Positions 1-64,000 of a stretch of 64,000 nt of DNA are shown here, one piece after another. The notes beneath the pieces were generated by a model. It ran no database searches. It had not been told where the DNA came from and worked only from the letters and a program-made list of their open reading frames with translations. The translations under genes were made by a program, and so were the position numbers. The first letter of the stretch is position 1, and each line of letters begins with the position of its first letter. Source of the stretch: Pteria penguin (lineage: Eukaryota; Mollusca; Bivalvia; Pterioida; Pteriidae); NCBI GenBank assembly GCA_035048485.1, contig CM068589.1, positions 1,523,501 through 1,587,500 on the forward strand. Direction: 5' to 3'.

Positions 1-827
1 AGAAATCGGAAAATAGCGTTTTTACTACTGTAGCATTGAAATTGTTAAAATATGAATACTACCATTCAATTAATTGAGCAATCTCGTAATTAATTTCATA
101 AACCAAACGTCCTCAAGCACAACAATTCATTTGCTGTTAGCTGAAATCACTTTCAATAGGGGAATCTCCATGTTAATTTTAACATGATTCATATGATGTC
201 GGGTATGGACGATTTCATATTTACATGGTAATAGGGGTGTTTTTTACAAAGTTTTTTTCAAGAGATCTAAGCGCCAAATTACAAACAAGACTATCGAAAA
301 ATTTTGAATAATTGAAATGTGAACAGTGTAAAATAATAGTAGCTAGTTATTTTCTTTAGTGTTTTGAAGTTTATTTCATTCTTTATCATGATGCATTACC
401 CAATGTTTATATATGCGTCCCTTCAATAAATACAATAGGAATTACTACCTCTTCTACATCATAAAAATTCTAAATCAATTTTAAAAAAGTTGTCATTCTA
501 AATCAAAATTCATAGAAACGTGTATTAATATACACGTATTAATATCTTTATATTAAGTGTAATTTTCGTGATGTTAACGAGAGCTCCCTCCCGTAACACA
601 CTTGACGTAACAAATTCTAGCTTTTCAAGAGATATTTTCGCGAGGAAATCCACCACTAGCGGACGACTTTTTAACATGGAGAATCCCCCTATTGAAAGTG
701 ATTTCAGGTAACACTAAGGGAATGGTTCTACTTGAGGTCGTTTAGTTTATGAAATTAATTGAATGGTAGTGTACATTTTTAATAATTTCAATGCTACAAT
801 AGTATAAATTGCGATTTTCCGATTTCT
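1..827. mobile_element. Long terminal-inverted-repeat element (foldback/MITE-like), possibly cut by window edge
   Basis: Bases 1-183 reappear as an imperfect reverse complement at about 665-827. The outer ends read AGAAATCGGAAAAT on the left and ATTTTCCGATTTCT on the right, and the arms stay alignable down to CTATTGAAAGTGATTTCA near 690-710. The ~480 bp between the arms has no coding signal that I recognise. Arms of over 160 bp round a non-coding core fit a non-autonomous foldback element. The left end may extend outside the window, so no target-site duplication can be judged. Confidence 0.7.
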
Positions 828-857
828 GAAGTGAGCTGCGCGGACAGTAGGTAGTGT

Positions 858-1125
858 TTAAAGAAATATTGAATTGTAAGCAAAATGCTAACGATTTTGA
901 TAACAAATGGATATGGAAACATCATCAAAATATTATGCTCGAATAATATGACTTCACTATAACATCTCTTCACCAGGCTTTATCTACTTAGATAGTGTGC
1001 CATTTTAACGATACCCTTACGCCAACAAGCAATATTTATAGAAGATGTTAATCGTTAAAGTTACATCACAATCATCATTAAATGTCAATGTGTTTTTTCT
1101 TTTGCTTACAATTCGGTATTTCTTA
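858..1125. repeat. Small inverted repeat; rest of 828-1640 unassigned
   Basis: AAAGAAATATTGAATTGTAA near 860 is matched in reverse complement near 1100-1124. A further direct copy of the second arm lies at about 1240-1263. The remainder of 828-1640 shows no gene or repeat that I recognise. In particular I did not find the missing 3' exons of carbonic anhydrase gene A there. Confidence 0.45.
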
Positions 1126-1700
1126 AAATTCTAGCTAGTCATAAAATCAGCATTCTACTAACCCTCAAGAGGGAATTCCTATTATTCGACCATAATCGGA
1201 TAGTGTTCAACTATCCATCTGAGATTAGAATTGTTCGAACTTTTCTTACAATTCAGTATTTCTTTGAATTCGACCTAATTACAAAACATCATTCCACTAA
1301 ACCTGATTCTCTGAACCGCTGAGGTTGATAAGTGACTCCATACCATGCCAGCAACATATCGACAATTACTTTCGATTTCCACTTGTTTTATGTTGTCTTT
1401 TTCCATCAGCAGATTGCATACTTAAGTCATATCTCTTACATCCCATGCAGGTGAGATGTAATTGTAAATCGTGGAGGTCTTCTTTTGCAACTTCCATATG
1501 TTTGGAAATTTTTGACAAGTAACCAAAAGGAAACTCTCAACTCCTAAGATTCTCTGACTTACAGGGCTGATATATGATTACCATGAAGCGCTATTGTCAA
1601 TGCCATAGTGACATATTACTAGTTACTGTCGCTTTGTAATTCATTGCACATGATATATTGATATCCGTGCATTTAAAACATATTCTCTGACAAATACTAC

Positions 1701-1864
1701 CTCCATGGGTGAGAAGAATCCATCAATAGAGTGTTCTGATCCACGGAATATATTCCGTCTGTCTCCGTTATGAATATGAACATTTCTGAAGCGCCATTTG
1801 TCCCAGAGGAATGTCAAAACAACAGGTCTCCTATCCATAAATTCGAACTCTGGAGCATGGTTTT
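1701..1864 (-). CDS. Gene A exon with zinc-binding histidines
   Basis: The exon is preceded by TTTTACAG and followed by GTAGTA. It begins in phase 1 (ENHAPEFEF) and ends in phase 0 after the codons for PME. NVHIHNG carries the two histidines equivalent to H94 and H96 of human CA II, and SEHSIDG carries the E106/H107 pair. The equivalent exon of gene B (56085-55916) starts and ends at the same positions and phases. Confidence 0.85.
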
Positions 1865-4800
1865 CTGTAAAATCATAATGAAATATATTTGAATGGACTA
1901 TTATTAAAAGGTTAGGTAAGAAAAACTAGTTTCCTTTTAACTGAAATCCATATGTATGTATAATTCTGATCAACATATCATGCTGGTTTGTTCAGATCCC
2001 CGGGGAATGTTCACTCTTCCACGACATCTGATCTCATCACTAGTTTTCCAGGCGTCCGTAATTTTTCGGTTTAATCGTAATGATCCTCCCTGTTAATTTT
2101 ATATTGTACCTGGTGGCCGTCGGTTGGTCTATTAACGTTGGCACCATGCTTGCATTGTGGTCCTTTTATGTGACGTTCTCTCTCTCTCTCTGTCTTTAAT
2201 TCATTGGGGCTTTTTTCCATTTTCCTGTGGTGATTTTTTTTGTAGTAAGCTAGATACTTGTATCCACCTATATCACCATAAGGTACATATCAGTTTCTTA
2301 TGCAATCGTCAATCTATGAGATAATCTTATATTGATTATACATTAAAAGTTTATCACATCATACTAATCGGAGACCAATCTGATACAAAACTCAGAACGG
2401 AGTATCGGAAGAGGGGGGGGGGAGGATTTTTTCCACAATTTGTATACATTACCCCATAATAAGGTATATTTGGGATATATTTACAATGCAATGAAGTGAC
2501 GGATAGAGCAAAATCAGTAGTCAAAAATCATGATCTATATCTGAGAATGGCGGGCGAATACGGTCACTTTCAACGTATCATCGCACATAGATATATTTAA
2601 TGTTTATCGACCACCTATCAAACTTTATTTATGAAGTGAATGGTATTTAAGATTCTGAAATCTATAAATAGTACAAAATTAAAGGTCACTCAATCACTGA
2701 AAGATCCCTTCAGGGTTTCTATCTTAAACTAAAACAAATTACAAACAAAAACATAAATGAATAAATGTTATAACAAAAGAAACTAAAATAAATAAATAAT
2801 AATTAGATCAAAAAAAAAAAAATACAACAAATCCTCTCGAAGGTGGTTTGGGTAGCTGCAAGGCTAATATTTGTCTAGAAAACCTTAGAATGAAAATACA
2901 GAAAATATCCTGTAAACCTAACACGATAATTTCAGCAATATCACGTACGAAGTCAAAAGGTCAAAGCAAGGTCACTTACGATTGTTTTCCACCTCCGTAT
3001 CTACATCTCCTCTCTCAGGAATAAAAAAGATTTTCGGTAAATCAGCATAAACTGTAAAAGGTCGATATATGTTGATCGGCGATTGATATGAACCCTTGTT
3101 ACACAGCTGGAAGCATGATGATATCGTCGACCACACATGCGGCCCTACAAATCAATGAATATAATCAATGATTCTTTATATAATGGAACAAGGTTTAAAG
3201 TTTTACTCATCCATCCTAATCTAGTGATCTAGAATAAGTCTTGTTAAATGCATATTTCAATTCACATGGTTTTCATGTGATCCAATATGATTGGTTGGTT
3301 AATTGGTGTTTTACGTCGCTTTCAACAATATTTCAGTTATATCGCGACATGGAAGCAGGAGGTTACCAACCTCTTAAACATAGTGGCGCAACCCGGGAAT
3401 CTAACCTGGATCGCCGGCGCCGCAAGCCAAGCGCTTAACCACTACACCACGCCTGCCCCGATCCAATATGAAACTAAGGACTACTAAGTTCTGAAATTCA
3501 GGAATTCAGTGTGAAATTAGTTGGTATATATAAAACAAGAATCAATTACTAACATACAAGTCGGAGAGTAGGCCAGCACAATAAAAAACCATTGTAAACG
3601 TTATACAGAATACGACAACAGAGATATTAATCTGGATTAAAGAGCTCACGGCAACATAAACCAAATCCATACAAGTTCTCATACGTCTTCCTGCTTACCA
3701 TCTTCCTTGCCATACAAACTCATACGTTCATAAGTTTAAAAATAATCTTTTTGGATTTCCAACACACCATCGGAATCCCTATGGGGACAATCTGTGCTCC
3801 TTTGCTAGCCGATTTGTTCCTTTTGTCGTACGAAATTGACTTTATACAAAATCTTATAAGTCAAAATAAGAAGAATTTGGCTTTGTCCTTTAATTTACAT
3901 TCAGGTATATTAATGATGTACTATCTATAAATAACAAAACTTTGATACATACGTACATACAATATATCCAAAGGAACTTGAAATTAAGGACACTACAATA
4001 TCCAATTCATATGCTTCATGTTTAGATCTACTTATTGATGTCCACCGAGATGGTTAACTTACTACTTCAATTTATGACAAACGTGACGACTTTAGTTTCC
4101 CCAGTGTTAACTTTCCATATACTAGTAGCAACATTCCTTTATCACCTGCGTACGGTGTTTATGTATCCCAATTGATTCGATATGCGCGAGCGTCATCTGA
4201 GTATTGCTCTTTCATTTATCGAGGCCAATTACTAGGAGAAAAGTTACTGAAACAAGGATATGAGATATCACGACTTATGTCAACATTCCGCAAATTTTAC
4301 GGTCGTTATAAAGACCTTATTTGCTCATAAGATGTATCGTTGTCTGACATGTTGACTTCCTTATTTCACAATAACTAAACCATGTATTACCCATAGCATA
4401 TAGCAGTATTCTTACTGCTTATGACATATACCTATTTTGACTACAGCGATGTCATTTCCTATTTCTGTGACAGCGAATAATACTATTTCGCTTATACTTA
4501 TGGCATCACGACGAGTGTGACCGGTCGGCAGGGGATGCTTACTCCTCCATGGCATCTGATCCCACCTTTTTTTTTGACAGAGGTTCGTGATTGTTTATAT
4601 TATATTTACATATGTATTGTCGAATTCTTCGATTTCAAGTTTCAAGTGGATTTCGGAACAATATCTCGGATTTGTACTTGGTACATGCTGTGGAATATCT
4701 AAGCTCTTGCGAAATATATTTACCATATAATGGGAGTCTAGAGATATTGCCATCTATTTATATATAAGACACCATTCTTATTTGACGTTTGATATGGAGA

Positions 4801-5540
4801 AAAAGGCACGCGATGCAAAAGTATGACTTCAACAACAATATTCTTAGAAAAAAGTAGAAGAACACGTAGATGTCACAAACACTTTTGTAACCGGCAATTT
4901 CACTAGCTCAATTTGCAAGGATTTTGAATGACAGGAAAATACGTTGCAAGGGTTTAAGTTTTAATAAGAGTTCGTAAATTATCATAAAATTAAAATATTT
5001 CCATCATGGATAGCTTTTCCCTAAAAGGGAGGGGGCTTTTGGTTATGATTCTTCGTAAAAATTATTTGTGAGTTTGCCATTCAAATATTTCACATATCGA
5101 GAGTTTCGACGCTGAACATCAAGGAGGAGACGTCAGTTGTCGAATTGCACTTATGGTACCACTTAGTAATGTAGTTCTTCTTACAGATATTGTAATGTGA
5201 CTACATTACCAATTTAGGTCGCTTCCAATGAAGTGACAATAGTCAATTTAAACGGCGTGGTGTACTGGTTTACGCTCTCAGTTTGCAATTCATCTGCACA
5301 GGGTTACAAGAAATGAAAGAAAAAACATTGAATGAGCCTATGCTTACCAAAACAGTTATCCCTCCTATCGTAGCTGAAGGGGGCATCACAGGTATTCATA
5401 GGGAGGGTTGGGCATGCTGGTTGTGGTTGTATACCTCTTCCTACCACAAAAGACGGTAGAGGCTGATGCTTAGTTATAGAAACCGGAATCGCCCCGGGAA
5501 TCACGGAGACGAAGATGACCACAAATACTATCCATTCCAT
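1701..5540 (-). CDS. Nacrein-like alpha-carbonic anhydrase, gene A (partial; three exons recognised)
   Basis: Alpha-carbonic anhydrases catalyse zinc-dependent CO2 hydration; secreted nacrein-like members of molluscs act in the shell-forming fluid and matrix. Three exons are visible on the minus strand: 5540-5348 (signal peptide and Cys-rich N-terminus), 3144-2980 (SSCFQLC and QSPINI) and 1864-1701 (zinc ligands in NVHIHNG, then GSEHSIDG). They join in phases 1, 1 and 0 to give 174 open codons. The third zinc His, the TTPP loop and the C-terminus were not found. Compared with gene B, a segment of about 20 residues after 'ENN' is missing, so either a short exon was overlooked or it was lost. 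Introns hold a SINE and a Penelope-like relic. The gene may continue past the left edge or be truncated. The family call is firm; functionality is uncertain. Confidence 0.8.
1990..2045 (+). repeat. Short PLE family Q 3'-end fragment (in gene A intron)
   Basis: The stretch has the recurring core 'GGGGAATGTTCACTC...GACATCTGATCTCATC', a divergent match to the 3' tail that follows the Penelope-like RT relic at 4330. 'Family Q' is a local label for tails with the GGCACCTGATCTCACC-type core. The rest of 2046-2970 shows short TC and poly-A runs, and no gene A exon was recognised there. Confidence 0.4.
2980..3144 (-). CDS. Gene A exon 2
   Basis: Acceptor TTGTAG precedes GGCCGCATG, and donor GTAAGT follows. 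The translation starts GPHVWSTISSCFQLC, contains QSPINI (the family signature for the first strand of the CA fold), and ends in VENN before the donor. The phase-1 start matches the donor of the upstream exon. Reading on past the donor meets a stop within three codons, so the splice is needed. Confidence 0.85.
3283..3462 (-). mobile_element. tRNA-derived SINE
   Basis: On the minus strand a tRNA-like head is followed by a family tail. Box A is TGGTGTAGTGGTTAAGCGC and box B is close to GGTTAGATTCCCG. The tail runs through GAAAGCGACGTAAAACACC and ends in repeats of AACC. A decayed second copy lies at 13184-13300. The head would supply an internal RNA polymerase III promoter. It sits in intron 1 of gene A. 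Confidence 0.8.
3735..4600 (+). pseudogene. Penelope-like RT C-terminal relic with family Q 3' tail
   Basis: The plus strand encodes GIPMGTICAPLLADLF (RT motif B region) near 3775. After frameshifts it gives the RT tail SPAYGVYVSQLIRYARASSE and TFRKFYGRYKDL up to about 4330. No GIY-YIG domain follows the RT, consistent with a permuted (N-terminal endonuclease) element. From about 4500 the 3' tail has GGTCGGCAGGGGATGCTTAC and GGCATCTGATCCCACC. This links the scattered family Q tails to a PLE. The motif C aspartates are lost and the copy is dead. Confidence 0.75.
5348..5540 (-). CDS. Gene A exon 1: signal peptide and Cys-rich N-terminus
   Basis: An ATG at 5540 opens a hydrophobic leader (MEWIVFVVIFVSVIPGAIP), then a spacer with QPQPACP, then NTCDAPFSYDRRDNCFG. 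The Cys-x-Ala-x-Phe-x-Tyr pattern just before the CA domain is typical of nacrein-like proteins. The donor G|GTAAGC closes the exon in phase 1. Gene B has the parallel sequence NDCHAAFGYNHQSCTG with the same donor phase. Confidence 0.85.
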
Positions 5541-5867
5541 TTTCCTGCGAAAGAGAAAACTAAGAGATCGTACTTGATAAAATATGTTTTGAAATACAAA
5601 GGTTTCACATATTACATTACATTGGGAATTATTCTGTACATATGGCGTGTAAAATGTCTCTTCAGTAATGCTAAAGGCCTAATCTGAGGAATTCAAAGAA
5701 TATTTGAAGAAACTCATTACAAATTTGATAAATGCAATGGATTTAAATGCCGCACGAAATTGAGTTAAATCATTATTGTTTTAAAATATGCTCGGGATCA
5801 TTACATTTAGCTTTAACGTATATAACCATTATTTCATAATCATTATTAATTATTATAAGTTGGCCGA

Positions 5868-5935
5868 TGACGTCAATGGTTGAGTCTAGTGAACAAGAAA
5901 TACAGGGTTCGACTCCCGCTTATGCATATCGGTGT
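5868..5935 (+). repeat. tRNA-like SINE head (possible)
   Basis: A box-A-like GTCAATGGTTGAGTC is followed by a good box B, GGGTTCGACTCCCGC, about 35 bp downstream. The cloverleaf is incomplete, so this is more likely a SINE head than a tRNA gene. It directly adjoins the 3' end of Naiad copy 1. Confidence 0.45.
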
Positions 5936-5945
5936 CCTGAAAAGA

Positions 5946-6700
5946 CTGAAAGAAAAAAGAGGAGTTACCGGCTCTGTTATGTGGCAGAAGTCACCATGGA
6001 GCTATACAATACATGAATATAAATAATATAATAGAACATTTAACACATTACAAAAATGTTTGATTGTAGTGCATTTACGATACCGACTTAGGACGGTCAT
6101 TTAATTTGACAAAAGCCAAACAAATGGTGTGGTTAACCGGTTTACGGGCCCACCTTTCCACTCACCGTAACAGCAGAACAATCAAAAGACGTACATTTAA
6201 AAATTTATAAATAATCCTCCATGTAAAGAACAAGGGTCAACAGGTATCGCATATTGAGAGGTCATAAAAATATAAACACGTAAGGTATTGTAAAACACAT
6301 AATGGTATAAAAATATATGCGACATCAACATGATAAACCGTGCTCTGCCAGTCTGAAAGCGAGCTAAGACCCTAGATCTGTAAGGAGTCCCGACTAACAG
6401 TCAGAGGGGACGAGGTTCAGGACCATGTCTCCTCTGAAAGAGGTTTGGACAAGGCCCGTCATATAGTCCCCACCGCCCTGTTAGTCAGCGTGCAACGTTC
6501 AAGTAAAAGTCTGCATAAGGCTGTAGAGGGGCCAAATACAAGACCTATAGTCTTTTTGATGATTTCAATTTCATACTGTCTATTTAGGAGACGTTTGACT
6601 ATTTTATTACATGATAAAATAACGTTATCGGAGCCTTTTACTTTCCTTAGTTTATATACGAGATCACCGTAAAAATTAGGATGGGAAATTCCATTGGATA
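5946..6700 (-). repeat. Naiad 3' untranslated tail (reference copy for dispersed fragments)
   Basis: Landmarks on the minus strand are the hairpin-forming GACCTCTCAATATG region, AACCGGTTAACCACACCA, and ACTTCTGCCACATAAC close to the end. The same order follows the RT tail in Naiad copy 2 (46.1-46.4 kb, plus strand), which shows this is the element's own 3' end. If the element does encode selenocysteine, a SECIS element would be expected in this segment; I could not identify one by eye. Confidence 0.8.
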
Positions 6701-9640
6701 CATACTGTTGAAAAGAAATATTTCCAAATTTAGAAGAATTTGCCGAATGTTTTTCTTAGCTTGTGATATCTGTAACCCTGAGTTAAAAGTTTAGTAGTAA
6801 TTTGTAAATTTCGTTTATGAAAGTCCAAAACATCGGTGCAGCCTCTGACAAATCGAACTAATTGAGATATATAGATACCATATGATGGGAGTCGAGGGAC
6901 ATCGCCATCCAAGTAAGGGAAATTTACAATAGGAAATCCAAAATCCTCACGTTTATCATAAATATTAGTATATATTAGGTTGTTGATAATTTTGATGTTT
7001 AAATCTAAGAAAAGTGTAGATTTATCTCAAGTATTAGCTTTATTCAATGTGAGCTCTGGTGGATATATTTCTGATATAAATTGTTCGAATTCAGGGTTAT
7101 CGATAACCAAAATGTCATCCAGATATCTGCAAGTATTATAAAATTTGTCAATGAGGTCAAAACGTTTTGATTTTAGAATAGAAACCATAAAATCCCTCTC
7201 ATAACAATAAAGAAATAAATCTGCTATCAGAGGCGCGCAGTTAGTACCCATAGGAATCCCAACTATTTGTTGATATATCTTGCCATCAAATTGCACAAAA
7301 ATATTATTCATGAGAAAATCTAGTGCTTTACATAATTTCTTGCAAGTCCAGTATTTATATGAAGTATATTGTTTGTTGGAAAAGAATCCAGAGTTATTGG
7401 AAGTACATATGTACGTTTTAGATTCTCTGTGAAAACACCATTGTATAAGAGACAGCAACTTGCTTTTAATCAAATCATAAGGCAGAGATGTATAAAGTGT
7501 AGAAAAATCAAATGTAGAAATTTGAGTCGCTTTGAAATTTAGCGAAAGAAGTTTGTCTATAACTTCATAAGAATTTTTAATCGACCAAAAGTAATTGATG
7601 TTACTATTATGAAATGCGACATCACAATATTTGATAATATGATCTTTTATAGCAGTTAGAGCAGACGTAATATGTTTCGATAGTACCGTACTAGAGCAGT
7701 GGCTAGAATTAGATATGAAACGTGATTTATATGGACTTTTATGTAGTTTTGGGAGCCAATACATGGTTGGTAGATCAGATTTATCAGTTTTGATTTTGAA
7801 GTCGGACATGGTCATGAGGTGATCGTGCAAGGTGCTCTCTTTTGACGTAGGGCTTTCAACATATGTATGAGTGGAGTTTAATTCGTTTTTAAGTACTTCA
7901 ATATAATATAGTTTTCAAACAACTATTATGTTATTACCTGCTTTATCAGCAGGAACAAAGACCTATTTAGCATGCAAGTCAGCTATCTTCTTTTTAATAG
8001 AATTTGTCGTCAATGTATTAGGCTGTTGAAATAAATGCGGATTTTCCGTAAAGTTCTTAATACGGATATCGACAATTCTTAAAATCTCGAATTTCCAATC
8101 ATTAAGAGCATGAACATTTACCTGTTCTTTTTTACACCAACGTTTACAATATGTAGTTAAAGCATCTTCTATAACGTCATGGCATTTATTGAAATCTATC
8201 CTGGACGGTAACCTATATTTAGGTCCTTTTCCAAAAAGGGTGCGCAATTTCTTGTCCGAAATAGTTTAGGTCACCAGTAATAACATGACCTGCCGGTTTA
8301 TAAACATATTTAGAATTTTCACAAGAACACGACGAAGGAATAGAGTCTGAAACATCAGGGTTAGATGTGACTTTATTATAATTTAAAATAAGATTTCTTA
8401 CAGGCTTTTTGTACTGGTAACAAATAAGTGGAGGTTCTAAATTCTCAAAATATTGGGGGATTTTAGATGTGACTCTATGATCACGGAAAATATTAGAAAT
8501 GTTAAGTAGATCGAAGCCTTTATTAATAAATCTAATTTTGAGAAATTGCTGCTTGGGTGGAAGAGACGGAATACGAGGAAAGAGTTTATTATATGAAAAT
8601 AAAATAATCAAATTGAGTTTATATCAATCAGAATTGCATAAACTTCGAAGATCAGCTTCGTCCAGGATAGGTTTCAATTTATTGACCGGAATAGAGGATA
8701 GTGCATGCAAAAGTTCATGACGGCCATTATTTTTTGCGATAAATAGAAGATCGTTTAATGACCTATTTAAACGATTACGTTTTCTGATGTTACGATTACG
8801 ACGACGACCATGTGACCTACGTTTTTTTAAAAGTTTTATGTCTTAATGTAAAAATATTGATCTTATTCTGACGAGAAGAAATATTACCTTGTCGATATAT
8901 TTGGTCGTTGAGACCAAGAGGGTATGGGGTTTGTAGTTGTTTAATCCAGTAGAGCTCGGTTTCCAAAAGTCGTTTTTTAACATCTGATTTCGTATCACCT
9001 GGTAATTTGGAGATATTTTCTACTGGAGTTATTTTCACATTGTTAATATTATGTTGGTATTTATTAAAGTGGTTATAAAGAAAATTCTGGTATTTACGTC
9101 GTGAATTATTACGAATTTTATAGGAATGATTTCGAAAACTTTGTTTCAAAATTTGAAAAGTTTCCCCGACATATTGAGCCCCACATCCTCTAGCTTCTCA
9201 AGTGATGACATATATAACATTGGCAGTATTTCAATCTATGTCTTTGTCTAATTTGGTGTTAAATATATTTCCATTAACCGAAGATTCAATATTGGACTTG
9301 CAGTTTAAATGATGGCAAGTAAGACATTACTTGGCGTTGCACTTATTAATCTTAGAATACCCTCTGCGTATAGAATTGACAGCTCTGTAAGAATTTATAG
9401 GTGTGAATGTTTTTGAAAATGAGATCGAACGTTTAATAGGGAAACTACTTTTAAGTGGAGAAATAAGAACTTTAGTGGTGCCGAATAATTTTCTACAAGA
9501 AAACCAATGTCCGCTGTCACGGTATAACTGACACGTAAAGGCAGACCATATAATAGAAATAATCGAGAAGACGTTAAAGAAAATAACCTTTTTGCCATTT
9601 TACATGATGTAAGGGGCAATACCTGAGGAATGCAACATTA
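6700..9640 (-). pseudogene. Naiad PLE polyprotein: GIY-YIG - CxC - RT, with in-frame TGA codons
   Basis: An N-terminal stretch near 9560-9400 (TCQLYRDSGHWFSCRKLFGT) leads into the Cys/His motif (CLTCHHLNC). The GIY-YIG core follows (NVIYVIT, QYVGET, then the Arg in SFRNHS and Glu in ETELYWIKQL). Next are a basic patch (GRRRNRNIRKRNR), the CxC linker (SSCSCENSKYVYKPAGH) and LFGKGPKYRLP. The RT has motif A FDFSTLYTSLP, motif B GIPMGTNCAPLIADLF and motif C YLDD, all intact, and the tail ends near 6720. Breaks are frameshifts at a seven-T run near 8822 and at about 8235, TAA at 9327-9329, and TAG at 7963-7965. In-frame TGA codons lie at 9231-9233, 9198-9200, 8624-8626, 7915-7917 and 7027-7029. 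The TGAs may be selenocysteine codons rather than lesions. Confidence 0.8.
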
Positions 9641-9864
9641 CCGCTTAGATTTGCGTCAGATTACTGTGACGTCACATTCCAAGCGTTAACGTCATAGTGA
9701 AAATTCCGGCAAAAAGTGTTTTGTCCGGTATAAGACACCTTACATCATTTAAAACCGTGATGTTTTGTTCAACACCCTTCCTCAGGCCTTTGGGGACAGT
9801 ATGTAATTGGTTTGTTTCTTAATGATTTATACTTTGGATTTTCACAGTTTCGGCTTTGAGCATA

Positions 9865-10481
9865 CAGACGGGTGCAGTCCTATTATAACATACACGTTAA
9901 CGCGAAAAGCGGTCGCGAGGACTGCTCTAGCACACGTGCTAGGACTGTTCGACCGGACGCGCGTGCGCTCCTCGCGTTAATGCGGCAGGGAATTCGCGTT
10001 AACGCGATTTATTCCCGCGTGCGCTCGGTCCAGTCGCACGTTCACATGCCTTTATTTGTAATTCTCTATGCAGTACGGATTGAGAAAATAAAATGGATCT
10101 AATTAAATTACCGCGAATGTCGCCATAATAACGTATATTAAATGAAATGTTAATATGACACCCTGCATTAAGGATTTCATATGTAATATAACAAAGGAAA
10201 TTATCGCGTAGACATGCAATAAGGTATTTATGAAAAAAGCTTTGTCAGTTTATACTAGCATGATGACTTTCTAATTTCATTTATTTATTTATTTTTAATT
10301 AGTTTATTTAAGTATATATTTCTTATTTGTTTATTCATTTATAACTAGTTTATTGTTGTATTTACATGTATTTCTTATTGATATATTTATTATTATTATT
10401 TTTAATTAAGCTATTTTCTATAATATATGAATATAATAATTATCATCGTTATTATTATCTTTATTAATTTTTATTTCATTA

Positions 10482-10555
<74 letters not shown>

Positions 10556-10970
10556 ATTATTATTATTTTCCTAAAATAAGAATAAATTTCATTAAAGTCA
10601 GTGTTCTGAAATTGCGTTCAATATTTTTGAAACTCGACCCTCAACTCGGAAGGGTTTTATTTAATTCTAAATATTTTACTTAGACATTAATAAGTTTTTA
10701 AATTTAAATACACAATGTATATATGGATTCTCCTTCAAATCCTTCTATGTGAACATGTTAATACAAGTTTTAGGTTGTAAGCAAGCGAACGTGGCTGTCA
10801 AGCACGTTCACGCGGCAGTCAAACGCGTTCACGCGGTCTCGAAATTAAGTTCACGTGGAAATCTGCGTTAACGCAAACGCGTGTGCCCAACAGTCCTGAG
10901 CGCACGAGGAAAGCAAACTTCACGTTAACGCGACGTTAACATAATGTTATGTTAGGACTGCACCCCACTG
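9865..10970. mobile_element. MITE-1: ~1.1 kb TA-flanked inverted-repeat element
   Basis: The ends read CAGACGGGTGCAGTCCTA (left) and, in reverse complement, CAGTGGGGTGCAGTCCTA (right). Each is flanked by TA, the duplication expected of Tc1/mariner-type transposition. Both sub-terminal regions (9890-10070 and 10790-10950) are GC-rich and crowded with GTTAACGCG and GCGTGCGC motifs. The middle is AT-rich and contains a TTA microsatellite of about 80 bp (10485-10565). No transposase is encoded. A second copy lies in the opposite orientation at 16554-17599 and a fragment at about 11840-12010. Confidence 0.85.
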
Positions 10971-11839
10971 TATATATAGTGCACTAAAGTTATACCTGTA
11001 TATATGTTATGATAATTATTCTGAAATATTTTATGTTATGTTATAAATAAACATGAAAACATGCATCATGTATATACGTGTATGTATTTAGTCCACCATA
11101 TGTACATCTCGGTTCTTCAGTGATACACAAGATCGAAAGACCCAAAGCATAAATATCTGAAGAGAAAATTAATAGCTACGGTAAACCTAAAACATCTTTC
11201 TACGGACAGAGCATAACATCATTCTTGCATAAGGAACTTAAGTTTTTAAGTTTTACAATAATTTACAAACTTTTATAAACACCAGGATATATATCAATTT
11301 CATTACAAAAATGCTCGATTTGCTGCTCTTCGTTATATTACGTATCATATTACCATGGCAACTAAACAATTAGACGTTTTATCTCTGACCAAAACAATGA
11401 CTTTCACAACTTTAAGTAAATAATATAGATGTTCATTTTGACTTATTGAAAAGAATAAATGAGCTAATCTTATCATCATAGATTTGGACACAGTGTTCCA
11501 AATCTGAATTTATTGATAGTATTTGTTCAGAACTTGGAACCTGATTCAAAGAAATTAGTTATTTTTAAAGTGGGGTAAAAGCAATACAATCTGATCTAGA
11601 CTATTGTTTTTAGTTGCGAGGTGTTTAATTCTGTTTCGTCTTGATATTTAGTGCTCTCAGATAATTAACTTTTTGATTTACTTGCATGTACTCGCATGTA
11701 AATTTCTTTCTGTTTAATGGATTGCGGTGATGTCATCTACATCTTAAGAAATGAACATGAAACACCACAAACACCACAAAACGCTGGTAACGATGTATAT
11801 TATGAATATTTTTATTTTTATTTCTTCAGTATACATCGA
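10971..11839. other. Unassigned AT-rich stretch
   Basis: No coding exon, RNA gene or repeat is recognisable. Open frames are short and frequently stopped in all six frames. Confidence 0.5.
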
Positions 11840-12010
11840 TCTTCCTCCAATTCTTGCTGCATGCACATTTGTAGTTTTAAATTGTAAGCAAGCAAACTGT
11901 TAACGCGGTTTCGAAACCAAGTTGCGGAAATTTGCGTTAGGCAAACGCATGTGTTTAGCAGTCAATTCTCCAAACATCGCCTCGCGTTTAATGGAATTTG
12001 CGCGTGACAT
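11840..12010. repeat. Decayed MITE fragment (right-end type)
   Basis: TTTTAAATTGTAAGCAAGCA, TTAACGCGGTTTCGAAA and TTTGCGTTAGGCAAACGC match the right sub-terminal part of MITE-1 (10770-10880) with substitutions and gaps. Terminal repeats are not preserved. Confidence 0.7.
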
Positions 12011-14689
12011 ACCGGCTTCATTTTCCATGAAAATCAATTATAAGACGCCCATTCCTTAAGTAATTCCTGTGAATTGTGGATTTGCATAACATTAGTCAAC
12101 TTCATAGAAAGACCTTTTATTGAAACATCACAGTAAGTTTCACCTTAAAATCATTCAGTATATTGCGTCCATTACTTCGAGTTGTGGAAATCGGATCGGT
12201 ATCTCAGATTTCTACTGACGATAAAATTTAAAACATGAGGAACTACATACGAAACATACACACCGAGTCAATTTGTCAAGAGGAGCATTGAACAAAATTC
12301 ATAATATTAGTTTTCATCAAAAACAATAACTTCTGTAAAAATGAGTCAACTCTGACAAGCTGGAATGGATACTTGGCACCTCATGATAGGCATATACAAT
12401 AAGTTACTTCATTACCATCTGACATGGTGAAAACATTTTGTTAGCAGATTTTCATATCAAGTTTTACTTGATTCCCTTCAATTTCTCAACGTAAAACTGA
12501 ACACTTAAGAACAGAGCGGCCTGGGACGGTCACCGCCATAACATTAAACATTCCGTCTTATGATGTGCTTCTGAAAATAGGATAAAATATTCACCTTCGT
12601 CAGATCTGAGTTTGCTAATAAACACCATATACATCTCACTACGTTTGGTTTAAACATTAGTAAATTAAATTAATACTTCCCTTCTTCTTATTATTATCAT
12701 TATAATTATTGTTGTTAATTTGATTTTTATTGTTGTTATTGTTACTTTTACCTTAAATGCACAAAAATATCTACAAACAACATTATAGTACTGGTTCCCC
12801 TACAATATCTGTTTCAATGTTATCAGAAATTACCTTCAATAATATTGTGAAGCAGTATACTCTACAAGTGGTAATAATCGAATGTTGATCCTTAAGAGTT
12901 CAAAAGAACTGTTGAATCATCTGAAGTTCCTAAGTTTTAATGAAATACACTCTATCAAGTCATCTGAATATTCCACACTTTTCACCAAACGTAGGATTAT
13001 AACATGCAAGTCATGCGATGACACAGAACATTTTACTGAAATGTAGAGCGTAGTAAGCAGTATAGAATAAATGTAGTCAAAGGCGTAACTGCATATCAAT
13101 AAGGTCCATATGACCCTATCATTAAGCCAGTTTTCTTCAAAACAATAAGTAATCTTGCTTTTACTCTAAAACCAAAATTAGTTGGTTGATTGGTGTTTTA
13201 CGTCGCTTTCAACAATATTGCGACATGAAATCAGGAGGTACCAACCTCTTAAACAGAGTGACACAATCCATATCATTGGCGCTTAACCACTACTCCAAAT
13301 ATGACCCTCCAAAGTAAAGATAATTGTATATTAAAATATCTCTAAAATGACAGTTAGCCTAGTGATCCATTTCAAGTGTCCTTCATTTGATCAGATAAGG
13401 TGATGATTAATGCATTAACGGAAATGTTATTACATAAGATGTACTGGGTATACCGATTTAACATGCATACTACATAGCGAGCTAGGAATTAAATCATGAT
13501 GATGATCTCATGGGGAAAATCATGGAATATAAATTTCTGCACTTGCTATTATTTATACATCTTTTAATTGATATAATACACTTTGTGTGTTAACGAAGTA
13601 GAAAAACATGACACTACCTATTAATACAAAAATAATAAAAAGTTCTTTATGTTGAATAAAAAACAAGAAACACTCTATGCTTACAAGCATTTTGGCATCT
13701 TGGCTTTTATCAGGTGAAAACCGGAAAATAATAAAATCGCTATATAAGATCTATTGTAGTAACATGAGTCAAGCCAGAGCTTTTTTCTATTTATAAATAA
13801 AATATTTTATCTTATGTTTAAATTCATAAAACACTACTCTTCCATGTTTATTCAAATTATTATGAATAGTACCATGATGTAAGTAGCAGAGTACACGTAC
13901 AAACCTTTATTTCAGTCAAGAATTCGTCCAAACGTCACACCTAGGTATACAGTGACTATGAAGTTATGTACAGTTATGTGTGTTATGTCTTGTGAAATAT
14001 AGATCAATGATGTACAGAACGCGGTATTATAAAGTCGTATTTAATTAAAATCGCATGTATTTTGCATATTGACCCCGCCCCTGTTATAGACCCAAAAGAT
14101 GGTGATCAATCAAGGTCATATAGATGCTATTAGACCAGAACTTATCATGTCTTTGGGCTAATTTAGAAGCACTCATTTACTCTGTTATTAAGAGATAAAT
14201 TCATACAAGTGAAGCAGACAATGAATGAGTGTTGTCCCTGACCCTATTCATTGCATCGTGATATTTACATGCAAATTACCTTCAGATTTATACGACATAT
14301 TTTATTTGCATTAGATGCAAATTTTAACAACTTGTGTAACTCCAGTAATGGCGAAGGGCGAAATGTTTAGAATTCAAAGTTTAAAGTAAATAGCCACTTC
14401 CTTTTTTACAGATCGGACCGGTATATTATGTGGTTGTTTGAATAAATAAATGGGGATTAAGCGTAAAAGTATCAATGCGAAAATAATTTTATGAATTTCC
14501 GGGGGCCAGTAGGGTTCGCCGTCATCTGCTGCAGTCCTATTTGTAGGCAGGAAATAAACAACCCCCCCCCCCCCCCCCCACAAAAATACAACGTTATATT
14601 CGACCACTCTTATAACCATTAAATTCCTCATAATAAAGGTTTCCGCTGCGAACCCCATTCCCGAAATATGGTGTTTTGTCGCTCCAGTC
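12011..14689. other. Mostly unassigned; includes a SINE fragment and a poly-C run
   Basis: Apart from the SINE relic at 13184-13300 and a run of about 17 C at 14562-14579, I see only short, stop-rich frames and AT-rich sequence. No exon or RNA gene is supported. Confidence 0.5.
13184..13300 (-). repeat. Truncated tRNA-derived SINE, second copy
   Basis: GGTTGATTGGTGTTTTACGT and GACATGAAATCAGGAGG match the tail and body of the SINE at 3283-3462 in the same orientation. The box B part is deleted, while CGCTTAACCACTAC (box A reverse complement) survives. Confidence 0.75.
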
Positions 14690-14785
14690 TGAGGCAAATA
14701 ATTGTGACGTCACAACGTTATGATGAAAATTCAGGCATAAAGTGGTTTGTCTGACATAAGGGCGCCTACTTCATGTAGAAGTGGA
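14690..14785 (-). repeat. Fragment related to the 5' region of Naiad copy 1
   Basis: TGTGACGTCACAACGTTATG, AAAATTCAGGCATAAAGTG and TTTGTCTGACATAAG match, with changes, the segment at about 9665-9750 just upstream of the Naiad reading frame. No RT coding follows, so this would be a solo 5' piece, as left by the complex inversions and pseudo-LTRs known for PLEs. The following 14786-15570 is unassigned. Confidence 0.5.
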
Positions 14786-15586
14786 CGAGGATATATTAAC
14801 TAAAGAATCAACAATATTAAACAAGAGATTAAATGACGTGACAGATGTAAATACCAAGAAGAGCAGATGGTTACTTAGTCATCATAATGTAACTAGACAA
14901 AATGACTATATATATTAACTTACAAAACATATAGCTGAAACACTTTAACGAAAAATGTAGAACGCAGTAGTTACAATGATGGTAAGAACGCGGAGATTAG
15001 ATAAAAGCTACTTCCAGTTATTTTTCTGTCAACAGGTTGAGAGCTTTTAGATATTTTGACACGTGATCGGTCTCAATGTACTTCCACGTCTTTGTAACTG
15101 TACATACGCAATGTGGGGTTTTGTGCGGAATTATTCATATCATTTGGGTCCTTATGACGCTTCAACTAAGTTTTTATTCTGCAAAAACGGTGTAAACTCT
15201 CCTAGTCAAAAGCACATTTTCGTATTTGTAAATTAAGATCCACTTAATGCCTATAGGACATAGGTATCATAATGCTTGTGTAACGTAAATCTTAAACAAA
15301 CACAGAAACATTGAAAGAGTGTTTGCTTTAGTAAAATTCACAGCTAACTCATTGAGCACAACTGTTACTTAGCTTCAGCGATAAAACTATATATTCAAAT
15401 GGTTCATTTGCTAAAGCCTGTATATGTACTTGCCTGTGAAATGAATTTTATAAAATTGGGTCTAATAAACATTTAACAACGTTATTAACGGCTTCAATAT
15501 CACAGTTCGGTTAGTGTTCACTAAAAATATGAGCTTTTAAGTAAGATTTTTTTTTTAAATGTCTTAGGTTCCCTTGTGTGTTCGAA

Positions 15587-15706
15587 GAAAATCTGGCATC
15601 CTACATTGGAGAAAATCTGGCATCCTACATTGGAGAAAATCTGGCATCCTACATTGGAGAAAATCTGGCATCCTACATTGGAGAAAATCTGGCATCTTAC
15701 ATTGGA
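15587..15706. repeat. Tandem array, 24-bp unit x 5
   Basis: Five head-to-tail copies of GAAAATCTGGCATCCTACAT plus TGGA, with one substitution in the last. The unit is a multiple of three, so two frames stay open through it. The resulting 133-residue frame has no other coding support. Confidence 0.9.
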
Positions 15707-16254
15707 GAAAGTTGGTTATACATCAAATTTCTCCGATGGATAAATCATATAATTAATGTAACAAAACGGAAATTAAGCTATACATTAACTGTTCCCGGGA
15801 ACAACCTACGTTATATCCTTTTTCCGGAAAGACTACTATATAACACCAGTGGGAACAAAAAAGATACGATTTGTTTATCTCATAGGCGATTTTGCATTGG
15901 TTACCTTGGTGTGTTACCGATTGATTCAATACTGGGTGCCAATTATTCATTTAAAGTCAACATTGTCCTTAATTTGTAATCGACTATTAGTGACAAGTAA
16001 ACTCACGGCCTACACTGTGGAAATCAAAAGAGTATTTGAAGAACAAACTCATTACCGTGAAAACGTGAAAGCCAAAGATTATTCAATCACATTGCTATTT
16101 TGGACTGAGACCGATTCCGATATCTTTACAATTCAATGCACATAGTATTATACTCCTTCAAAACAAAATACCGATTTGCACATAATTAAAGAATTCATAT
16201 TTTGTATAAAACAAGCTTACAAGGGAGTTAACTCATGTGGGATTGACTCTATCA

Positions 16255-16553
16255 AAGAAAAAATAGGAGTTACTGGCTCAGTTATGTGGCAGAAGTCACC
16301 ATGGAGCTATACAATACATGAATATAAATAATATACTAGAACATATACACATTACAAAAATATTTGATTGTAGTACAATTATGATACCGACTTAGGACGG
16401 TCATTTAATTTGACAAATGCTAAACAAATGGTGTGGTTAACCGGTTTACGGGCCCACCTTCCCACTCACCGTAACAGCAGAACAATCAAAGGACGTACAT
16501 TTAAAAATAAATAAAAAATAATCCCCCACGTAAAGAACAAGAGTGAAAAGGTA
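16255..16553 (-). repeat. Naiad 3' tail fragment, interrupted by MITE-2
   Basis: It runs from the terminal AAAGAAAAAATAGGAGTTAC through GGTTAACCGGTTTACGGG to AAAGAACAAGAGTGAAAAGG. The MITE then starts exactly at the TA found in the parallel sequence of the other copies (AGGTATCGC). The Naiad sequence does not resume beyond the MITE. Confidence 0.85.
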
Positions 16554-17014
16554 CAGTGGGGTGCAGTCCTAACATAACATTATGTTAACGTCGCGTTAAT
16601 GTGAAGTTTGCTTTCCTCGTGCGCTCAGGACTGCTGGGCACACGCGTTTGCGTTAACGCAGATTTCCACTTGAACTTAATTTCGAGACCGCGTGAACACG
16701 CTTGACTGCCGCGTTAACGCCCTTGACTGCCGCGTGAACGTGCTTAACAGCGACGTTCGCTTGCTTACAACTTAAAACTTGTATTAACACGTTTATATAG
16801 AAATAATTGAAGGAGAATCGATATATCCATTGTATATTTAAATTTAAAAACTTATTAATGTGTAAGTAAAATATTTAGAATTAAATAAAACCCTTCCGAG
16901 TTGAGGGATGAATTTCAGAAATATTGAACGCAATTTCCAAACATTGACTTAAATGAAATTTATTCTTATTTTAGGAAAATAATAATAATAACAATAATAA
17001 TAATAACAATAATG

Positions 17015-17048
<34 letters not shown>

Positions 17049-17599
17049 AATAAAAATTAATAAAGATATTAATAACAATGATAATTATTATATTCATACA
17101 TTATAGAAAATAGCTTAATTAAAAATAACAATAATAAATACATAAATAAGAAATACATGTAAATACAACAATAAACTAGTTATAAATGAATAAACAAATA
17201 AGAAATATATACATAAATAAATTAATTAAAAATAAATAAATAAATGTAATTAGAAAGTTATCATGCTAGTTTAAAGTGTCGAAGTTTTTTCATAAATACC
17301 TTATTGCATGTCTACGCGATAATTTCCTTTGTTATATTACAAATGAAATCCTTAATGCAGGGTGTCATTTTAACATTTCATTTAATACACGTTTTTATGG
17401 CGACATTCGCGGTAATCTAATTAGATCCATTATATTTTCTCCATCCGTACTGCATAGAGAATTACAAATATAGACATGTGAACGTGCGACTGCACCGAGC
17501 GCATGCGGGAATAAATCGCGTTAACGCGAATTCCCTACCGCGTTAACGCGAGAAGCGCACGCGCGTCCGGTCGAGCAGTCCTAACACGTGTGCTAGAGC
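16554..17599. mobile_element. MITE-2, opposite orientation to MITE-1, one end deleted
   Basis: It begins TA-CAGTGGGGTGCAGTCCTA and runs through the same GTTAACGCG-rich sub-terminal zone, an ATAATA microsatellite core (16975-17060), and the other sub-terminal zone. It stops at TGTGCTAGAGC without its second terminal repeat. About 60 bp of that end is missing, along with the rest of the Naiad target, which indicates a later deletion. Confidence 0.85.
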
Positions 17600-18186
17600 G
17601 TTATTGCAACTCACTTATTTACATAAATTATGTTTTCTGAATATTTGCTACGGTTCAAATGAAGTCGATCGTGCTTTACTTTCATTATCAGACAGGAAAA
17701 AAGAAGAGAGGAAAAGAATAATGTATGGGTTGTCGGATTTTATCTCATTTTATTCATTTATTACATTATACTTTCGCATTATATATTTCTCCGCATTAAC
17801 TTTATTACATATTTCATGGGATTAACCTCAAATACTATCTTCTTATACATGTCAATCCTTCATTATGTAAATGTCTTATAATAAAAGATAAATTAAAATC
17901 GAACAATAGAATACTTGTTCTAAGATATTGTCGTACATCGATCATTTGTAATATTGAACTAGAATAAATATAACGCATTCTGATTGCGTTAAGGTTAGGT
18001 ATTAAGGTAAGTCAAACACAGTTCGAATATTCCGATATATACCTGTGTCCGCTACATCCCACCCCTTTTTCTCTTGAATTAACCTCACACATACAAAGGC
18101 AAGGGAAGTGGATACCTCAAAATAAATAAATAGATGAATAAAATGAAAATAAGAGGAGTGGAGTGTGGTAAACAAGACTATATACT
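17600..18186. other. Unassigned AT-rich stretch
   Basis: No gene, RNA or repeat is recognised between the deleted MITE end and the tRNA-like head. Confidence 0.5.
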
Positions 18187-18262
18187 GGCCTGGTGAGGTC
18201 AATTGGTTAAAGCGTTTGTTTATAGTTTGAAGGTCCCAGGTTTGAATCACAGTCTGGCCGTG
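18187..18262 (+). repeat. tRNA-derived SINE head
   Basis: The stretch has a box-A-like GGTCAATTGGTTAAAGCG and a box-B-like AGGTTTGAATCAC. It is bounded by TGGCCTG and CTGGCC, which could form a short acceptor-like stem. The T-stem is poorly paired, so I call it a SINE head or tRNA pseudogene rather than a functional tRNA. Confidence 0.5.
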
Positions 18263-18839
18263 CATTTCTCAACTGTTACATTACTAATTAAATCCATGAA
18301 TATCAGTAATTTTTTTTAAACCTTGAATTTTAGTACGATCAACTTGTCAGTATTTACATAAAATTGTGCAAACAGCAAATTCAAATCAACATTTTTGTCT
18401 TGTTTGCAAGTTTCTTGCATTCTGTTTAGGAATCTTACTTTCATATTTAGCAAATGAGGACACATGATATGTAAGGTAATACAGCTGTCACATAATATAA
18501 AATTCGTTTAATTCAAGAATAAATTCAAAATTCTATTTCCCCTGCTTGCTCTTACATACATGTACATGTGTAATGTATACACAAGTTTGGGAAATAACGA
18601 TATCACTACTCAGGTTTGTTGAATGATTTGCTATTGTTGTGTTTTTGTTAATAGTCTCCTACCAACTAAGACAAAAAGGTGTTTATTTTTACCTGTAGTC
18701 TGTCTGTCTGTATATTGTCTATCTGTCACCGTTTAACAAGTAGCTTGCCAAAACAGAAAAGTGAAGAGGTAATATCAAACCACTGGTGGCAATATCGTCT
18801 ATAGGCAAAATGTCAGCCTGTGCTGTATGTATATTTCAT
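18263..18839. other. Unassigned AT-rich stretch
   Basis: No feature recognised. Confidence 0.4.
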
Positions 18840-19230
18840 TACATATATTGAATTTCAGGGGTCCGCGAATGTCCACTGTGGTACATTGTTGTTAGTGTGA
18901 TAGTCATGTTACAGCACTTACATTCATATTTTACCCTGTTGGCAGTGACACTTTCTACACAGTGGTTGTTCATATTCATAGTGCCATAGTCATGTGACAC
19001 CAGTTATTTTCGTATTTTTCATGTATGTATACAATGCTGAATTATATTTGTTTCGTCTGTATGTAAGGGCATTCGCTGCGGGTGTGCTTAGCCAACCAAG
19101 AGACCCTAACTGCTCCTGGGCACCTGGTGTCACCTCTGAATTTTAGGGGTCCGTGAATGTCCACTGTGGTACATTGTTACTAATGACATAGTCATGTGGC
19201 ATCAATTACTGTTGTGTTTTACTTTTTTCT
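18840..19230 (+). repeat. PLE family Q 3' tails, directly duplicated
   Basis: AATTTCAGGGGTCCGCGAAT with CACTGTGGTACATTGTTG appears near 18852 and again near 19142 as AATTTTAGGGGTCCGTGAAT. The second block also has the core CCTGGGCACCTGGTGTCACC. Related blocks lie at 34.25-34.5 kb and, reversed, at 48.66-48.84 kb. 19231-20014 has only a short AATA microsatellite and no gene. Confidence 0.65.
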
Positions 19231-20014
19231 GATACCATCACTTTACTTTTTGGCCTTGACCTCGGATTTTTACTAATGTTAGACAATTTTTAATATGGGA
19301 TATATATTTTCAAAATAGTTTCCGTACGACCGCATGTTCACATACAAGACTCTTGACTTATTGGCCTTGACCTAGTGACTGTAACCTTTAACTTTAATCC
19401 AAAGATACTGATCTCTGTTGTCTTCTGACAATTCTTGTTTTTATTGGTAGGGGAAATAAATCACTCTGCTATCCAACACTTATTTAAATAAGGTAATTAG
19501 AACAAAACATTCTTTTGCATAAAGTTTTTGAGCACATGGCTCTTATAAAAAGTCAGGCGGCAGAAAATTTGTGCATAAAAGCAAGGGACAGAAAATTTGT
19601 GTAGAAAAATGTTTTACTCTTATTGTTTAATGCTGCTGCTTCCTTTTCGAGCATTTTAAGATGTAATAGCATATGTCTGAATATGAAACTATACATGATA
19701 TTATCCTTGTATTCCATGGACTACGAGATATGCTTAACTCTTCGGTATTTGTTCGATGTCTACTTAGGAGCTCAAAGGTTAAATTTCTTGTTAGCTCTAC
19801 TGACGAAAATAATGATAATAATAATAATAATAAAATAAATAAATAAATAAAAAATGATAATAAAAAAAATTACCTAAAATAAAAATTATTTTTTCTTTAC
19901 AAATTCATTATTTCAGATGTTTTGATAAATTGTAACAGTTATTAATATTGTTACTTTATGATTTCGCACACTCGCATAATACATTATTTGTTTAAATCAT
20001 TGTACTCTTACATT

Positions 20015-20450
20015 TCTAATGTATTATCACCATTTGTGTTACCCCGAATGTTACTTTATGTGTGGTGATATAGAAACTAATCCTGGTCTTACAAATTTAA
20101 TTCACTCCCCTCCTTCCTTAACGTCACGTGACTCGACATATTGTTCTGAATATAAGAAAGAATTCTCACTAGTCTACCGTAATATTCAAATTCAAAACAA
20201 TTAACTAGATATTATTCCCACTGAACATAAAGAATTCGACATAATCATCTTAAGAGAAACATAGTTATGATGCCACTGACAACACACATCTTGAAGGCTT
20301 TAATATCCCATACTCTCACGTAAGGTGGTGGAATATCCGTGTACATCATAAATAATGTACACTCGGTGCGCCGTCCGTAACTCTAAGTGAATGGTATAAA
20401 ATGTGTATGGGTTGAATGTTCAAAGTAAGTTAAAAATAATAAAATATAAT
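20015..20450 (+). pseudogene. Non-LTR retrotransposon N-terminus with 2A-like motif and start of APE endonuclease
   Basis: CGDIETNPGL (20061-20090) matches the D-x-E-x-N-P-G-P pattern of 2A-like ribosome-skipping motifs known at the N-termini of some CR1/L2-like elements, with the last Pro changed to Leu. About 90 bp on, FSLVYRNIQ and, after stops and shifts, EFDIIILRET resemble the start of an APE endonuclease. Further downstream the reading frame is unrecognisable, so the copy is dead and probably truncated. Confidence 0.6.
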
Positions 20451-22094
20451 TCGAACAGGAAGCCAAAACAGCATTTCCTCACACATCCTTCTATAGACAG
20501 TGATAAATAGAAATTCTCACCCTGGATACCAGGGACTGAAAGAGACTATACACTTCACTATAGAAACTAGTAGTATAAAGTCCTATGCAATTAAAGCAGT
20601 GTTTGCATATTATTTGTTTAATTAAACTTTATATTAGCATGTGCTTTATTAAAGACATATATCACGATGCGATTCTAACAAGTATTTATTGGCGACCAAA
20701 AGTCAAGAAAATAAATAATCTGTCTCAGGATATTGAGGAAATAAATATTTTACCCTTCAAAGATCTGAAAAAAAGATAATAATCTGGCAACTGAATGTCC
20801 ATTCACATATACCTAGCAGAAAGAGGGACATCGTGTAAATTCCATATATATAGCCTTCTGGTATAGGTGTTAAATCTGTGTACAATCGGTCTCAATCCAG
20901 AATGTTATTTAAAAGTCTGGATAACGATATATCATATTGTGTAATAGAGTCTCGTAACGACCATAGAACTTCCTCATTGACGTTGTTATTCTATATAACC
21001 CTGATTGAGTAGCTTATCTGAAAGCCGAAACCTGTTATTTAGAACAATGAGATATTGGTAGAGAAAATGTCACATGTATGTTCTGGGTTTTTTTTTTTTT
21101 TCATTATTTATTTTTTTTTCATTTTTGCTTGCAACCTAATTTTTCTGTAATATATTTGATTAACTTAATGTACTTACAGTCTCTTAGTGGTTTCGCTGGA
21201 AACCATTTGATAAAAGCTCTCATTTGATTGAGAAGACCCAATGTTGCACAAAACATCTGGCTTTGCTGTATATATAAGACAAATTTCCTGTAGTGTTGAT
21301 CTCAGCATCGTGTCATTGAGTGGTTTGCCATATGGGAGACTATTAGGCCTATAGTCAGTTGCTTCACTCCACACATATCACGATCATGCTATAGGAGAAC
21401 ATCTTCATAGTTTTGTAAATTTGTAGCAAAATCACAACTATTTATACCCTTTGAATATTTGCTTTAACTGATTTTCAACAGTATCACTTAAGTTTAATAC
21501 ATTGGCGGAAGGTATTTAAATTAGATTTACATATTATTGAATTGCTTCCATTAAAATTAGTTTTCGCATTATTAATTCATTGTATACATACATGAATATA
21601 TACATATTCTGATATAACATATTACCATAGAGATGAGAAACTATGGATTCCAGATTTCTAGCAGCTGGATCTCCTTGGTTCTGTTATATACAATATAAAA
21701 ACATAACTCTATGTCACTGCGCAGTTTTACTTTTTTGAGGCTCTTGTATGTAGTGCTGAGCTCAATAAGTGCACATGTGAAGTTTTTTTCTTGTGAGGTT
21801 GCAATCTGCTTTCCTAGAAATATGACGGTCTAAGGTAACTTTAATCTTTGTAATGGAGTCATTGTCCATAACAAGGGTGGATACCATTGAAATGTTTAGA
21901 GAATCCTATTAAGCTTTCTACAAATGACATGGAAACACTACTTTTTAAAAACAAGGATATTCAACTTCACATACAAGCATACAAATAAGCAAGATGCATG
22001 AAATTAAAATTTCAATAAAATGTCCTACATGAAATAGTATCAAATGTCCATCCATCTATATGTAAAAAGTCTTCTAAATCTGATAGTTGTATTT
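20451..22094. other. Unassigned; possibly remains of the preceding retroelement
   Basis: No domain could be recognised here. There are poly-T runs near 21089-21120. No splice-bounded coding exon is convincing. Confidence 0.4.
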
Positions 22095-22600
22095 ACAGTT
22101 ACGAGAATTGCAAGATTAAAGAAATGTGTCTTCAGGCTTTGTTTAAAAATGTCAATGGATTTGGCACGACGTGATCCCAAAGGTAAAGAATTCCATAAAG
22201 TTAGCGCTGAATGGTCAAAGTGTCCACAATGTTTTTGTTCGAGTCCGTGGAACGTGTAAAAGCATCTGGTTTTCTGATCGCAAGGTTCTTGGCAGACAAT
22301 ACGGGATAATACATTCACTAAGGTAAGTCGGTCCGAGTCCGTAAACGGCTTTGTATGTGTGTACAAGAACTTTGTATTGTATACAGTATTGAACCGGAAG
22401 CCAATGAAGGTCCATTAACACCGGTGTGATGTGGTCGTGTTTCTTGGTACGAGTGACCATCCTCGCTGTAGTATTTTGCACGCGTTGCATTTTGTTCGTA
22501 GCACTGCTTGATAAGCCGAGTAGCGACGTGTTAGCGTTACCTATTCGTGATGTTACGAGAGCATGTATCAACGTTTTGCATGTCTCTTCGTCAATCAAAT
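22095..22600 (-). pseudogene. CR1/L2-like non-LTR retrotransposon, ORF2 C-terminus
   Basis: The minus strand encodes KMQRVQNTTARMVTRTKKHD, then HITPVLMDLHWLPVQYCIQY and KAVYGLGPTYLS. After a frameshift near 22220-22260 it gives HSALTLWNSLPLGSR and FKQSLKTHFF. This is the conserved tail that follows the RT in CR1/L2-type elements. The catalytic part is absent, as expected for 5' truncation. 22601-24165 has no recognised gene beyond a 28-bp direct duplication at about 23321-23378. Confidence 0.8.
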
Positions 22601-24179
22601 GTCAATATTTCTAATCTGGGAATAGCAGGATTTTGACACAGCGCACAAATTCATACTAAGGGTCGCATCTACATCAATGATTTCATTATCCTATTCCTTT
22701 CATGAATAAAATGTTAATGCTCATACTGTGTTGAACAGTATCAGGTGAAATTTTCAATACCGAAACAGAAGTATAATTTAGCTTCTAGTCATATTCTTTG
22801 TCGTACATGTTTGCTATAAAGTGAAATATACAAGTGAGCTTTAATTAAACATTTCCACAAAATGTTTTCATCATATCTATTTAATGACCCTGATTCTTGA
22901 TCTCCTATTACATGTCATAAACCATGGCCTTAGCAGAACCAACCCAATTCTCACTACAATCATGTTTTCTTGTTGTAATATTCTTACTGGTAGTAGCAGC
23001 GCATATTTTGCAATGTTTTGACTTTACTGCATATTATACACATTTCCCAGTCCTGTCATCACTTAAAGGTGCATGTCCTGATAAAAGAATCTTGTTTGGT
23101 CCGCTCTGTCCCTCTATTCTGCCATGCACCACCAAAACCAACTGTCAGATCACCTGCGCTTCTGAAATATAAAATACGAATACATGAATGCTCCTACAAG
23201 GACAAAATTAAAACAGTGAATTGTTTGAACTTTATTTAAATTGTAAACATCGTATCAGGTAGATGCAGTCAACTAATAAACGAATATCTTGCATGACAAT
23301 AAAAAAGATTCTAACACATAAAAATGTAGATTATTCATATAAAATACAAATGTAGATTATTCATATAAAATACAAATAAGTATTCACAGTTCAGCTTCCT
23401 CTGCAAGGAATTACTTGCATGATTTTTCTGCTATTGCAACAAGGGTTTTTTTTTGGCCAACTTCCATCTCTCTATCTTTCAGACCTTTGTTACAAATTCC
23501 AGGGATACTTAAATGATGAGAGAAGATTGATAAATTGTGTCTCACCAAATCCTGTAATCAACATTCCTGGAAAGCAAATGTTCATTAAAGTAAATATGTT
23601 ACTTTATATGTTTTGTTTTTACAACATTTATTTGAAAACGTCCTGACTGTTTCGCCCCAAAAACGCATTCACACCTGAGTTGTTTCGTCCTAAACCCTGT
23701 TCGCCTTGGTTGGTATCGCCCAAGGTCGTTTCGTCCTTATTAAATAAAACTCTTAGAACATCTCTAATTTTATTATCTCACATGAAAATATATGACATAA
23801 GAAATAAATACTCTTTTTGTTTTTAACTGACAGTACCGAACAGTTTCTTTGTCAAGAGATAATACGTTTTACCGTTCGCATTATTTACGTCAGCCGAACT
23901 GCCATTAAAATGACACTTGTCAATTGGTTGTTTGGGTGTATCTGTGATTGGTACAGTTACCCTGTATGGCTTCACTATGTTTGCAAGTTCCATATGAAAA
24001 CCATTTACTATTATATTTGAATTAGGCAAATAACGGTTTTCAAACCATCCCGTATTTTAATTCTATTGTACCGTCATATGGCAAATTGAGGTGTTGGACC
24101 CGGCTTCTATTAACAGAGACAAGATTGTGAATTATAACTTGTATGTACTGTGGCAATGCATGTAGCTAATGGTTTACTT

Positions 24180-24455
24180 CGATTGATTGATTGATTGATT
24201 TTTGTTTTACGTCACACCACGAATATTTCACGTATATGGTGACGGCATCTGCCTGATGCGGGGCATACAAATTTTGACCTTTGCAACGGACCCACCCGAA
24301 GCAGTGAGGGATCTTTAACATGCCATGCATACCACGACACGGGGCCTCGGTTTTTACTGTCTCATCCGAAAGACATGACACCGGCATGACCAGAGCGGGA
24401 CTCGTAACCCGTCCTCCCGATCAGGAGTCCGACGCGATACCACTAGCACTACTGG
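24180..24455 (-). mobile_element. tRNA-derived SINE (same family as 41627-41902)
   Basis: On the minus strand, box A lies in AGTGGTATCGCGTCGGACTC and box B is GGGTTACGAGTCCCGC. Then come CTTTCGGATGAGACAGTAAA, the GATCCCTCACTGCTTCGGGT block, GCAGATGCCGTCACCATATA, and a tail of TCAA/TCAATC repeats at 24180-24200. The 5' side is fused without a gap to the TTTTTCAG composite element. Confidence 0.85.
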
Positions 24456-24745
24456 GACCAAAAACCCCTGAGAATCCCGTTTTTCACTGCAAAACTCTGC
24501 AAAGCTCTGAAAAACACTGAAAAACTCTGAAGTCTACCTGAAAAACTCTGAAAAACTCTGACGACCCTGAAAAACTCTGAAAAACTCTGAAGTCTACACT
24601 GAAAAACTCTGAAAAACTCTGACGACCCTGAAAAACACTGAAAAACTCTGAAAAACCCTGAAAAACACTGACACCTGCTGCGATGCCCTCCGGCCGTGCG
24701 ATCGCGGCCTCGCGTACTTCTATACGGTCCCTTCTATAAGCCCTA
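24455..24745 (-). repeat. Composite VNTR element of TTTTTCAG units, copy 1
   Basis: Read on the minus strand: a GC-rich head of about 60 bp (GGGACCGTATAGAAGTACGC, then GGCCGCGATCGCACGGCCGG), a variable array of roughly 10-bp units of type AGTTTTTCAG interspersed with CGTCAG and AGACTTCAG, then a tail GTGAAAAACGGGATTCTCAG and GGGGTTTTTGG. The same head, array and tail occur on the plus strand at 28118-28442. Head and tail are strongly conserved and the array is not. Each unit resembles a vertebrate-style 3' splice site. Confidence 0.85.
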
Positions 24746-25744
24746 TTAGCATTAATGTATATAAAATGTGATGAGTTGTGAATTAGAAAAAAACGGGGAA
24801 GAGAAAATAAATAAAACATATCTTGCATTTTTGTACGGTGATTTGAAGTGAAATTATTTTAACGTATCTCTAAATTTAATTTTACTGATGCATTATTCAA
24901 AACCAAACAACCCAGCAGAGGCGTACTACAATACAAAGGCTTTTCTTACCGAGATTTATATATACAATTGTATTTCCAAATGAAAATGTATGTACATATA
25001 TTCCTGGTAAATATCACTGTTTCATAACTGTGTATTTTAATAGTGAAGAAAAAATAAAAAAATATATATAAAAAAGAAGCTCAGAACTATAAATTAGTGA
25101 ATAAATAATAAATTATTGAATAATAAATAAAAAAAAAAGTGAATAAATAAATGAATAAATGAATAAATAAATAAATAATATTTGAATGTGACCAGTACCT
25201 ATAAACTTTACACGAAAAGCGAATTTAATACACCAGTACTGACAGCAAATCGACCACAAAGAAAATCGCTTGTCATTCATTTTAAATAACACAATGCATT
25301 CTATTCCAATTCTGTTGCAACATTTATAGAGACTGTGCCCATGTATTGTCATGTGACGACCTTTAGGTTTAACCCCCCCCCCCTCCCCCCTCACACACAC
25401 ACACATACACACGCACGCACTACTTTTTTCTCTATCAAAACTTTTCACACAAAATTAAGATATATAATAATATATAATAATAATAATATAACAAAGTTCA
25501 GAGGGCAATAACTTTCTTTAACTGAAAATTTTACGTGTCTAAGTGTTGCTCTTTCATTCGAATGACATACGTAAATTTTGTCCTAAAATATTTCAGTGAT
25601 TAAGTATTCTCTCGGTATTCAATAATGTTGCTTGAAATAGCATCAAATAAGTTTCAATATATCAGTGTAACAACGTATCTGCCGTTTGTTATATCACTTA
25701 CCTACTTAATCTACATCATGTAACTCTTTACAATAAAATTTTTT
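24746..25744. other. Unassigned; low-complexity tracts
   Basis: The stretch holds AAT/AAATA runs (25030-25180) and a C-rich/CA-rich tract (25372-25415). No gene is recognised. Confidence 0.5.
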
Positions 25745-26085
25745 TTTCTAAAAGCCCCCCCCCCGCCCTTTTCAATGGGTTACTGGGCCCCCCCCCCCCC
25801 CCCTTTTTCTTTCAAAAATTTCTAGATCCGCCCGCCTATTACGTATTGTAACAATGTATCCAGTAATGATCATGTATAGCAATGGCGAATACAAGGGCGC
25901 TCGCCTAACAGCACCCCCCCCCCCTCCTTTTCAATGGGAGACTGTGCCCTCCCCCTCCCCTTTTTTCTTTCAAAAATTTCTAGATCCGCCTATGAACAGT
26001 ATCTCCCTTATTACGTATTGTAACAATGTATCCAGTAAGGGTCATGTATAGCAATGGCGAATACAAGGGCGCTCGCCCTGTTGAC
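25745..26085. repeat. Tandem duplication, 172-bp period, two copies
   Basis: TTTCAAAAATTTCTAGATCC, TATTACGTATTGTAACAATG and AGCAATGGCGAATACAAGGG recur 172 bp apart, separated by C-runs of different length. Each copy starts with a poly-C tract, and replication or unequal crossing over at these tracts may explain the duplication. Confidence 0.85.
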
Positions 26086-27016
26086 TGGGACATAGAAGTC
26101 TTACATAAAAACCAGTCAAAACTAGCAAAGTATTTGACCTTTATTTTCAAAATGACATATAAATTCAAGTAAACGGTGTCATATTTAGAGCAGATACCTC
26201 GATCTGCCCCAACCTATGGATCCAAATCGTAAATTGTCGAATAGGATATTTAAATCAAATAGTATATTTAAATTGAGACCATACATCCCCCCCCCCCCCC
26301 ACACACACACACGCCCCTTCTCTCTCTTATATATATATATATTATACTAGAATATCTTCATTAGAAAGTAACGGCACACGCATGGAATCTGAAATTGTTT
26401 TATTTTAATCCGACATGTCTTTTTTTTTTACCTTTATTCTACATGTCATCAGTACTCTATTACGTAATAAACATCCGGTTGTTTAACCCGGTAAATATCG
26501 CTCGTAATCTCATATAGTTTGTTACCTATCATGCTGTAAATTGGGAATCGTAATTAACAGTACCTTAGTATGGTATGAGGGGACAAAACATATTTAGTAA
26601 CAGGTTGAAACATATCCAGTTGATACATTTCAATGTTAATTTGTGTTATTGGCAAAATTAATTAAAGTGTCATTTTAACAGTGACTTATAAAGTTTAGGA
26701 CAAAAACTGATTTTCAATCTTCAAAAGTGAAATAATTTGTTTTAACGCACGATCATTTATTTATTTTTATGTCATAAACTAAACTACATCAATTATTTAA
26801 GTTCAATTTCTTCCGCATTTCCTCTGATAATAGCAATATTATAGAATACATGCGAAATGTGAGATTTGTAAAGCTGTGATATAAAGTGCTATTCTGTTCC
26901 ATTAATTTACATACGGATTAAATGAGTAGCTGCGTTACGGCCTGTAGCGAGAAGGAAATACGCATACCCAAAGCCATGCTCGTTCACTGAAGTTGGACAC
27001 CGTTTAAAAAAAAATG
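26086..27016. other. Unassigned; poly-C/CA tract at 26287-26312
   Basis: No gene or mobile element recognised. Confidence 0.4.
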
Positions 27017-27070
27017 GGGGGGGGTGTGGGGGGGGGGGGGGGGGTGGGTGGGGGGGGGGGGGGGGTGGGT

Positions 27071-27104
<34 letters not shown>
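27017..27104. repeat. Poly-G tract of about 90 bp
   Basis: Nearly uninterrupted G with a few T and A. The true length is probably unreliable in any assembly. Such a tract could form G-quadruplexes on this strand. Confidence 0.9.
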
Positions 27105-27106
<2 letters not shown>

Positions 27107-28117
27107 GGTAGAATTAAATTAACGCAACTTCACATCGTTTTATCGGTGAATGGCCGCTAATTTATGAAGAATGCAATATGGATTTATCGATATGCTTTTA
27201 AAGAGAGTGGGGAGCGGTTTTTAAGGTCGTAACATAACGATATTTGGGTGGATTCTTTACACAGATTGGAAAAGATGTAAAAATAAACATCAATCATTAT
27301 GTGTTATTAAAATGATTGATAGGGATATATAGAATTAATTATTTCTTTTTTTTTTCTGTATTTATTTATCTATTTACAATGCGTTTTCTGTAAACTTCGT
27401 CTATCGATTTTTAAAAAATCTTATTATTTTTATTAAATTTATTATGATGTATTTTTTTCGTACGGAAAAGTTTAATGTTCTTATTATAAATAAATAAATG
27501 AATTAATAATTAAATAAATAGATAAATAAGAAATAAATAACAAAAAACATAAATAAATAAATGAAGTCCGCCGAGGAAGGCCGATGGCCGAAATGTTACA
27601 GTACGGAAAAATAGTGCTTTTATTATAATTAAATAAATAAATAAATACATAAAATTTTAAAATGTCCTGTTCTATATTTTGTACTTATTTCCCCCTCCCT
27701 TTATGCACCTCTATGAAACAACGATGTTAAGTAACATGCTACTGCTGTAGTTAGATTATTTGTTCGTTCGTTTGTTTGTTTGTTTCATTCTTCTTTCTTT
27801 CTTTAAGTCGATCAATAAAACAAGTGACATCGCGCTGGAAAGTCCTGTGTCAATAAATTGTTTTTGCTAAGTACGTAATTCATGTGATTTATTAAACTGC
27901 AAATGTAAAGGTCATCTTACAAACGTAAGTCAGAATAGGAACAATATCTTAGTATTTTTAACTATAAAAAACGTTAAAATATTTCCTTGTGGAATGGTTA
28001 AAAATAAGGGGTTTTTTTTTTTTTTTTATACCAGCTTATAAATTCATCACATTTAATACTTATTAAAGGTCATATATAGATAACAGCGAAAGATTTCAAG
28101 GGCTTATAAGTTATATT
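27105..28117. other. Unassigned; AAAT-type runs
   Basis: AT-rich with repeated AAATAAAT runs (27485-27560, 27625-27650) and a poly-T at 28011-28028. No gene is seen. Confidence 0.5.
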
Positions 28118-28442
28118 ATAAAAGGGACCGTATAGAAGTACGCGAGGCCGCGATCGCACGGCCGGAGGGTATCGCAGCAGGTGTCAGTGTTTTTCAGGGT
28201 TTTTCAGAGTTTTGCAGAGTTTTTCAGTGGCATCAGAGTTTTTCAGAGTTTTGCAGAGTTTTTCAGGGTCGTCAGTGTTTTTCAGAGTTTTTCAGGGTAG
28301 ACTTCAGAGTTTTTCAGTGTTTATCAGGGCTGTCAGAGTTTTTCAGTGTTTTTCAGGCAGACTTCAGTGTTTTTCAGAGTTTTTCAGGGTGTTGCAGAGT
28401 TTTCCAGTGAAAAACGGGATTCTCAGGGGTTTTTGGACCCAG
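28118..28442 (+). repeat. Composite VNTR element of TTTTTCAG units, copy 2
   Basis: Head GGGACCGTATAGAAGTACGC through GTATCGCAGCAGG (28122-28180) differs from copy 1 by about one base. The array (28184-28405) holds about 20 CAG-terminated T-rich units. The tail GTGAAAAACGGGATTCTCAG leads to CCCAGTAGTG, then TAGGCCACGCCGGCTT. The last segment is the reverse complement, with one mismatch, of the head of the SINE at 41627, so a SINE end adjoins here too but in the other orientation. The two copies lie in opposite orientations 3.4 kb apart. Confidence 0.8.
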
Positions 28443-30189
28443 TAGTGTAGGCCACGCCGGCTTGGTTTACTTCGAACCCAAACACCACCAGTACATTAGT
28501 ATTTGAATATGTTCTACACTGAATTATAGACAAAACTCTTTCCCATTCCACTGTTCATTCTCCGAAAACCGGACACCTGTCAAAAGGTAAAACAAACGGT
28601 AACTGTCCGATTTGGACAGTTTCCATTGTACCATATGTATGTCTAGTTCAAGTTGATAAAATCTTGAATACATAGTCTAGGTGCATAAAGAATGTACGGT
28701 GCAACGGTAATATTACATATGAATTAAAATAAAATTCAATTTACCTGATGCCAGTTGTATGTTAACGTCCCAAGCTATAGCTAGTCAGTCTTGTGACAGC
28801 TTTCCTGTGGGAACACTATTCATTACGCCACACTGGGTTTGTAGGATTTGGACCAGTCTAAACATATTTTCTCCTACATAATTTGATAACTGAAGAGGTT
28901 ATGAGCAGAGGAGGCATGCCGTAAGATTTTCAGCTAATACTCTGATTAATTAAACAAACCTTCTACCCACCCTCCACTCAGATGTTTCCTCACATCCGGT
29001 CTTCCGCACCACGCTCGCTACATCGTTCCCATTATTATAGTGAGATACAATATATAATAATAATGATCGTCCTTCGATGCATGGATGCTTTTGGTTGTAA
29101 ACCGTTCTTTTCTTGATTGATGAACATTTTGAAGTTATTCAATGTGAGACCTTTTCACAAATTTACTGCTTTTGATTTTGTGTTATAGATCGAGAGCGGC
29201 TACTGGTACTGATTATGTAGACACCTTCAAAACAGCAGAGAAATCTGACGTAATGCGATTATGGAACTACCTTAAAAGTAAAGAAAGAAGAATGTATAAA
29301 GAAAAATACTGATTTTACTTCAAGGAAGATCTACTATCGAGGAATACAAACTAACAAAAAGTCCGAAAAGATATCTTAAGCATGAAGGGCATTGTTAAGG
29401 TCAAAAGGTCATCTACCTTTGTGTCATTTGAAAGGGCTTCATTAGTTGAGTACGCATGTCAAATACATGTATGAAGTCTCTATTCCTCACGGTTCAAAAG
29501 ACAAAAAAAAACCCGAATGAAAATGTAAACGTTCAAGGGAAATATTCTGGCTTAGTAATCGATGACACCGAATTCCTGCAGCCAATCCAGATAGTATTGT
29601 AGAAATGTCCACCGGTGAGAAAGGTCTAACAGAAAAAAGAACCTCATACATGGCAATGGGATGGACTTATTTGATGCTGTCCCCCAAAAAGTAACTTTTG
29701 TCTTTCTATTAATGGTGGAAAATTATAGTAAAAAACAAACCATGACAATTTCACCAATGCCAGGGACTTATAAATATATACTCTCTTACATAGATAGATT
29801 TCATGGTAAGATAAATGAATCCTTACCAATTATTTATCAAAAGAATAGAGTGTGACAAATATTTATGGAACAATTTTATGTTGCCTAAACTTCGAGCATT
29901 CCATCGTGTTGCTATTCTATCAGAGCTACAAAGTCCTAGAAAAGCAAAAGTCCAGGCATTAGAAAACCTGGCGTGTGGGTAAGCAAAAGGGGATGCAATT
30001 TGTACACATTTCATAAAAGTGTGCATAACTATATATTCATATATGCAGTTTTGCAGGAAATATTAAGTTTGATTGAACAGTTTTCAAGGAACGAAAAGCA
30101 CATACCACCACATTTGTTATGAAATTTATCTTTCATTATATTCCTGCCAAAGTGATGAAAACACCTTTAGCCCAAGTGAAAAGAAAGAG
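28443..30189. other. Unassigned
   Basis: Short frames only. No domain, RNA or repeat is recognised. Confidence 0.5.
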
Positions 30190-30194
30190 GTCAA

Positions 30195-31180
30195 AGAAAA
30201 TAAGGGATACACTCTGGAGGAGGCTCTTCCTTTAACAGGTAAGAATGAGTGATCCAAGAGTGCCCTATGCGGAGTCTATAAGTAACAACTTCATCTCGAC
30301 GATTATTATGATTACAATGTAGTTTATTTTTAAAAATTGGCTTGAAATCATGAAGTTTATTGTTAACTTCATGATCCCAAGCTTCTTGTGTTAAAGTCTC
30401 AATATAGTTAAAAATACAAGTTTTAAAGTCGCTATATGGAATTTTACCTACAGTATTAGATCTATATACAGCTTCTTTTGCTACTTCATCAGCTCTAACA
30501 TTACCAACCAAACCCATATACCCTGGAACCCAACAAAATGCAACCTCCAAATTATTTAATTACAGAGAATCCACTTTCTCTAAAATCTTCAGAACATATA
30601 AATTACTTGTATTGAAATATTTAATAGCCTGAAGACACGATAAAGAATCAGAATAAATTATATTTTTAGAATATTTGTCTCTTTCGATGTGAGTAAGGTC
30701 TAAAAGTATAGTTTAGCTTCTGCAGTAAATATAAAGCTATTATCAGGTAAACGTACGGATAGAGTAACGTCATTATCTGTTACTGCAGCAGCTGCAACTC
30801 TTATCATCAACCTTAGAGCCATCTGTATAGTACGATTTATAATCGGAGTACAAAGACGCAATCTCCAAAAACATTTGTTGATATTGGAGAGAGTTTGTAT
30901 CATGTTTCTTATAATCTGATAATTTAAGTATGACTGTAGGTCTCTTCATCAACCATGGTGGCGAAGAAGGTATTTCGTATTTAGCTATATCAGATAGCGT
31001 GATGCCAGCCTCCTCGATAAGTGGTTTAACACGTAAGTCTATACTTTTAATGTTATTTGGTTTATTAAGATATTGTATTTCATATTTCGGCTTAAAGACA
31101 CAGTTAAATGCAGGATTTGATGGGGTTGCATACAGTTTAATGATATATTGTAATGTTAATTCAACTCTTCTTTCATTCAA
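30195..31180 (-). pseudogene. RT C-terminal region and RNase H of the I-like element
   Basis: PSSPPWLMKRPTV is followed by the RNase H motifs YYTDGSKVDD, FTAEAK, IYSDSLSCLQAI and FCWVPGYMGLVGNVRADEVA. The usual His in the last motif (V-P-x-H) appears as Tyr. The C-terminal SWITHSYLLKEEPPPEC ends in a Cys-containing segment common in these elements. Confidence 0.75.
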
Positions 31181-31357
31181 AGAAGGTTCATTTGCTTCCG
31201 AGTATAAACTTTGTACAGGTGAGGTCCTGAAAGCACCAAGTCTGAATCTTAAGCCCTGGTGATGTATGGTGTCCAGAAGCTGTGAATAAGACTTTCTGGC
31301 CGAACCATAAACAATACAAACATAGTCCAGCTTCGATCGGACCAGCGATCTATAAAG

Positions 31358-32405
31358 CTAGAGCAACGTTGTACTTTCAGCACCCCACTCTGTACTAGGG
31401 AAAACTTTCAAAATATCTAAGGCTTTTAAACATTTGACTTTTAAAGATTTAATATGCGATAAAAGAGACAATCGTTTATCAAAGATGACACCAAGATATT
31501 TCACTTCATTTACTACATTTATCCTATTACCATCCATAAAAAGTTCAGGGTCATTATGCATTCGTCTATTCTGGCAGAAATGAACGCAAGAAGTTTTATT
31601 TTTCGAAAATTTAAAGCCGTTTTCTCTAGATCACTGAAATATGTCATTCAGACAAAGCTGTAGTTTCTCTCAATTAGATTCATATTTGTACCGCGACAAC
31701 ATATCAAAAAGTCATCAACATAAAGTGATCCATCTATATCATGTTTTAAAACCTGTGTTAAGCTGTTTATTTTGATAGTAAAAAGAGTAACCGACAATAT
31801 ACTTCCCTGAGGAACTCCCATCTCCTGTTCAAAAGAATCAGAAACATGAGAGCCAAGTCGAACATTAAAACATATATCTTTCAGAAAGTTTGAAATAAAT
31901 ATTGGCAAACTGCCTCTTAAACCCATATCATATAGATCCTTTAAAATACCATATTTCCAGGTAGTATCATACGCTTTCTCCAAACCAAAAAATATGGAGA
32001 CAACATGTTCCTTATTAACAAAGGCATCACGTATATACGTTTCAAGGCGCACAAGATGATCCATGGTGCTCCTCTGCTTCCTGAAACACACTGAAGATCA
32101 GTGAGAAAATTATTGTATTCCAGGAACCAGACAAGACGTTCATTGATCATTCGTTCTAAAGTTTTACAAACGCAGCTCGTTAATGATATTGGCCGATAAT
32201 TAATAGGATCAGTATGATCCTTTCCAGGTTTTGGAATTGGAATTATAATAAATTGTCTCCACGACTCTTGGAAATCACCATTCAACCAAATGTAATTAAA
32301 AATATGAAGTAAAATATTAAAAGATTCTAACGGAAGATGTTTTAAAATTTGATAATGTACTTCATCCGGACCAGTTGCAGTATCATGTGATTTTTGCAAA
32401 GACAT
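31358..32405 (-). pseudogene. Reverse transcriptase of the I-like element
   Basis: ATGPDEVHYQILKHLP and FIIIPIPKPGKD with NYRPISLTS mark the fingers. Then come motif A FFGLEKAYDTTW, motif B GVPQGSILSVTLF, motif C YVDDF, and the thumb VKYLGVIFDKRLS. Motif A has Gly where the first catalytic Asp is expected. Two frameshifts (around 32090 and 31560-31650) break the frame. Confidence 0.8.
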
Positions 32406-32796
32406 TTGTAATTCTTCAATCGAAAACGATTCATTATAATCTTCCTAATTATTCGACGAAAATTTTAATTTTAATTTTTCAGATTTTTATTTTAAACGAC
32501 GAAATTGAGGGAGACAATTATCAGGCGAAGAATTCTTTGAAAAAGTATCCCCAAAACAATTGGCAATATCAATTTTGGATGTTAAAATATTAGAGTTATG
32601 GTGAAAATGTTTAACATTATTTGAAGTACCTTTACCTTTTAGTCTATTAATCATTTTCCATACCTTATTTGTAGGTGTATGAGTATTAACTTTGGAGACA
32701 TACTTTCTCCAGGATAAACGTTTGCAGTTATTAATGGTACGCTTGGCAACCGCTCTACGATGGCGAACTTTATTTAAATTTGACGAAATAGGATGT

Positions 32797-33683
32797 CTAA
32801 ATTCTGCGATCTTTGATGACACTTTTACAGTTATCATCAAACCATGGGTTGTATTTAAGGTTAGAAAATGTAGAGGTCTTAGGAATGTTCAATTCACAAA
32901 TCTGAACTAATGTATTTGTAAAAGTAAGAATAGGGTCGTTTTCAGCTAAATAATTAATTTGATTCAGATTCGTGAGGCAATCAGATTGAAATTGACACCA
33001 GTCAGCTTTATTAAGTTTCCAACGTGGAATACAATTATTATTAGACGATACATTACTATGTAATATAAGTGGAAAATGATCACTCCCACATAAATCGTCA
33101 TGACCTGACCATAAAAAGTCAGTCAAAAGCGATGGATCAGTTAAAGTAAGATCTATTGAAGAATAAGTACCATGTCCTGGATGTAAATAGGTACTGGATC
33201 CATCATTAAAGACACATAAATTATGTTTTGATATAAAATCTTCAATTATTTTACCTTTGGTATCAACACTGTCACTACCCCATAATATATTATGAGCATT
33301 AAAGTCACCAAATAAAATATATGGTTTAGTTAACTGCCGAACAAGTTTGTCCAATTCAGTGCAATCTAGACTTGCACTAGGCGGAATATATACTGAACAA
33401 AACGTAATAGTTTTATGCAGTGTTATACAGCAACAGCTTGTAAAGCTGTATCTAATATAATATCACTATGCAAGAAGATGGACGAACCACCTACAGCTCT
33501 TTCATTAGCACTATAAATATTATATCGAAAAAAATTCTTCAACTGAAGAGCGTCTGTGTCCTTAAGATGAGTTTCCTGTAAAAAGAATGCCGGTGAAAAT
33601 TGCTGGTTAAGGAGATGTAATTCATTAATATTTACTTTCAAACCTCTACAGTTCCACTGAATTATAGAATCGCGATATTTCAT
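32797..33683 (-). pseudogene. APE-type endonuclease domain of the I-like element
   Basis: Motifs in order are IIQWNCRGL, FLQETHL (catalytic Glu), GDFNAHNILWG (Asp and Asn), SSIDLTLTDPSLL and GSDHFPL (Asp-His). All key residues are present. A frameshift near 33355-33423 divides the domain. The enzyme would nick target DNA to prime reverse transcription. Confidence 0.8.
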
Positions 33684-33884
33684 GGTAGTTTTAATCTCGC
33701 AAGTTAGGGCTTGCGACCCTTTTTAGTAGGGAACTTACTGCAATCCCTAGCATTCGACGAGACTTTCTCATCTGCAGTAGCACTGCTGCCATGAAAATTG
33801 TATGATGGGATAGTTCGTCTCTACATGCCTTCATTATATATTATGTTGACTTTATTTCCAGATAGTAGAGGATGCTCAGTCATT

Positions 33885-33985
33885 TATACTGAGTATGACT
33901 GATTACCATATACCTTGTAATAACCTCGGTTCCACTGGTCGACAGAGGATGCTTATTACGTGGCACCTGATCCAATATGTGTTTC
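33885..33985 (+). repeat. PLE family Q 3'-end fragment
   Basis: CACTGGTCGACAGAGGATGC and ACGTGGCACCTGATCC match the family tail following the RT relic at 4510-4560. Confidence 0.6.
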
Positions 33986-34249
33986 CCCGGATACTGTGTT
34001 CACGTGATATCCTTTACGAAATGCAATACTTCCGTTATGTGAATCACATCTCTTTTACTTTCTCCCTAAACTCCTTATTCCTTAAAACTACTACATGCGT
34101 TAAGTATGTATGTTTTTACCAGACATTGTCCATTATACACGAGTCTTTGTTGTTTCTAAGGGGATTTATTGTTTTTGCAGTGTGGGGCTCGTAAAAAGTT
34201 CCCCACGAAGGGTTTGACTGAAACTTTATATTACCCTTTTTCCTGATGG

Positions 34250-34500
34250 TTCCTGCCACTTTCTCCATAGTGTTCACATTAATGTATATATACAATGCTG
34301 AATCGTGTTTGTTTCCTCTCCGTTTTGAGGGGCATTCAAGGCAGGCGTGCCTAGCAAAACAGGAGACGCTCACTCCTTCCGGGCACCTGGTCTCACCTCA
34401 CCTCTGAATTTCAGGGGTCCGTGAATGTCCAATGTGGTACATTGTTGTTAGTGCCATAGTCATGTGACATCAGTTACTTTCGTATTTTACATTCATATTT
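34250..34500 (+). repeat. PLE family Q 3'-end fragment (18.9 kb subtype)
   Basis: AGGAGACGCTCACTCCTTCC, GGGCACCTGGTCTCACC and AATTTCAGGGGTCCGTGAAT are followed by TGTGGTACATTGTTGTTAGT. This is the same order as the blocks at 18.84-19.23 kb. Confidence 0.65.
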
Positions 34501-34706
34501 TATGGTATTTTTTTTATATCAAATTAAGTTTATGTATGTTAATATATATGTATAGATGCACAACCACTGTAATGCCCGAGATAAAGCTTTCAAGACCTAT
34601 ATATTTCATTTCTGTATACAATACATTGATCCGTGACGTAATAATGTCCCACATTTGAAATCGCGGATGAATATATATGTCAACCAGATCTATTTTTGTC
34701 CTGATT

Positions 34707-34707
<1 letters not shown>

Positions 34708-34746
<39 letters not shown>
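34708..34746. repeat. (CT)n microsatellite
   Basis: About 18 uninterrupted CT units. A shorter TC run lies at 2179-2192. Confidence 0.95.
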
Positions 34747-34747
<1 letters not shown>

Positions 34748-34930
34748 TGATATCGTACTTATCACAGGCATGTATACATATTTGTGAAATATAAGTAATT
34801 TTTTTACACAGAAATATATATATATATATATCTTTTCATTTTGATTGAGAATAAAGAGTACAAATCGTGTGTTTTCTGTTAATAAAATGCACATAAAAAG
34901 ATAAAAATCGTCTGCATCTTCCTTACAATC

Positions 34931-36845
34931 ATGGATGCTTCGTCGTTCTTTAACATTGGAGACACAAATCAAATTTTTAGGCTTGATCTGCTAGAATTTG
35001 AGAATGACTAAAACGGTGACGAGATTTTGTTGTCAATATTGGGGACTGACACCACTAATGAGGTTGAAACCTCCCATAATAACGCTATAGATATAGATTT
35101 AGTTTCTGCACCAGAGGCAGTGCCTGTACCACAGCCAGGACCAGTGCCAGCACTACAGTCAGGGGCATCATCTTGTGCAGCATCTAGTACTGGTAGATTT
35201 CCCATTGTGACTCACAATGAAATACTTCATTATTATGACTCAACACAGGCAAAGGCTACAAAGGACAACACCAAATGGGGAGTTAAAATAATCCAAGGTA
35301 ATGGTCATATCAATAATCAATATTTCAACTAAAAGAAATCAACCTAGTTATGTTTTTGTAAAGCATACTCCCCCTCTTGAAACAAAAAAACAAACAATGT
35401 TAGACTTAGTGTCAAACTTGTATATAAATATAGTACAATTCATTGTCCAAATCATATATAAATATAGTACAATTCATTGTCCAAATCAGGGCCCTTGAAC
35501 ATCACACACAATATATATATATATAATATCTTGTGCAATATAAGACATGAATACTAAAATACTGACACAAAGATTTACATCTATAGACTGCTAACACAAA
35601 GGGATTAGCAGACACTGTCCAAGGGACATGATGTACTGAAAGCTATAAGACCAAAGAGAATACTTATGTACTTGTATATGTTTGTTTCAATTGTGATTGT
35701 GAAAATACATAGAAGGACACCAAACAATGCTGTACTGTTCTGCAAAACCACAGAAAGGGGAAGAAAATTATCATAAGAATACCCTAAAGTCAATCAGAGG
35801 TGCTATAAACCGTCACTCGCAGGATTTGGGAAGAAATATAAATATTGTTAAGGATACCGAGTTCAAAGCAGCAAACCGTGTTTTAATGGCTTGTTGAAAG
35901 AGAGATTTAAGATGGGTGAATCTAGGCCAACGCAACATAAGGAAATCATCAATAATGACGATATGGTAGTTCTGAGAGAATATTTATCAGCTGTTAAGAC
36001 CAATCCAGTAATACTCCGTCAATTCGTCTGGTTTTCCATAGCCTTCCACTTCGTCACACGTGGATCCGAGACCCATTATCAGCTTACTCCTTCGTCATTT
36101 GCAAACCATTATGACGGATGTGGTGAGTATGTTGTTCTGGTACAAGAAATTGCCCAGAATAATCACCAAGAGGGGCTGAGGGATAAAGAAGAGAATGTTG
36201 GGAAATCCATGTATGCAACCACTGGGATCCTTTGCCCTGTAAAATGCCTGAAACGTCTGATCCAAAAAACAGATTTTACAGCTTCTAAGCTCTTCAACCA
36301 GTATCACAGTGAGGCTGTCCAACTGCCACTCTACAAATATTTGGTTAACCGCGAAGCCATTGGCAAAGCGTTCGTTAATGAATTTCATGCCCGATATCAG
36401 CAAGTCTGCAAAACCAGTCGGTGATACACCAACTATTGTGTACGAGCTACGGCGATACAAACCCTTAATGACGCAAATATAGAAGCTCCCCATATCATGT
36501 TCTTATCGCATCATACCAGTGAGGGTAGCCTTAGGTCGTACCGTGAGCAAAGAACAGAAGAAAAAATTGTCATCTACTCTGTCAAAAGCGTTATCCGGTG
36601 AACCATCCTTACCTTTAGAACAGGAATGCGCCCTACAACCACTGCCCTCAACAGAAACGGCTCCCACTAGTGCTTTACCCCTTCAAGTTCCAGCGACTGT
36701 GTCTGTACCAGAGGCAGGTGCCACCAGCTCTCTATTGTTTGATGTCTCATCCTTCAGTCAGCAGAGTATTTCTACATGTAATCCAGGCTTCTTATCACAT
36801 TCAGTGTTCAACAATTGCTCTTTTTCTTTCGGAAATTCCAAATGA
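34931..36845 (+). pseudogene. Crypton-derived tyrosine recombinase-like gene (KIAA1958-like), broken
   Basis: It starts MDASSFFNIGDTNQ (34931) and has a Pro/Ala-rich spacer, then TKWGVKIIQ, the start of the core-binding domain. After about 450 bp of non-coding sequence it resumes with NTLKSIRGAINRH (35790), NNDDMVVLREYL and VTRGSETHYQLTPSSFA (first catalytic Arg region). The C-terminal block CVRATAIQTLNDANIE, HIMFLSHHTSEGSLRSY carries the second Arg, a His and the candidate Tyr. A Ser-rich tail ends FNNCSFSF. A TAA near 35012 and at least three frameshifts (near 35895, 36390-36430 and 36520-36560) break the frame. Crypton-derived proteins of this type are domesticated in several animals; this copy looks dead. 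The gap at 35298-35750 might be an intron (AAG|GTAATG). Confidence 0.75.
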
Positions 36846-38079
36846 ACTCCTCAATGTTGAAAATTCGTAATCCGAACAGTGAAAACTTTAAAATTCTGTA
36901 TGACCGAATTACAGGAATTGACAAATACGCCGCTAAAAAAGCATTTCTTCATTGCTGACGGCTAGTGACATTTTTATTTCTTATTTTACTACGTTTTGTG
37001 AAAATAGAAAATTGAATTTTAAATTTGTTATAATCGTTGTGAAAAACTACATTAAATTATTCATTTTTTGTCATTACGAATAAATGTTACAGTATATATG
37101 TACTTAAAAGTACTTACCAAAGTATTGGTCTGTACTGAGATTGAGTTTGAGGATCCTGACGAAGGAACAGGTCCGACAACTAAAATCCAACTGTCCGATA
37201 ATCAACATAGAAAATGAGTGATAGTCACGTCAGTGTTAAATGTGCCATGATGCGTAGCAATATAAACAATACGAGTACTGAACATTTAAATCACTGACTA
37301 TGTGTATTTGTATTTATAAATATTGAAATCCCCATTTCTATTAATAAACATACTACATTCTTCCCCACCCTAAAAGATTACTTCATTTTCATTACTCCTA
37401 AAAATAGCATTTTATATGTATGTGTTGTGGACCTAATATTTGCAAGAAATTTACACACATTCTTTAACATGAGATCTTTTTATGCCACTCATACATTGCA
37501 GGTTAAGCAATCTTAAAATATTTTATGTGCATATATATACATACATATATTTCATATACAGTAAAAATATAAAACTCCATACTGAAGATCATCAATTCAA
37601 TCTATTTACAAAATGGTACAAATTTTATGTCTAGATAAATTAATCATATGATATTCTTAAAACATAAGTCAGAACATCCGACTTTTGTATGTTCAGAGGA
37701 ATACCATTTATGTCAAATTTACTGATAAACACTACAATAATTACATAGTATTTGTCAACATTCACTTATCCACAAGAACCCTCAGAATTTCCTTCAGATC
37801 AAACAAGAAGATATCTTTACCTATGTCTGTTAAATGAACCCACCTCCTCTAAACAGTGCTCGTTTCCCACAGAGAATACAATCATGACAAATAACAAAAA
37901 CCCCTCTTTCCCTCACGTATGCTGAAATTTCAGTGCTTACTATACTTCTCCTTTCTTCCCCTTCCTCGTGTGACAGATTCCTCCACTCTTCGAGATAATA
38001 ATTCTGAATAAACAATTTTGGAAGATGAATACACTTTCAAGCAATATTGAATAGATTGTTTCATTTTTTTTGTACTAGT
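36846..38079. other. Unassigned
   Basis: No domain recognised. Some minus-strand frames near 37830-38015 are open (ESVTRGRGRKEK) and may be a continuation of the SGNH-like relic that follows, but this cannot be shown. Confidence 0.35.
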
Positions 38080-38310
38080 TTGTCAGGAACATAGTATGAA
38101 ATATCAATAGAACCCGGATGTATACAGATAATAGACAGCATTCTTGTCATTCATCAAGGTATCCTGTAAATAATCCCATTTCATTCCCCGTATACCATTC
38201 CAGTATACTTCAGTACTATCTAAACTAAGATTTGACATGTTTCTAACTAATGCCTTCTGTTCTGCCCAATATATAATTGACGACCCAATAAATGGAAGTT
38301 TTTAGATTGA
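38080..38310 (-). pseudogene. SGNH-hydrolase-like relic
   Basis: The minus strand encodes FIGSSIIYWAEQKALV, then YWNGIRGMKWDYLQDTL, and one frame away IHPGSIDIS. The pattern Gly-Ser-Ser, Trp-x-Gly-x-x-Gly-x-x-Trp, then His-x-Gly-x-Asn-Asp (here Ile for Asn) is that of SGNH-like modules carried by some tyrosine-recombinase retroelements and related mollusc genes. A one-base shift lies near 38130. It may derive from a mobile element related to the nearby Crypton-like gene, but the strand is opposite. Confidence 0.45.
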
Positions 38311-38397
38311 GGCGAGTGTTGTCTTTAAAAAAAACGCTTACCATTTTCCAATAGTACGGCAAGAATCTTCCAGTGTAAGGTTCCAATAATATTTTTA

Positions 38398-38769
38398 CTA
38401 TGTATTTTTACTATGTATGGCCTCTGCGTAATCTCTAAAGAAAAAATGATTGTGATCTAAAAATGCCTGAAAATTAATTTTGTCTTTTTTCTTGGAACAC
38501 AGATTGCACACAGGAACTGCATTTATGATCTGAATTGATAATTGGAAATAGGCCGACATAATTAAATCTATGTGAAAACCGAATATTTGTGAAAACCAAA
38601 CATCTTGATCTAGTGATTTGCTGAATTTTGTCTTTTCAAATTTAGAGTTATGGATAATATATAATTCTAGCAATCTATCTTGGCCAAAATTAAGTATATG
38701 TACCATGGTATATGTTCCCTCAGCTCGAGCCTCCTGACGTGGGTAAATTTCCCAGGGCACACTGGACAT
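38398..38769 (-). pseudogene. Uncharacterised open frame, 123 residues
   Basis: I do not recognise it. It contains PVCNLCSKKKDK (a possible Cys pair) and is acidic/hydrophobic mixed. It lies upstream, on the same strand, of the SGNH-like relic, so it could be another part of the same mobile element. It has no recognisable start context or splice sites. Confidence 0.3.
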
Positions 38770-39099
38770 TACTTCCCAGATTTTTTTGTTGTTAATAGAT
38801 GAATATGTGTAGCAGGAGTCTCTTTCTCATAACCTAGAACGAAGTCCACCTCCTCGAACGAGGTCATGATTCTACAACGTTAACTGTACAAGTAGTATAT
38901 ATACAAAATATAATGTATACAAATATGTGAATGTATTTACAGAGTTCACAATAATAAAACTTCCGGACATCATTGTGTCCGTTCCAATTCAGCAAACTAT
39001 ATACAGGCATTCGTTTCTCGTTTTCATTTAATATAAGCCTACTGTACAAGTTTAATTGTCATTAAAACAACATAGTCCGACAGCCGACAGGTATGCGGG

Positions 39100-39392
39100 C
39101 TTACTATTTTTCCTTTTTAAATTAAATTTTTAAATGTACGTCTTTTGATTGTTCTGCTGTTACGGTGAGTGGGAAAGTGGGCCCGTAAACCGGTTAACCA
39201 CACCATTTGTTTGGCTTTTGTCAAATTAAATGACCGTCCTAAGTCGGTATCGTAATTGCACTACAATCAAATATTTTTGTAATGTGTTATATGTTCTAGT
39301 ATATTATTTATATTCATGTATTGTATAGCTCCATGGTGACTTCTGCCACATAACTGAGCCGGTAACTCCTCTTTTTTTCTTTTTGACATACG
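39100..39392 (+). repeat. Naiad 3' tail fragment inserted in the gypsy element
   Basis: It runs from TACGTCTTTTGATTGTTCTG through GGGCCCGTAAACCGGTTAAC to the terminal AACTCCTCTTTTTTTCTTTT. Gypsy coding sequence begins immediately after, at 39393. Confidence 0.85.
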
Positions 39393-40830
39393 AGTAAGTT
39401 CAGCCTGTGAAAGGTCATATGAGACAGTTGTACCTGTCTGTGGGCTCAATATCATAGTGTCCGACATATTGCACTGACATTTCAGAAGTCAGGGTCCGAC
39501 TTCGGACCACTGTCATCCGAGAAAAGGCTTTCTATGTTCAGGTCATCTGACTTAGTGTCAACAAGTTCTTGCGATGGATATTTTTCATCAGAATGCGCAA
39601 GATATTTTAATCTTGCCCTTTTCAGCCAAATGGGATGATCCTTGTCTTTACAGAGTTTAAGCCTGTCATGATGTATGACATATTCTTTATTTTTCTTGTC
39701 TAATATTTTATATAGAACAGGTGATTTGACTTCTGTTACCATGGAAGGACCTTTCCAAGGATATTTTAATTTTGAACTTTGGCCCAATTTTGTAACTGAC
39801 TCTACTTTAAGTACTGTGTCTGATTTTAGTTTGTGTCATAATATTTCATAATATTAGTAAGACGCTTACTCTCCCCGGGCACCTGGTCTCACCTCGGAAT
39901 TTTTCAGTATTTCGGGGTTCACAAAAGTTTCTTTTTGAAACGATTTTGTATCTGTCCTTGGACTTTGAGAATGATTAACGGTTTGGTACTTCTTCGATAT
40001 TGATCTGTCTACATTGTGCCAAACCAATATTCTCCCTTGCCATATCATGACTTACTGACATCTCTGTAACTAAATCACAAATGAAATCTGATTTTTCCTT
40101 TTCTGGGTTGTTTAATTTTGTATTTCCTAGCATAATATCAATGGGTTGAGTTACCTCCCTTCCCAGCATCATAAAGTTAGGAGAAAATCCTGTCTGTCTA
40201 TTTTGATAGGACCTGATCGCTCCCGCAAACTGTTGTAAATGTACATCCCTTGTGTGACATGTGTCTCCCTTTCAAATAGCAGCACAGCATGTGTAAGCTA
40301 ATTCTGTTATATCTTTCTATCTGTCCATTTAATGAAGGGTGATAGGGAGTTGTTCTTGTCTATTTTAATTTCAAGTAAATCACATAGTTTACGAACTAAA
40401 TTCCCATCCATATTTTCACCCTGGTCATTTCCATAGGACAACCAAATCTTGAAAAAAAATCATTTACTAATGTTTTCATTACTGTTTCTGCATTTTGATC
40501 TGGTAATCGGTGATATTCCATCCATTTTGTAAACTGATCGATGATCATTAAAATATATTTGTTTCTCATATTTGTGACTGGCAAGGGACCTAAAATATCC
40601 ATATGTACTCTTTGCATGGGTGCCCCAGCATGATACTGTCCAAGTGCAGATTTTGATTTTACATTAGGTTTCTTGTTTTTGTTACATTCTGGACATGTTT
40701 CAACATAATTCCTATAAGTTTGTTTCATCCCATACCAAAATGCACATTGTTTGACCTTTTCTAATGTTTTGTTTTGGCCCAATGACCGATGATCGGTTGT
40801 CATGACATTGTGATAATATTTCTTTGTACT
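39393..40830 (-). pseudogene. Gypsy integrase remnant
   Basis: The HHCC zinc domain (HNVMTTDHRSLGQ ... CPECNKNKK) lies near 40690-40815. The catalytic core has HMDILGPLPV and IIDQFTKW; the second acidic motif NDQGENMDGN is reached only after a one-base frameshift near 40430. FSPNFMMLGREV and, beyond a PLE tail insertion, a GPY/F-like module (KYPWKGPSMVTEVKSPVLYK) complete the C-terminus. Confidence 0.8.
39860..40005 (+). repeat. PLE family Q tail inside gypsy integrase
   Basis: CGCTTACTCTCCCCGGGCAC, CTCGGAATTTTTCAGTATTT and ACGGTTTGGTACTTCTTCGA are shared with 43690-43850 almost base for base, in the same orientation. The two copies bracket the gypsy coding region. Confidence 0.8.
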
Positions 40831-42300
40831 TCTCTTTTGAAGTTAAAAAAGATACCTAGGTTTGATAGGATCATCCCATTTGTAGAAAAGTATATCATTC
40901 CTAAACCCCAACTGTGATTTGCATGACCAAACATATTTTACTGATAACTTAATATGAGACAACTCTTGTTGATTGGGTTCATAATTTGAATATACCCAGC
41001 AGCTTAGTTTTGCAATGTCCTTATCTTTGGACTGTCCTTGGATTAGTCTATCTGTCTCGCTTGTGTCCTCTATGTCATATATATTGAAACCTACTTCTTC
41101 TGACTCTTGAATTGAGCGAATTGTTAGTGGTATGGCATAGTCTATGTCATCTTCAAAAGTCTGCCATTGTTCTTTAACTTTTGAGCATTATATGCAACCT
41201 CCCCATGGTAATTGATTTAATTCTACACCAGACTGATAGAAATTGCAAGTTGTACGTGACACGTGCACGTGACAGAGAGTCGGCATTTGTGTGTTTCCTG
41301 CCCGCTCTAAATTAGATACTCATATCATACTGTGACAGTTCTTCTAGCCACCTTGCTAGTTGACTACTTATGCTTTTGGAATTTAATAGCCAAACTAAAC
41401 TGCTGTGACCTGTCCGAATGATGACGTTTCGTCCTAATAAAAATGTCTGAATTGCATAGTAAATGTGATAACATCTAAAAGTTCTTTTCTAGTAACGCAA
41501 TACTTTTTTCTGGGCTGGAGATAAAACTATATTGCGAAACTAATAATCTGAATTTTTCCGTTTTGTATTTGTGACAGTTCTGCACCAATGCTATCATTAC
41601 AAGCATTTGTATCCAAAATGAAAATGAAGCCGGTGTGGCCTAATGGATATGGTGCTCGGCTCGTGATCTAGAGGTCCCGGGTTCGACTTCTGCCCTAGGC
41701 ACAGCGGTGTTCTGTCTTTCGGATGAGATAGTAAAAACCGACGTCCCGTGTCAATGTAGACGTGGCACGTAAAAGATCCTCACTGCTTCGGGTAGGTCCC
41801 TGGCAAAAGGTCTAAATTTGTACGCAATGCATCAGGCAGATGCCGTCACCATATACGTGAAATCATCGTGGAGTGACGTAAAATAATAATTAATCTATAT
41901 CTATCCAAACTGAAAATGTCAACTAAGAGTAAGGGGATTGACTATTTCAGTTTTAAGTTTTGAAATGATACTTCATAGTCTTTTATCCAATGATCATGTT
42001 TCTTTTTTACATTTTTTACCGCTTCATGTAATGTGCCAGCAATTTCAGCATATTTTGGTGTATGATCTCGGTGATAGTCGGCAAAGCCTAAAAATGTTTC
42101 TATCTCTTTTGTGGTTTTGGGGACGGGCCAATTTTTAACAGTATTTGTATTTTGGGGGTCTATGGATATTTAAACTTAGAGTTTACTATTTTTCCTAAAA
42201 ATTTTATTTCTTTTTTGAAGAGATTGCATTTTTGAGGTTTCAGTTTCAGATTGTATTCCTCGAATCTGGCCAGTATTTGTGTCAAATTAATAATAATAAT
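40831..42300 (-). pseudogene. Gypsy RT remnant and RNase H, SINE-interrupted
   Basis: After the protease, a TAATAA microsatellite (42284-42302) stands where the RT palm should be. The frame resumes at ILARFEEYNLKLKPQKCNLF and IKFLGKIVN, i.e. downstream of the catalytic motifs. ETFLGFADYHRDHTPKYAEI is the connection region. RNase H starts as LDTNACNDSIGAELSQ, is cut by the SINE, and continues with SSLVWLLNSKSISSQLARWL and HTNADSLSR. A frame of about 90 residues then leads to the integrase. Confidence 0.8.
41627..41902 (+). mobile_element. tRNA-derived SINE with target-site duplication, inserted in gypsy RNase H
   Basis: The head AAGCCGGTGTGGCCTAATGG has box A, and GGTCCCGGGTTCGACTTC has box B. 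The body has TTTCGGATGAGATAGTAAAA and CATCAGGCAGATGCCGTCAC. The 16-bp ATCCAAAATGAAAATG (41611-41626) before it and ATCCAAACTGAAAATG (41903-41918) after it are target-site duplications with one mismatch. The intact structure implies it is younger than the gypsy copy it interrupts. Confidence 0.9.
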
Positions 42301-42389
42301 AAATACGGAATCTCAATTTACATTTATTTTTTCAGTTTTGTCGTTTTAAATTTTTGACATTGGAATGATCTTTCCATCTAAATGTACTG

Positions 42390-42665
42390 TATATTTTTCT
42401 AGATCTATTATCGCCTTATTTTGTTGTAAGAAATCTAACCCTAACTACCATTCCACACTTTTTCTTTATGTCACCTATTTGTATATTCACACCCTCTACG
42501 TACTGTCCTCAGATTGAGTTATCTTTCCCTGCTCCCTTTAAAATTATGTACCCTGTCAGCCTGGGGCTTTTTTTTAATCTCCTAAACAGATTTTCGTGCA
42601 TAACGGTGACTTGGGCAGCCGTATCTAAGATGGCGTCTATTTGAATATTTTCTACTTTAACCGGA
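42390..42665 (-). pseudogene. Gypsy aspartic protease remnant
   Basis: IDAILDTAAQVTVMHENLF has the active-site triad written DTA instead of the commoner DTG or DSG, followed by the hydrophobic strand expected of a retropepsin. Stop codons follow about 40 residues later. Confidence 0.65.
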
Positions 42666-42765
42666 ACATAAACTGTTTTTCTGTGTTTAGGTTACTGTGA
42701 CGTACATTTTTAATTCTCTTACTTTGATCCTAAATTTAGTGGGGGCCGTCCAGTATTGTCTGCAT

Positions 42766-43500
42766 AGGTCGAGGAATGGCCTACTTCTCCGACAAGTTGA
42801 AGTTTAAAGGTTGTCTGTTTTGATACTGAGGGGATGGTGACCTATATCGTTCCCTTCTATTTGGACATTCTCTGGCAAAATGACCTTCTTTGTCACAATT
42901 GAAACATTTGTTTCTACTAGGACTTTGACTGGGGGACCTGACGTTCGAATTATCGAGCGTGTTTGACCTAGACCTTTGTGATGACGAAGAGCCTTGACCT
43001 TTAAGGATATTCAAAATTTTATCAATAGACGCTTTTGTTCCTTTGTTGTTTTCTTCTATGTTTTTACCTTTTGTTCTATTCCATTTATTCTACCTTCTAA
43101 GCTAGCCTTTCGATTATTCCTTTGTTCCTTTGAAAAGACCTTATTTGGGATAAAGAAACATTTGCTTCCGAATCACTATCTGATGTTTGGAACGTGACTC
43201 GTTTGATTTCTGTTTTTTAGTTCTTAAAATTAACCTCTGATTAGTGATTGCGCTTTTCAAATATTGTCGCGCTTCGTCATGCGTCGCCGGATTTGTCAGT
43301 GCAGCTTGTTTGTTGTTACAACCCTTAAAAGGCATCTACCGCAACAGTTTGCACGCATACATCTGACATGTTAGGATACCCATCCACTGCCATGTCCTTC
43401 ACTCTCTCCTCGAATTCCTCCAGCGTTTCCTCAGTGTCCTGTCTAATGTCCTGTAATTGTCGTTTAATAATGTGTGGTAGATCGTTCATTCATTTTTTTT
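42766..43500 (-). pseudogene. Gypsy Gag with CCHC zinc knuckle
   Basis: DTEETLEEFEERVKDMA (about 43430) and KGCNNKQAALTNPATHDEA mark the capsid C-terminal region. CFNCDKEGHFARECPNR (about 42890) is a canonical CCHC nucleic-acid-binding knuckle followed by an Arg/Ser/Pro-rich tail. A frameshift separates the two parts. Confidence 0.85.
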
Positions 43501-43689
43501 ACAAAGAATAATATTCAAACTTTTGTTTTTCATCATTTGGTCTTGTACTGAAATACTTCAAAATTCTGAAATGCGACTAAATGACCTGTTCAGTGAACAC
43601 CAAATATGACTTTGTATACCAGTTTACTTTTGTATGTACAATTAGGAAACCAAAACTCTTGATTTTGACATGTTTCTTAAGAACTGCTG

Positions 43690-43850
43690 ATGCATGCAAA
43701 CAGGAGACGCTTACTCTCCCCGGGCACCTGGTGTCACCTCGGAATTTTTCAGTATTTCGGGCTTCACAAAAGTTTCTTTTTGAAACTTACACGATTTTGT
43801 ATCTGTCCTGAGAATGATTAACGGTTTGGTACTTCTTCGATACTGATTCA
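43690..43850 (+). repeat. PLE family Q tail upstream of gypsy gag
   Basis: Near-identical to 39860-40005, apart from an extra TTACAC and one missing block of about eight bases. It lies just outside the gypsy gag region. Confidence 0.8.
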
Positions 43851-43989
43851 AAGCCCGATCCCTTAAACATTCTATTAATTTGTCCATCTTTTGTTCATCT
43901 GTCCACTTGTATCTGGTGGCTATTTAAACAAACTCTATGTGAGGAAGGGGGGGGGGGGCGATTATATATTTTATTTAACTGAATAAAAC

Positions 43990-46400
43990 AATATCTGTCG
44001 TGTTTTATCAATGATGTAATTGTTTACTGTACCTAAACCTAAAATACATCTAATCGTAATGTTCTAGACTCTATTTCATCTTCGTTTACTTGTAATAATT
44101 CAATATATGTATAGAAACCGGCAGGTCATATCATTACCGGTGTCCTAAATTTTTTTTCTAATAAAAGTTTGCGTTCACTTTTTCGTAAACAACCTAATTA
44201 TAATATAGTGTAGATTTCAATAAATGCCGTGATGTATTAAAAGAAGCGTTATAAATATACTGTAAACGTTGGCGAAAAGAAAAAGAAAAATTCCAAAAGT
44301 TATCGACATCCGTATTAACAATTTTACGCAAACTCCTCATTTATTCAAGCAGCCAAATATACCGTCAGCTCAGTGTATTAAAAAGGCAGTATGTCTTTGT
44401 ACCAGCTGATAAACCAGGCAATAATATAATACTTATATTAATATACTTCAAACAGAATGAAACAGTACCAGAACTTATGTTGAAACACTACGTCGAAAGA
44501 TAACACCTTGCATAACCACCGCATGACTATGTCTGATTTCAAATATGATCTTCCAACAATGTATTGGCTTCCTAAATTACATTAAATCCATATAAATCAC
44601 GTTGTAAATCTAATTCCACCATACGCTCTAAACATATTACGTCTGCTCTAAGATCATATAATTAAATACTGTAATACTACATTGCATACCTGTAACATTG
44701 ATTACTTCAGGTAAAAACTCTACCGAAGTTGTAGAAAATCTCTTTTACGTAATTTCCAAGCTACTGAAATCTCTACACTTGATTTTTCTACTTTGTATAC
44801 CTCTCTTCCACATGATTTGATTAAAAGTTGTCTCTCATACGTTGGCATTTCAACAGAGAATCTAAAACATATTTACGTACTTCCAATACTCTGCATTCTT
44901 TTCTAACAAATATATTTCGTATAAATATTTGACTTCCGCAGAATTTTATAAATGCATAGTGTTTTTGATGAACAATGTTTACGTGCAGTTTGATGGTAAG
45001 ATTTATCAGTAAATAGTTGGGATTCCTATGGGAACTAATTGCGTGCCTTTTATACCAGATTTTTTTATATTGTTAAAAAGGGACTTTATGCACACTAATA
45101 AAAAATCTAAACATTTTGATCTGATTGATAAATTCAATGATACATCTGGATATCTTATGACATTTAGTTATCGATAACCATGTTTTTGAAAGATTTGACT
45201 CTTTCTACTGGGTATATGTGACGGGTGTTGCTAGCAAGCAGGAGATGCTCACTCTCCCCCGGCACCTGATCTCACTCCATCACAGGGGTTCACATGTGCT
45301 GTACTAGTAGACATATTTTGTTATTTTCCGTTTGTTTTTCATTTTCACTGATTTTGTATGTCCTCTGGTTTCATGATTTTTGGACTTGTGGTTTGGATTT
45401 ATCCATCATCTTTACATATATGCCTAAAATATACCCAACCGAACTTAAATTAAGCAAAGTTAATATTTGTGATACAGAGACACCTTCCTTAGACTTGAAC
45501 ATTAAGATAATTAACTATAATATTCATCCTAATATTTACTGACGATTTTCGATGGTTTTGATTTGGATGGTGATGTTTCTAGACTCCCATTATATGGTAT
45601 CTATATATCTCAGTTGGTTCGATTTGCCGGGGTCTGCACTAATGTTTTGGACTTTCATATAAAAAAAATTTGAAAATTACTTTAAAACTTTTAACTCAGG
45701 GCGACAGATATCACAAACTTTGTCAAGTTCTTGAGATCGTATTCAACACTTTCATCTAAATTCGGAAATATCACTTTTCAACAATATGTATCCAATGGAA
45801 TTTCCCATCCCGATTTCTACAGTGAAATTTTCTACAAACTTAGGAGGGTCAAAGGTTCCGACAACTTTATTTGTCGGGTTAAAAATAATAAACGCCTTCG
45901 TCATAGACAATATGGCCCGGAGATCATTAAAATCTCTAATTCTAAGTCTTGTATGCGGCCCCTCTTTATCCTTATAAAGAGTTTTATGTAAACGTTGCAG
46001 ACTGACTAATGACGGTGGAGACTAAATGATCTTGTTGATACCTCCTTCCGATTAAACATTGTCCCTTCGGACTCCTAAGGAGCAAGGGCCTGATCTCGCT
46101 TCCAAACCGGCAGAGCTCTGTTTCCTCATTTTAATGTCGTCTAAAATATTTTTGAAACCATGATATTTTTCTGCTCTACCATAGTTGTTTATATATTTTT
46201 ACGACCTCTCAACTTGAGATACTTGTTGATCCTTGATCTCTATATAGTGGAATATTTATATTTTTAAACGTGTGTCCTTTGATTATTCTGCTGATGCGGA
46301 AGTTGGGCCCGTAAAATAGATAATCATACCAATTGATCGACTATTGTCGTATCAAATGACCACCCTACCCAGTAACGTTGAAGCACTCCACGGTGTCATT
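43990..46400 (+). pseudogene. Naiad PLE copy 2, RT part and 3' tail, heavily decayed
   Basis: The copy begins within the CxC linker (SISSSFTCNNS near 44075, first Cys changed to Phe; KPAGHIITG near 44120). It then has VFVPADKPGNNII (44390), MTMSDF and LPTMYWLPKLH (44530), LDFSTLYTSLPHDLI (44780), and a degraded B/C region. A family Q tail is inserted at about 45200-45425. The frame resumes with TELKLSKVNICDTETP (45440-45490), in which the codon aligned to the copy-1 TGA is TGT. The 3' tail (46180-46400) matches that of copy 1. Confidence 0.8.
45200..45425 (+). repeat. PLE family Q tail inserted in Naiad copy 2
   Basis: GGAGATGCTCACTCTCCCCC, GGCACCTGATCTCACTCC and CAGGGGTTCACATGTGC interrupt the RT reading frame between the YLDD region and the downstream ELKLSK motif. 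This dates family Q activity after this Naiad insertion. Confidence 0.7.
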
Positions 46401-46843
46401 GACATTATAGCCTACTGAACACCGCAGAATAAATTGAGGAAAGATTATTTCTGCAAAAAACCGGCAAAAATGTAAATGGTTTAACAACGCTATTTTTTTT
46501 AAATACATTTGAATTTTATCCTTAGCTGTTTGCAACTACGTGATTGCTATATATAGCATTAGTGGTATTGACAAACATTCAAAAAGTGAAAGGGTGTATT
46601 GCCCAATAATGTAATCAAATTTTGTTGTAAACAATAAATGGAAGCCTATCAATAATATTTTAAACTGTGTCCAACTAATAAGAGGCGCAATTTTGTATAA
46701 ATACTATGATGGAATTCCTGAATGGTGTAATATTACAAGAAATTGTTTAATTAAATTTTAATTCTGTTGATATTTTGAAATCTAAAAGTTAGGTCCAGCA
46801 AGCTTTATTTCAAATAGATGTAGAATGTTCTTTATGCGAAATT

Positions 46844-46875
<32 letters not shown>

Positions 46876-48454
46876 GGGGTGGAGGAAAAGGTTGCACTAC
46901 AGCATTGTTATTGACAAGTTGATTGTTGCAGTTTATCCCGCTTCATATAATACATTGGGCCATAGTGATGTTTCGTTTTGGCGGGTTTTCTGCAGTATTA
47001 TATAATTGTGTATTGCCTTACCACAGCTGCGTAATTCGGTACCGAAACTACGCTATAATCGAATATTTTTGTGATGTCCTTATGTTGAATGAATTTGGCG
47101 CTTTACTACAGTTGGGTAGGTTTACTTTATTTAGGGGTTAACATGCTTGTGTTTTAAATTTCCGGCATGTAATCGGTGATTCACAGGTTGAGTTTTTGGA
47201 CAATTCGCATTATTTTGAGACAGTTGACATGTTTAATATGATGTTTCGTGATATTTGTTGTGTTACAACAGGTGACCTTCTTTAATATTTAACCTGTCGT
47301 TGGACTGACATAATCACAGAAATGCGGGTTACATTAATTTACAATAATAGTTTGAGATATGAAATTTTGGACAGGATTAGGTCATTTCCGTGTATTCTTG
47401 ACAGTTTAAGTGACCTATATCCTATGTAAAGTAGAACCAAAAACGGATAATAAGTGTTCCCCGTACTATTAATGCATGCACAACAGTTTATCGGGACATT
47501 AAAGTAGAAGAATTCTATGAAAGTAAAAAGTTTTGCATACATTTACTCTTTAAAAAGAACATCTGACTCAGGTATTAAATAGAAGGGGGAGGGGAGCAAA
47601 GGAAACACGGACGAAAACAAATTGCATGTGTCGTAAAGTTTATTATTGTACTGCAGAAGCGGCACAAATTTAGGATGATCGATTCAAGAGATCTATAAAA
47701 CTGATAAAAGACATTTTTGTACTGAGATTGTCCCCCCTTTTTACTTTAATTGTATCTGTTATATTTAATTTAAATTCAATTACATTTTGTAGTAGCATTT
47801 GGTTCATATCATTATATCATTAATTTACATTACTTAAATTATTAGTAAATCACTCTAAAACTAAGGAGTATCTCCCTCACGCATAGCTCTGTCCTTAGAT
47901 AGATTCTTTGGTTCACTTTTCGGCTTTTCGGTCATTTTAGCTTCAACACTGCTCTTCATATTTCTATATATTTTGAGAATTCCAATCATTTGGCCACGAG
48001 CATCACTGAAGAGACATAACTTACCGAAATGCGCATATGGTGCACAAAATTAAAAGGTATATATGTTCTATATTTATCATAACATAAACTTTATGTAGGA
48101 ATTCAGAATTATTCATTCCTGGTTACCAATTACTGGGTAATTTCGTTAATTGTTATTATTGTTATTATTACTATTATTATTATCATTATTTTTGTTGTTG
48201 GGGGGAGTTATTATTTTTTTTTTTTCGGAACCATAATAATATAATCACTGTCTGATCAGTGGGAGACAGCCAACCAGGTCTTGATTAATATTCGTCCATT
48301 TAATGGAAGGACCAGACTAGTGTTTTTGATACACGGTACATCGGAACAGTGTATATAAAACTCACCAAGATCGCGCGCATTCCAAATCTGTAATAACTAG
48401 AATTTTTATATGATCTCCCTATTTAGTTCACTGAAACTATAGATATATTGGTGT
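46401..48454. other. Unassigned; (CA)n at 46842-46871
   Basis: The only clear structure is a (CA) microsatellite of about 14 units and TTA/TTG-rich runs near 48150-48210. No gene is recognised. Confidence 0.5.
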
Positions 48455-48840
48455 GTTGCATGCAAACAGGGGATGCCTACTCCTCACAGGCACCTGCTTT
48501 CGCCTCGTTATCCTACTGGGCACCTGCTCTCGCCTCAATTTAGAATGGGGTTCGCATTTGTCTGAATATGATACTATACACAATTTTGTCCTTTAATTCC
48601 ATGGAGTTCGAATTTTAGTTAACCCTTCGGTACTTCAATACAATGTTTCATATCGTGGTAAAGAACTTGGCTCATCCGCGGACATTCACGGACCCCTGAA
48701 ATTCAGAGGTGAGACCAGGTGCCCGGAAGGAGTAAACGTTTCCTGAATGAAAAGCACACCAGCCATGAATGCCCTACAGAAGAAACATAATATGTAACCC
48801 AGCACTGTATATATACATGAATGTGAACCAACACTGTGTA
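48455..48840. repeat. PLE family Q tails, one plus and one minus
   Basis: The plus copy (48455-48645) has AACAGGGGATGCCTACTCCT and a partly duplicated GGCACCTGCTTTCGCCTC / GGCACCTGCTCTCGCCTC. The minus copy (48660-48840) has, in reverse complement, GGGCACCTGGTCTCACCTC and AATTTCAGGGGTCCGTGAAT. Confidence 0.65.
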
Positions 48841-49194
48841 GTATCACTGCTCTTCATATTTAAAGGTATATATGTTCTATATTTATTGCCACATGACATC
48901 ATCAAAAGTTAATATCCTTATGTCCTGTGTTTCCAAAACGCATTCTGATTGGTTAAATGTTTCAAAAACTGAAATTCACGTTTCACTGCGGTTTTTACTA
49001 TGACGTCACAACTCTTTGGCAACGATATTGAAAACGTCATACAAAACTAAATTGTGTCAGTCTCTTTCAGGTCAAAACATTTAAATAGGGTTGCCAGGCC
49101 TGTGTTTAACAAAAACTGACAGGGTATGGGTGAATCCCCTGTCAGAAATATCCGTTTCACATTTTGGCGAACGCCTCGCGGTGAAACCTAATTT

Positions 49195-49715
49195 TGACGG
49201 GAATTTACTGATACCCTTTCAGTGTTTGTAAAACACTCGCATGTGGCCCCTAAATTACCCTTAAGTCAAACCCTCTGCGGGAACTTTTGTACGAGCTCCA
49301 CACTGCAAAAGGAATAAGTGTAAGCATAAAGTCGAGAGAATACCATATGACGCCCAAATAAACGCAAAACGGATTAGTAGGTTTCTATATCGGTTTTTCT
49401 GTTTGTGCATTCATAGTCATTGATTATTTTTTACGTCACTTCATGATTCTTTGGTGACGGCATCTGTCGGATGCAATACATATAAATCTAAGCCTTTACA
49501 GCGCACCCTTTTAAGACCTTTTACACTGTATGCTAACCGTAAAATGGGACGTCGTTTTTTGACGGGATTCACTGATACCCTTTCAGTGTTTGTAAAACAC
49601 TCGCATGTGACCCTTAAGTCAAACCCTCTGCGGGAACTTTTGTACGAGCTCCACACTGCAAAAGGAATAAGTGTAAGGATAAAGTCGAGAGAATACCATA
49701 TGACGCCCGATATTT
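49195..49715. repeat. Local duplication, second half also copied to 53398-53605
   Basis: CACTGATACCCTTTCAGTGT and AACCCTCTGCGGGAACTTTT recur about 355 bp apart (near 49203/49568 and 49267/49622). The 200-bp stretch between them (AAATAAACGCAAAACGGATT to AATGGGACGTCG, 49358-49557) is present again with few differences at 53398-53605, inside carbonic anhydrase gene B. It includes a variant of the SINE tail (GTGACGGCATCTGTCGGATG). 49716-50544 has no other recognised feature. Confidence 0.8.
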
Positions 49716-50544
49716 AAAGTCAAAAAAAGAATAAATAGATAAATGAATGTAAAAGTAAAAATACAAAATATAAGTAATGATAATAAGAAACTACCGCAGA
49801 GTCAGTTGTAGTGGTTTTAGCAAGAACAATTGCCAATACCAATGGGATGAGACCGGTTGTTGGAGAAGAGGGAGATCTACTGCTAGCATGCTACATCCGT
49901 GGCATGTTTCCCGTAAAAACCTCTTGTATTAGGTGGAAGTGGTATATAGATCATTTGTCATATCGGTAAAAGGACCTCACTGTATACGATTGTATTCCAA
50001 CATGGAAATCAACACATTTGAAAGAGAAACTTAATGCTGTTTAACATTCACATTATATCGAATACAGAACTTCATCAGAAGATCGTCATTGGCGAATTCA
50101 TGCGTCTCATTTCGTATTTCAGTATGAGCATATATATACTATTCTGTGTGCATTCATAACAAAACACTTATGAAAGGAGCATGTTCTGGCATAGTGAGTG
50201 GAGATATTAGAACGCCATAGGCAGGCGATGACAGGATATTGCTACCCAGGAAAAAGAAATCAGTGATATGGAAGTTGAAATTGCCACGTTTGTCATAGAG
50301 CGTGGTATGTAACAGCTATCCCTACAGATAATGCACATTATGGATTTTTGTTCTAAAACAAATATGAGAATATTTAATATTATCATTTCTTTTATTATTG
50401 GTTGAACCGTTACATGGAAAAAAGAAATCAATTCAAATATCTGACAATTGTACAAAATGCACAAATTGTTGGTTTCCACATGATGCTGGCTGGTATGAAA
50501 TCTAAGATGTATATTTGTAATTTACATTACTAAAAGTTTTTATA

Positions 50545-50830
50545 TTTTTATGACCTTTTGAGATACTCGTTGATCTTTTTATATTTATGGAGGATTATTT
50601 ATAATTTTTTTTGCATGTGTGTGTCTTTGACTGTTCTGCATTTGCGATGAGTGGAAAGGTTATGCCGGTTAACCACACCTCATATTTAGCGTCCGTATCG
50701 CATCTGTCGTACAATCAATATTTCTGTAATGTCATTGCATGTATTGCATTACTTGTTACCAAATTTTATTGTACATCTCCTTGGTGACTTCTGCCTCGCA
50801 GCTAAATCAGATGTTTTTCTCTTTCCCTTT
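50545..50830 (+). repeat. Diverged Naiad 3' tail fragment
   Basis: ATGACCTTTTGAGATACTCG, GATCTTTTTATATTTATGGA, TGCCGGTTAACCACACC and TGGTGACTTCTGCC appear in the same order as in the reference tail, with many substitutions, so this is an older insertion. It lies just downstream of gene B. Confidence 0.75.
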
Positions 50831-51045
50831 TAGAATGAAACAGTGAATTATGTATGCGGTCTGTATGAAATTGATTTCATGGTGGATCCCTAGCCATAAC
50901 ACTTAAATTCATGGTGGATCACTTTTATTTAAAGATTTCATTGTTGTATAAAATGTGTAATACAGGTACTATATAGGATTTCCCAATGCACTGCTTTAGA
51001 GAACGGAACCATAGCTGGGAATGGTTGAAAATATAGAATGCCATA

Positions 51046-51051
51046 TTTATT
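51046..51051 (-). promoter_or_regulatory. Candidate polyadenylation signal of gene B
   Basis: AATAAA on the minus strand about 100 bases beyond the gene B stop codon at 51152-51154. A good hexamer at the expected distance, but the cleavage site is not shown. Confidence 0.5.
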
Positions 51052-51151
51052 GGACGTTATACAGTCTCGTGAAAAAGTAAAGAGTAATGGTCCGGCCCCA
51101 ATAACCAGCTCACCCCATTAGGTCTGCAAATGCTGTGTTTTCTGTAAGATG

Positions 51152-51268
51152 TCATATTAAGCTTTTAAAAACGCACATACGATTAGACTGGATTGGTCTA
51201 TCTGTTCCAAAATATGACAAAGTTTTTCCTCCACCGTATGCGTCTATCTTCTGCAGGGACTCCAGAAC
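51152..51268 (-). CDS. Gene B exon 7, C-terminus
   Basis: Acceptor TTACCAG, then VLESLQKIDAYGG and FGTDRPIQSNRMCVF, matching the final 'R-P-x-Q' segment of alpha-CAs, then stop TGA. There is no GPI-anchor-like hydrophobic tail. Confidence 0.85.
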   Translation of the reverse strand, partial: VLESLQKIDAYGGGKTLSYFGTDRPIQSNRMCVFKSLI

Positions 51269-54200
51269 CTGGTAATATAAAAAAGAACCATTGCTAATAC
51301 TGCTGAGCAAATTAAGGGTTTTAACTGAAAAGTACCAAGGTATTAGCAGTCTCGTTATCAATGTGTATGTAATTGAATCAGAATGTAAGACAGAACGCAG
51401 ACGCCTTGCGATGAGAAGATTATGGATTAACCAACCCTGATGTCATGAAATTGAAAAGATAAAGAAAAACCAGTAAATCTGGAAAATCAAAAATAAAAAA
51501 GGACCCCCCCCCCAAAAAAAACCAAACAAAAAAAAAACCAAAAAATAAACTATGGAATATTAGTGTACTAAACAAGGGAGTGACATCGTGTACCAGGAGA
51601 AAATGAGCATCTTCCCCGTGCTAGCAACACAAGGTACGTAAGACGTTTTAGAATCGAATCAGGTTACCAGAGATGCAAAAGTTACTAAGAGGTAAAACTC
51701 AAACCGTGCCGACACTTTCCACCCGCTGTTTTCACATTAGAATATGTTAGAATAGTTTCGTCGAAAAATTGAATTTACAAAGCAGTGACAACAACTTCGA
51801 CTGAAGCTTTGTATCAAAATACCATCGATTGGCTCGCAGTAGATTTTTGTTCGCAAATAAAGGTTTGATTGATAAACAGTAATATATGTTTCTTGTTCGT
51901 ATAATCCATTTGAATTAAATTATTATATTTTCATATTCATCACTGTCCTTTGCTATCGATGATCAATTCTAATCAGTGGGATTCACGTTCTTTTGTCTTT
52001 TGGACAACAATTTCTGATCTTAAAACACAAAATATTCAAAAATTAATTAATTAATTAATGATTAATTATAGATATCTATGTATTCTCCAGACATAAATGA
52101 AATCTATAACATCAAATGAATTGTAAAGTGCTTCAAGAGCAGCACGTGCACTCCTGGTCCCAGATCTCTGCCAAGACCAAGTCTTTTAGTAACACTGACC
52201 ATGACAGAAGCTCCTACTAATTCCAAGATGGTCAAAAGACATGTGTTGATTCTTGATCTCTATATGGAGGAATATTAATATGTTAAATGTATGTCCTTTG
52301 ATTATTCTGCTGCCGCGGTGAATGGGAAGATGGGCCCATAAACCGGTTAACATCACCAATTGATTGACTTTTGTCATCAAATGACCGTCTCAAGTCGGTA
52401 TCGTAATTTCATTATAATCGAATATGTTTGTGATGTCCGTATGTGTTATTTTCATATCATTACACTGCATACTTCATATTTCCGTGGTGACTTCTGTCAT
52501 ACGGCTGGGTCAGTGACCTTTTTTTTTTACTCACCTGGTGGGAAACCCGTATAGGTGTGTCCATGATAATCCATTGGACGTTTTCATAACATGGGGGCGT
52601 GGTCAAAGATCCTTTATATGTGTAATACTGTCTACAGAACCAGGGTGGTAAGAAATCTTCCGGAGAAATTTTCAAATTTAATTCTGAAACTATACAAAAT
52701 ATGAAGAAGTTCTGAAATAACACGAGATGAAATGAAGAGGTTCTGAAATCACACGAGATGATATGAAGAAGTTCTGAAACTACACGAGATGATGTGAAGA
52801 AGTTCGGAAATTACACGAGATGATATGAAGAACTTCTGAAATTACATGAGATGATATGAAGAGGTTCTGAAATTACACGAGATGATATGAAGAAGTTCTG
52901 AAATTACACGAGATGATATGAAGAAGTTCTGAAATTACACGAGATGATGTGAAGAAGTTCTGAAATTACGCGAGATGATGTGAAGAAGCTCTGAAACTAC
53001 ACAAAACTAACCGACGTTTAAACATTAAATTGATTAATTATATAAGTGATGTAATATCCTTACTTTCGCGTTGAGATTTAGACTTTTTGAGGAATTTCAC
53101 TGCACTGTGCGTGAATGCGCACTGCAGTATCCGACTGAGCGAGGTCTTTCTAGAAGCACAGTCCCGGTCGATGTATAGACTCCTTTTCGTCCTGTTGTGC
53201 CTAGTGAATGATCCCGTGCGTGTTTTAAGGCGGTTGAACATTATTGGATATATAGCACTCTTCACATACAGGCCTGCTAACGCTTCATTGTTGCGGAGTT
53301 GTGACGTAACTTGCATACACTCATACGCTGTAGGTGGTGGTAGAGTATCGTTGTACAACTGTAATTATGAATTCACTACACAGTCCAGCAAAGTTTCAAA
53401 TAAACGCAAAACGGATTAGTAGATTTCTATATCGGTTTTTCTGTTTGTGCATTCATAGTCATTGATTATTTTTTTACGTCACTTCATGATTATTTGGTGA
53501 CGGCATCTGTCGGATGCAATACATATAAATCTAAGTCTTTACAACGCACCCTTTTAAGACCTTTTACACTGTATGCTAACCGTAAAATGGGACGTCGTTT
53601 TGCACTGTTTTACCGGTTTACCGGGATATCTCAACCACGAGCCTCATCCACAGAGCTACCCGAGCGGTACATCTATAAAGTACATCGCTCTAATTTATTC
53701 ATCCTTTATAAACTACTAAGTAAAAAGTTATATCTCAAAACGGCTTTAATAAAAATATTTTGTACATACCTTTTAATTGTGTCTCTCTGCATTTCTTTTC
53801 TTATAATTGTACAAAACAGAATGTTGTGCAGCGTTTGTATATTTATAATTACCTCAAGAAAAACTCCAATAGCAAGTAGTCCTTCAGGTAACTTCTGCGC
53901 CTCTTTGAAGTCATGGTGAATATCGATGTTTTGGAATACAAGGTGGGCCTAATTGAATTTTAAAAAGACAAGAATAAGTTAGTAGTTATACAGCTTGGGA
54001 AAAAAAATCAAAGAAATATAAGAAAACGTGTTTTTATAATCAAATTTGTTTGTTTGTTTGTTTGCAACATGTTAAATGTCAAATCAATTTTGACTTTTAA
54101 TTTTTAAAGGGACTTTGGATATTGGACATCAAGTGGTTCTCTTTCGAACTTATATTTTTTAACACCAAACAATAACTTATATATATTGTTTTGCGTTTAA

Positions 54201-57200
54201 AGTAACTGTTCAAAGATTTACAATTACATTCTCAAGGTTCTAGCAATGACATAGAAAGAAAAAAGAGGAGTTACTGGCTCAGTTATGTGGCAGAAGTCAC
54301 CATGGAGCTATACAATACATGAATATAGATAATATACTAGAACATATAACACATTACAAAAATATTTGATTGTAGTGCAATTACGATACCGACTTAGGAC
54401 GGTCATTTAATTTGACAAAAGCCAAATAAATGGTGTGGTTAACCGGTTTACGGGCCCACCTTCCCACTCACCGTAACAGCAGAACAATCAAAGGACGTAC
54501 ATTTAAAAATTTATAAATAATCCTCCATGTAAAGAACAAGGGTCAACAGGTATCGCATATTGAGAGGTCATAAAAATATAAACACGTAAGGTATTGTAAA
54601 ACACATAATGGTATAAAATATATGCGACATCAACATGATAAACCGTGCTCTGCCAGTAGAAAGCGAGCTAAGACCCTAGATCTGTAGGAGTCCCGACTAA
54701 CAGCCAGAGGGCACGAGGTTCAGGACCATGTCTCCTCTGAAAGAGGTTTAGACAAGGCCCGTCATATAGTCCCCACCGTCCTGTTAGTCAGCGTGCAACG
54801 TTCAAGTTAAAGTCTGCATAAGGCTGTAGATGGGCCAAATACAAGACCTATAGTCTTTTTGATGATCTCAATATCATATTGTCTATTTAGAAGACGTTTG
54901 ACTATTTTATTAGAAAAACATTTTCTTGTTCATAATAAGCATCATTACTTTAAATTGGGGCTAAGTGTATTCACGTGCATACTGGTACCCACTGGTCATC
55001 AAACTGGTACCCACTGGTCATTATAGGGTACACAGTGGCCATCATACGATACTCATTGGTCATCATAATGGTACCCACTGGTCATTATACTGGAACCCAC
55101 TGGACATCGCACTGGTACCCACTGGTTATTATACCGATATTAACTAGTCAACATACTGATATTCACTGGTCATCATACTGATACCAACTGGTCACCATAC
55201 GATACCCACTAGTCATCATATTGATACCCACTGGTCATCATACTGGTACTCACTGGTCATCATAATGGTACCCACTGGTCATCATACTGGTACCCACTGG
55301 TTAACATACTGGTACCCACTGGTCATCATACTGATACCCACTGGTCATCATACTGGTACCCACTGGTCCTAATACTGGTATCCACTGGTCATCATATTAA
55401 TACCCACTGGTCATCATACTGGTACCCACTGGTCCTTATACTGGTATCCACTGGTCATCATATTAATACCCACTGGTCATCATACTGGACCCACTGGTCA
55501 TCATACTAGTACCCACTGGTTATCATACTGGTACCACCTGGTCATCAAACTGGTAACAACTGGTCATCATACTGGTACCACGGGTCATACTGGTACTGAA
55601 TGGTTATCATAGTGATACCCACTGGTCATCATACTGGTACGCATTGGTCATTATACTGGTACCTACTGGTCTTCATTATGATACCCACTGATGATCATAC
55701 TGGTACCCAGTGGTCATCATACTGGTACGGACTGGTCATTATACTGGTACTCACGGTCATTATATTCAAATAATTAGTATGGCTAGCCGAAATAAAATCT
55801 CCTTAATAAAATCTATGTTATGCCAATCAGAATACATCTATTATCCTTAACTTAATCAAAGAAAATGTAGTTTACTTATCTATATAGTGGTTAAACAATA
55901 TTTATGATCATTTACCTCCATTGGTGTAAACCTGCCATTAATACTGTGTTCAGAGCCTTTGTTGGGTGATGATCCTAAATGAATATGCATTTGCTTGAAT
56001 CGAAATCGCCCTTTAGGCATAACAGGATGGAAGAGATTGAGAAACACATCATTCTCTACTCGCTCAAACTCTGGAGCATGGTTATCTGCAAAATACATTT
56101 ACTTTTTATTTATACCTGTCATTTCTGGTTTGGGGGACACGGGCTAATGTAATTTCACTTTTCCGAAAAGAGGCCAATAATGGCCATGGCCGGAATGGGC
56201 AGTATATAACTGTAAATTAGATATATAGTAATACATCTGCTTTCAAACAGACAATACCGATTACTTATCGCTTGACCATACTAAATGATGGTACCGACTA
56301 AACCATACTAAATGATGGTACCGACTTAACCATACTATATGATGGTGCCGACTTAACCATACTAAATGATCTTACCGACTTAACCATACTAGATGATCTT
56401 ACCGACTTAACCATACTAAATGATCGTACCGACTTAATCATACTAAATGATCGTACCGACTTAACCATACTAAGTGATGGTACCGACTTAACCATACTAA
56501 ATGATCTTACCGACTTAACCATACTAAGTGATGGTACCGACTTAACCATACTAAATGATGGTACCGACTTAACCATACTGAATGATCGTACCGACTTAAC
56601 CATACTAAATGATCTTACCGACTTAACCATACTAAATGATCGTACCGACTTAATCATACTAAATGATCGTACCGACTTAACCATACTAAGGGATGGTACC
56701 GACTTAACCATACTAAATGATCTTACCGACTTAACCATACTAAATGATGGTACCGACTTAACCATACTAAATGATGGTACCGACTTAACCATACTAAATG
56801 ATCTTACCGACTTAACCATACTAAATGATGGTACCGACTTAACCATACTAAATGATCGTACCGACTTAACCATACTAAATGATCGTACCGACTTATGTCG
56901 GTTAAGTCCGAATTATGATATGCAAAATCTCTAGTATTTTATGACATATTTCACTTTTTCCTTACATTTATGCTCTATACCTTATGGACCTCTTATATTA
57001 TGCCAGTTATGTTACGTTACCACCTTTTGTAACCCAGTAATCATCATAGAATGTATTAAAAACATGTATGGAACACTCACAATTATTTGAGATCTTTACC
57101 GTCACTTGTGCCATGTATGGTACAAGGACTAGAGGTGGAAGACTAGGAACGATTTTTGTAGTAGACTGCTTTATGTTGATCGGTGATTGTCGTTTTTTGC

Positions 57201-57780
57201 TGCCGCATAGCTTAAAGCAAGACGATATATTTTGCCATTCATCTGGACCTGTATGAAAAAAAAAACCTCTTTGAAATACTAATTGTTGCACTGTAATCAG
57301 GAAACCTACTGGACACTTGTGGAAATTGCAAGTTTTCTCAAACTGAAACCAGGGGTGGTTGGTGGGTTTTTTTTTTCTTTTTTTTTTTTTTTTGGAAAGG
57401 GGGGGGGGGGTTGTTGTTGTTGTTATTGTTGGGGTTTTTTTGTTTTGAAAAAAAGGTCAAACCAGTACACTTAACTAGAGCGCTAGAACGTAATGTAAGG
57501 ACTGCACCCAGCAGCTACATTTCCATCAACAACTGTCAAAAACCTTATTTTTACGACATCTTATTGCCTTAGATATCAATAAATCCAACTTACCCGTACA
57601 ACTTTGATGGTTATAACCGAATGCAGCGTGACAGTCGTTGGTTTGTTTGTGCTGACACCCGTTTTTACCCTCTCCAGTAATAGCAGATATGATGTCGTGT
57701 ATATGTTCAAATATAGAGAATGTCATCGCTCCTGGTATCACAAGAACTATTCCTATCCAAATTCTGTTACGCATTATCAT
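51152..57780 (-). CDS. Nacrein-like alpha-carbonic anhydrase, gene B (seven exons)
   Basis: This is a secreted zinc enzyme for CO2/bicarbonate interconversion, probably in shell formation. Exons: 57780-57594, 57248-57021, 56085-55916, 53948-53853, 53121-53064, 52683-52535, 51268-51152; phases match at every junction and total 335 codons with stop. Residues 1-22 form a signal peptide, and NDCHAAFGYNHQSC is the nacrein-type Cys region. QSPINI lies at 83-88. Zinc ligands are His172, His174 (QMHIHLG) and His197 (MEAHLV), with Glu184-His185, Thr274 in GSLTTPP, and a Cys pair (73 or 77 with 278) as in secreted CAs. The proton-shuttle position (His64 of CA II) appears to be Glu. No Gly-Asn repeat domain, as found in pearl-oyster nacrein, interrupts the CA domain. 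Catalytic residues are complete, so it is probably active. Exon 5 is the weakest call. Confidence 0.85.
52235..52528 (+). repeat. Naiad 3' tail fragment in gene B intron 6, touching the splice donor
   Basis: TGTTGATTCTTGATCTCTAT, GGGCCCATAAACCGGTTAAC and GTGGTGACTTCTGTCAT lead to the terminal T-run at 52519-52528. The splice donor of exon 6 begins six bases later. The rest of intron 6 (51270-52230) has no recognised feature beyond poly-A/C runs near 51500-51545. Confidence 0.85.
52535..52683 (-). CDS. Gene B exon 6 with the TTPP loop
   Basis: LNLKISPEDFLPP, YYTYKGSLTTPPCYENVQW and DTPIRVSHQ are clear alpha-CA sequence. The donor is CAG|GTGAGT. The acceptor is TTTCAG at 52684 or TATAG six bases earlier; both keep phase 1. 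The acceptor side merges into a 31-bp tandem array, and the donor side into a Naiad tail. Confidence 0.85.
52684..53005. repeat. 31-bp tandem array at the exon 6 acceptor
   Basis: About ten units of type GAAGAAGTTCTGAAATTACA plus CGAGATGATAT. The unit next to the exon (ATTCTGAAACTATACAAAATATGAAGAAG) is itself the splice acceptor region. Read on the minus strand every unit contains GTGTAATTTCAG, an acceptor-like sequence. Confidence 0.9.
53064..53121 (-). CDS. Gene B exon 5 (58-base candidate)
   Basis: Acceptor ACTGCAG, donor GAAA|GTAAGG. It encodes FTHSAVKFLKKSKSQRE, fitting the amphipathic helix between the core strand and the 'SPEDFLPP' loop. Incoming phase 0 and outgoing phase 1 are exactly what exons 4 and 6 need. 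The pyrimidine tract is weak and similarity is low, so the acceptor could be elsewhere. Confidence 0.55.
53398..53605. repeat. Duplicate of 49358-49557 in gene B intron 4
   Basis: AAATAAACGCAAAACGGATT through AAAATGGGACGTCGTTTT matches with about six differences seen by eye. It includes a SINE-tail-like GTGACGGCATCTGTCGG. Confidence 0.85.
53853..53948 (-). CDS. Gene B exon 4
   Basis: Acceptor TTCAATTAG, donor GAG|GTAATT, 96 bases, phases 0 and 0. AHLVFQNIDIHHDFKEA and LPEGLLAIGVFLE match the third zinc His strand and the following core strand of alpha-CAs. Confidence 0.9.
54252..54912 (-). repeat. Naiad 3' tail, 660 bp, nearly identical to copy 1
   Basis: It matches 5946-6607 almost throughout, including CTCTGCCAGT, GACTAACAGCCAGAGG and GTTCAGGACCATGTCTCCTC, with scattered substitutions and small gaps. 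It ends at GACTATTTTATTAG, where copy 1 continues. It is in intron 3 of gene B, same strand as the gene. Confidence 0.9.
54975..55760. repeat. 22-bp tandem array in gene B intron 3
   Basis: About 36 units of CTGGTCATCATACTGGTACC plus CA, with many single-base variants and a few indels. Some adjacent pairs of variants recur (CTTATACTGGTATCC then TATTAATACC), showing amplification in blocks. Confidence 0.95.
55916..56085 (-). CDS. Gene B exon 3 with zinc-binding histidines
   Basis: Acceptor TTTTGCAG, donor GAG|GTAAAT, phases 1 and 0. It encodes NHAPEFERV, FKQMHIHLG (two zinc ligands) and KGSEHSINGRFTPME. Confidence 0.9.
56275..56897. repeat. 27-bp tandem array in gene B intron 2
   Basis: About 23 units of GATGGTACCGACTTAACCAT plus ACTAAAT, alternating GGTACC, CGTACC and CTTACC variants. 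The unit is a multiple of three and free of stops on the minus strand, giving a 191-residue repeat frame (MVKSVRSFS). This is probably an accident of the array. Confidence 0.95.
57021..57248 (-). CDS. Gene B exon 2
   Basis: Acceptor TTCATACAG, donor GGTG|GTAACG, phases 1 and 1. It encodes GPDEWQNISSCFKLC, QSPINI and VTVKISNNCECSIHVFN. It is longer than gene A exon 2 by the segment after 'NN', which gene A either splits off or lacks. Confidence 0.9.
57594..57780 (-). CDS. Gene B exon 1: signal peptide and Cys-rich segment
   Basis: The ATG at 57780 (a second at 57774) precedes a hydrophobic stretch, IWIGIVLVIPGAMTFS. The donor is ACGG|GTAAGT, phase 1. In-frame codons upstream lack another ATG. 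Parallel to gene A exon 1, with the Cys spacing conserved. Confidence 0.8.
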
Positions 57781-57949
57781 ATCCACATCAATGCTGGGCT
57801 GTGTCAATCCATGCAACTCACTTAAATAAAGCCACAGATAAGTAATAACTATATTAAAACTAAATAAATAAACTAAATAACTAAATAAATTATCAAAATG
57901 TTGAAGGCGATATAAGCTTTCTTTGGATTACATATAGCAAAAGCATACA

Positions 57950-58400
57950 AGAGAAAACAGAAAATATCTGACCAAGCTTTATGACACAAGTCACCAAGGA
58001 CATGTGGAGCAAGCAATAGAACACAGAAGATATCTGACCAAGCTTTATGACACAAATCACCAAGGACATGTGAAGCAAGCAATAGAATACAAAAGATATC
58101 TGACCAAGCTTTATGACACAAATCACCAAGGACATGTGAAGCAAACAATAGAATACAGAAGATATCTGACCAAGCTTTATGACACAAATCACCAAGGACA
58201 TGTGGAGCAAGCAATAGAACACAGAAGATATCTGACCAAGCTTTATGACACAAATCACCAAGGACATGTGAATCAAGCAATAGAATACAGAAGATATCTG
58301 ACCAAGCTTTATGACACAAATCACCAAGGACATGTGAAGCAAGCAATAGAATACAGAAGATATCTGACCAAGCTTATGACACAAATCACCAAGGACATGC
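57950..58400. repeat. 66-bp tandem array upstream of gene B
   Basis: About 6.5 units; within each are ATCTGACCAAGCTTTATGAC, ACAAATCACCAAGGACATGT and GAAGCAAGCAATAGAATACA. The unit is stop-free in one plus and two minus frames. It begins about 170 bp upstream of the gene B start codon. The last unit merges with a diverged Naiad 3' tail (58425 on), and part of the unit (TTATGACACAAATCACCAAGG) resembles TTATGTGGCAGAAGTCACC of that tail. Confidence 0.9.
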
Positions 58401-58424
58401 ACACGAAAATGACAATACTAAAAT

Positions 58425-58625
58425 GTACACGGAAAAATGACTTTACAAAACATGTGGTTACGATAACGACTTCAGACGGTCAATTAAAGTAACAAACGCC
58501 ACTTAATAGGTGTGGTTAACGCCCAACTTCCCACTCACTGCAAAAGCATCACAATCAAAAGACACACGTTTTACTATTTATAAATAATTCTCCATATAAA
58601 AAATAAGGACAAATTCACAAATATT
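58425..58625 (-). repeat. Diverged Naiad 3' tail next to the 66-bp array
   Basis: GTTACGATAACGACTTCAGA, TAGGTGTGGTTAACGCCC and TCACAATCAAAAGACACACG appear in the order of the reference tail with many changes. 58626-59825 is otherwise unassigned (poly-A/AAAT runs at 59175-59250). Confidence 0.7.
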
Positions 58626-59825
58626 AAAAGTATACACCAGCCAATAAATAAAATGAGATATTGAATAAATATTTTTCTTGGTTTCATATCATATCAAATG
58701 CATGTCTCATCCAGCTTATCTGTAATCTGAAAGAAGACATATAAGCAGAAATGCGTTTTAAATAATTTATTATGACAATAGAACAAAGAAATGACGATAG
58801 CACTTGACATCTAAATTACGCAATTACAAATTACATGGTTAACAAATAAGTATTATCATTTATAATGCTAGTATAGAATGACGATATTAAACGCATATTC
58901 TATTCCGTAAACGTTAAGTCATACAAAATGACGGATAAAGAAAACACTGAATGAAGGTGACTTTTAAGGTACACGATAAATCCAATTGCGTTTTGTCGCT
59001 TGAAATAAACAACTTCCAAAGCTGCGACTCCCGATGGGAGCAGCCCGTTTACAATAATATTAGTAATGGGAATAAATCATCGCGATTCTTCCAATCATGT
59101 ATACAAGAAAAACCGACATTGATGCCACTCGCTTATCAATGTGGTCTCTACATTAAATCATTTTGTTTTTTTACAAAAAAAAAAAAAACAAAAACAAAAA
59201 CAAAAGACAAAATAAAATAAACAAATAAAATAAATAAAAAATAAATAAATTGTGTTTTCTTTGACACTTAGTCAACCAGAATGATTTTATTTTAATTTCT
59301 TATTGTGCTGATACTACTTTTACCCTTTTTTTCATTGTCATTGCTGTTTGTTGTTTCTATTGTTGTTTTGATGTTGCTATAGTGGTTGTTTTCAGTGTGT
59401 TTGTATGTTGCTGTAGTGGTTGTTTTCATTGTGTTTTTATGTTGCTGATTTACTTTATGATCATGTGATATACGGAATTTAACTCCAAATAGTTTTAAGT
59501 TTCAATCTTTATCTTTCTAAATGCATTAATATTTATATCAATGTATTACCTGCAATATGAAGTGATACAATACAATATAAATTTATAATTAGAAAAAGCT
59601 ACATAAACAGTTGCTTATAATTTCTCGATTAATCATGAAAGTTTGTGAAAGGAAACATAGATTTCAAGTTTGAATTCGAATTATCGATAGAATTTATTTT
59701 GAATCTGTTTATTGACATACAATTAATTCACGACACTTTAGTGAATTGTTCATTGAAGAAATTACTTTAATTGTTATGCAATTATATATCATAAACTAAT
59801 GCCAATAACAAAATTAAAGTAAAAC

Positions 59826-59915
59826 ATATCTCAATATTCACAGAACTGAATGTATATATCTCAATATTCACAGAACTGAATGTATATATCTCAATATTCA
59901 CAGAACTGAATGTAT
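59826..59915. repeat. 30-bp tandem array x 3
   Basis: Three exact copies of TCAATATTCACAGAACTGAA plus TGTATATATC, with the last diverging at its end. Confidence 0.9.
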
Positions 59916-60534
59916 AACACAAGAGTAAATGATACAGTGTCATTGTAACCTCCACATCAATGGACATCTGAAAATACACTCTAAAATATTTGCAATGAAA
60001 GTTAACGGGGTTTTTTTTCATTTAAAATAATGAACTCTTTTGTATATAACGAATACTTAGTATTTTATAATTGTCCTTGAAGACATAAGAAATCCATTCA
60101 ACTTACTTTTTTATCAATAGGAGATCTTCACACCATCTCTTCGCATATCTCTCTAACTTCACTGTAACGCCACTGATAATTAATCATACAGGACCTACGT
60201 ATCTCGTTTTGTGACATGCAATTTTTTCTTGAAGGTAAATTTAAACACAACATCTTATTTCTACGTATTCCTGAAGATATTCTTGGCACATATTCTGAAC
60301 CCGTCATTAGTATGCATGCACATGCGCAGTACAAGTGTGGTCTTCATAACATATAAAGACATTATTTTTTCAATGATTTATTAGTCAGAATTTGTTTTTA
60401 TTCCCTATGTTATGTCGAGTTCGTTAATGAATCCCCCGGGAGGTGTTTACAAATGTACCTTTATCTTATTATATTTTTTTCAGAGACATATATACATATA
60501 TGTGCATGTATGTCTCTGATGTTTTTCCAATTCC

Positions 60535-60962
60535 GTGTGGATATGCTAATATTGCAGACAGTGTCTGCATACATAGATGGCACTTATGCTGTGTTTAACC
60601 GTCTTTGTGTTGTTTGAGCGGCCATGATGGGAATGGCTGGCCACTTAAAAGATGCTTCGTCTTTCTGGTTGTTTGATTTTCGTAATATGCTTATTTTGTA
60701 GACAGTGTCTGCATACACAGGTGGTACTTATGCCGTGTGTAACCGTCTTTGTGTTGTTTGAGAGGTCACGGTCGGAGTGGCTGACCACTTAAGAGATGCT
60801 TCGTCTTTCTGGTGGTTTAATTGTCGTAATATGCTAATTTTGTAGACAGTTTCTGCACACATAGATGGTACTTATGCTGTGTTTGACTGTCTTTGTTTGA
60901 GCGACCGTGGTGGGAGTGGCTGGGCATATTTAAGACGCTACGTCTTCCTGGTGGTTTAATAT
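60535..60962. repeat. 144-bp tandem array x ~3
   Basis: GACAGTGTCTGCATAC (60557, 60701) and GACAGTTTCTGCACAC (60845) are spaced 144 bp apart, each followed by ACTTATGC, GTCTTTGTGTTGTTTGAG and GATGCTTCGTCTTTCTGG. 60963-61752 contains one open stretch (61221-61463, plus) that I do not recognise. Confidence 0.9.
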
Positions 60963-61752
60963 CAATTTTCGAAGTTGTCAACAATATGCGTCTACTGTAT
61001 TCCTTTATCCTACGTCTTACGGTGACCTAGTATACAGTCATCGAAGACCTAACAATGTCATTACGTTCATATCATCATGTTTGAAAATAATGAAATGTCT
61101 TCACCGTTTATAGTATGGCACAGATTTCATCCATAAATCTTCTATTTTTGTTTTCTATTTGTTCTTATACCGCCTTATTTAAATATTTCCTGGAGTATAA
61201 CAAACGGTGATAGAGATTGTATGATGGTTCTTGTCCAAGTTTTTTTTTATGGGAGTACATTTCCAGAACCTCGTCCTCCAAATGTTAGTCGAGACAAATA
61301 CAGACCATGGAGCTTAGCTCACCTACAGTCGGGCAGAATACAGTCAGCACTTAGTGATATCCGGTTTTTTCTTAAATATGTGTGGCGATATTCGTCATGT
61401 ATACATTTTGACCCCAATTGTTGTTTCTTGATCTCTGAAGGAAGGGTAATTTATAGATTTTAAATGTTTTCCCGATTAAAATTTGCGTTGCGGTGATAGG
61501 CTCAAGTGAGCTAATCTACGAATTTATTGTCAAAACGTATTCAACTTCTTCGAAATCGCTGAAAGGATTTTGATGAGACATTATAGGGAAAAAGTTGTCA
61601 AGGCCCTTATAACTTCTTATTTTTCGATCAGAGTAAATATTCTCATTCGACAAATTATTTTTCAGTTGTCATCAAACCTAATGCAAATTTTCTTATTGAT
61701 ACCAATACGAAGTATCTGCACTATCTACAGCAACAATTCAGGAGTAAACTCA

Positions 61753-64000
61753 CGGCAATAACAAACTTGTTACTAACATTTATACTAACAACACTAACAA
61801 ACTCGTAACTAACCTTTATACTAACAAACTCGTTACTAACCTTTACACTTAAGGCATTAACAAACCTGTTACTAACCTTTATACTAACAGCAATAACAAA
61901 CTCGTTACTAACTTTTATACTTACGGCATTAACAAACCCGTTACTAACTTTTATACTTACGGCATTAACAAACTCGTGACTAACCTTTAAACTAACGGCA
62001 TTAACAAACTCGTTACTAATCCTTATACTTACGGCATTAACAAACTAGTTACTAACCTTTATACTTACGGAATTAACAAACTCGTTACTAACCTTTAAAC
62101 TTACGGCATTAACAACTAGTTACTAACCTTTATACTTACAGCATTAACAAACTCATTGCTAACCTTTATACTAACGGCATTAAAAATTCGTTACTAACCT
62201 ATATACTTACGGCATTAACAAACTAGTTACTTACCTTTATACTTACAGCATTAACAAACTCGTTACTAATCTTTGTACTTACGGCATTAACAAACTCCTC
62301 ACTAACCTTTACATTTACGGCATTAACAATCTCGTTAATAACCTAAATATTTACGGCATTAAAAACTCGTTACTAATCTTTAAACTTACGGCATTAACAA
62401 ACTCGTTACTAACCTTTATACTTACGGCATAAACAAACTCGTTACCAACTTTATACTTACAGCATTACTAAACCCGTTACTTATCTTAATACTTACGGCG
62501 TTAACCAACCCGTTACTAACCTTATACTTACGGCATTAAGCAATTCGTTACTAACTTTATACTTACGGCATCACCAAACACGATACCAACCTTTATACTT
62601 ACGGCTTTAACAAACCCTTTACTAACCGTTATACTTACGGGATTAACAAACCCGTTACTAACCTTAATACTTACAGCATTAACAAACCCGTTCGCCAACC
62701 TTGTACTTACGGCATTAACAAACTCGTTGCTAACCTTTATATTAACGGCACTAACAAACACATTACTAAACTTATACTTACGGCATCAACAAACTCGTTA
62801 CTAACTTTATACTTACGGCATTAACAAACTCGTTACTTACCCTTATACTTACGGCATGAACAAACTTGTTACTAATCTTTATACTTACGGCATTAACAAC
62901 ATCGTTACTAACCTTTATACGTACGGCATTAACAAACTCGTTACTAATTTTTTTTACTTACGACATTAACAAACTCGTTACTAACTTTATACTTACGGCA
63001 TGAACAAACTCGTTACTAACCTTATACTTACGGCATTAACAAACTCATTACTAACCTTTTTACTTTTACTTGCGGCATTAACAAACTCTTTACTAACCTT
63101 TATACGAACGGCATTAACAAACCCGTTATTAACCTAAATACTTACGCGTTAACCAACCCGTTACGAAACCTTATACTTACGGCATTAACCAATTTGTTAA
63201 TAACTTTATACTTACGGCATCACCAAACCCGATACCAACCTTTATACTTATGGCGTTAACAAACCCGTCACTAACCTTAATACTTACGGCATTAACAAAC
63301 TGGTTACTTACCCTTATACTTACGGCATGAACAAACTTGTTACTAATCTTTATACTTACGGCATTAACAACATCGTTACTAACCTTTATACGTACGGCAT
63401 TAACAAACTCGTTACTTACGGCATTAACAAACCTGTTACTTATCTTAATACTTACGGTGTTAATCAACCCGTCACGAAACCTTATACTTACGGCATGAAC
63501 AAACTCGTTACTAACCTTATACTTACGGTATTAACAAACTCATTACTAACCTTTTTACTTACGGCATTAACAAACTCTTTACTAACCTTTATACATACGG
63601 CATTAACAAACCCGTTACTAACCTAAATACTTACGGCGTTAACCAACCCGTTACGAAACCTTATACTTACGGCATTAACCAAATCGTTACTACCTTTATA
63701 CTTACGGCATCACCAAACCCGATACCAACCTTTATACTTATGGCGTTAACAAACCCGTTACTAACCTTAATACTTACGGCATTAACAAACTCGTTACTTA
63801 CCTTATACTTATGGCATTAACAAACTCGTTACTAACCTTATACTTGCGGCATGAACAAACTCGTTACTAACCTTTATACTTACGGCATTAACAAACTCTT
63901 TACTAATCTTAATACTTACGGCAATAACAAACTCGTTACTAACATTCATAATTAAAGCATTAACAAGCTCGTTACTAACCTTTATACTTACGGGATTAAC
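61753..64000. repeat. 36-bp satellite running off the right edge
   Basis: About 62 units of ATTAACAAACTCGTTACTAA plus CCTTTATACTTACGGC, with frequent one-base length changes. Blocks such as CATCACCAAACCCGATACCA recur near 62568, 63213 and 63706, showing higher-order structure. Open frames through it on both strands are artefacts of low stop content. Confidence 0.95.

What the first reader, a model, noticed from the sequence alone, without database searches (positions are those of the whole stretch)
7027..9233. Naiad-type retroelement with in-frame TGA codons at likely cysteine positions: candidate selenocysteine-encoding retrotransposon
Seen: five of the seven in-frame stops in copy 1 are TGA (9231, 9198, 8624, 7915, 7027), while the RT catalytic motifs are intact. 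At 7027-7029 the codon aligned in copy 2 (45468-45470) is TGT (Cys). The TGA at 9198 sits where the first Cys of an 'I-T-C-x-x-C' motif in the GIY-YIG domain is expected, giving a U-x-x-C-like pair once a 6-bp duplication is discounted. The TGAs at 7915 and 9231 also fall where I would expect Cys. Known: Naiad PLEs of clams and spiders were reported to encode selenoproteins with several selenocysteines. Inference: this family reads UGA as selenocysteine.
Basis: partly seen in the sequence, partly recalled or inferred. Interest (0 to 1): 0.87.

Follow-up and report, generated by a model that had tools for sequence, protein, structure and literature searches.

The report
Selenoprotein jumping gene in a bivalve
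A transposable element found in many near-identical copies in what is likely a bivalve genome carries UGA stop codons at five fixed places inside its gene, plus an RNA hairpin that matches the selenocysteine signal, so it probably makes an enzyme with five selenium-containing amino acids, a trick recalled as already reported for related elements of clams and spiders.

Summary
Observation confirmed; the selenocysteine (Sec) reading is strongly supported, with two corrections. Copy 1 (9506-5949, minus) is a dead copy of a Naiad-type Penelope-like element; 39 other copies from the same genome are 98-99% identical to it. In them its five TGA sites read TGA in 20/21, 21/21, 36/36, 39/39 and 39/39, while its TAA and TAG are private. 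Three copies have over 1,200 codons free of TAA/TAG. Rfam's SECIS_1 passes its gathering score at 6470-6407, on the right strand and in the right place. The genome has two tRNA-Sec genes. Of 150 scored genome matches each, 144 keep one TGA around the RT-fingers site and 141 keep two around the endonuclease sites. Among 70 homologues, three of the five sites alternate between Cys and an apparent UGA. Corrections: the TGAs at 8624 and 7027 are not at conserved Cys positions; the spacing after 9198 is a lineage trait. Sec-encoding Naiads of clams and spiders are recalled from Craig et al. 2021 (not held): a new member of a known kind. Unusual: the stop codon lies inside the SECIS core.

The parts
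5949..9506 (-). Copy 1 of the Naiad-type element, 5'-truncated by roughly 250 nt relative to copies that stand in tandem
   Evidence: Match limits against 39 copies: 3' ends cluster at 5949 within a few bases, the longest copies enter at 9506; spacing to the upstream 3'-end block in L019 and L022
8823..9311 (-). Frame segment with the N-terminal GIY-YIG endonuclease region (UGA at 9233 and 9200)
   Evidence: Translation; GIY-YIG Pfam matches (E <= 0.01) in 8 of 17 members of alignment A3
8264..8821 (-). Frame segment with the linker (UGA at 8626) and the CxC motif
   Evidence: Translation; CxC aligned in homologues
6733..8262 (-). Frame segment with the reverse transcriptase (UGA at 7917 and 7029, private TAG at 7965, YLDD)
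   Evidence: Translation; the model of homologue P0002 resembles telomerase RT
6462..6731 (-). C-terminal frame segment ending ...LTNRAVGTI
   Evidence: Translation
9231..9233 (-). UGA, predicted Sec site 1 (protein 123), at a conserved Cys of the endonuclease region
   Evidence: TGA in 20 of 21 copies; 13 C, 3 W, 1 R among 17 covering homologues
9198..9200 (-). UGA, predicted Sec site 2 (protein 134), first Cys of the I-T-C motif
   Evidence: TGA in 21 of 21; 15 C, 3 W, 1 N among 19
8624..8626 (-). UGA, predicted Sec site 3 (protein 325), linker, not a conserved Cys
   Evidence: TGA in 36 of 36; 16 L, 7 W, 16 others among 39 homologues
7915..7917 (-). UGA, predicted Sec site 4 (protein 562), conserved Cys of the RT fingers
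   Evidence: TGA in 39 of 39; 144 of 150 genome matches have one TGA in the piece; 25 C, 14 W, 2 R among 41 homologues
7027..7029 (-). UGA, predicted Sec site 5 (protein 858), mostly Ser in homologues
   Evidence: TGA in 39 of 39; TGT in copy 2, TGC and TCC in two relatives in L037; 17 S, no C or W among 34 homologues
6459..6461 (-). Terminal stop TGA, inside the SECIS core (A-TGA-C)
   Evidence: TGA in 39 of 39 copies and in 6 of 7 diverged relatives that cover it; SECIS alignment; P0019 ends exactly at this point
6407..6470 (-). SECIS element (RF00031)
   Evidence: 36.6 bits against a gathering score of 35, E 0.0011 for the whole window
6390..6488 (-). Longer hairpin: extra basal helix of about 11 bp whose 5' arm encodes the last codons
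   Evidence: RNA fold of the L022 copy
5949..6406 (-). 3' untranslated tail, also found as a block upstream of some full copies
9327..9329 (-). TAA private to copy 1 (decay)
   Evidence: AAA in 20 of 20 other copies
7963..7965 (-). TAG private to copy 1 (decay)
   Evidence: TAT 38, TAC 1 of 39
44046..46367 (+). Copy 2: older, 5'-truncated relative (about 70% identical), TGT at 45468-45470, SECIS not detected
54254..54912 (-). 3'-end fragment, 96% identical to copy 1, with its own SECIS at 54773-54710
16254..16553 (-). Tail fragment, 92% identical
39123..39382 (+). Tail fragment, 97% identical

Best explanation
The feature is a decayed copy of a Naiad-type Penelope-like retrotransposon present in many near-identical copies, whose single reading frame holds five fixed in-frame TGA codons and ends in a SECIS-matching hairpin, so that the host is predicted to read those five UGAs as selenocysteine. 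Inferred working: the element mRNA recruits the host's SECIS-binding factors and Sec-tRNA(Sec); ribosomes insert Sec at positions 123 and 134 (endonuclease region), 325 (linker), 562 (RT fingers) and 858 (just before the FLDL motif), 591 to 2,796 nt upstream of the SECIS core, and stop at the sixth UGA, which lies inside the SECIS itself and so is likely not decoded. The full protein (about 1,054 residues) would then nick DNA with its GIY-YIG endonuclease and copy its RNA by target-primed reverse transcription. Shown by calls: fixed TGAs, the open frame in three copies, the SECIS match and its place, tRNA-Sec genes, Cys alternation at three sites. Inferred: Sec insertion, the enzyme activities and their dependence on selenium. 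Copy 1 in the window is itself dead.
For: TGA fixed at five sites (one CAA in 21 at the first) while TAA and TAG are private to copy 1. Three copies with frames over 1,200 codons free of TAA/TAG. 144 of 150 and 141 of 150 scored genome matches keep the TGAs. Changes shared by 3 or more copies: 13 synonymous, 8 non-synonymous (crude normalised ratio 0.20) against 0.84 for singletons, which suggests that the transposing lineage is under protein-level constraint. SECIS_1 above gathering score at the right place in copy 1, in 10 of 13 further loci, and 46 bits in a 75%-identical relative. Two tRNA-Sec genes. In 70 homologues the sites 123, 134 and 562 are almost only C or W; in P0002, P0003, P0006 and P0007 a W also stands at the terminal stop, which indicates that their gene caller read TGA as W. 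SECIS plus basal stem is better conserved than the rest in 6 of 7 diverged relatives (pooled 570/693 against 3253/4234, p = 0.0014).
Against: No call shows Sec in a protein or UGA decoding. Among young copies TGA fixity partly reflects recent ancestry, and the SECIS is no better conserved than its surroundings there (0.82% against 0.79-0.83% divergence). In 3 of 13 loci scanned the main copy's SECIS is below the gathering score. Two UGAs are not at conserved Cys positions. Exceptions exist: 1 of 21 copies has CAA at site 1; 6 of 150 and 9 of 150 matches lack the full set of TGAs. Copy 2 has no SECIS match up to E = 5 and goes against the conservation trend (52.5%). W meaning TGA is supported directly for four homologues only. 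Pfam recognised no domain in the L022 protein or in P0008, and the structure search for P0008 found nothing at E <= 0.001.
Confidence: 0.93

Rival explanations
1. The TGAs are ordinary decay: stop mutations of a dead retroelement, for instance by deamination of CGA codons.
For: Copy 1 is truncated and has TAA, TAG and frame breaks. Rare stops do arise in copies (18 in 35,414 cells).
Against: Only 4 of the 18 rare stops are TGA; at that rate five TGAs in a row have a chance of about 0.0005, before counting fixation in up to 39 copies, open frames in three copies and the SECIS.
Confidence: 0.02
2. The UGAs are read through without selenium (near-cognate tRNA), so that the element makes mostly an endonuclease fragment and rarely the full protein.
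For: Two of the UGAs lie at non-Cys sites, and UGA is the leakiest stop (recalled).
Against: Five successive leaky stops would give almost no RT. It leaves the SECIS, its position and the Cys alternation at three sites unexplained.
Confidence: 0.03
3. The SECIS and UGAs are relics: the lineage once encoded Sec but now moves with proteins supplied by Cys-type relatives.
For: Relatives with TGC or TGT at site 858 exist in the same genome.
Against: The TGA copies are the near-identical, recently spread ones with low shared N/S, and relics would be expected to gain TAA/TAG and Cys codons at these sites. Supply in trans cannot be excluded from sequence alone.
Confidence: 0.04

Closest known systems
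Sec-encoding Naiad elements of clams and spiders (Craig, Yushenova, Rodriguez and Arkhipova 2021; abstract recalled, nothing read: paper not held)
   Same: N-terminal GIY-YIG, CxC linker, RT, several Sec codons per protein; host of this family likely a bivalve
   Different: Sites, SECIS position and host species could not be compared; whether its elements end inside the SECIS is unknown to me
Cys-type Naiads and other N-terminal EN+ PLEs (homologues P0015, P0022-P0027, P0183; locus L052)
   Same: Same domain order and motifs; Cys at 123, 134 and 562
   Different: No W at these three sites; L052 has no SECIS at gathering score
Fowlpox virus GPX4 with a SECIS inside the coding region (PMC8310308 and PMC6769590, passages seen)
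   Same: SECIS overlaps coding sequence
   Different: An unrelated enzyme, and there the SECIS lies within the ORF; here only its 5' edge with the stop codon is coding
Mollusc selenoprotein P with many UGAs (title in a reference list only; paper not held)
   Same: Many Sec codons per mRNA in molluscs
   Different: A host gene, not a mobile element

Membership tests
Naiad-type Penelope-like element (defining features recalled) | N-terminal GIY-YIG endonuclease, RT C-terminal to it | tested here: met
   Region order in the translation; Pfam (E <= 0.01) finds GIY-YIG in 8 and RVT_1 in 10 of 17 aligned homologues, but nothing in the L022 protein or P0008
Naiad-type Penelope-like element (defining features recalled) | CxC motif in the linker | tested here: met
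   Cys at residues 424 and 426, aligned with C in 47 (first) and 51 (second) of 55 covering homologues
Naiad-type Penelope-like element (defining features recalled) | RT related to telomerase RT | tested here: met
   Foldseek of the model of homologue P0002: the top 16 PDB matches are telomerase RT, best E 2.5e-11, TM-scores low (0.26-0.33 by query length)
Naiad-type Penelope-like element (defining features recalled) | No canonical hammerhead ribozyme | tested here: met
   No hammerhead among gathering matches in the window and in 6 loci with copies
Naiad-type Penelope-like element (defining features recalled) | Pseudo-LTR or tandem arrangement | tested here: met
   3'-end blocks about 250 nt upstream of the matched start of the main copy in L011, L015, L019, L022, L029 and L034, 6 of 39 loci
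Naiad-type Penelope-like element (defining features recalled) | Insertion in fingers domain | not tested
   Not examined in the model
Eukaryotic selenoprotein gene | In-frame UGA kept among copies and relatives | tested here: met
Eukaryotic selenoprotein gene | UGA alternates with Cys in homologues | tested here: inconclusive
   Met at sites 123, 134, 562; at 858 only in two relatives of this genome (TGC, TGT) with Ser and others elsewhere; not at 325
Eukaryotic selenoprotein gene | SECIS downstream on the same strand | tested here: met
   RF00031 above gathering score in copy 1 and in 10 of 13 further loci, just below in 3
Eukaryotic selenoprotein gene | Host able to decode Sec | tested here: met
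   Two tRNA-Sec genes, 77.8 and 77.3 bits, anticodon TCA; three more matches just pass the cut-off (47.2 bits), one of them is tRNA-Ser by ARAGORN, two not checked; other decoding factors not tested
Eukaryotic selenoprotein gene | Sec present in the protein | not testable with these tools
   Needs mass spectrometry, ribosome profiling or selenium labelling

The most novel reading that the evidence does not exclude
The bivalve Sec-Naiads have fused their stop codon to their SECIS: the terminal UGA is part of the core AUGA of the hairpin, so the ribosome that finishes the RT melts the very signal that lets following ribosomes pass the five UGAs. Selenium supply and ribosome traffic would then jointly cap full-length protein per mRNA, a built-in dose limiter that leaves the RNA free for reverse transcription.
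Probability: 0.2. Interest if true: 0.72.

Novelty: new member of a known kind. Interest (0 to 1): 0.58.

Why it matters
Selenoproteins are few and mostly redox enzymes (recalled); a reverse transcriptase with Sec at conserved Cys positions of both its nuclease and its fingers asks what selenium does in DNA mobilisation, and would tie the activity of a genome parasite to the host's selenium supply. The copies are near-identical and numerous, so the question can be tested in living animals. Ordinary gene finding hides such elements: homologues in public protein sets appear here as pieces or with what look like false tryptophans.

Tried and rejected
Pfam on the L022 protein and its pieces gave no family but one chance-level match; domain identity rests on homologues and structure. 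Foldseek of the P0008 model gave nothing at E <= 0.001. No relatives confirmed in viral contigs; in genome contigs five distant loci, likely animal contamination in bacterial assemblies, the longest match (L052) with Cys at the three sites. SECIS conservation inside the young family carries no signal. No COX1 in the assembly, so the host was placed by one HSP70 gene: by identity the best named matches in the listed 120 are bivalves (85% Mytilus californianus, Pecten maximus, Ylistrum balloti), with one unnamed contig at 94%; several higher-scoring rows are long proteins of other taxa at 66-79%. The species is not resolved. Rejected: chance decay, Sec replacing a conserved Cys at all five sites, and the 6-bp duplication. 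Papers: searches found no held paper with both 'Penelope-like' and 'selenocysteine'; the looser searches gave capped listings in which I saw none by title or opening lines. Passages only were seen of PMC10941475, PMC10294476, PMC8310308 and PMC6769590. The key 2021 paper and the mollusc SelP paper are not held.
Full report
1. What is there. On the minus strand, 9506-5949 is a damaged copy of a retroelement. Its protein runs in four frame pieces (9311-8823, 8821-8264, 8262-6733, 6731-6462) with stops TAA 9329, TGA 9233, TGA 9200, TGA 8626, TAG 7965, TGA 7917 and TGA 7029 (high coordinate of each codon). Pieces of relatives lie elsewhere in the window, among them copy 2 (44046-46367, plus) and a 96%-identical 3' end at 54254-54912.

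2. Is it more than chance? The window lies in an unnamed 838-Mb genome (C10:1523501-1587500). A 2,207-base query gave 41 matches, the window's own copy included, the others at 97-99%; only 40 of 4,093 first-look candidates were scored, so this is a lower bound. I fetched the 39 other copies and aligned them with copy 1: copy 1 is 98.0-98.7% identical to them, and they are 97.7-99.4% identical to each other. TGA sites: 9233 is TGA in 20 of 21 covering copies (one CAA), 9200 in 21 of 21, 8626 in 36 of 36, 7917 in 39 of 39, 7029 in 39 of 39, terminal 6461 in 39 of 39. Non-TGA stops: 9329 reads AAA in 20 of 20; 7965 reads TAT in 38 and TAC in 1 of 39. Over 1,022 codons and 35,414 codon cells (290 gapped cells set aside) no other stop is shared by 10 or more copies; rare stops are 11 TAA, 3 TAG, 4 TGA, each in one copy. 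Of the 39 copies, three (L014, L019, L022) have a stretch of 1,210-1,211 codons without TAA or TAG.

3. Genome-wide. A 71-residue piece around the fingers site gave 150 scored matches (of 6,000 first-look candidates): 144 with one TGA, 2 with one TAA, 4 with no stop. A 55-residue piece around both endonuclease sites gave 150 (of 1,891): 141 with two TGA, 6 with one TGA, 2 with one TGA and one TAA, 1 with one TGA and one TAG. The tool counts stops in the piece, not at a given codon. Only best-scoring places are scored, so both samples lean towards young copies.

4. Selection. Codon changes shared by at least 3 copies are 13 synonymous and 8 non-synonymous, a ratio of 0.20 after crude normalisation; singletons are 146 and 384, ratio 0.84. 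The lineage that spreads seems to keep its protein; single copies decay. The shared counts are small.

5. The SECIS. A gathering-level Rfam scan of the whole window returns two matches of any kind, both SECIS_1 in this family: 6470-6407 (36.6 bits) and 54773-54710 (37.0 bits), gathering score 35. Of 13 further loci scanned, the main copy passes in 10 (L009, L010, L012, L014, L019, L022; L011, L033, L038, L040) and falls just below in 3 (L046 34.4, L015 32.9, L037 31.2 bits). L019, L022 and L011 have a second one in the 3'-end block upstream. A relative in L037 that is 75% identical overall scores 46 bits. Copy 2 shows none up to E = 5. Among 40 copies (copy 1 included) the 64-nt element is identical in 29, but its divergence from the majority (0.82%) equals that of the surrounding 3' UTR (0.79-0.83%), so the young family alone gives no sign of constraint. 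In the seven more diverged relatives found in the fetched loci and the window that cover it (below 96.2% identity), the hairpin with its basal stem is 570/693 identical against 3253/4234 elsewhere (Fisher p = 0.0014; sites are not fully independent). Six of seven go that way against the pooled rest (one L033 copy is below its short ORF part, 77.8% against 80.4%); copy 2 goes the other way.

6. Sites in relatives. Two searches gave 70 distinct homologues (29; 45, of which 4 repeats). By residue: site 123: 13 C, 3 W, 1 R of 17 covering; site 134: 15 C, 3 W, 1 N of 19; site 562: 25 C, 14 W, 2 R of 41 (one gap besides); site 325: 16 L, 7 W, 2 C and 14 others of 39 (one W, in the distant P0027, may be an alignment accident); site 858: 17 S, 5 N and 12 others of 34, no C or W. 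In P0002, P0003, P0006 and P0007 the frame runs on past the stop as GTI-W-R-(A/D)-L-S-K, so their gene caller seems to have read TGA as W; the residues that follow are compatible with an AUGAC...AAA SECIS, in three of the four with AAACC. For the other homologues W = TGA is an inference. A further site, the first Cys of the CxC motif (424; 47 C, 7 W, 1 S of 55), is Cys here but W in some relatives. So the set of Sec sites appears to differ between lineages. At 858, relatives in this genome read TGC (L037, 94.8% identical), TGT (copy 2) and TCC (L037, 75% identical), which suggests a path Ser to Cys to Sec.

7. Host. Two tRNA-Sec genes (77.8 and 77.3 bits) are confirmed by ARAGORN with anticodon TCA; weaker matches of the same search are not Sec where checked (L050 is tRNA-Ser), and the search also rings in all 14 control genomes, in 5 over the cut-off. 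A complete-looking HSP70 frame (L057) matches named bivalves best by identity (85% and below) and one unnamed contig at 94% (best 120 of 7,993 listed). Contigs C1-C14 make up 99.85% of the assembly. The host is likely a bivalve; the species is open.

8. What it is. N-terminal endonuclease region, CxC linker, C-terminal RT. Of 17 aligned homologues, 8 match GIY-YIG and 10 RVT_1 in Pfam at E <= 0.01; P0008 and the L022 protein match neither. A profile of 25 homologues matches I-TevI weakly (E = 0.013). The AlphaFold model of homologue P0002 (mean pLDDT 78) matches telomerase RTs in the top 16 PDB hits (best E 2.5e-11, TM-scores 0.26-0.33 by query length). Its confidence falls below 50 from residue 840, shortly before the stop position at 849. 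No hammerhead was found in the gathering scans. Blocks of 3' end stand upstream of the main copy in 6 of 39 loci. This is the anatomy recalled for Naiads (Craig et al. 2021).

9. How it most likely works. The ORF opens at an AUG in the context AAAAUGG, preceded 63 nt upstream by an in-frame stop that is itself a TGA, so a start further upstream is not excluded; P0008 starts at the matching Met. It is about 1,054 codons long. The five UGAs lie 2,796, 2,763, 2,190, 1,479 and 591 nt before the SECIS core. The sixth UGA is the UGA of the core AUGAC itself. Inference: it ends translation, because a ribosome there has already opened the hairpin. Sec would replace two Cys of the endonuclease region and one of the RT fingers. 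What Sec gains there (metal binding, redox sensing or nothing) is not known from these data.

10. Known or new. Multiple Sec in Naiads of clams and spiders is recalled from the abstract of Craig et al. 2021, which the library does not hold. Searches found no held paper with both 'Penelope-like' and 'selenocysteine'; looser searches were capped listings without one that I recognised. A SECIS within coding sequence has a precedent in fowlpox GPX4 (PMC8310308, PMC6769590; passages seen), and a title in a reference list reports up to 132 UGAs in mollusc selenoprotein P. I therefore file this as a new member of a known kind, with the stop codon inside the SECIS as its least familiar trait. Whether that trait is in print was not searched beyond.

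Noticed in passing
window 6488-6390 (minus): The SECIS is prolonged by an extra helix of about 11 bp whose 5' arm encodes the last residues (LTNRAVGTI), so protein end and RNA structure share the same bases; homologues P0002 and P0003 keep nearly the same C-terminal residues.
   Followed up: partly
L037:3486-4712: A relative 75% identical overall has a better SECIS (46 bits) and a Ser codon (TCC) at the fifth Sec site, as expected if Sec at 858 is a late gain.
   Followed up: partly
homologues P0008, P0151, P0162, P0169, P0175, P0178, P0181: W in place of the first Cys of the CxC linker motif: likely a sixth Sec site used by sister lineages but not by this family.
   Followed up: partly
L052 (NYSS01000008.1, titled Planctomycetota MAG): A bacterial assembly contig carries a nearly complete Cys-type Naiad, probably animal contamination; Bathymodiolus symbiont assemblies hold fragments too.
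   Followed up: partly
L022 and L029 (C14:10785700-10795700): Copies stand head to tail with about 250 nt between the end of one and the matched start of the next.
   Followed up: partly
window 30191-33354 (minus): Broken pieces of what look like a non-LTR retrotransposon (endonuclease-like, RT and RNase H-like frames), judged by eye.
   Followed up: no
window 40396-40803 (minus): Integrase-like frame of an LTR-type element, judged by eye.
   Followed up: no
window about 55000-55600, 56298-56873 and 57873-58492: Three stretches of short tandem repeats that stay open over many repeats (for example MVKSVRSFS, LGDLCHKAWSDIFC), judged by eye.
   Followed up: no
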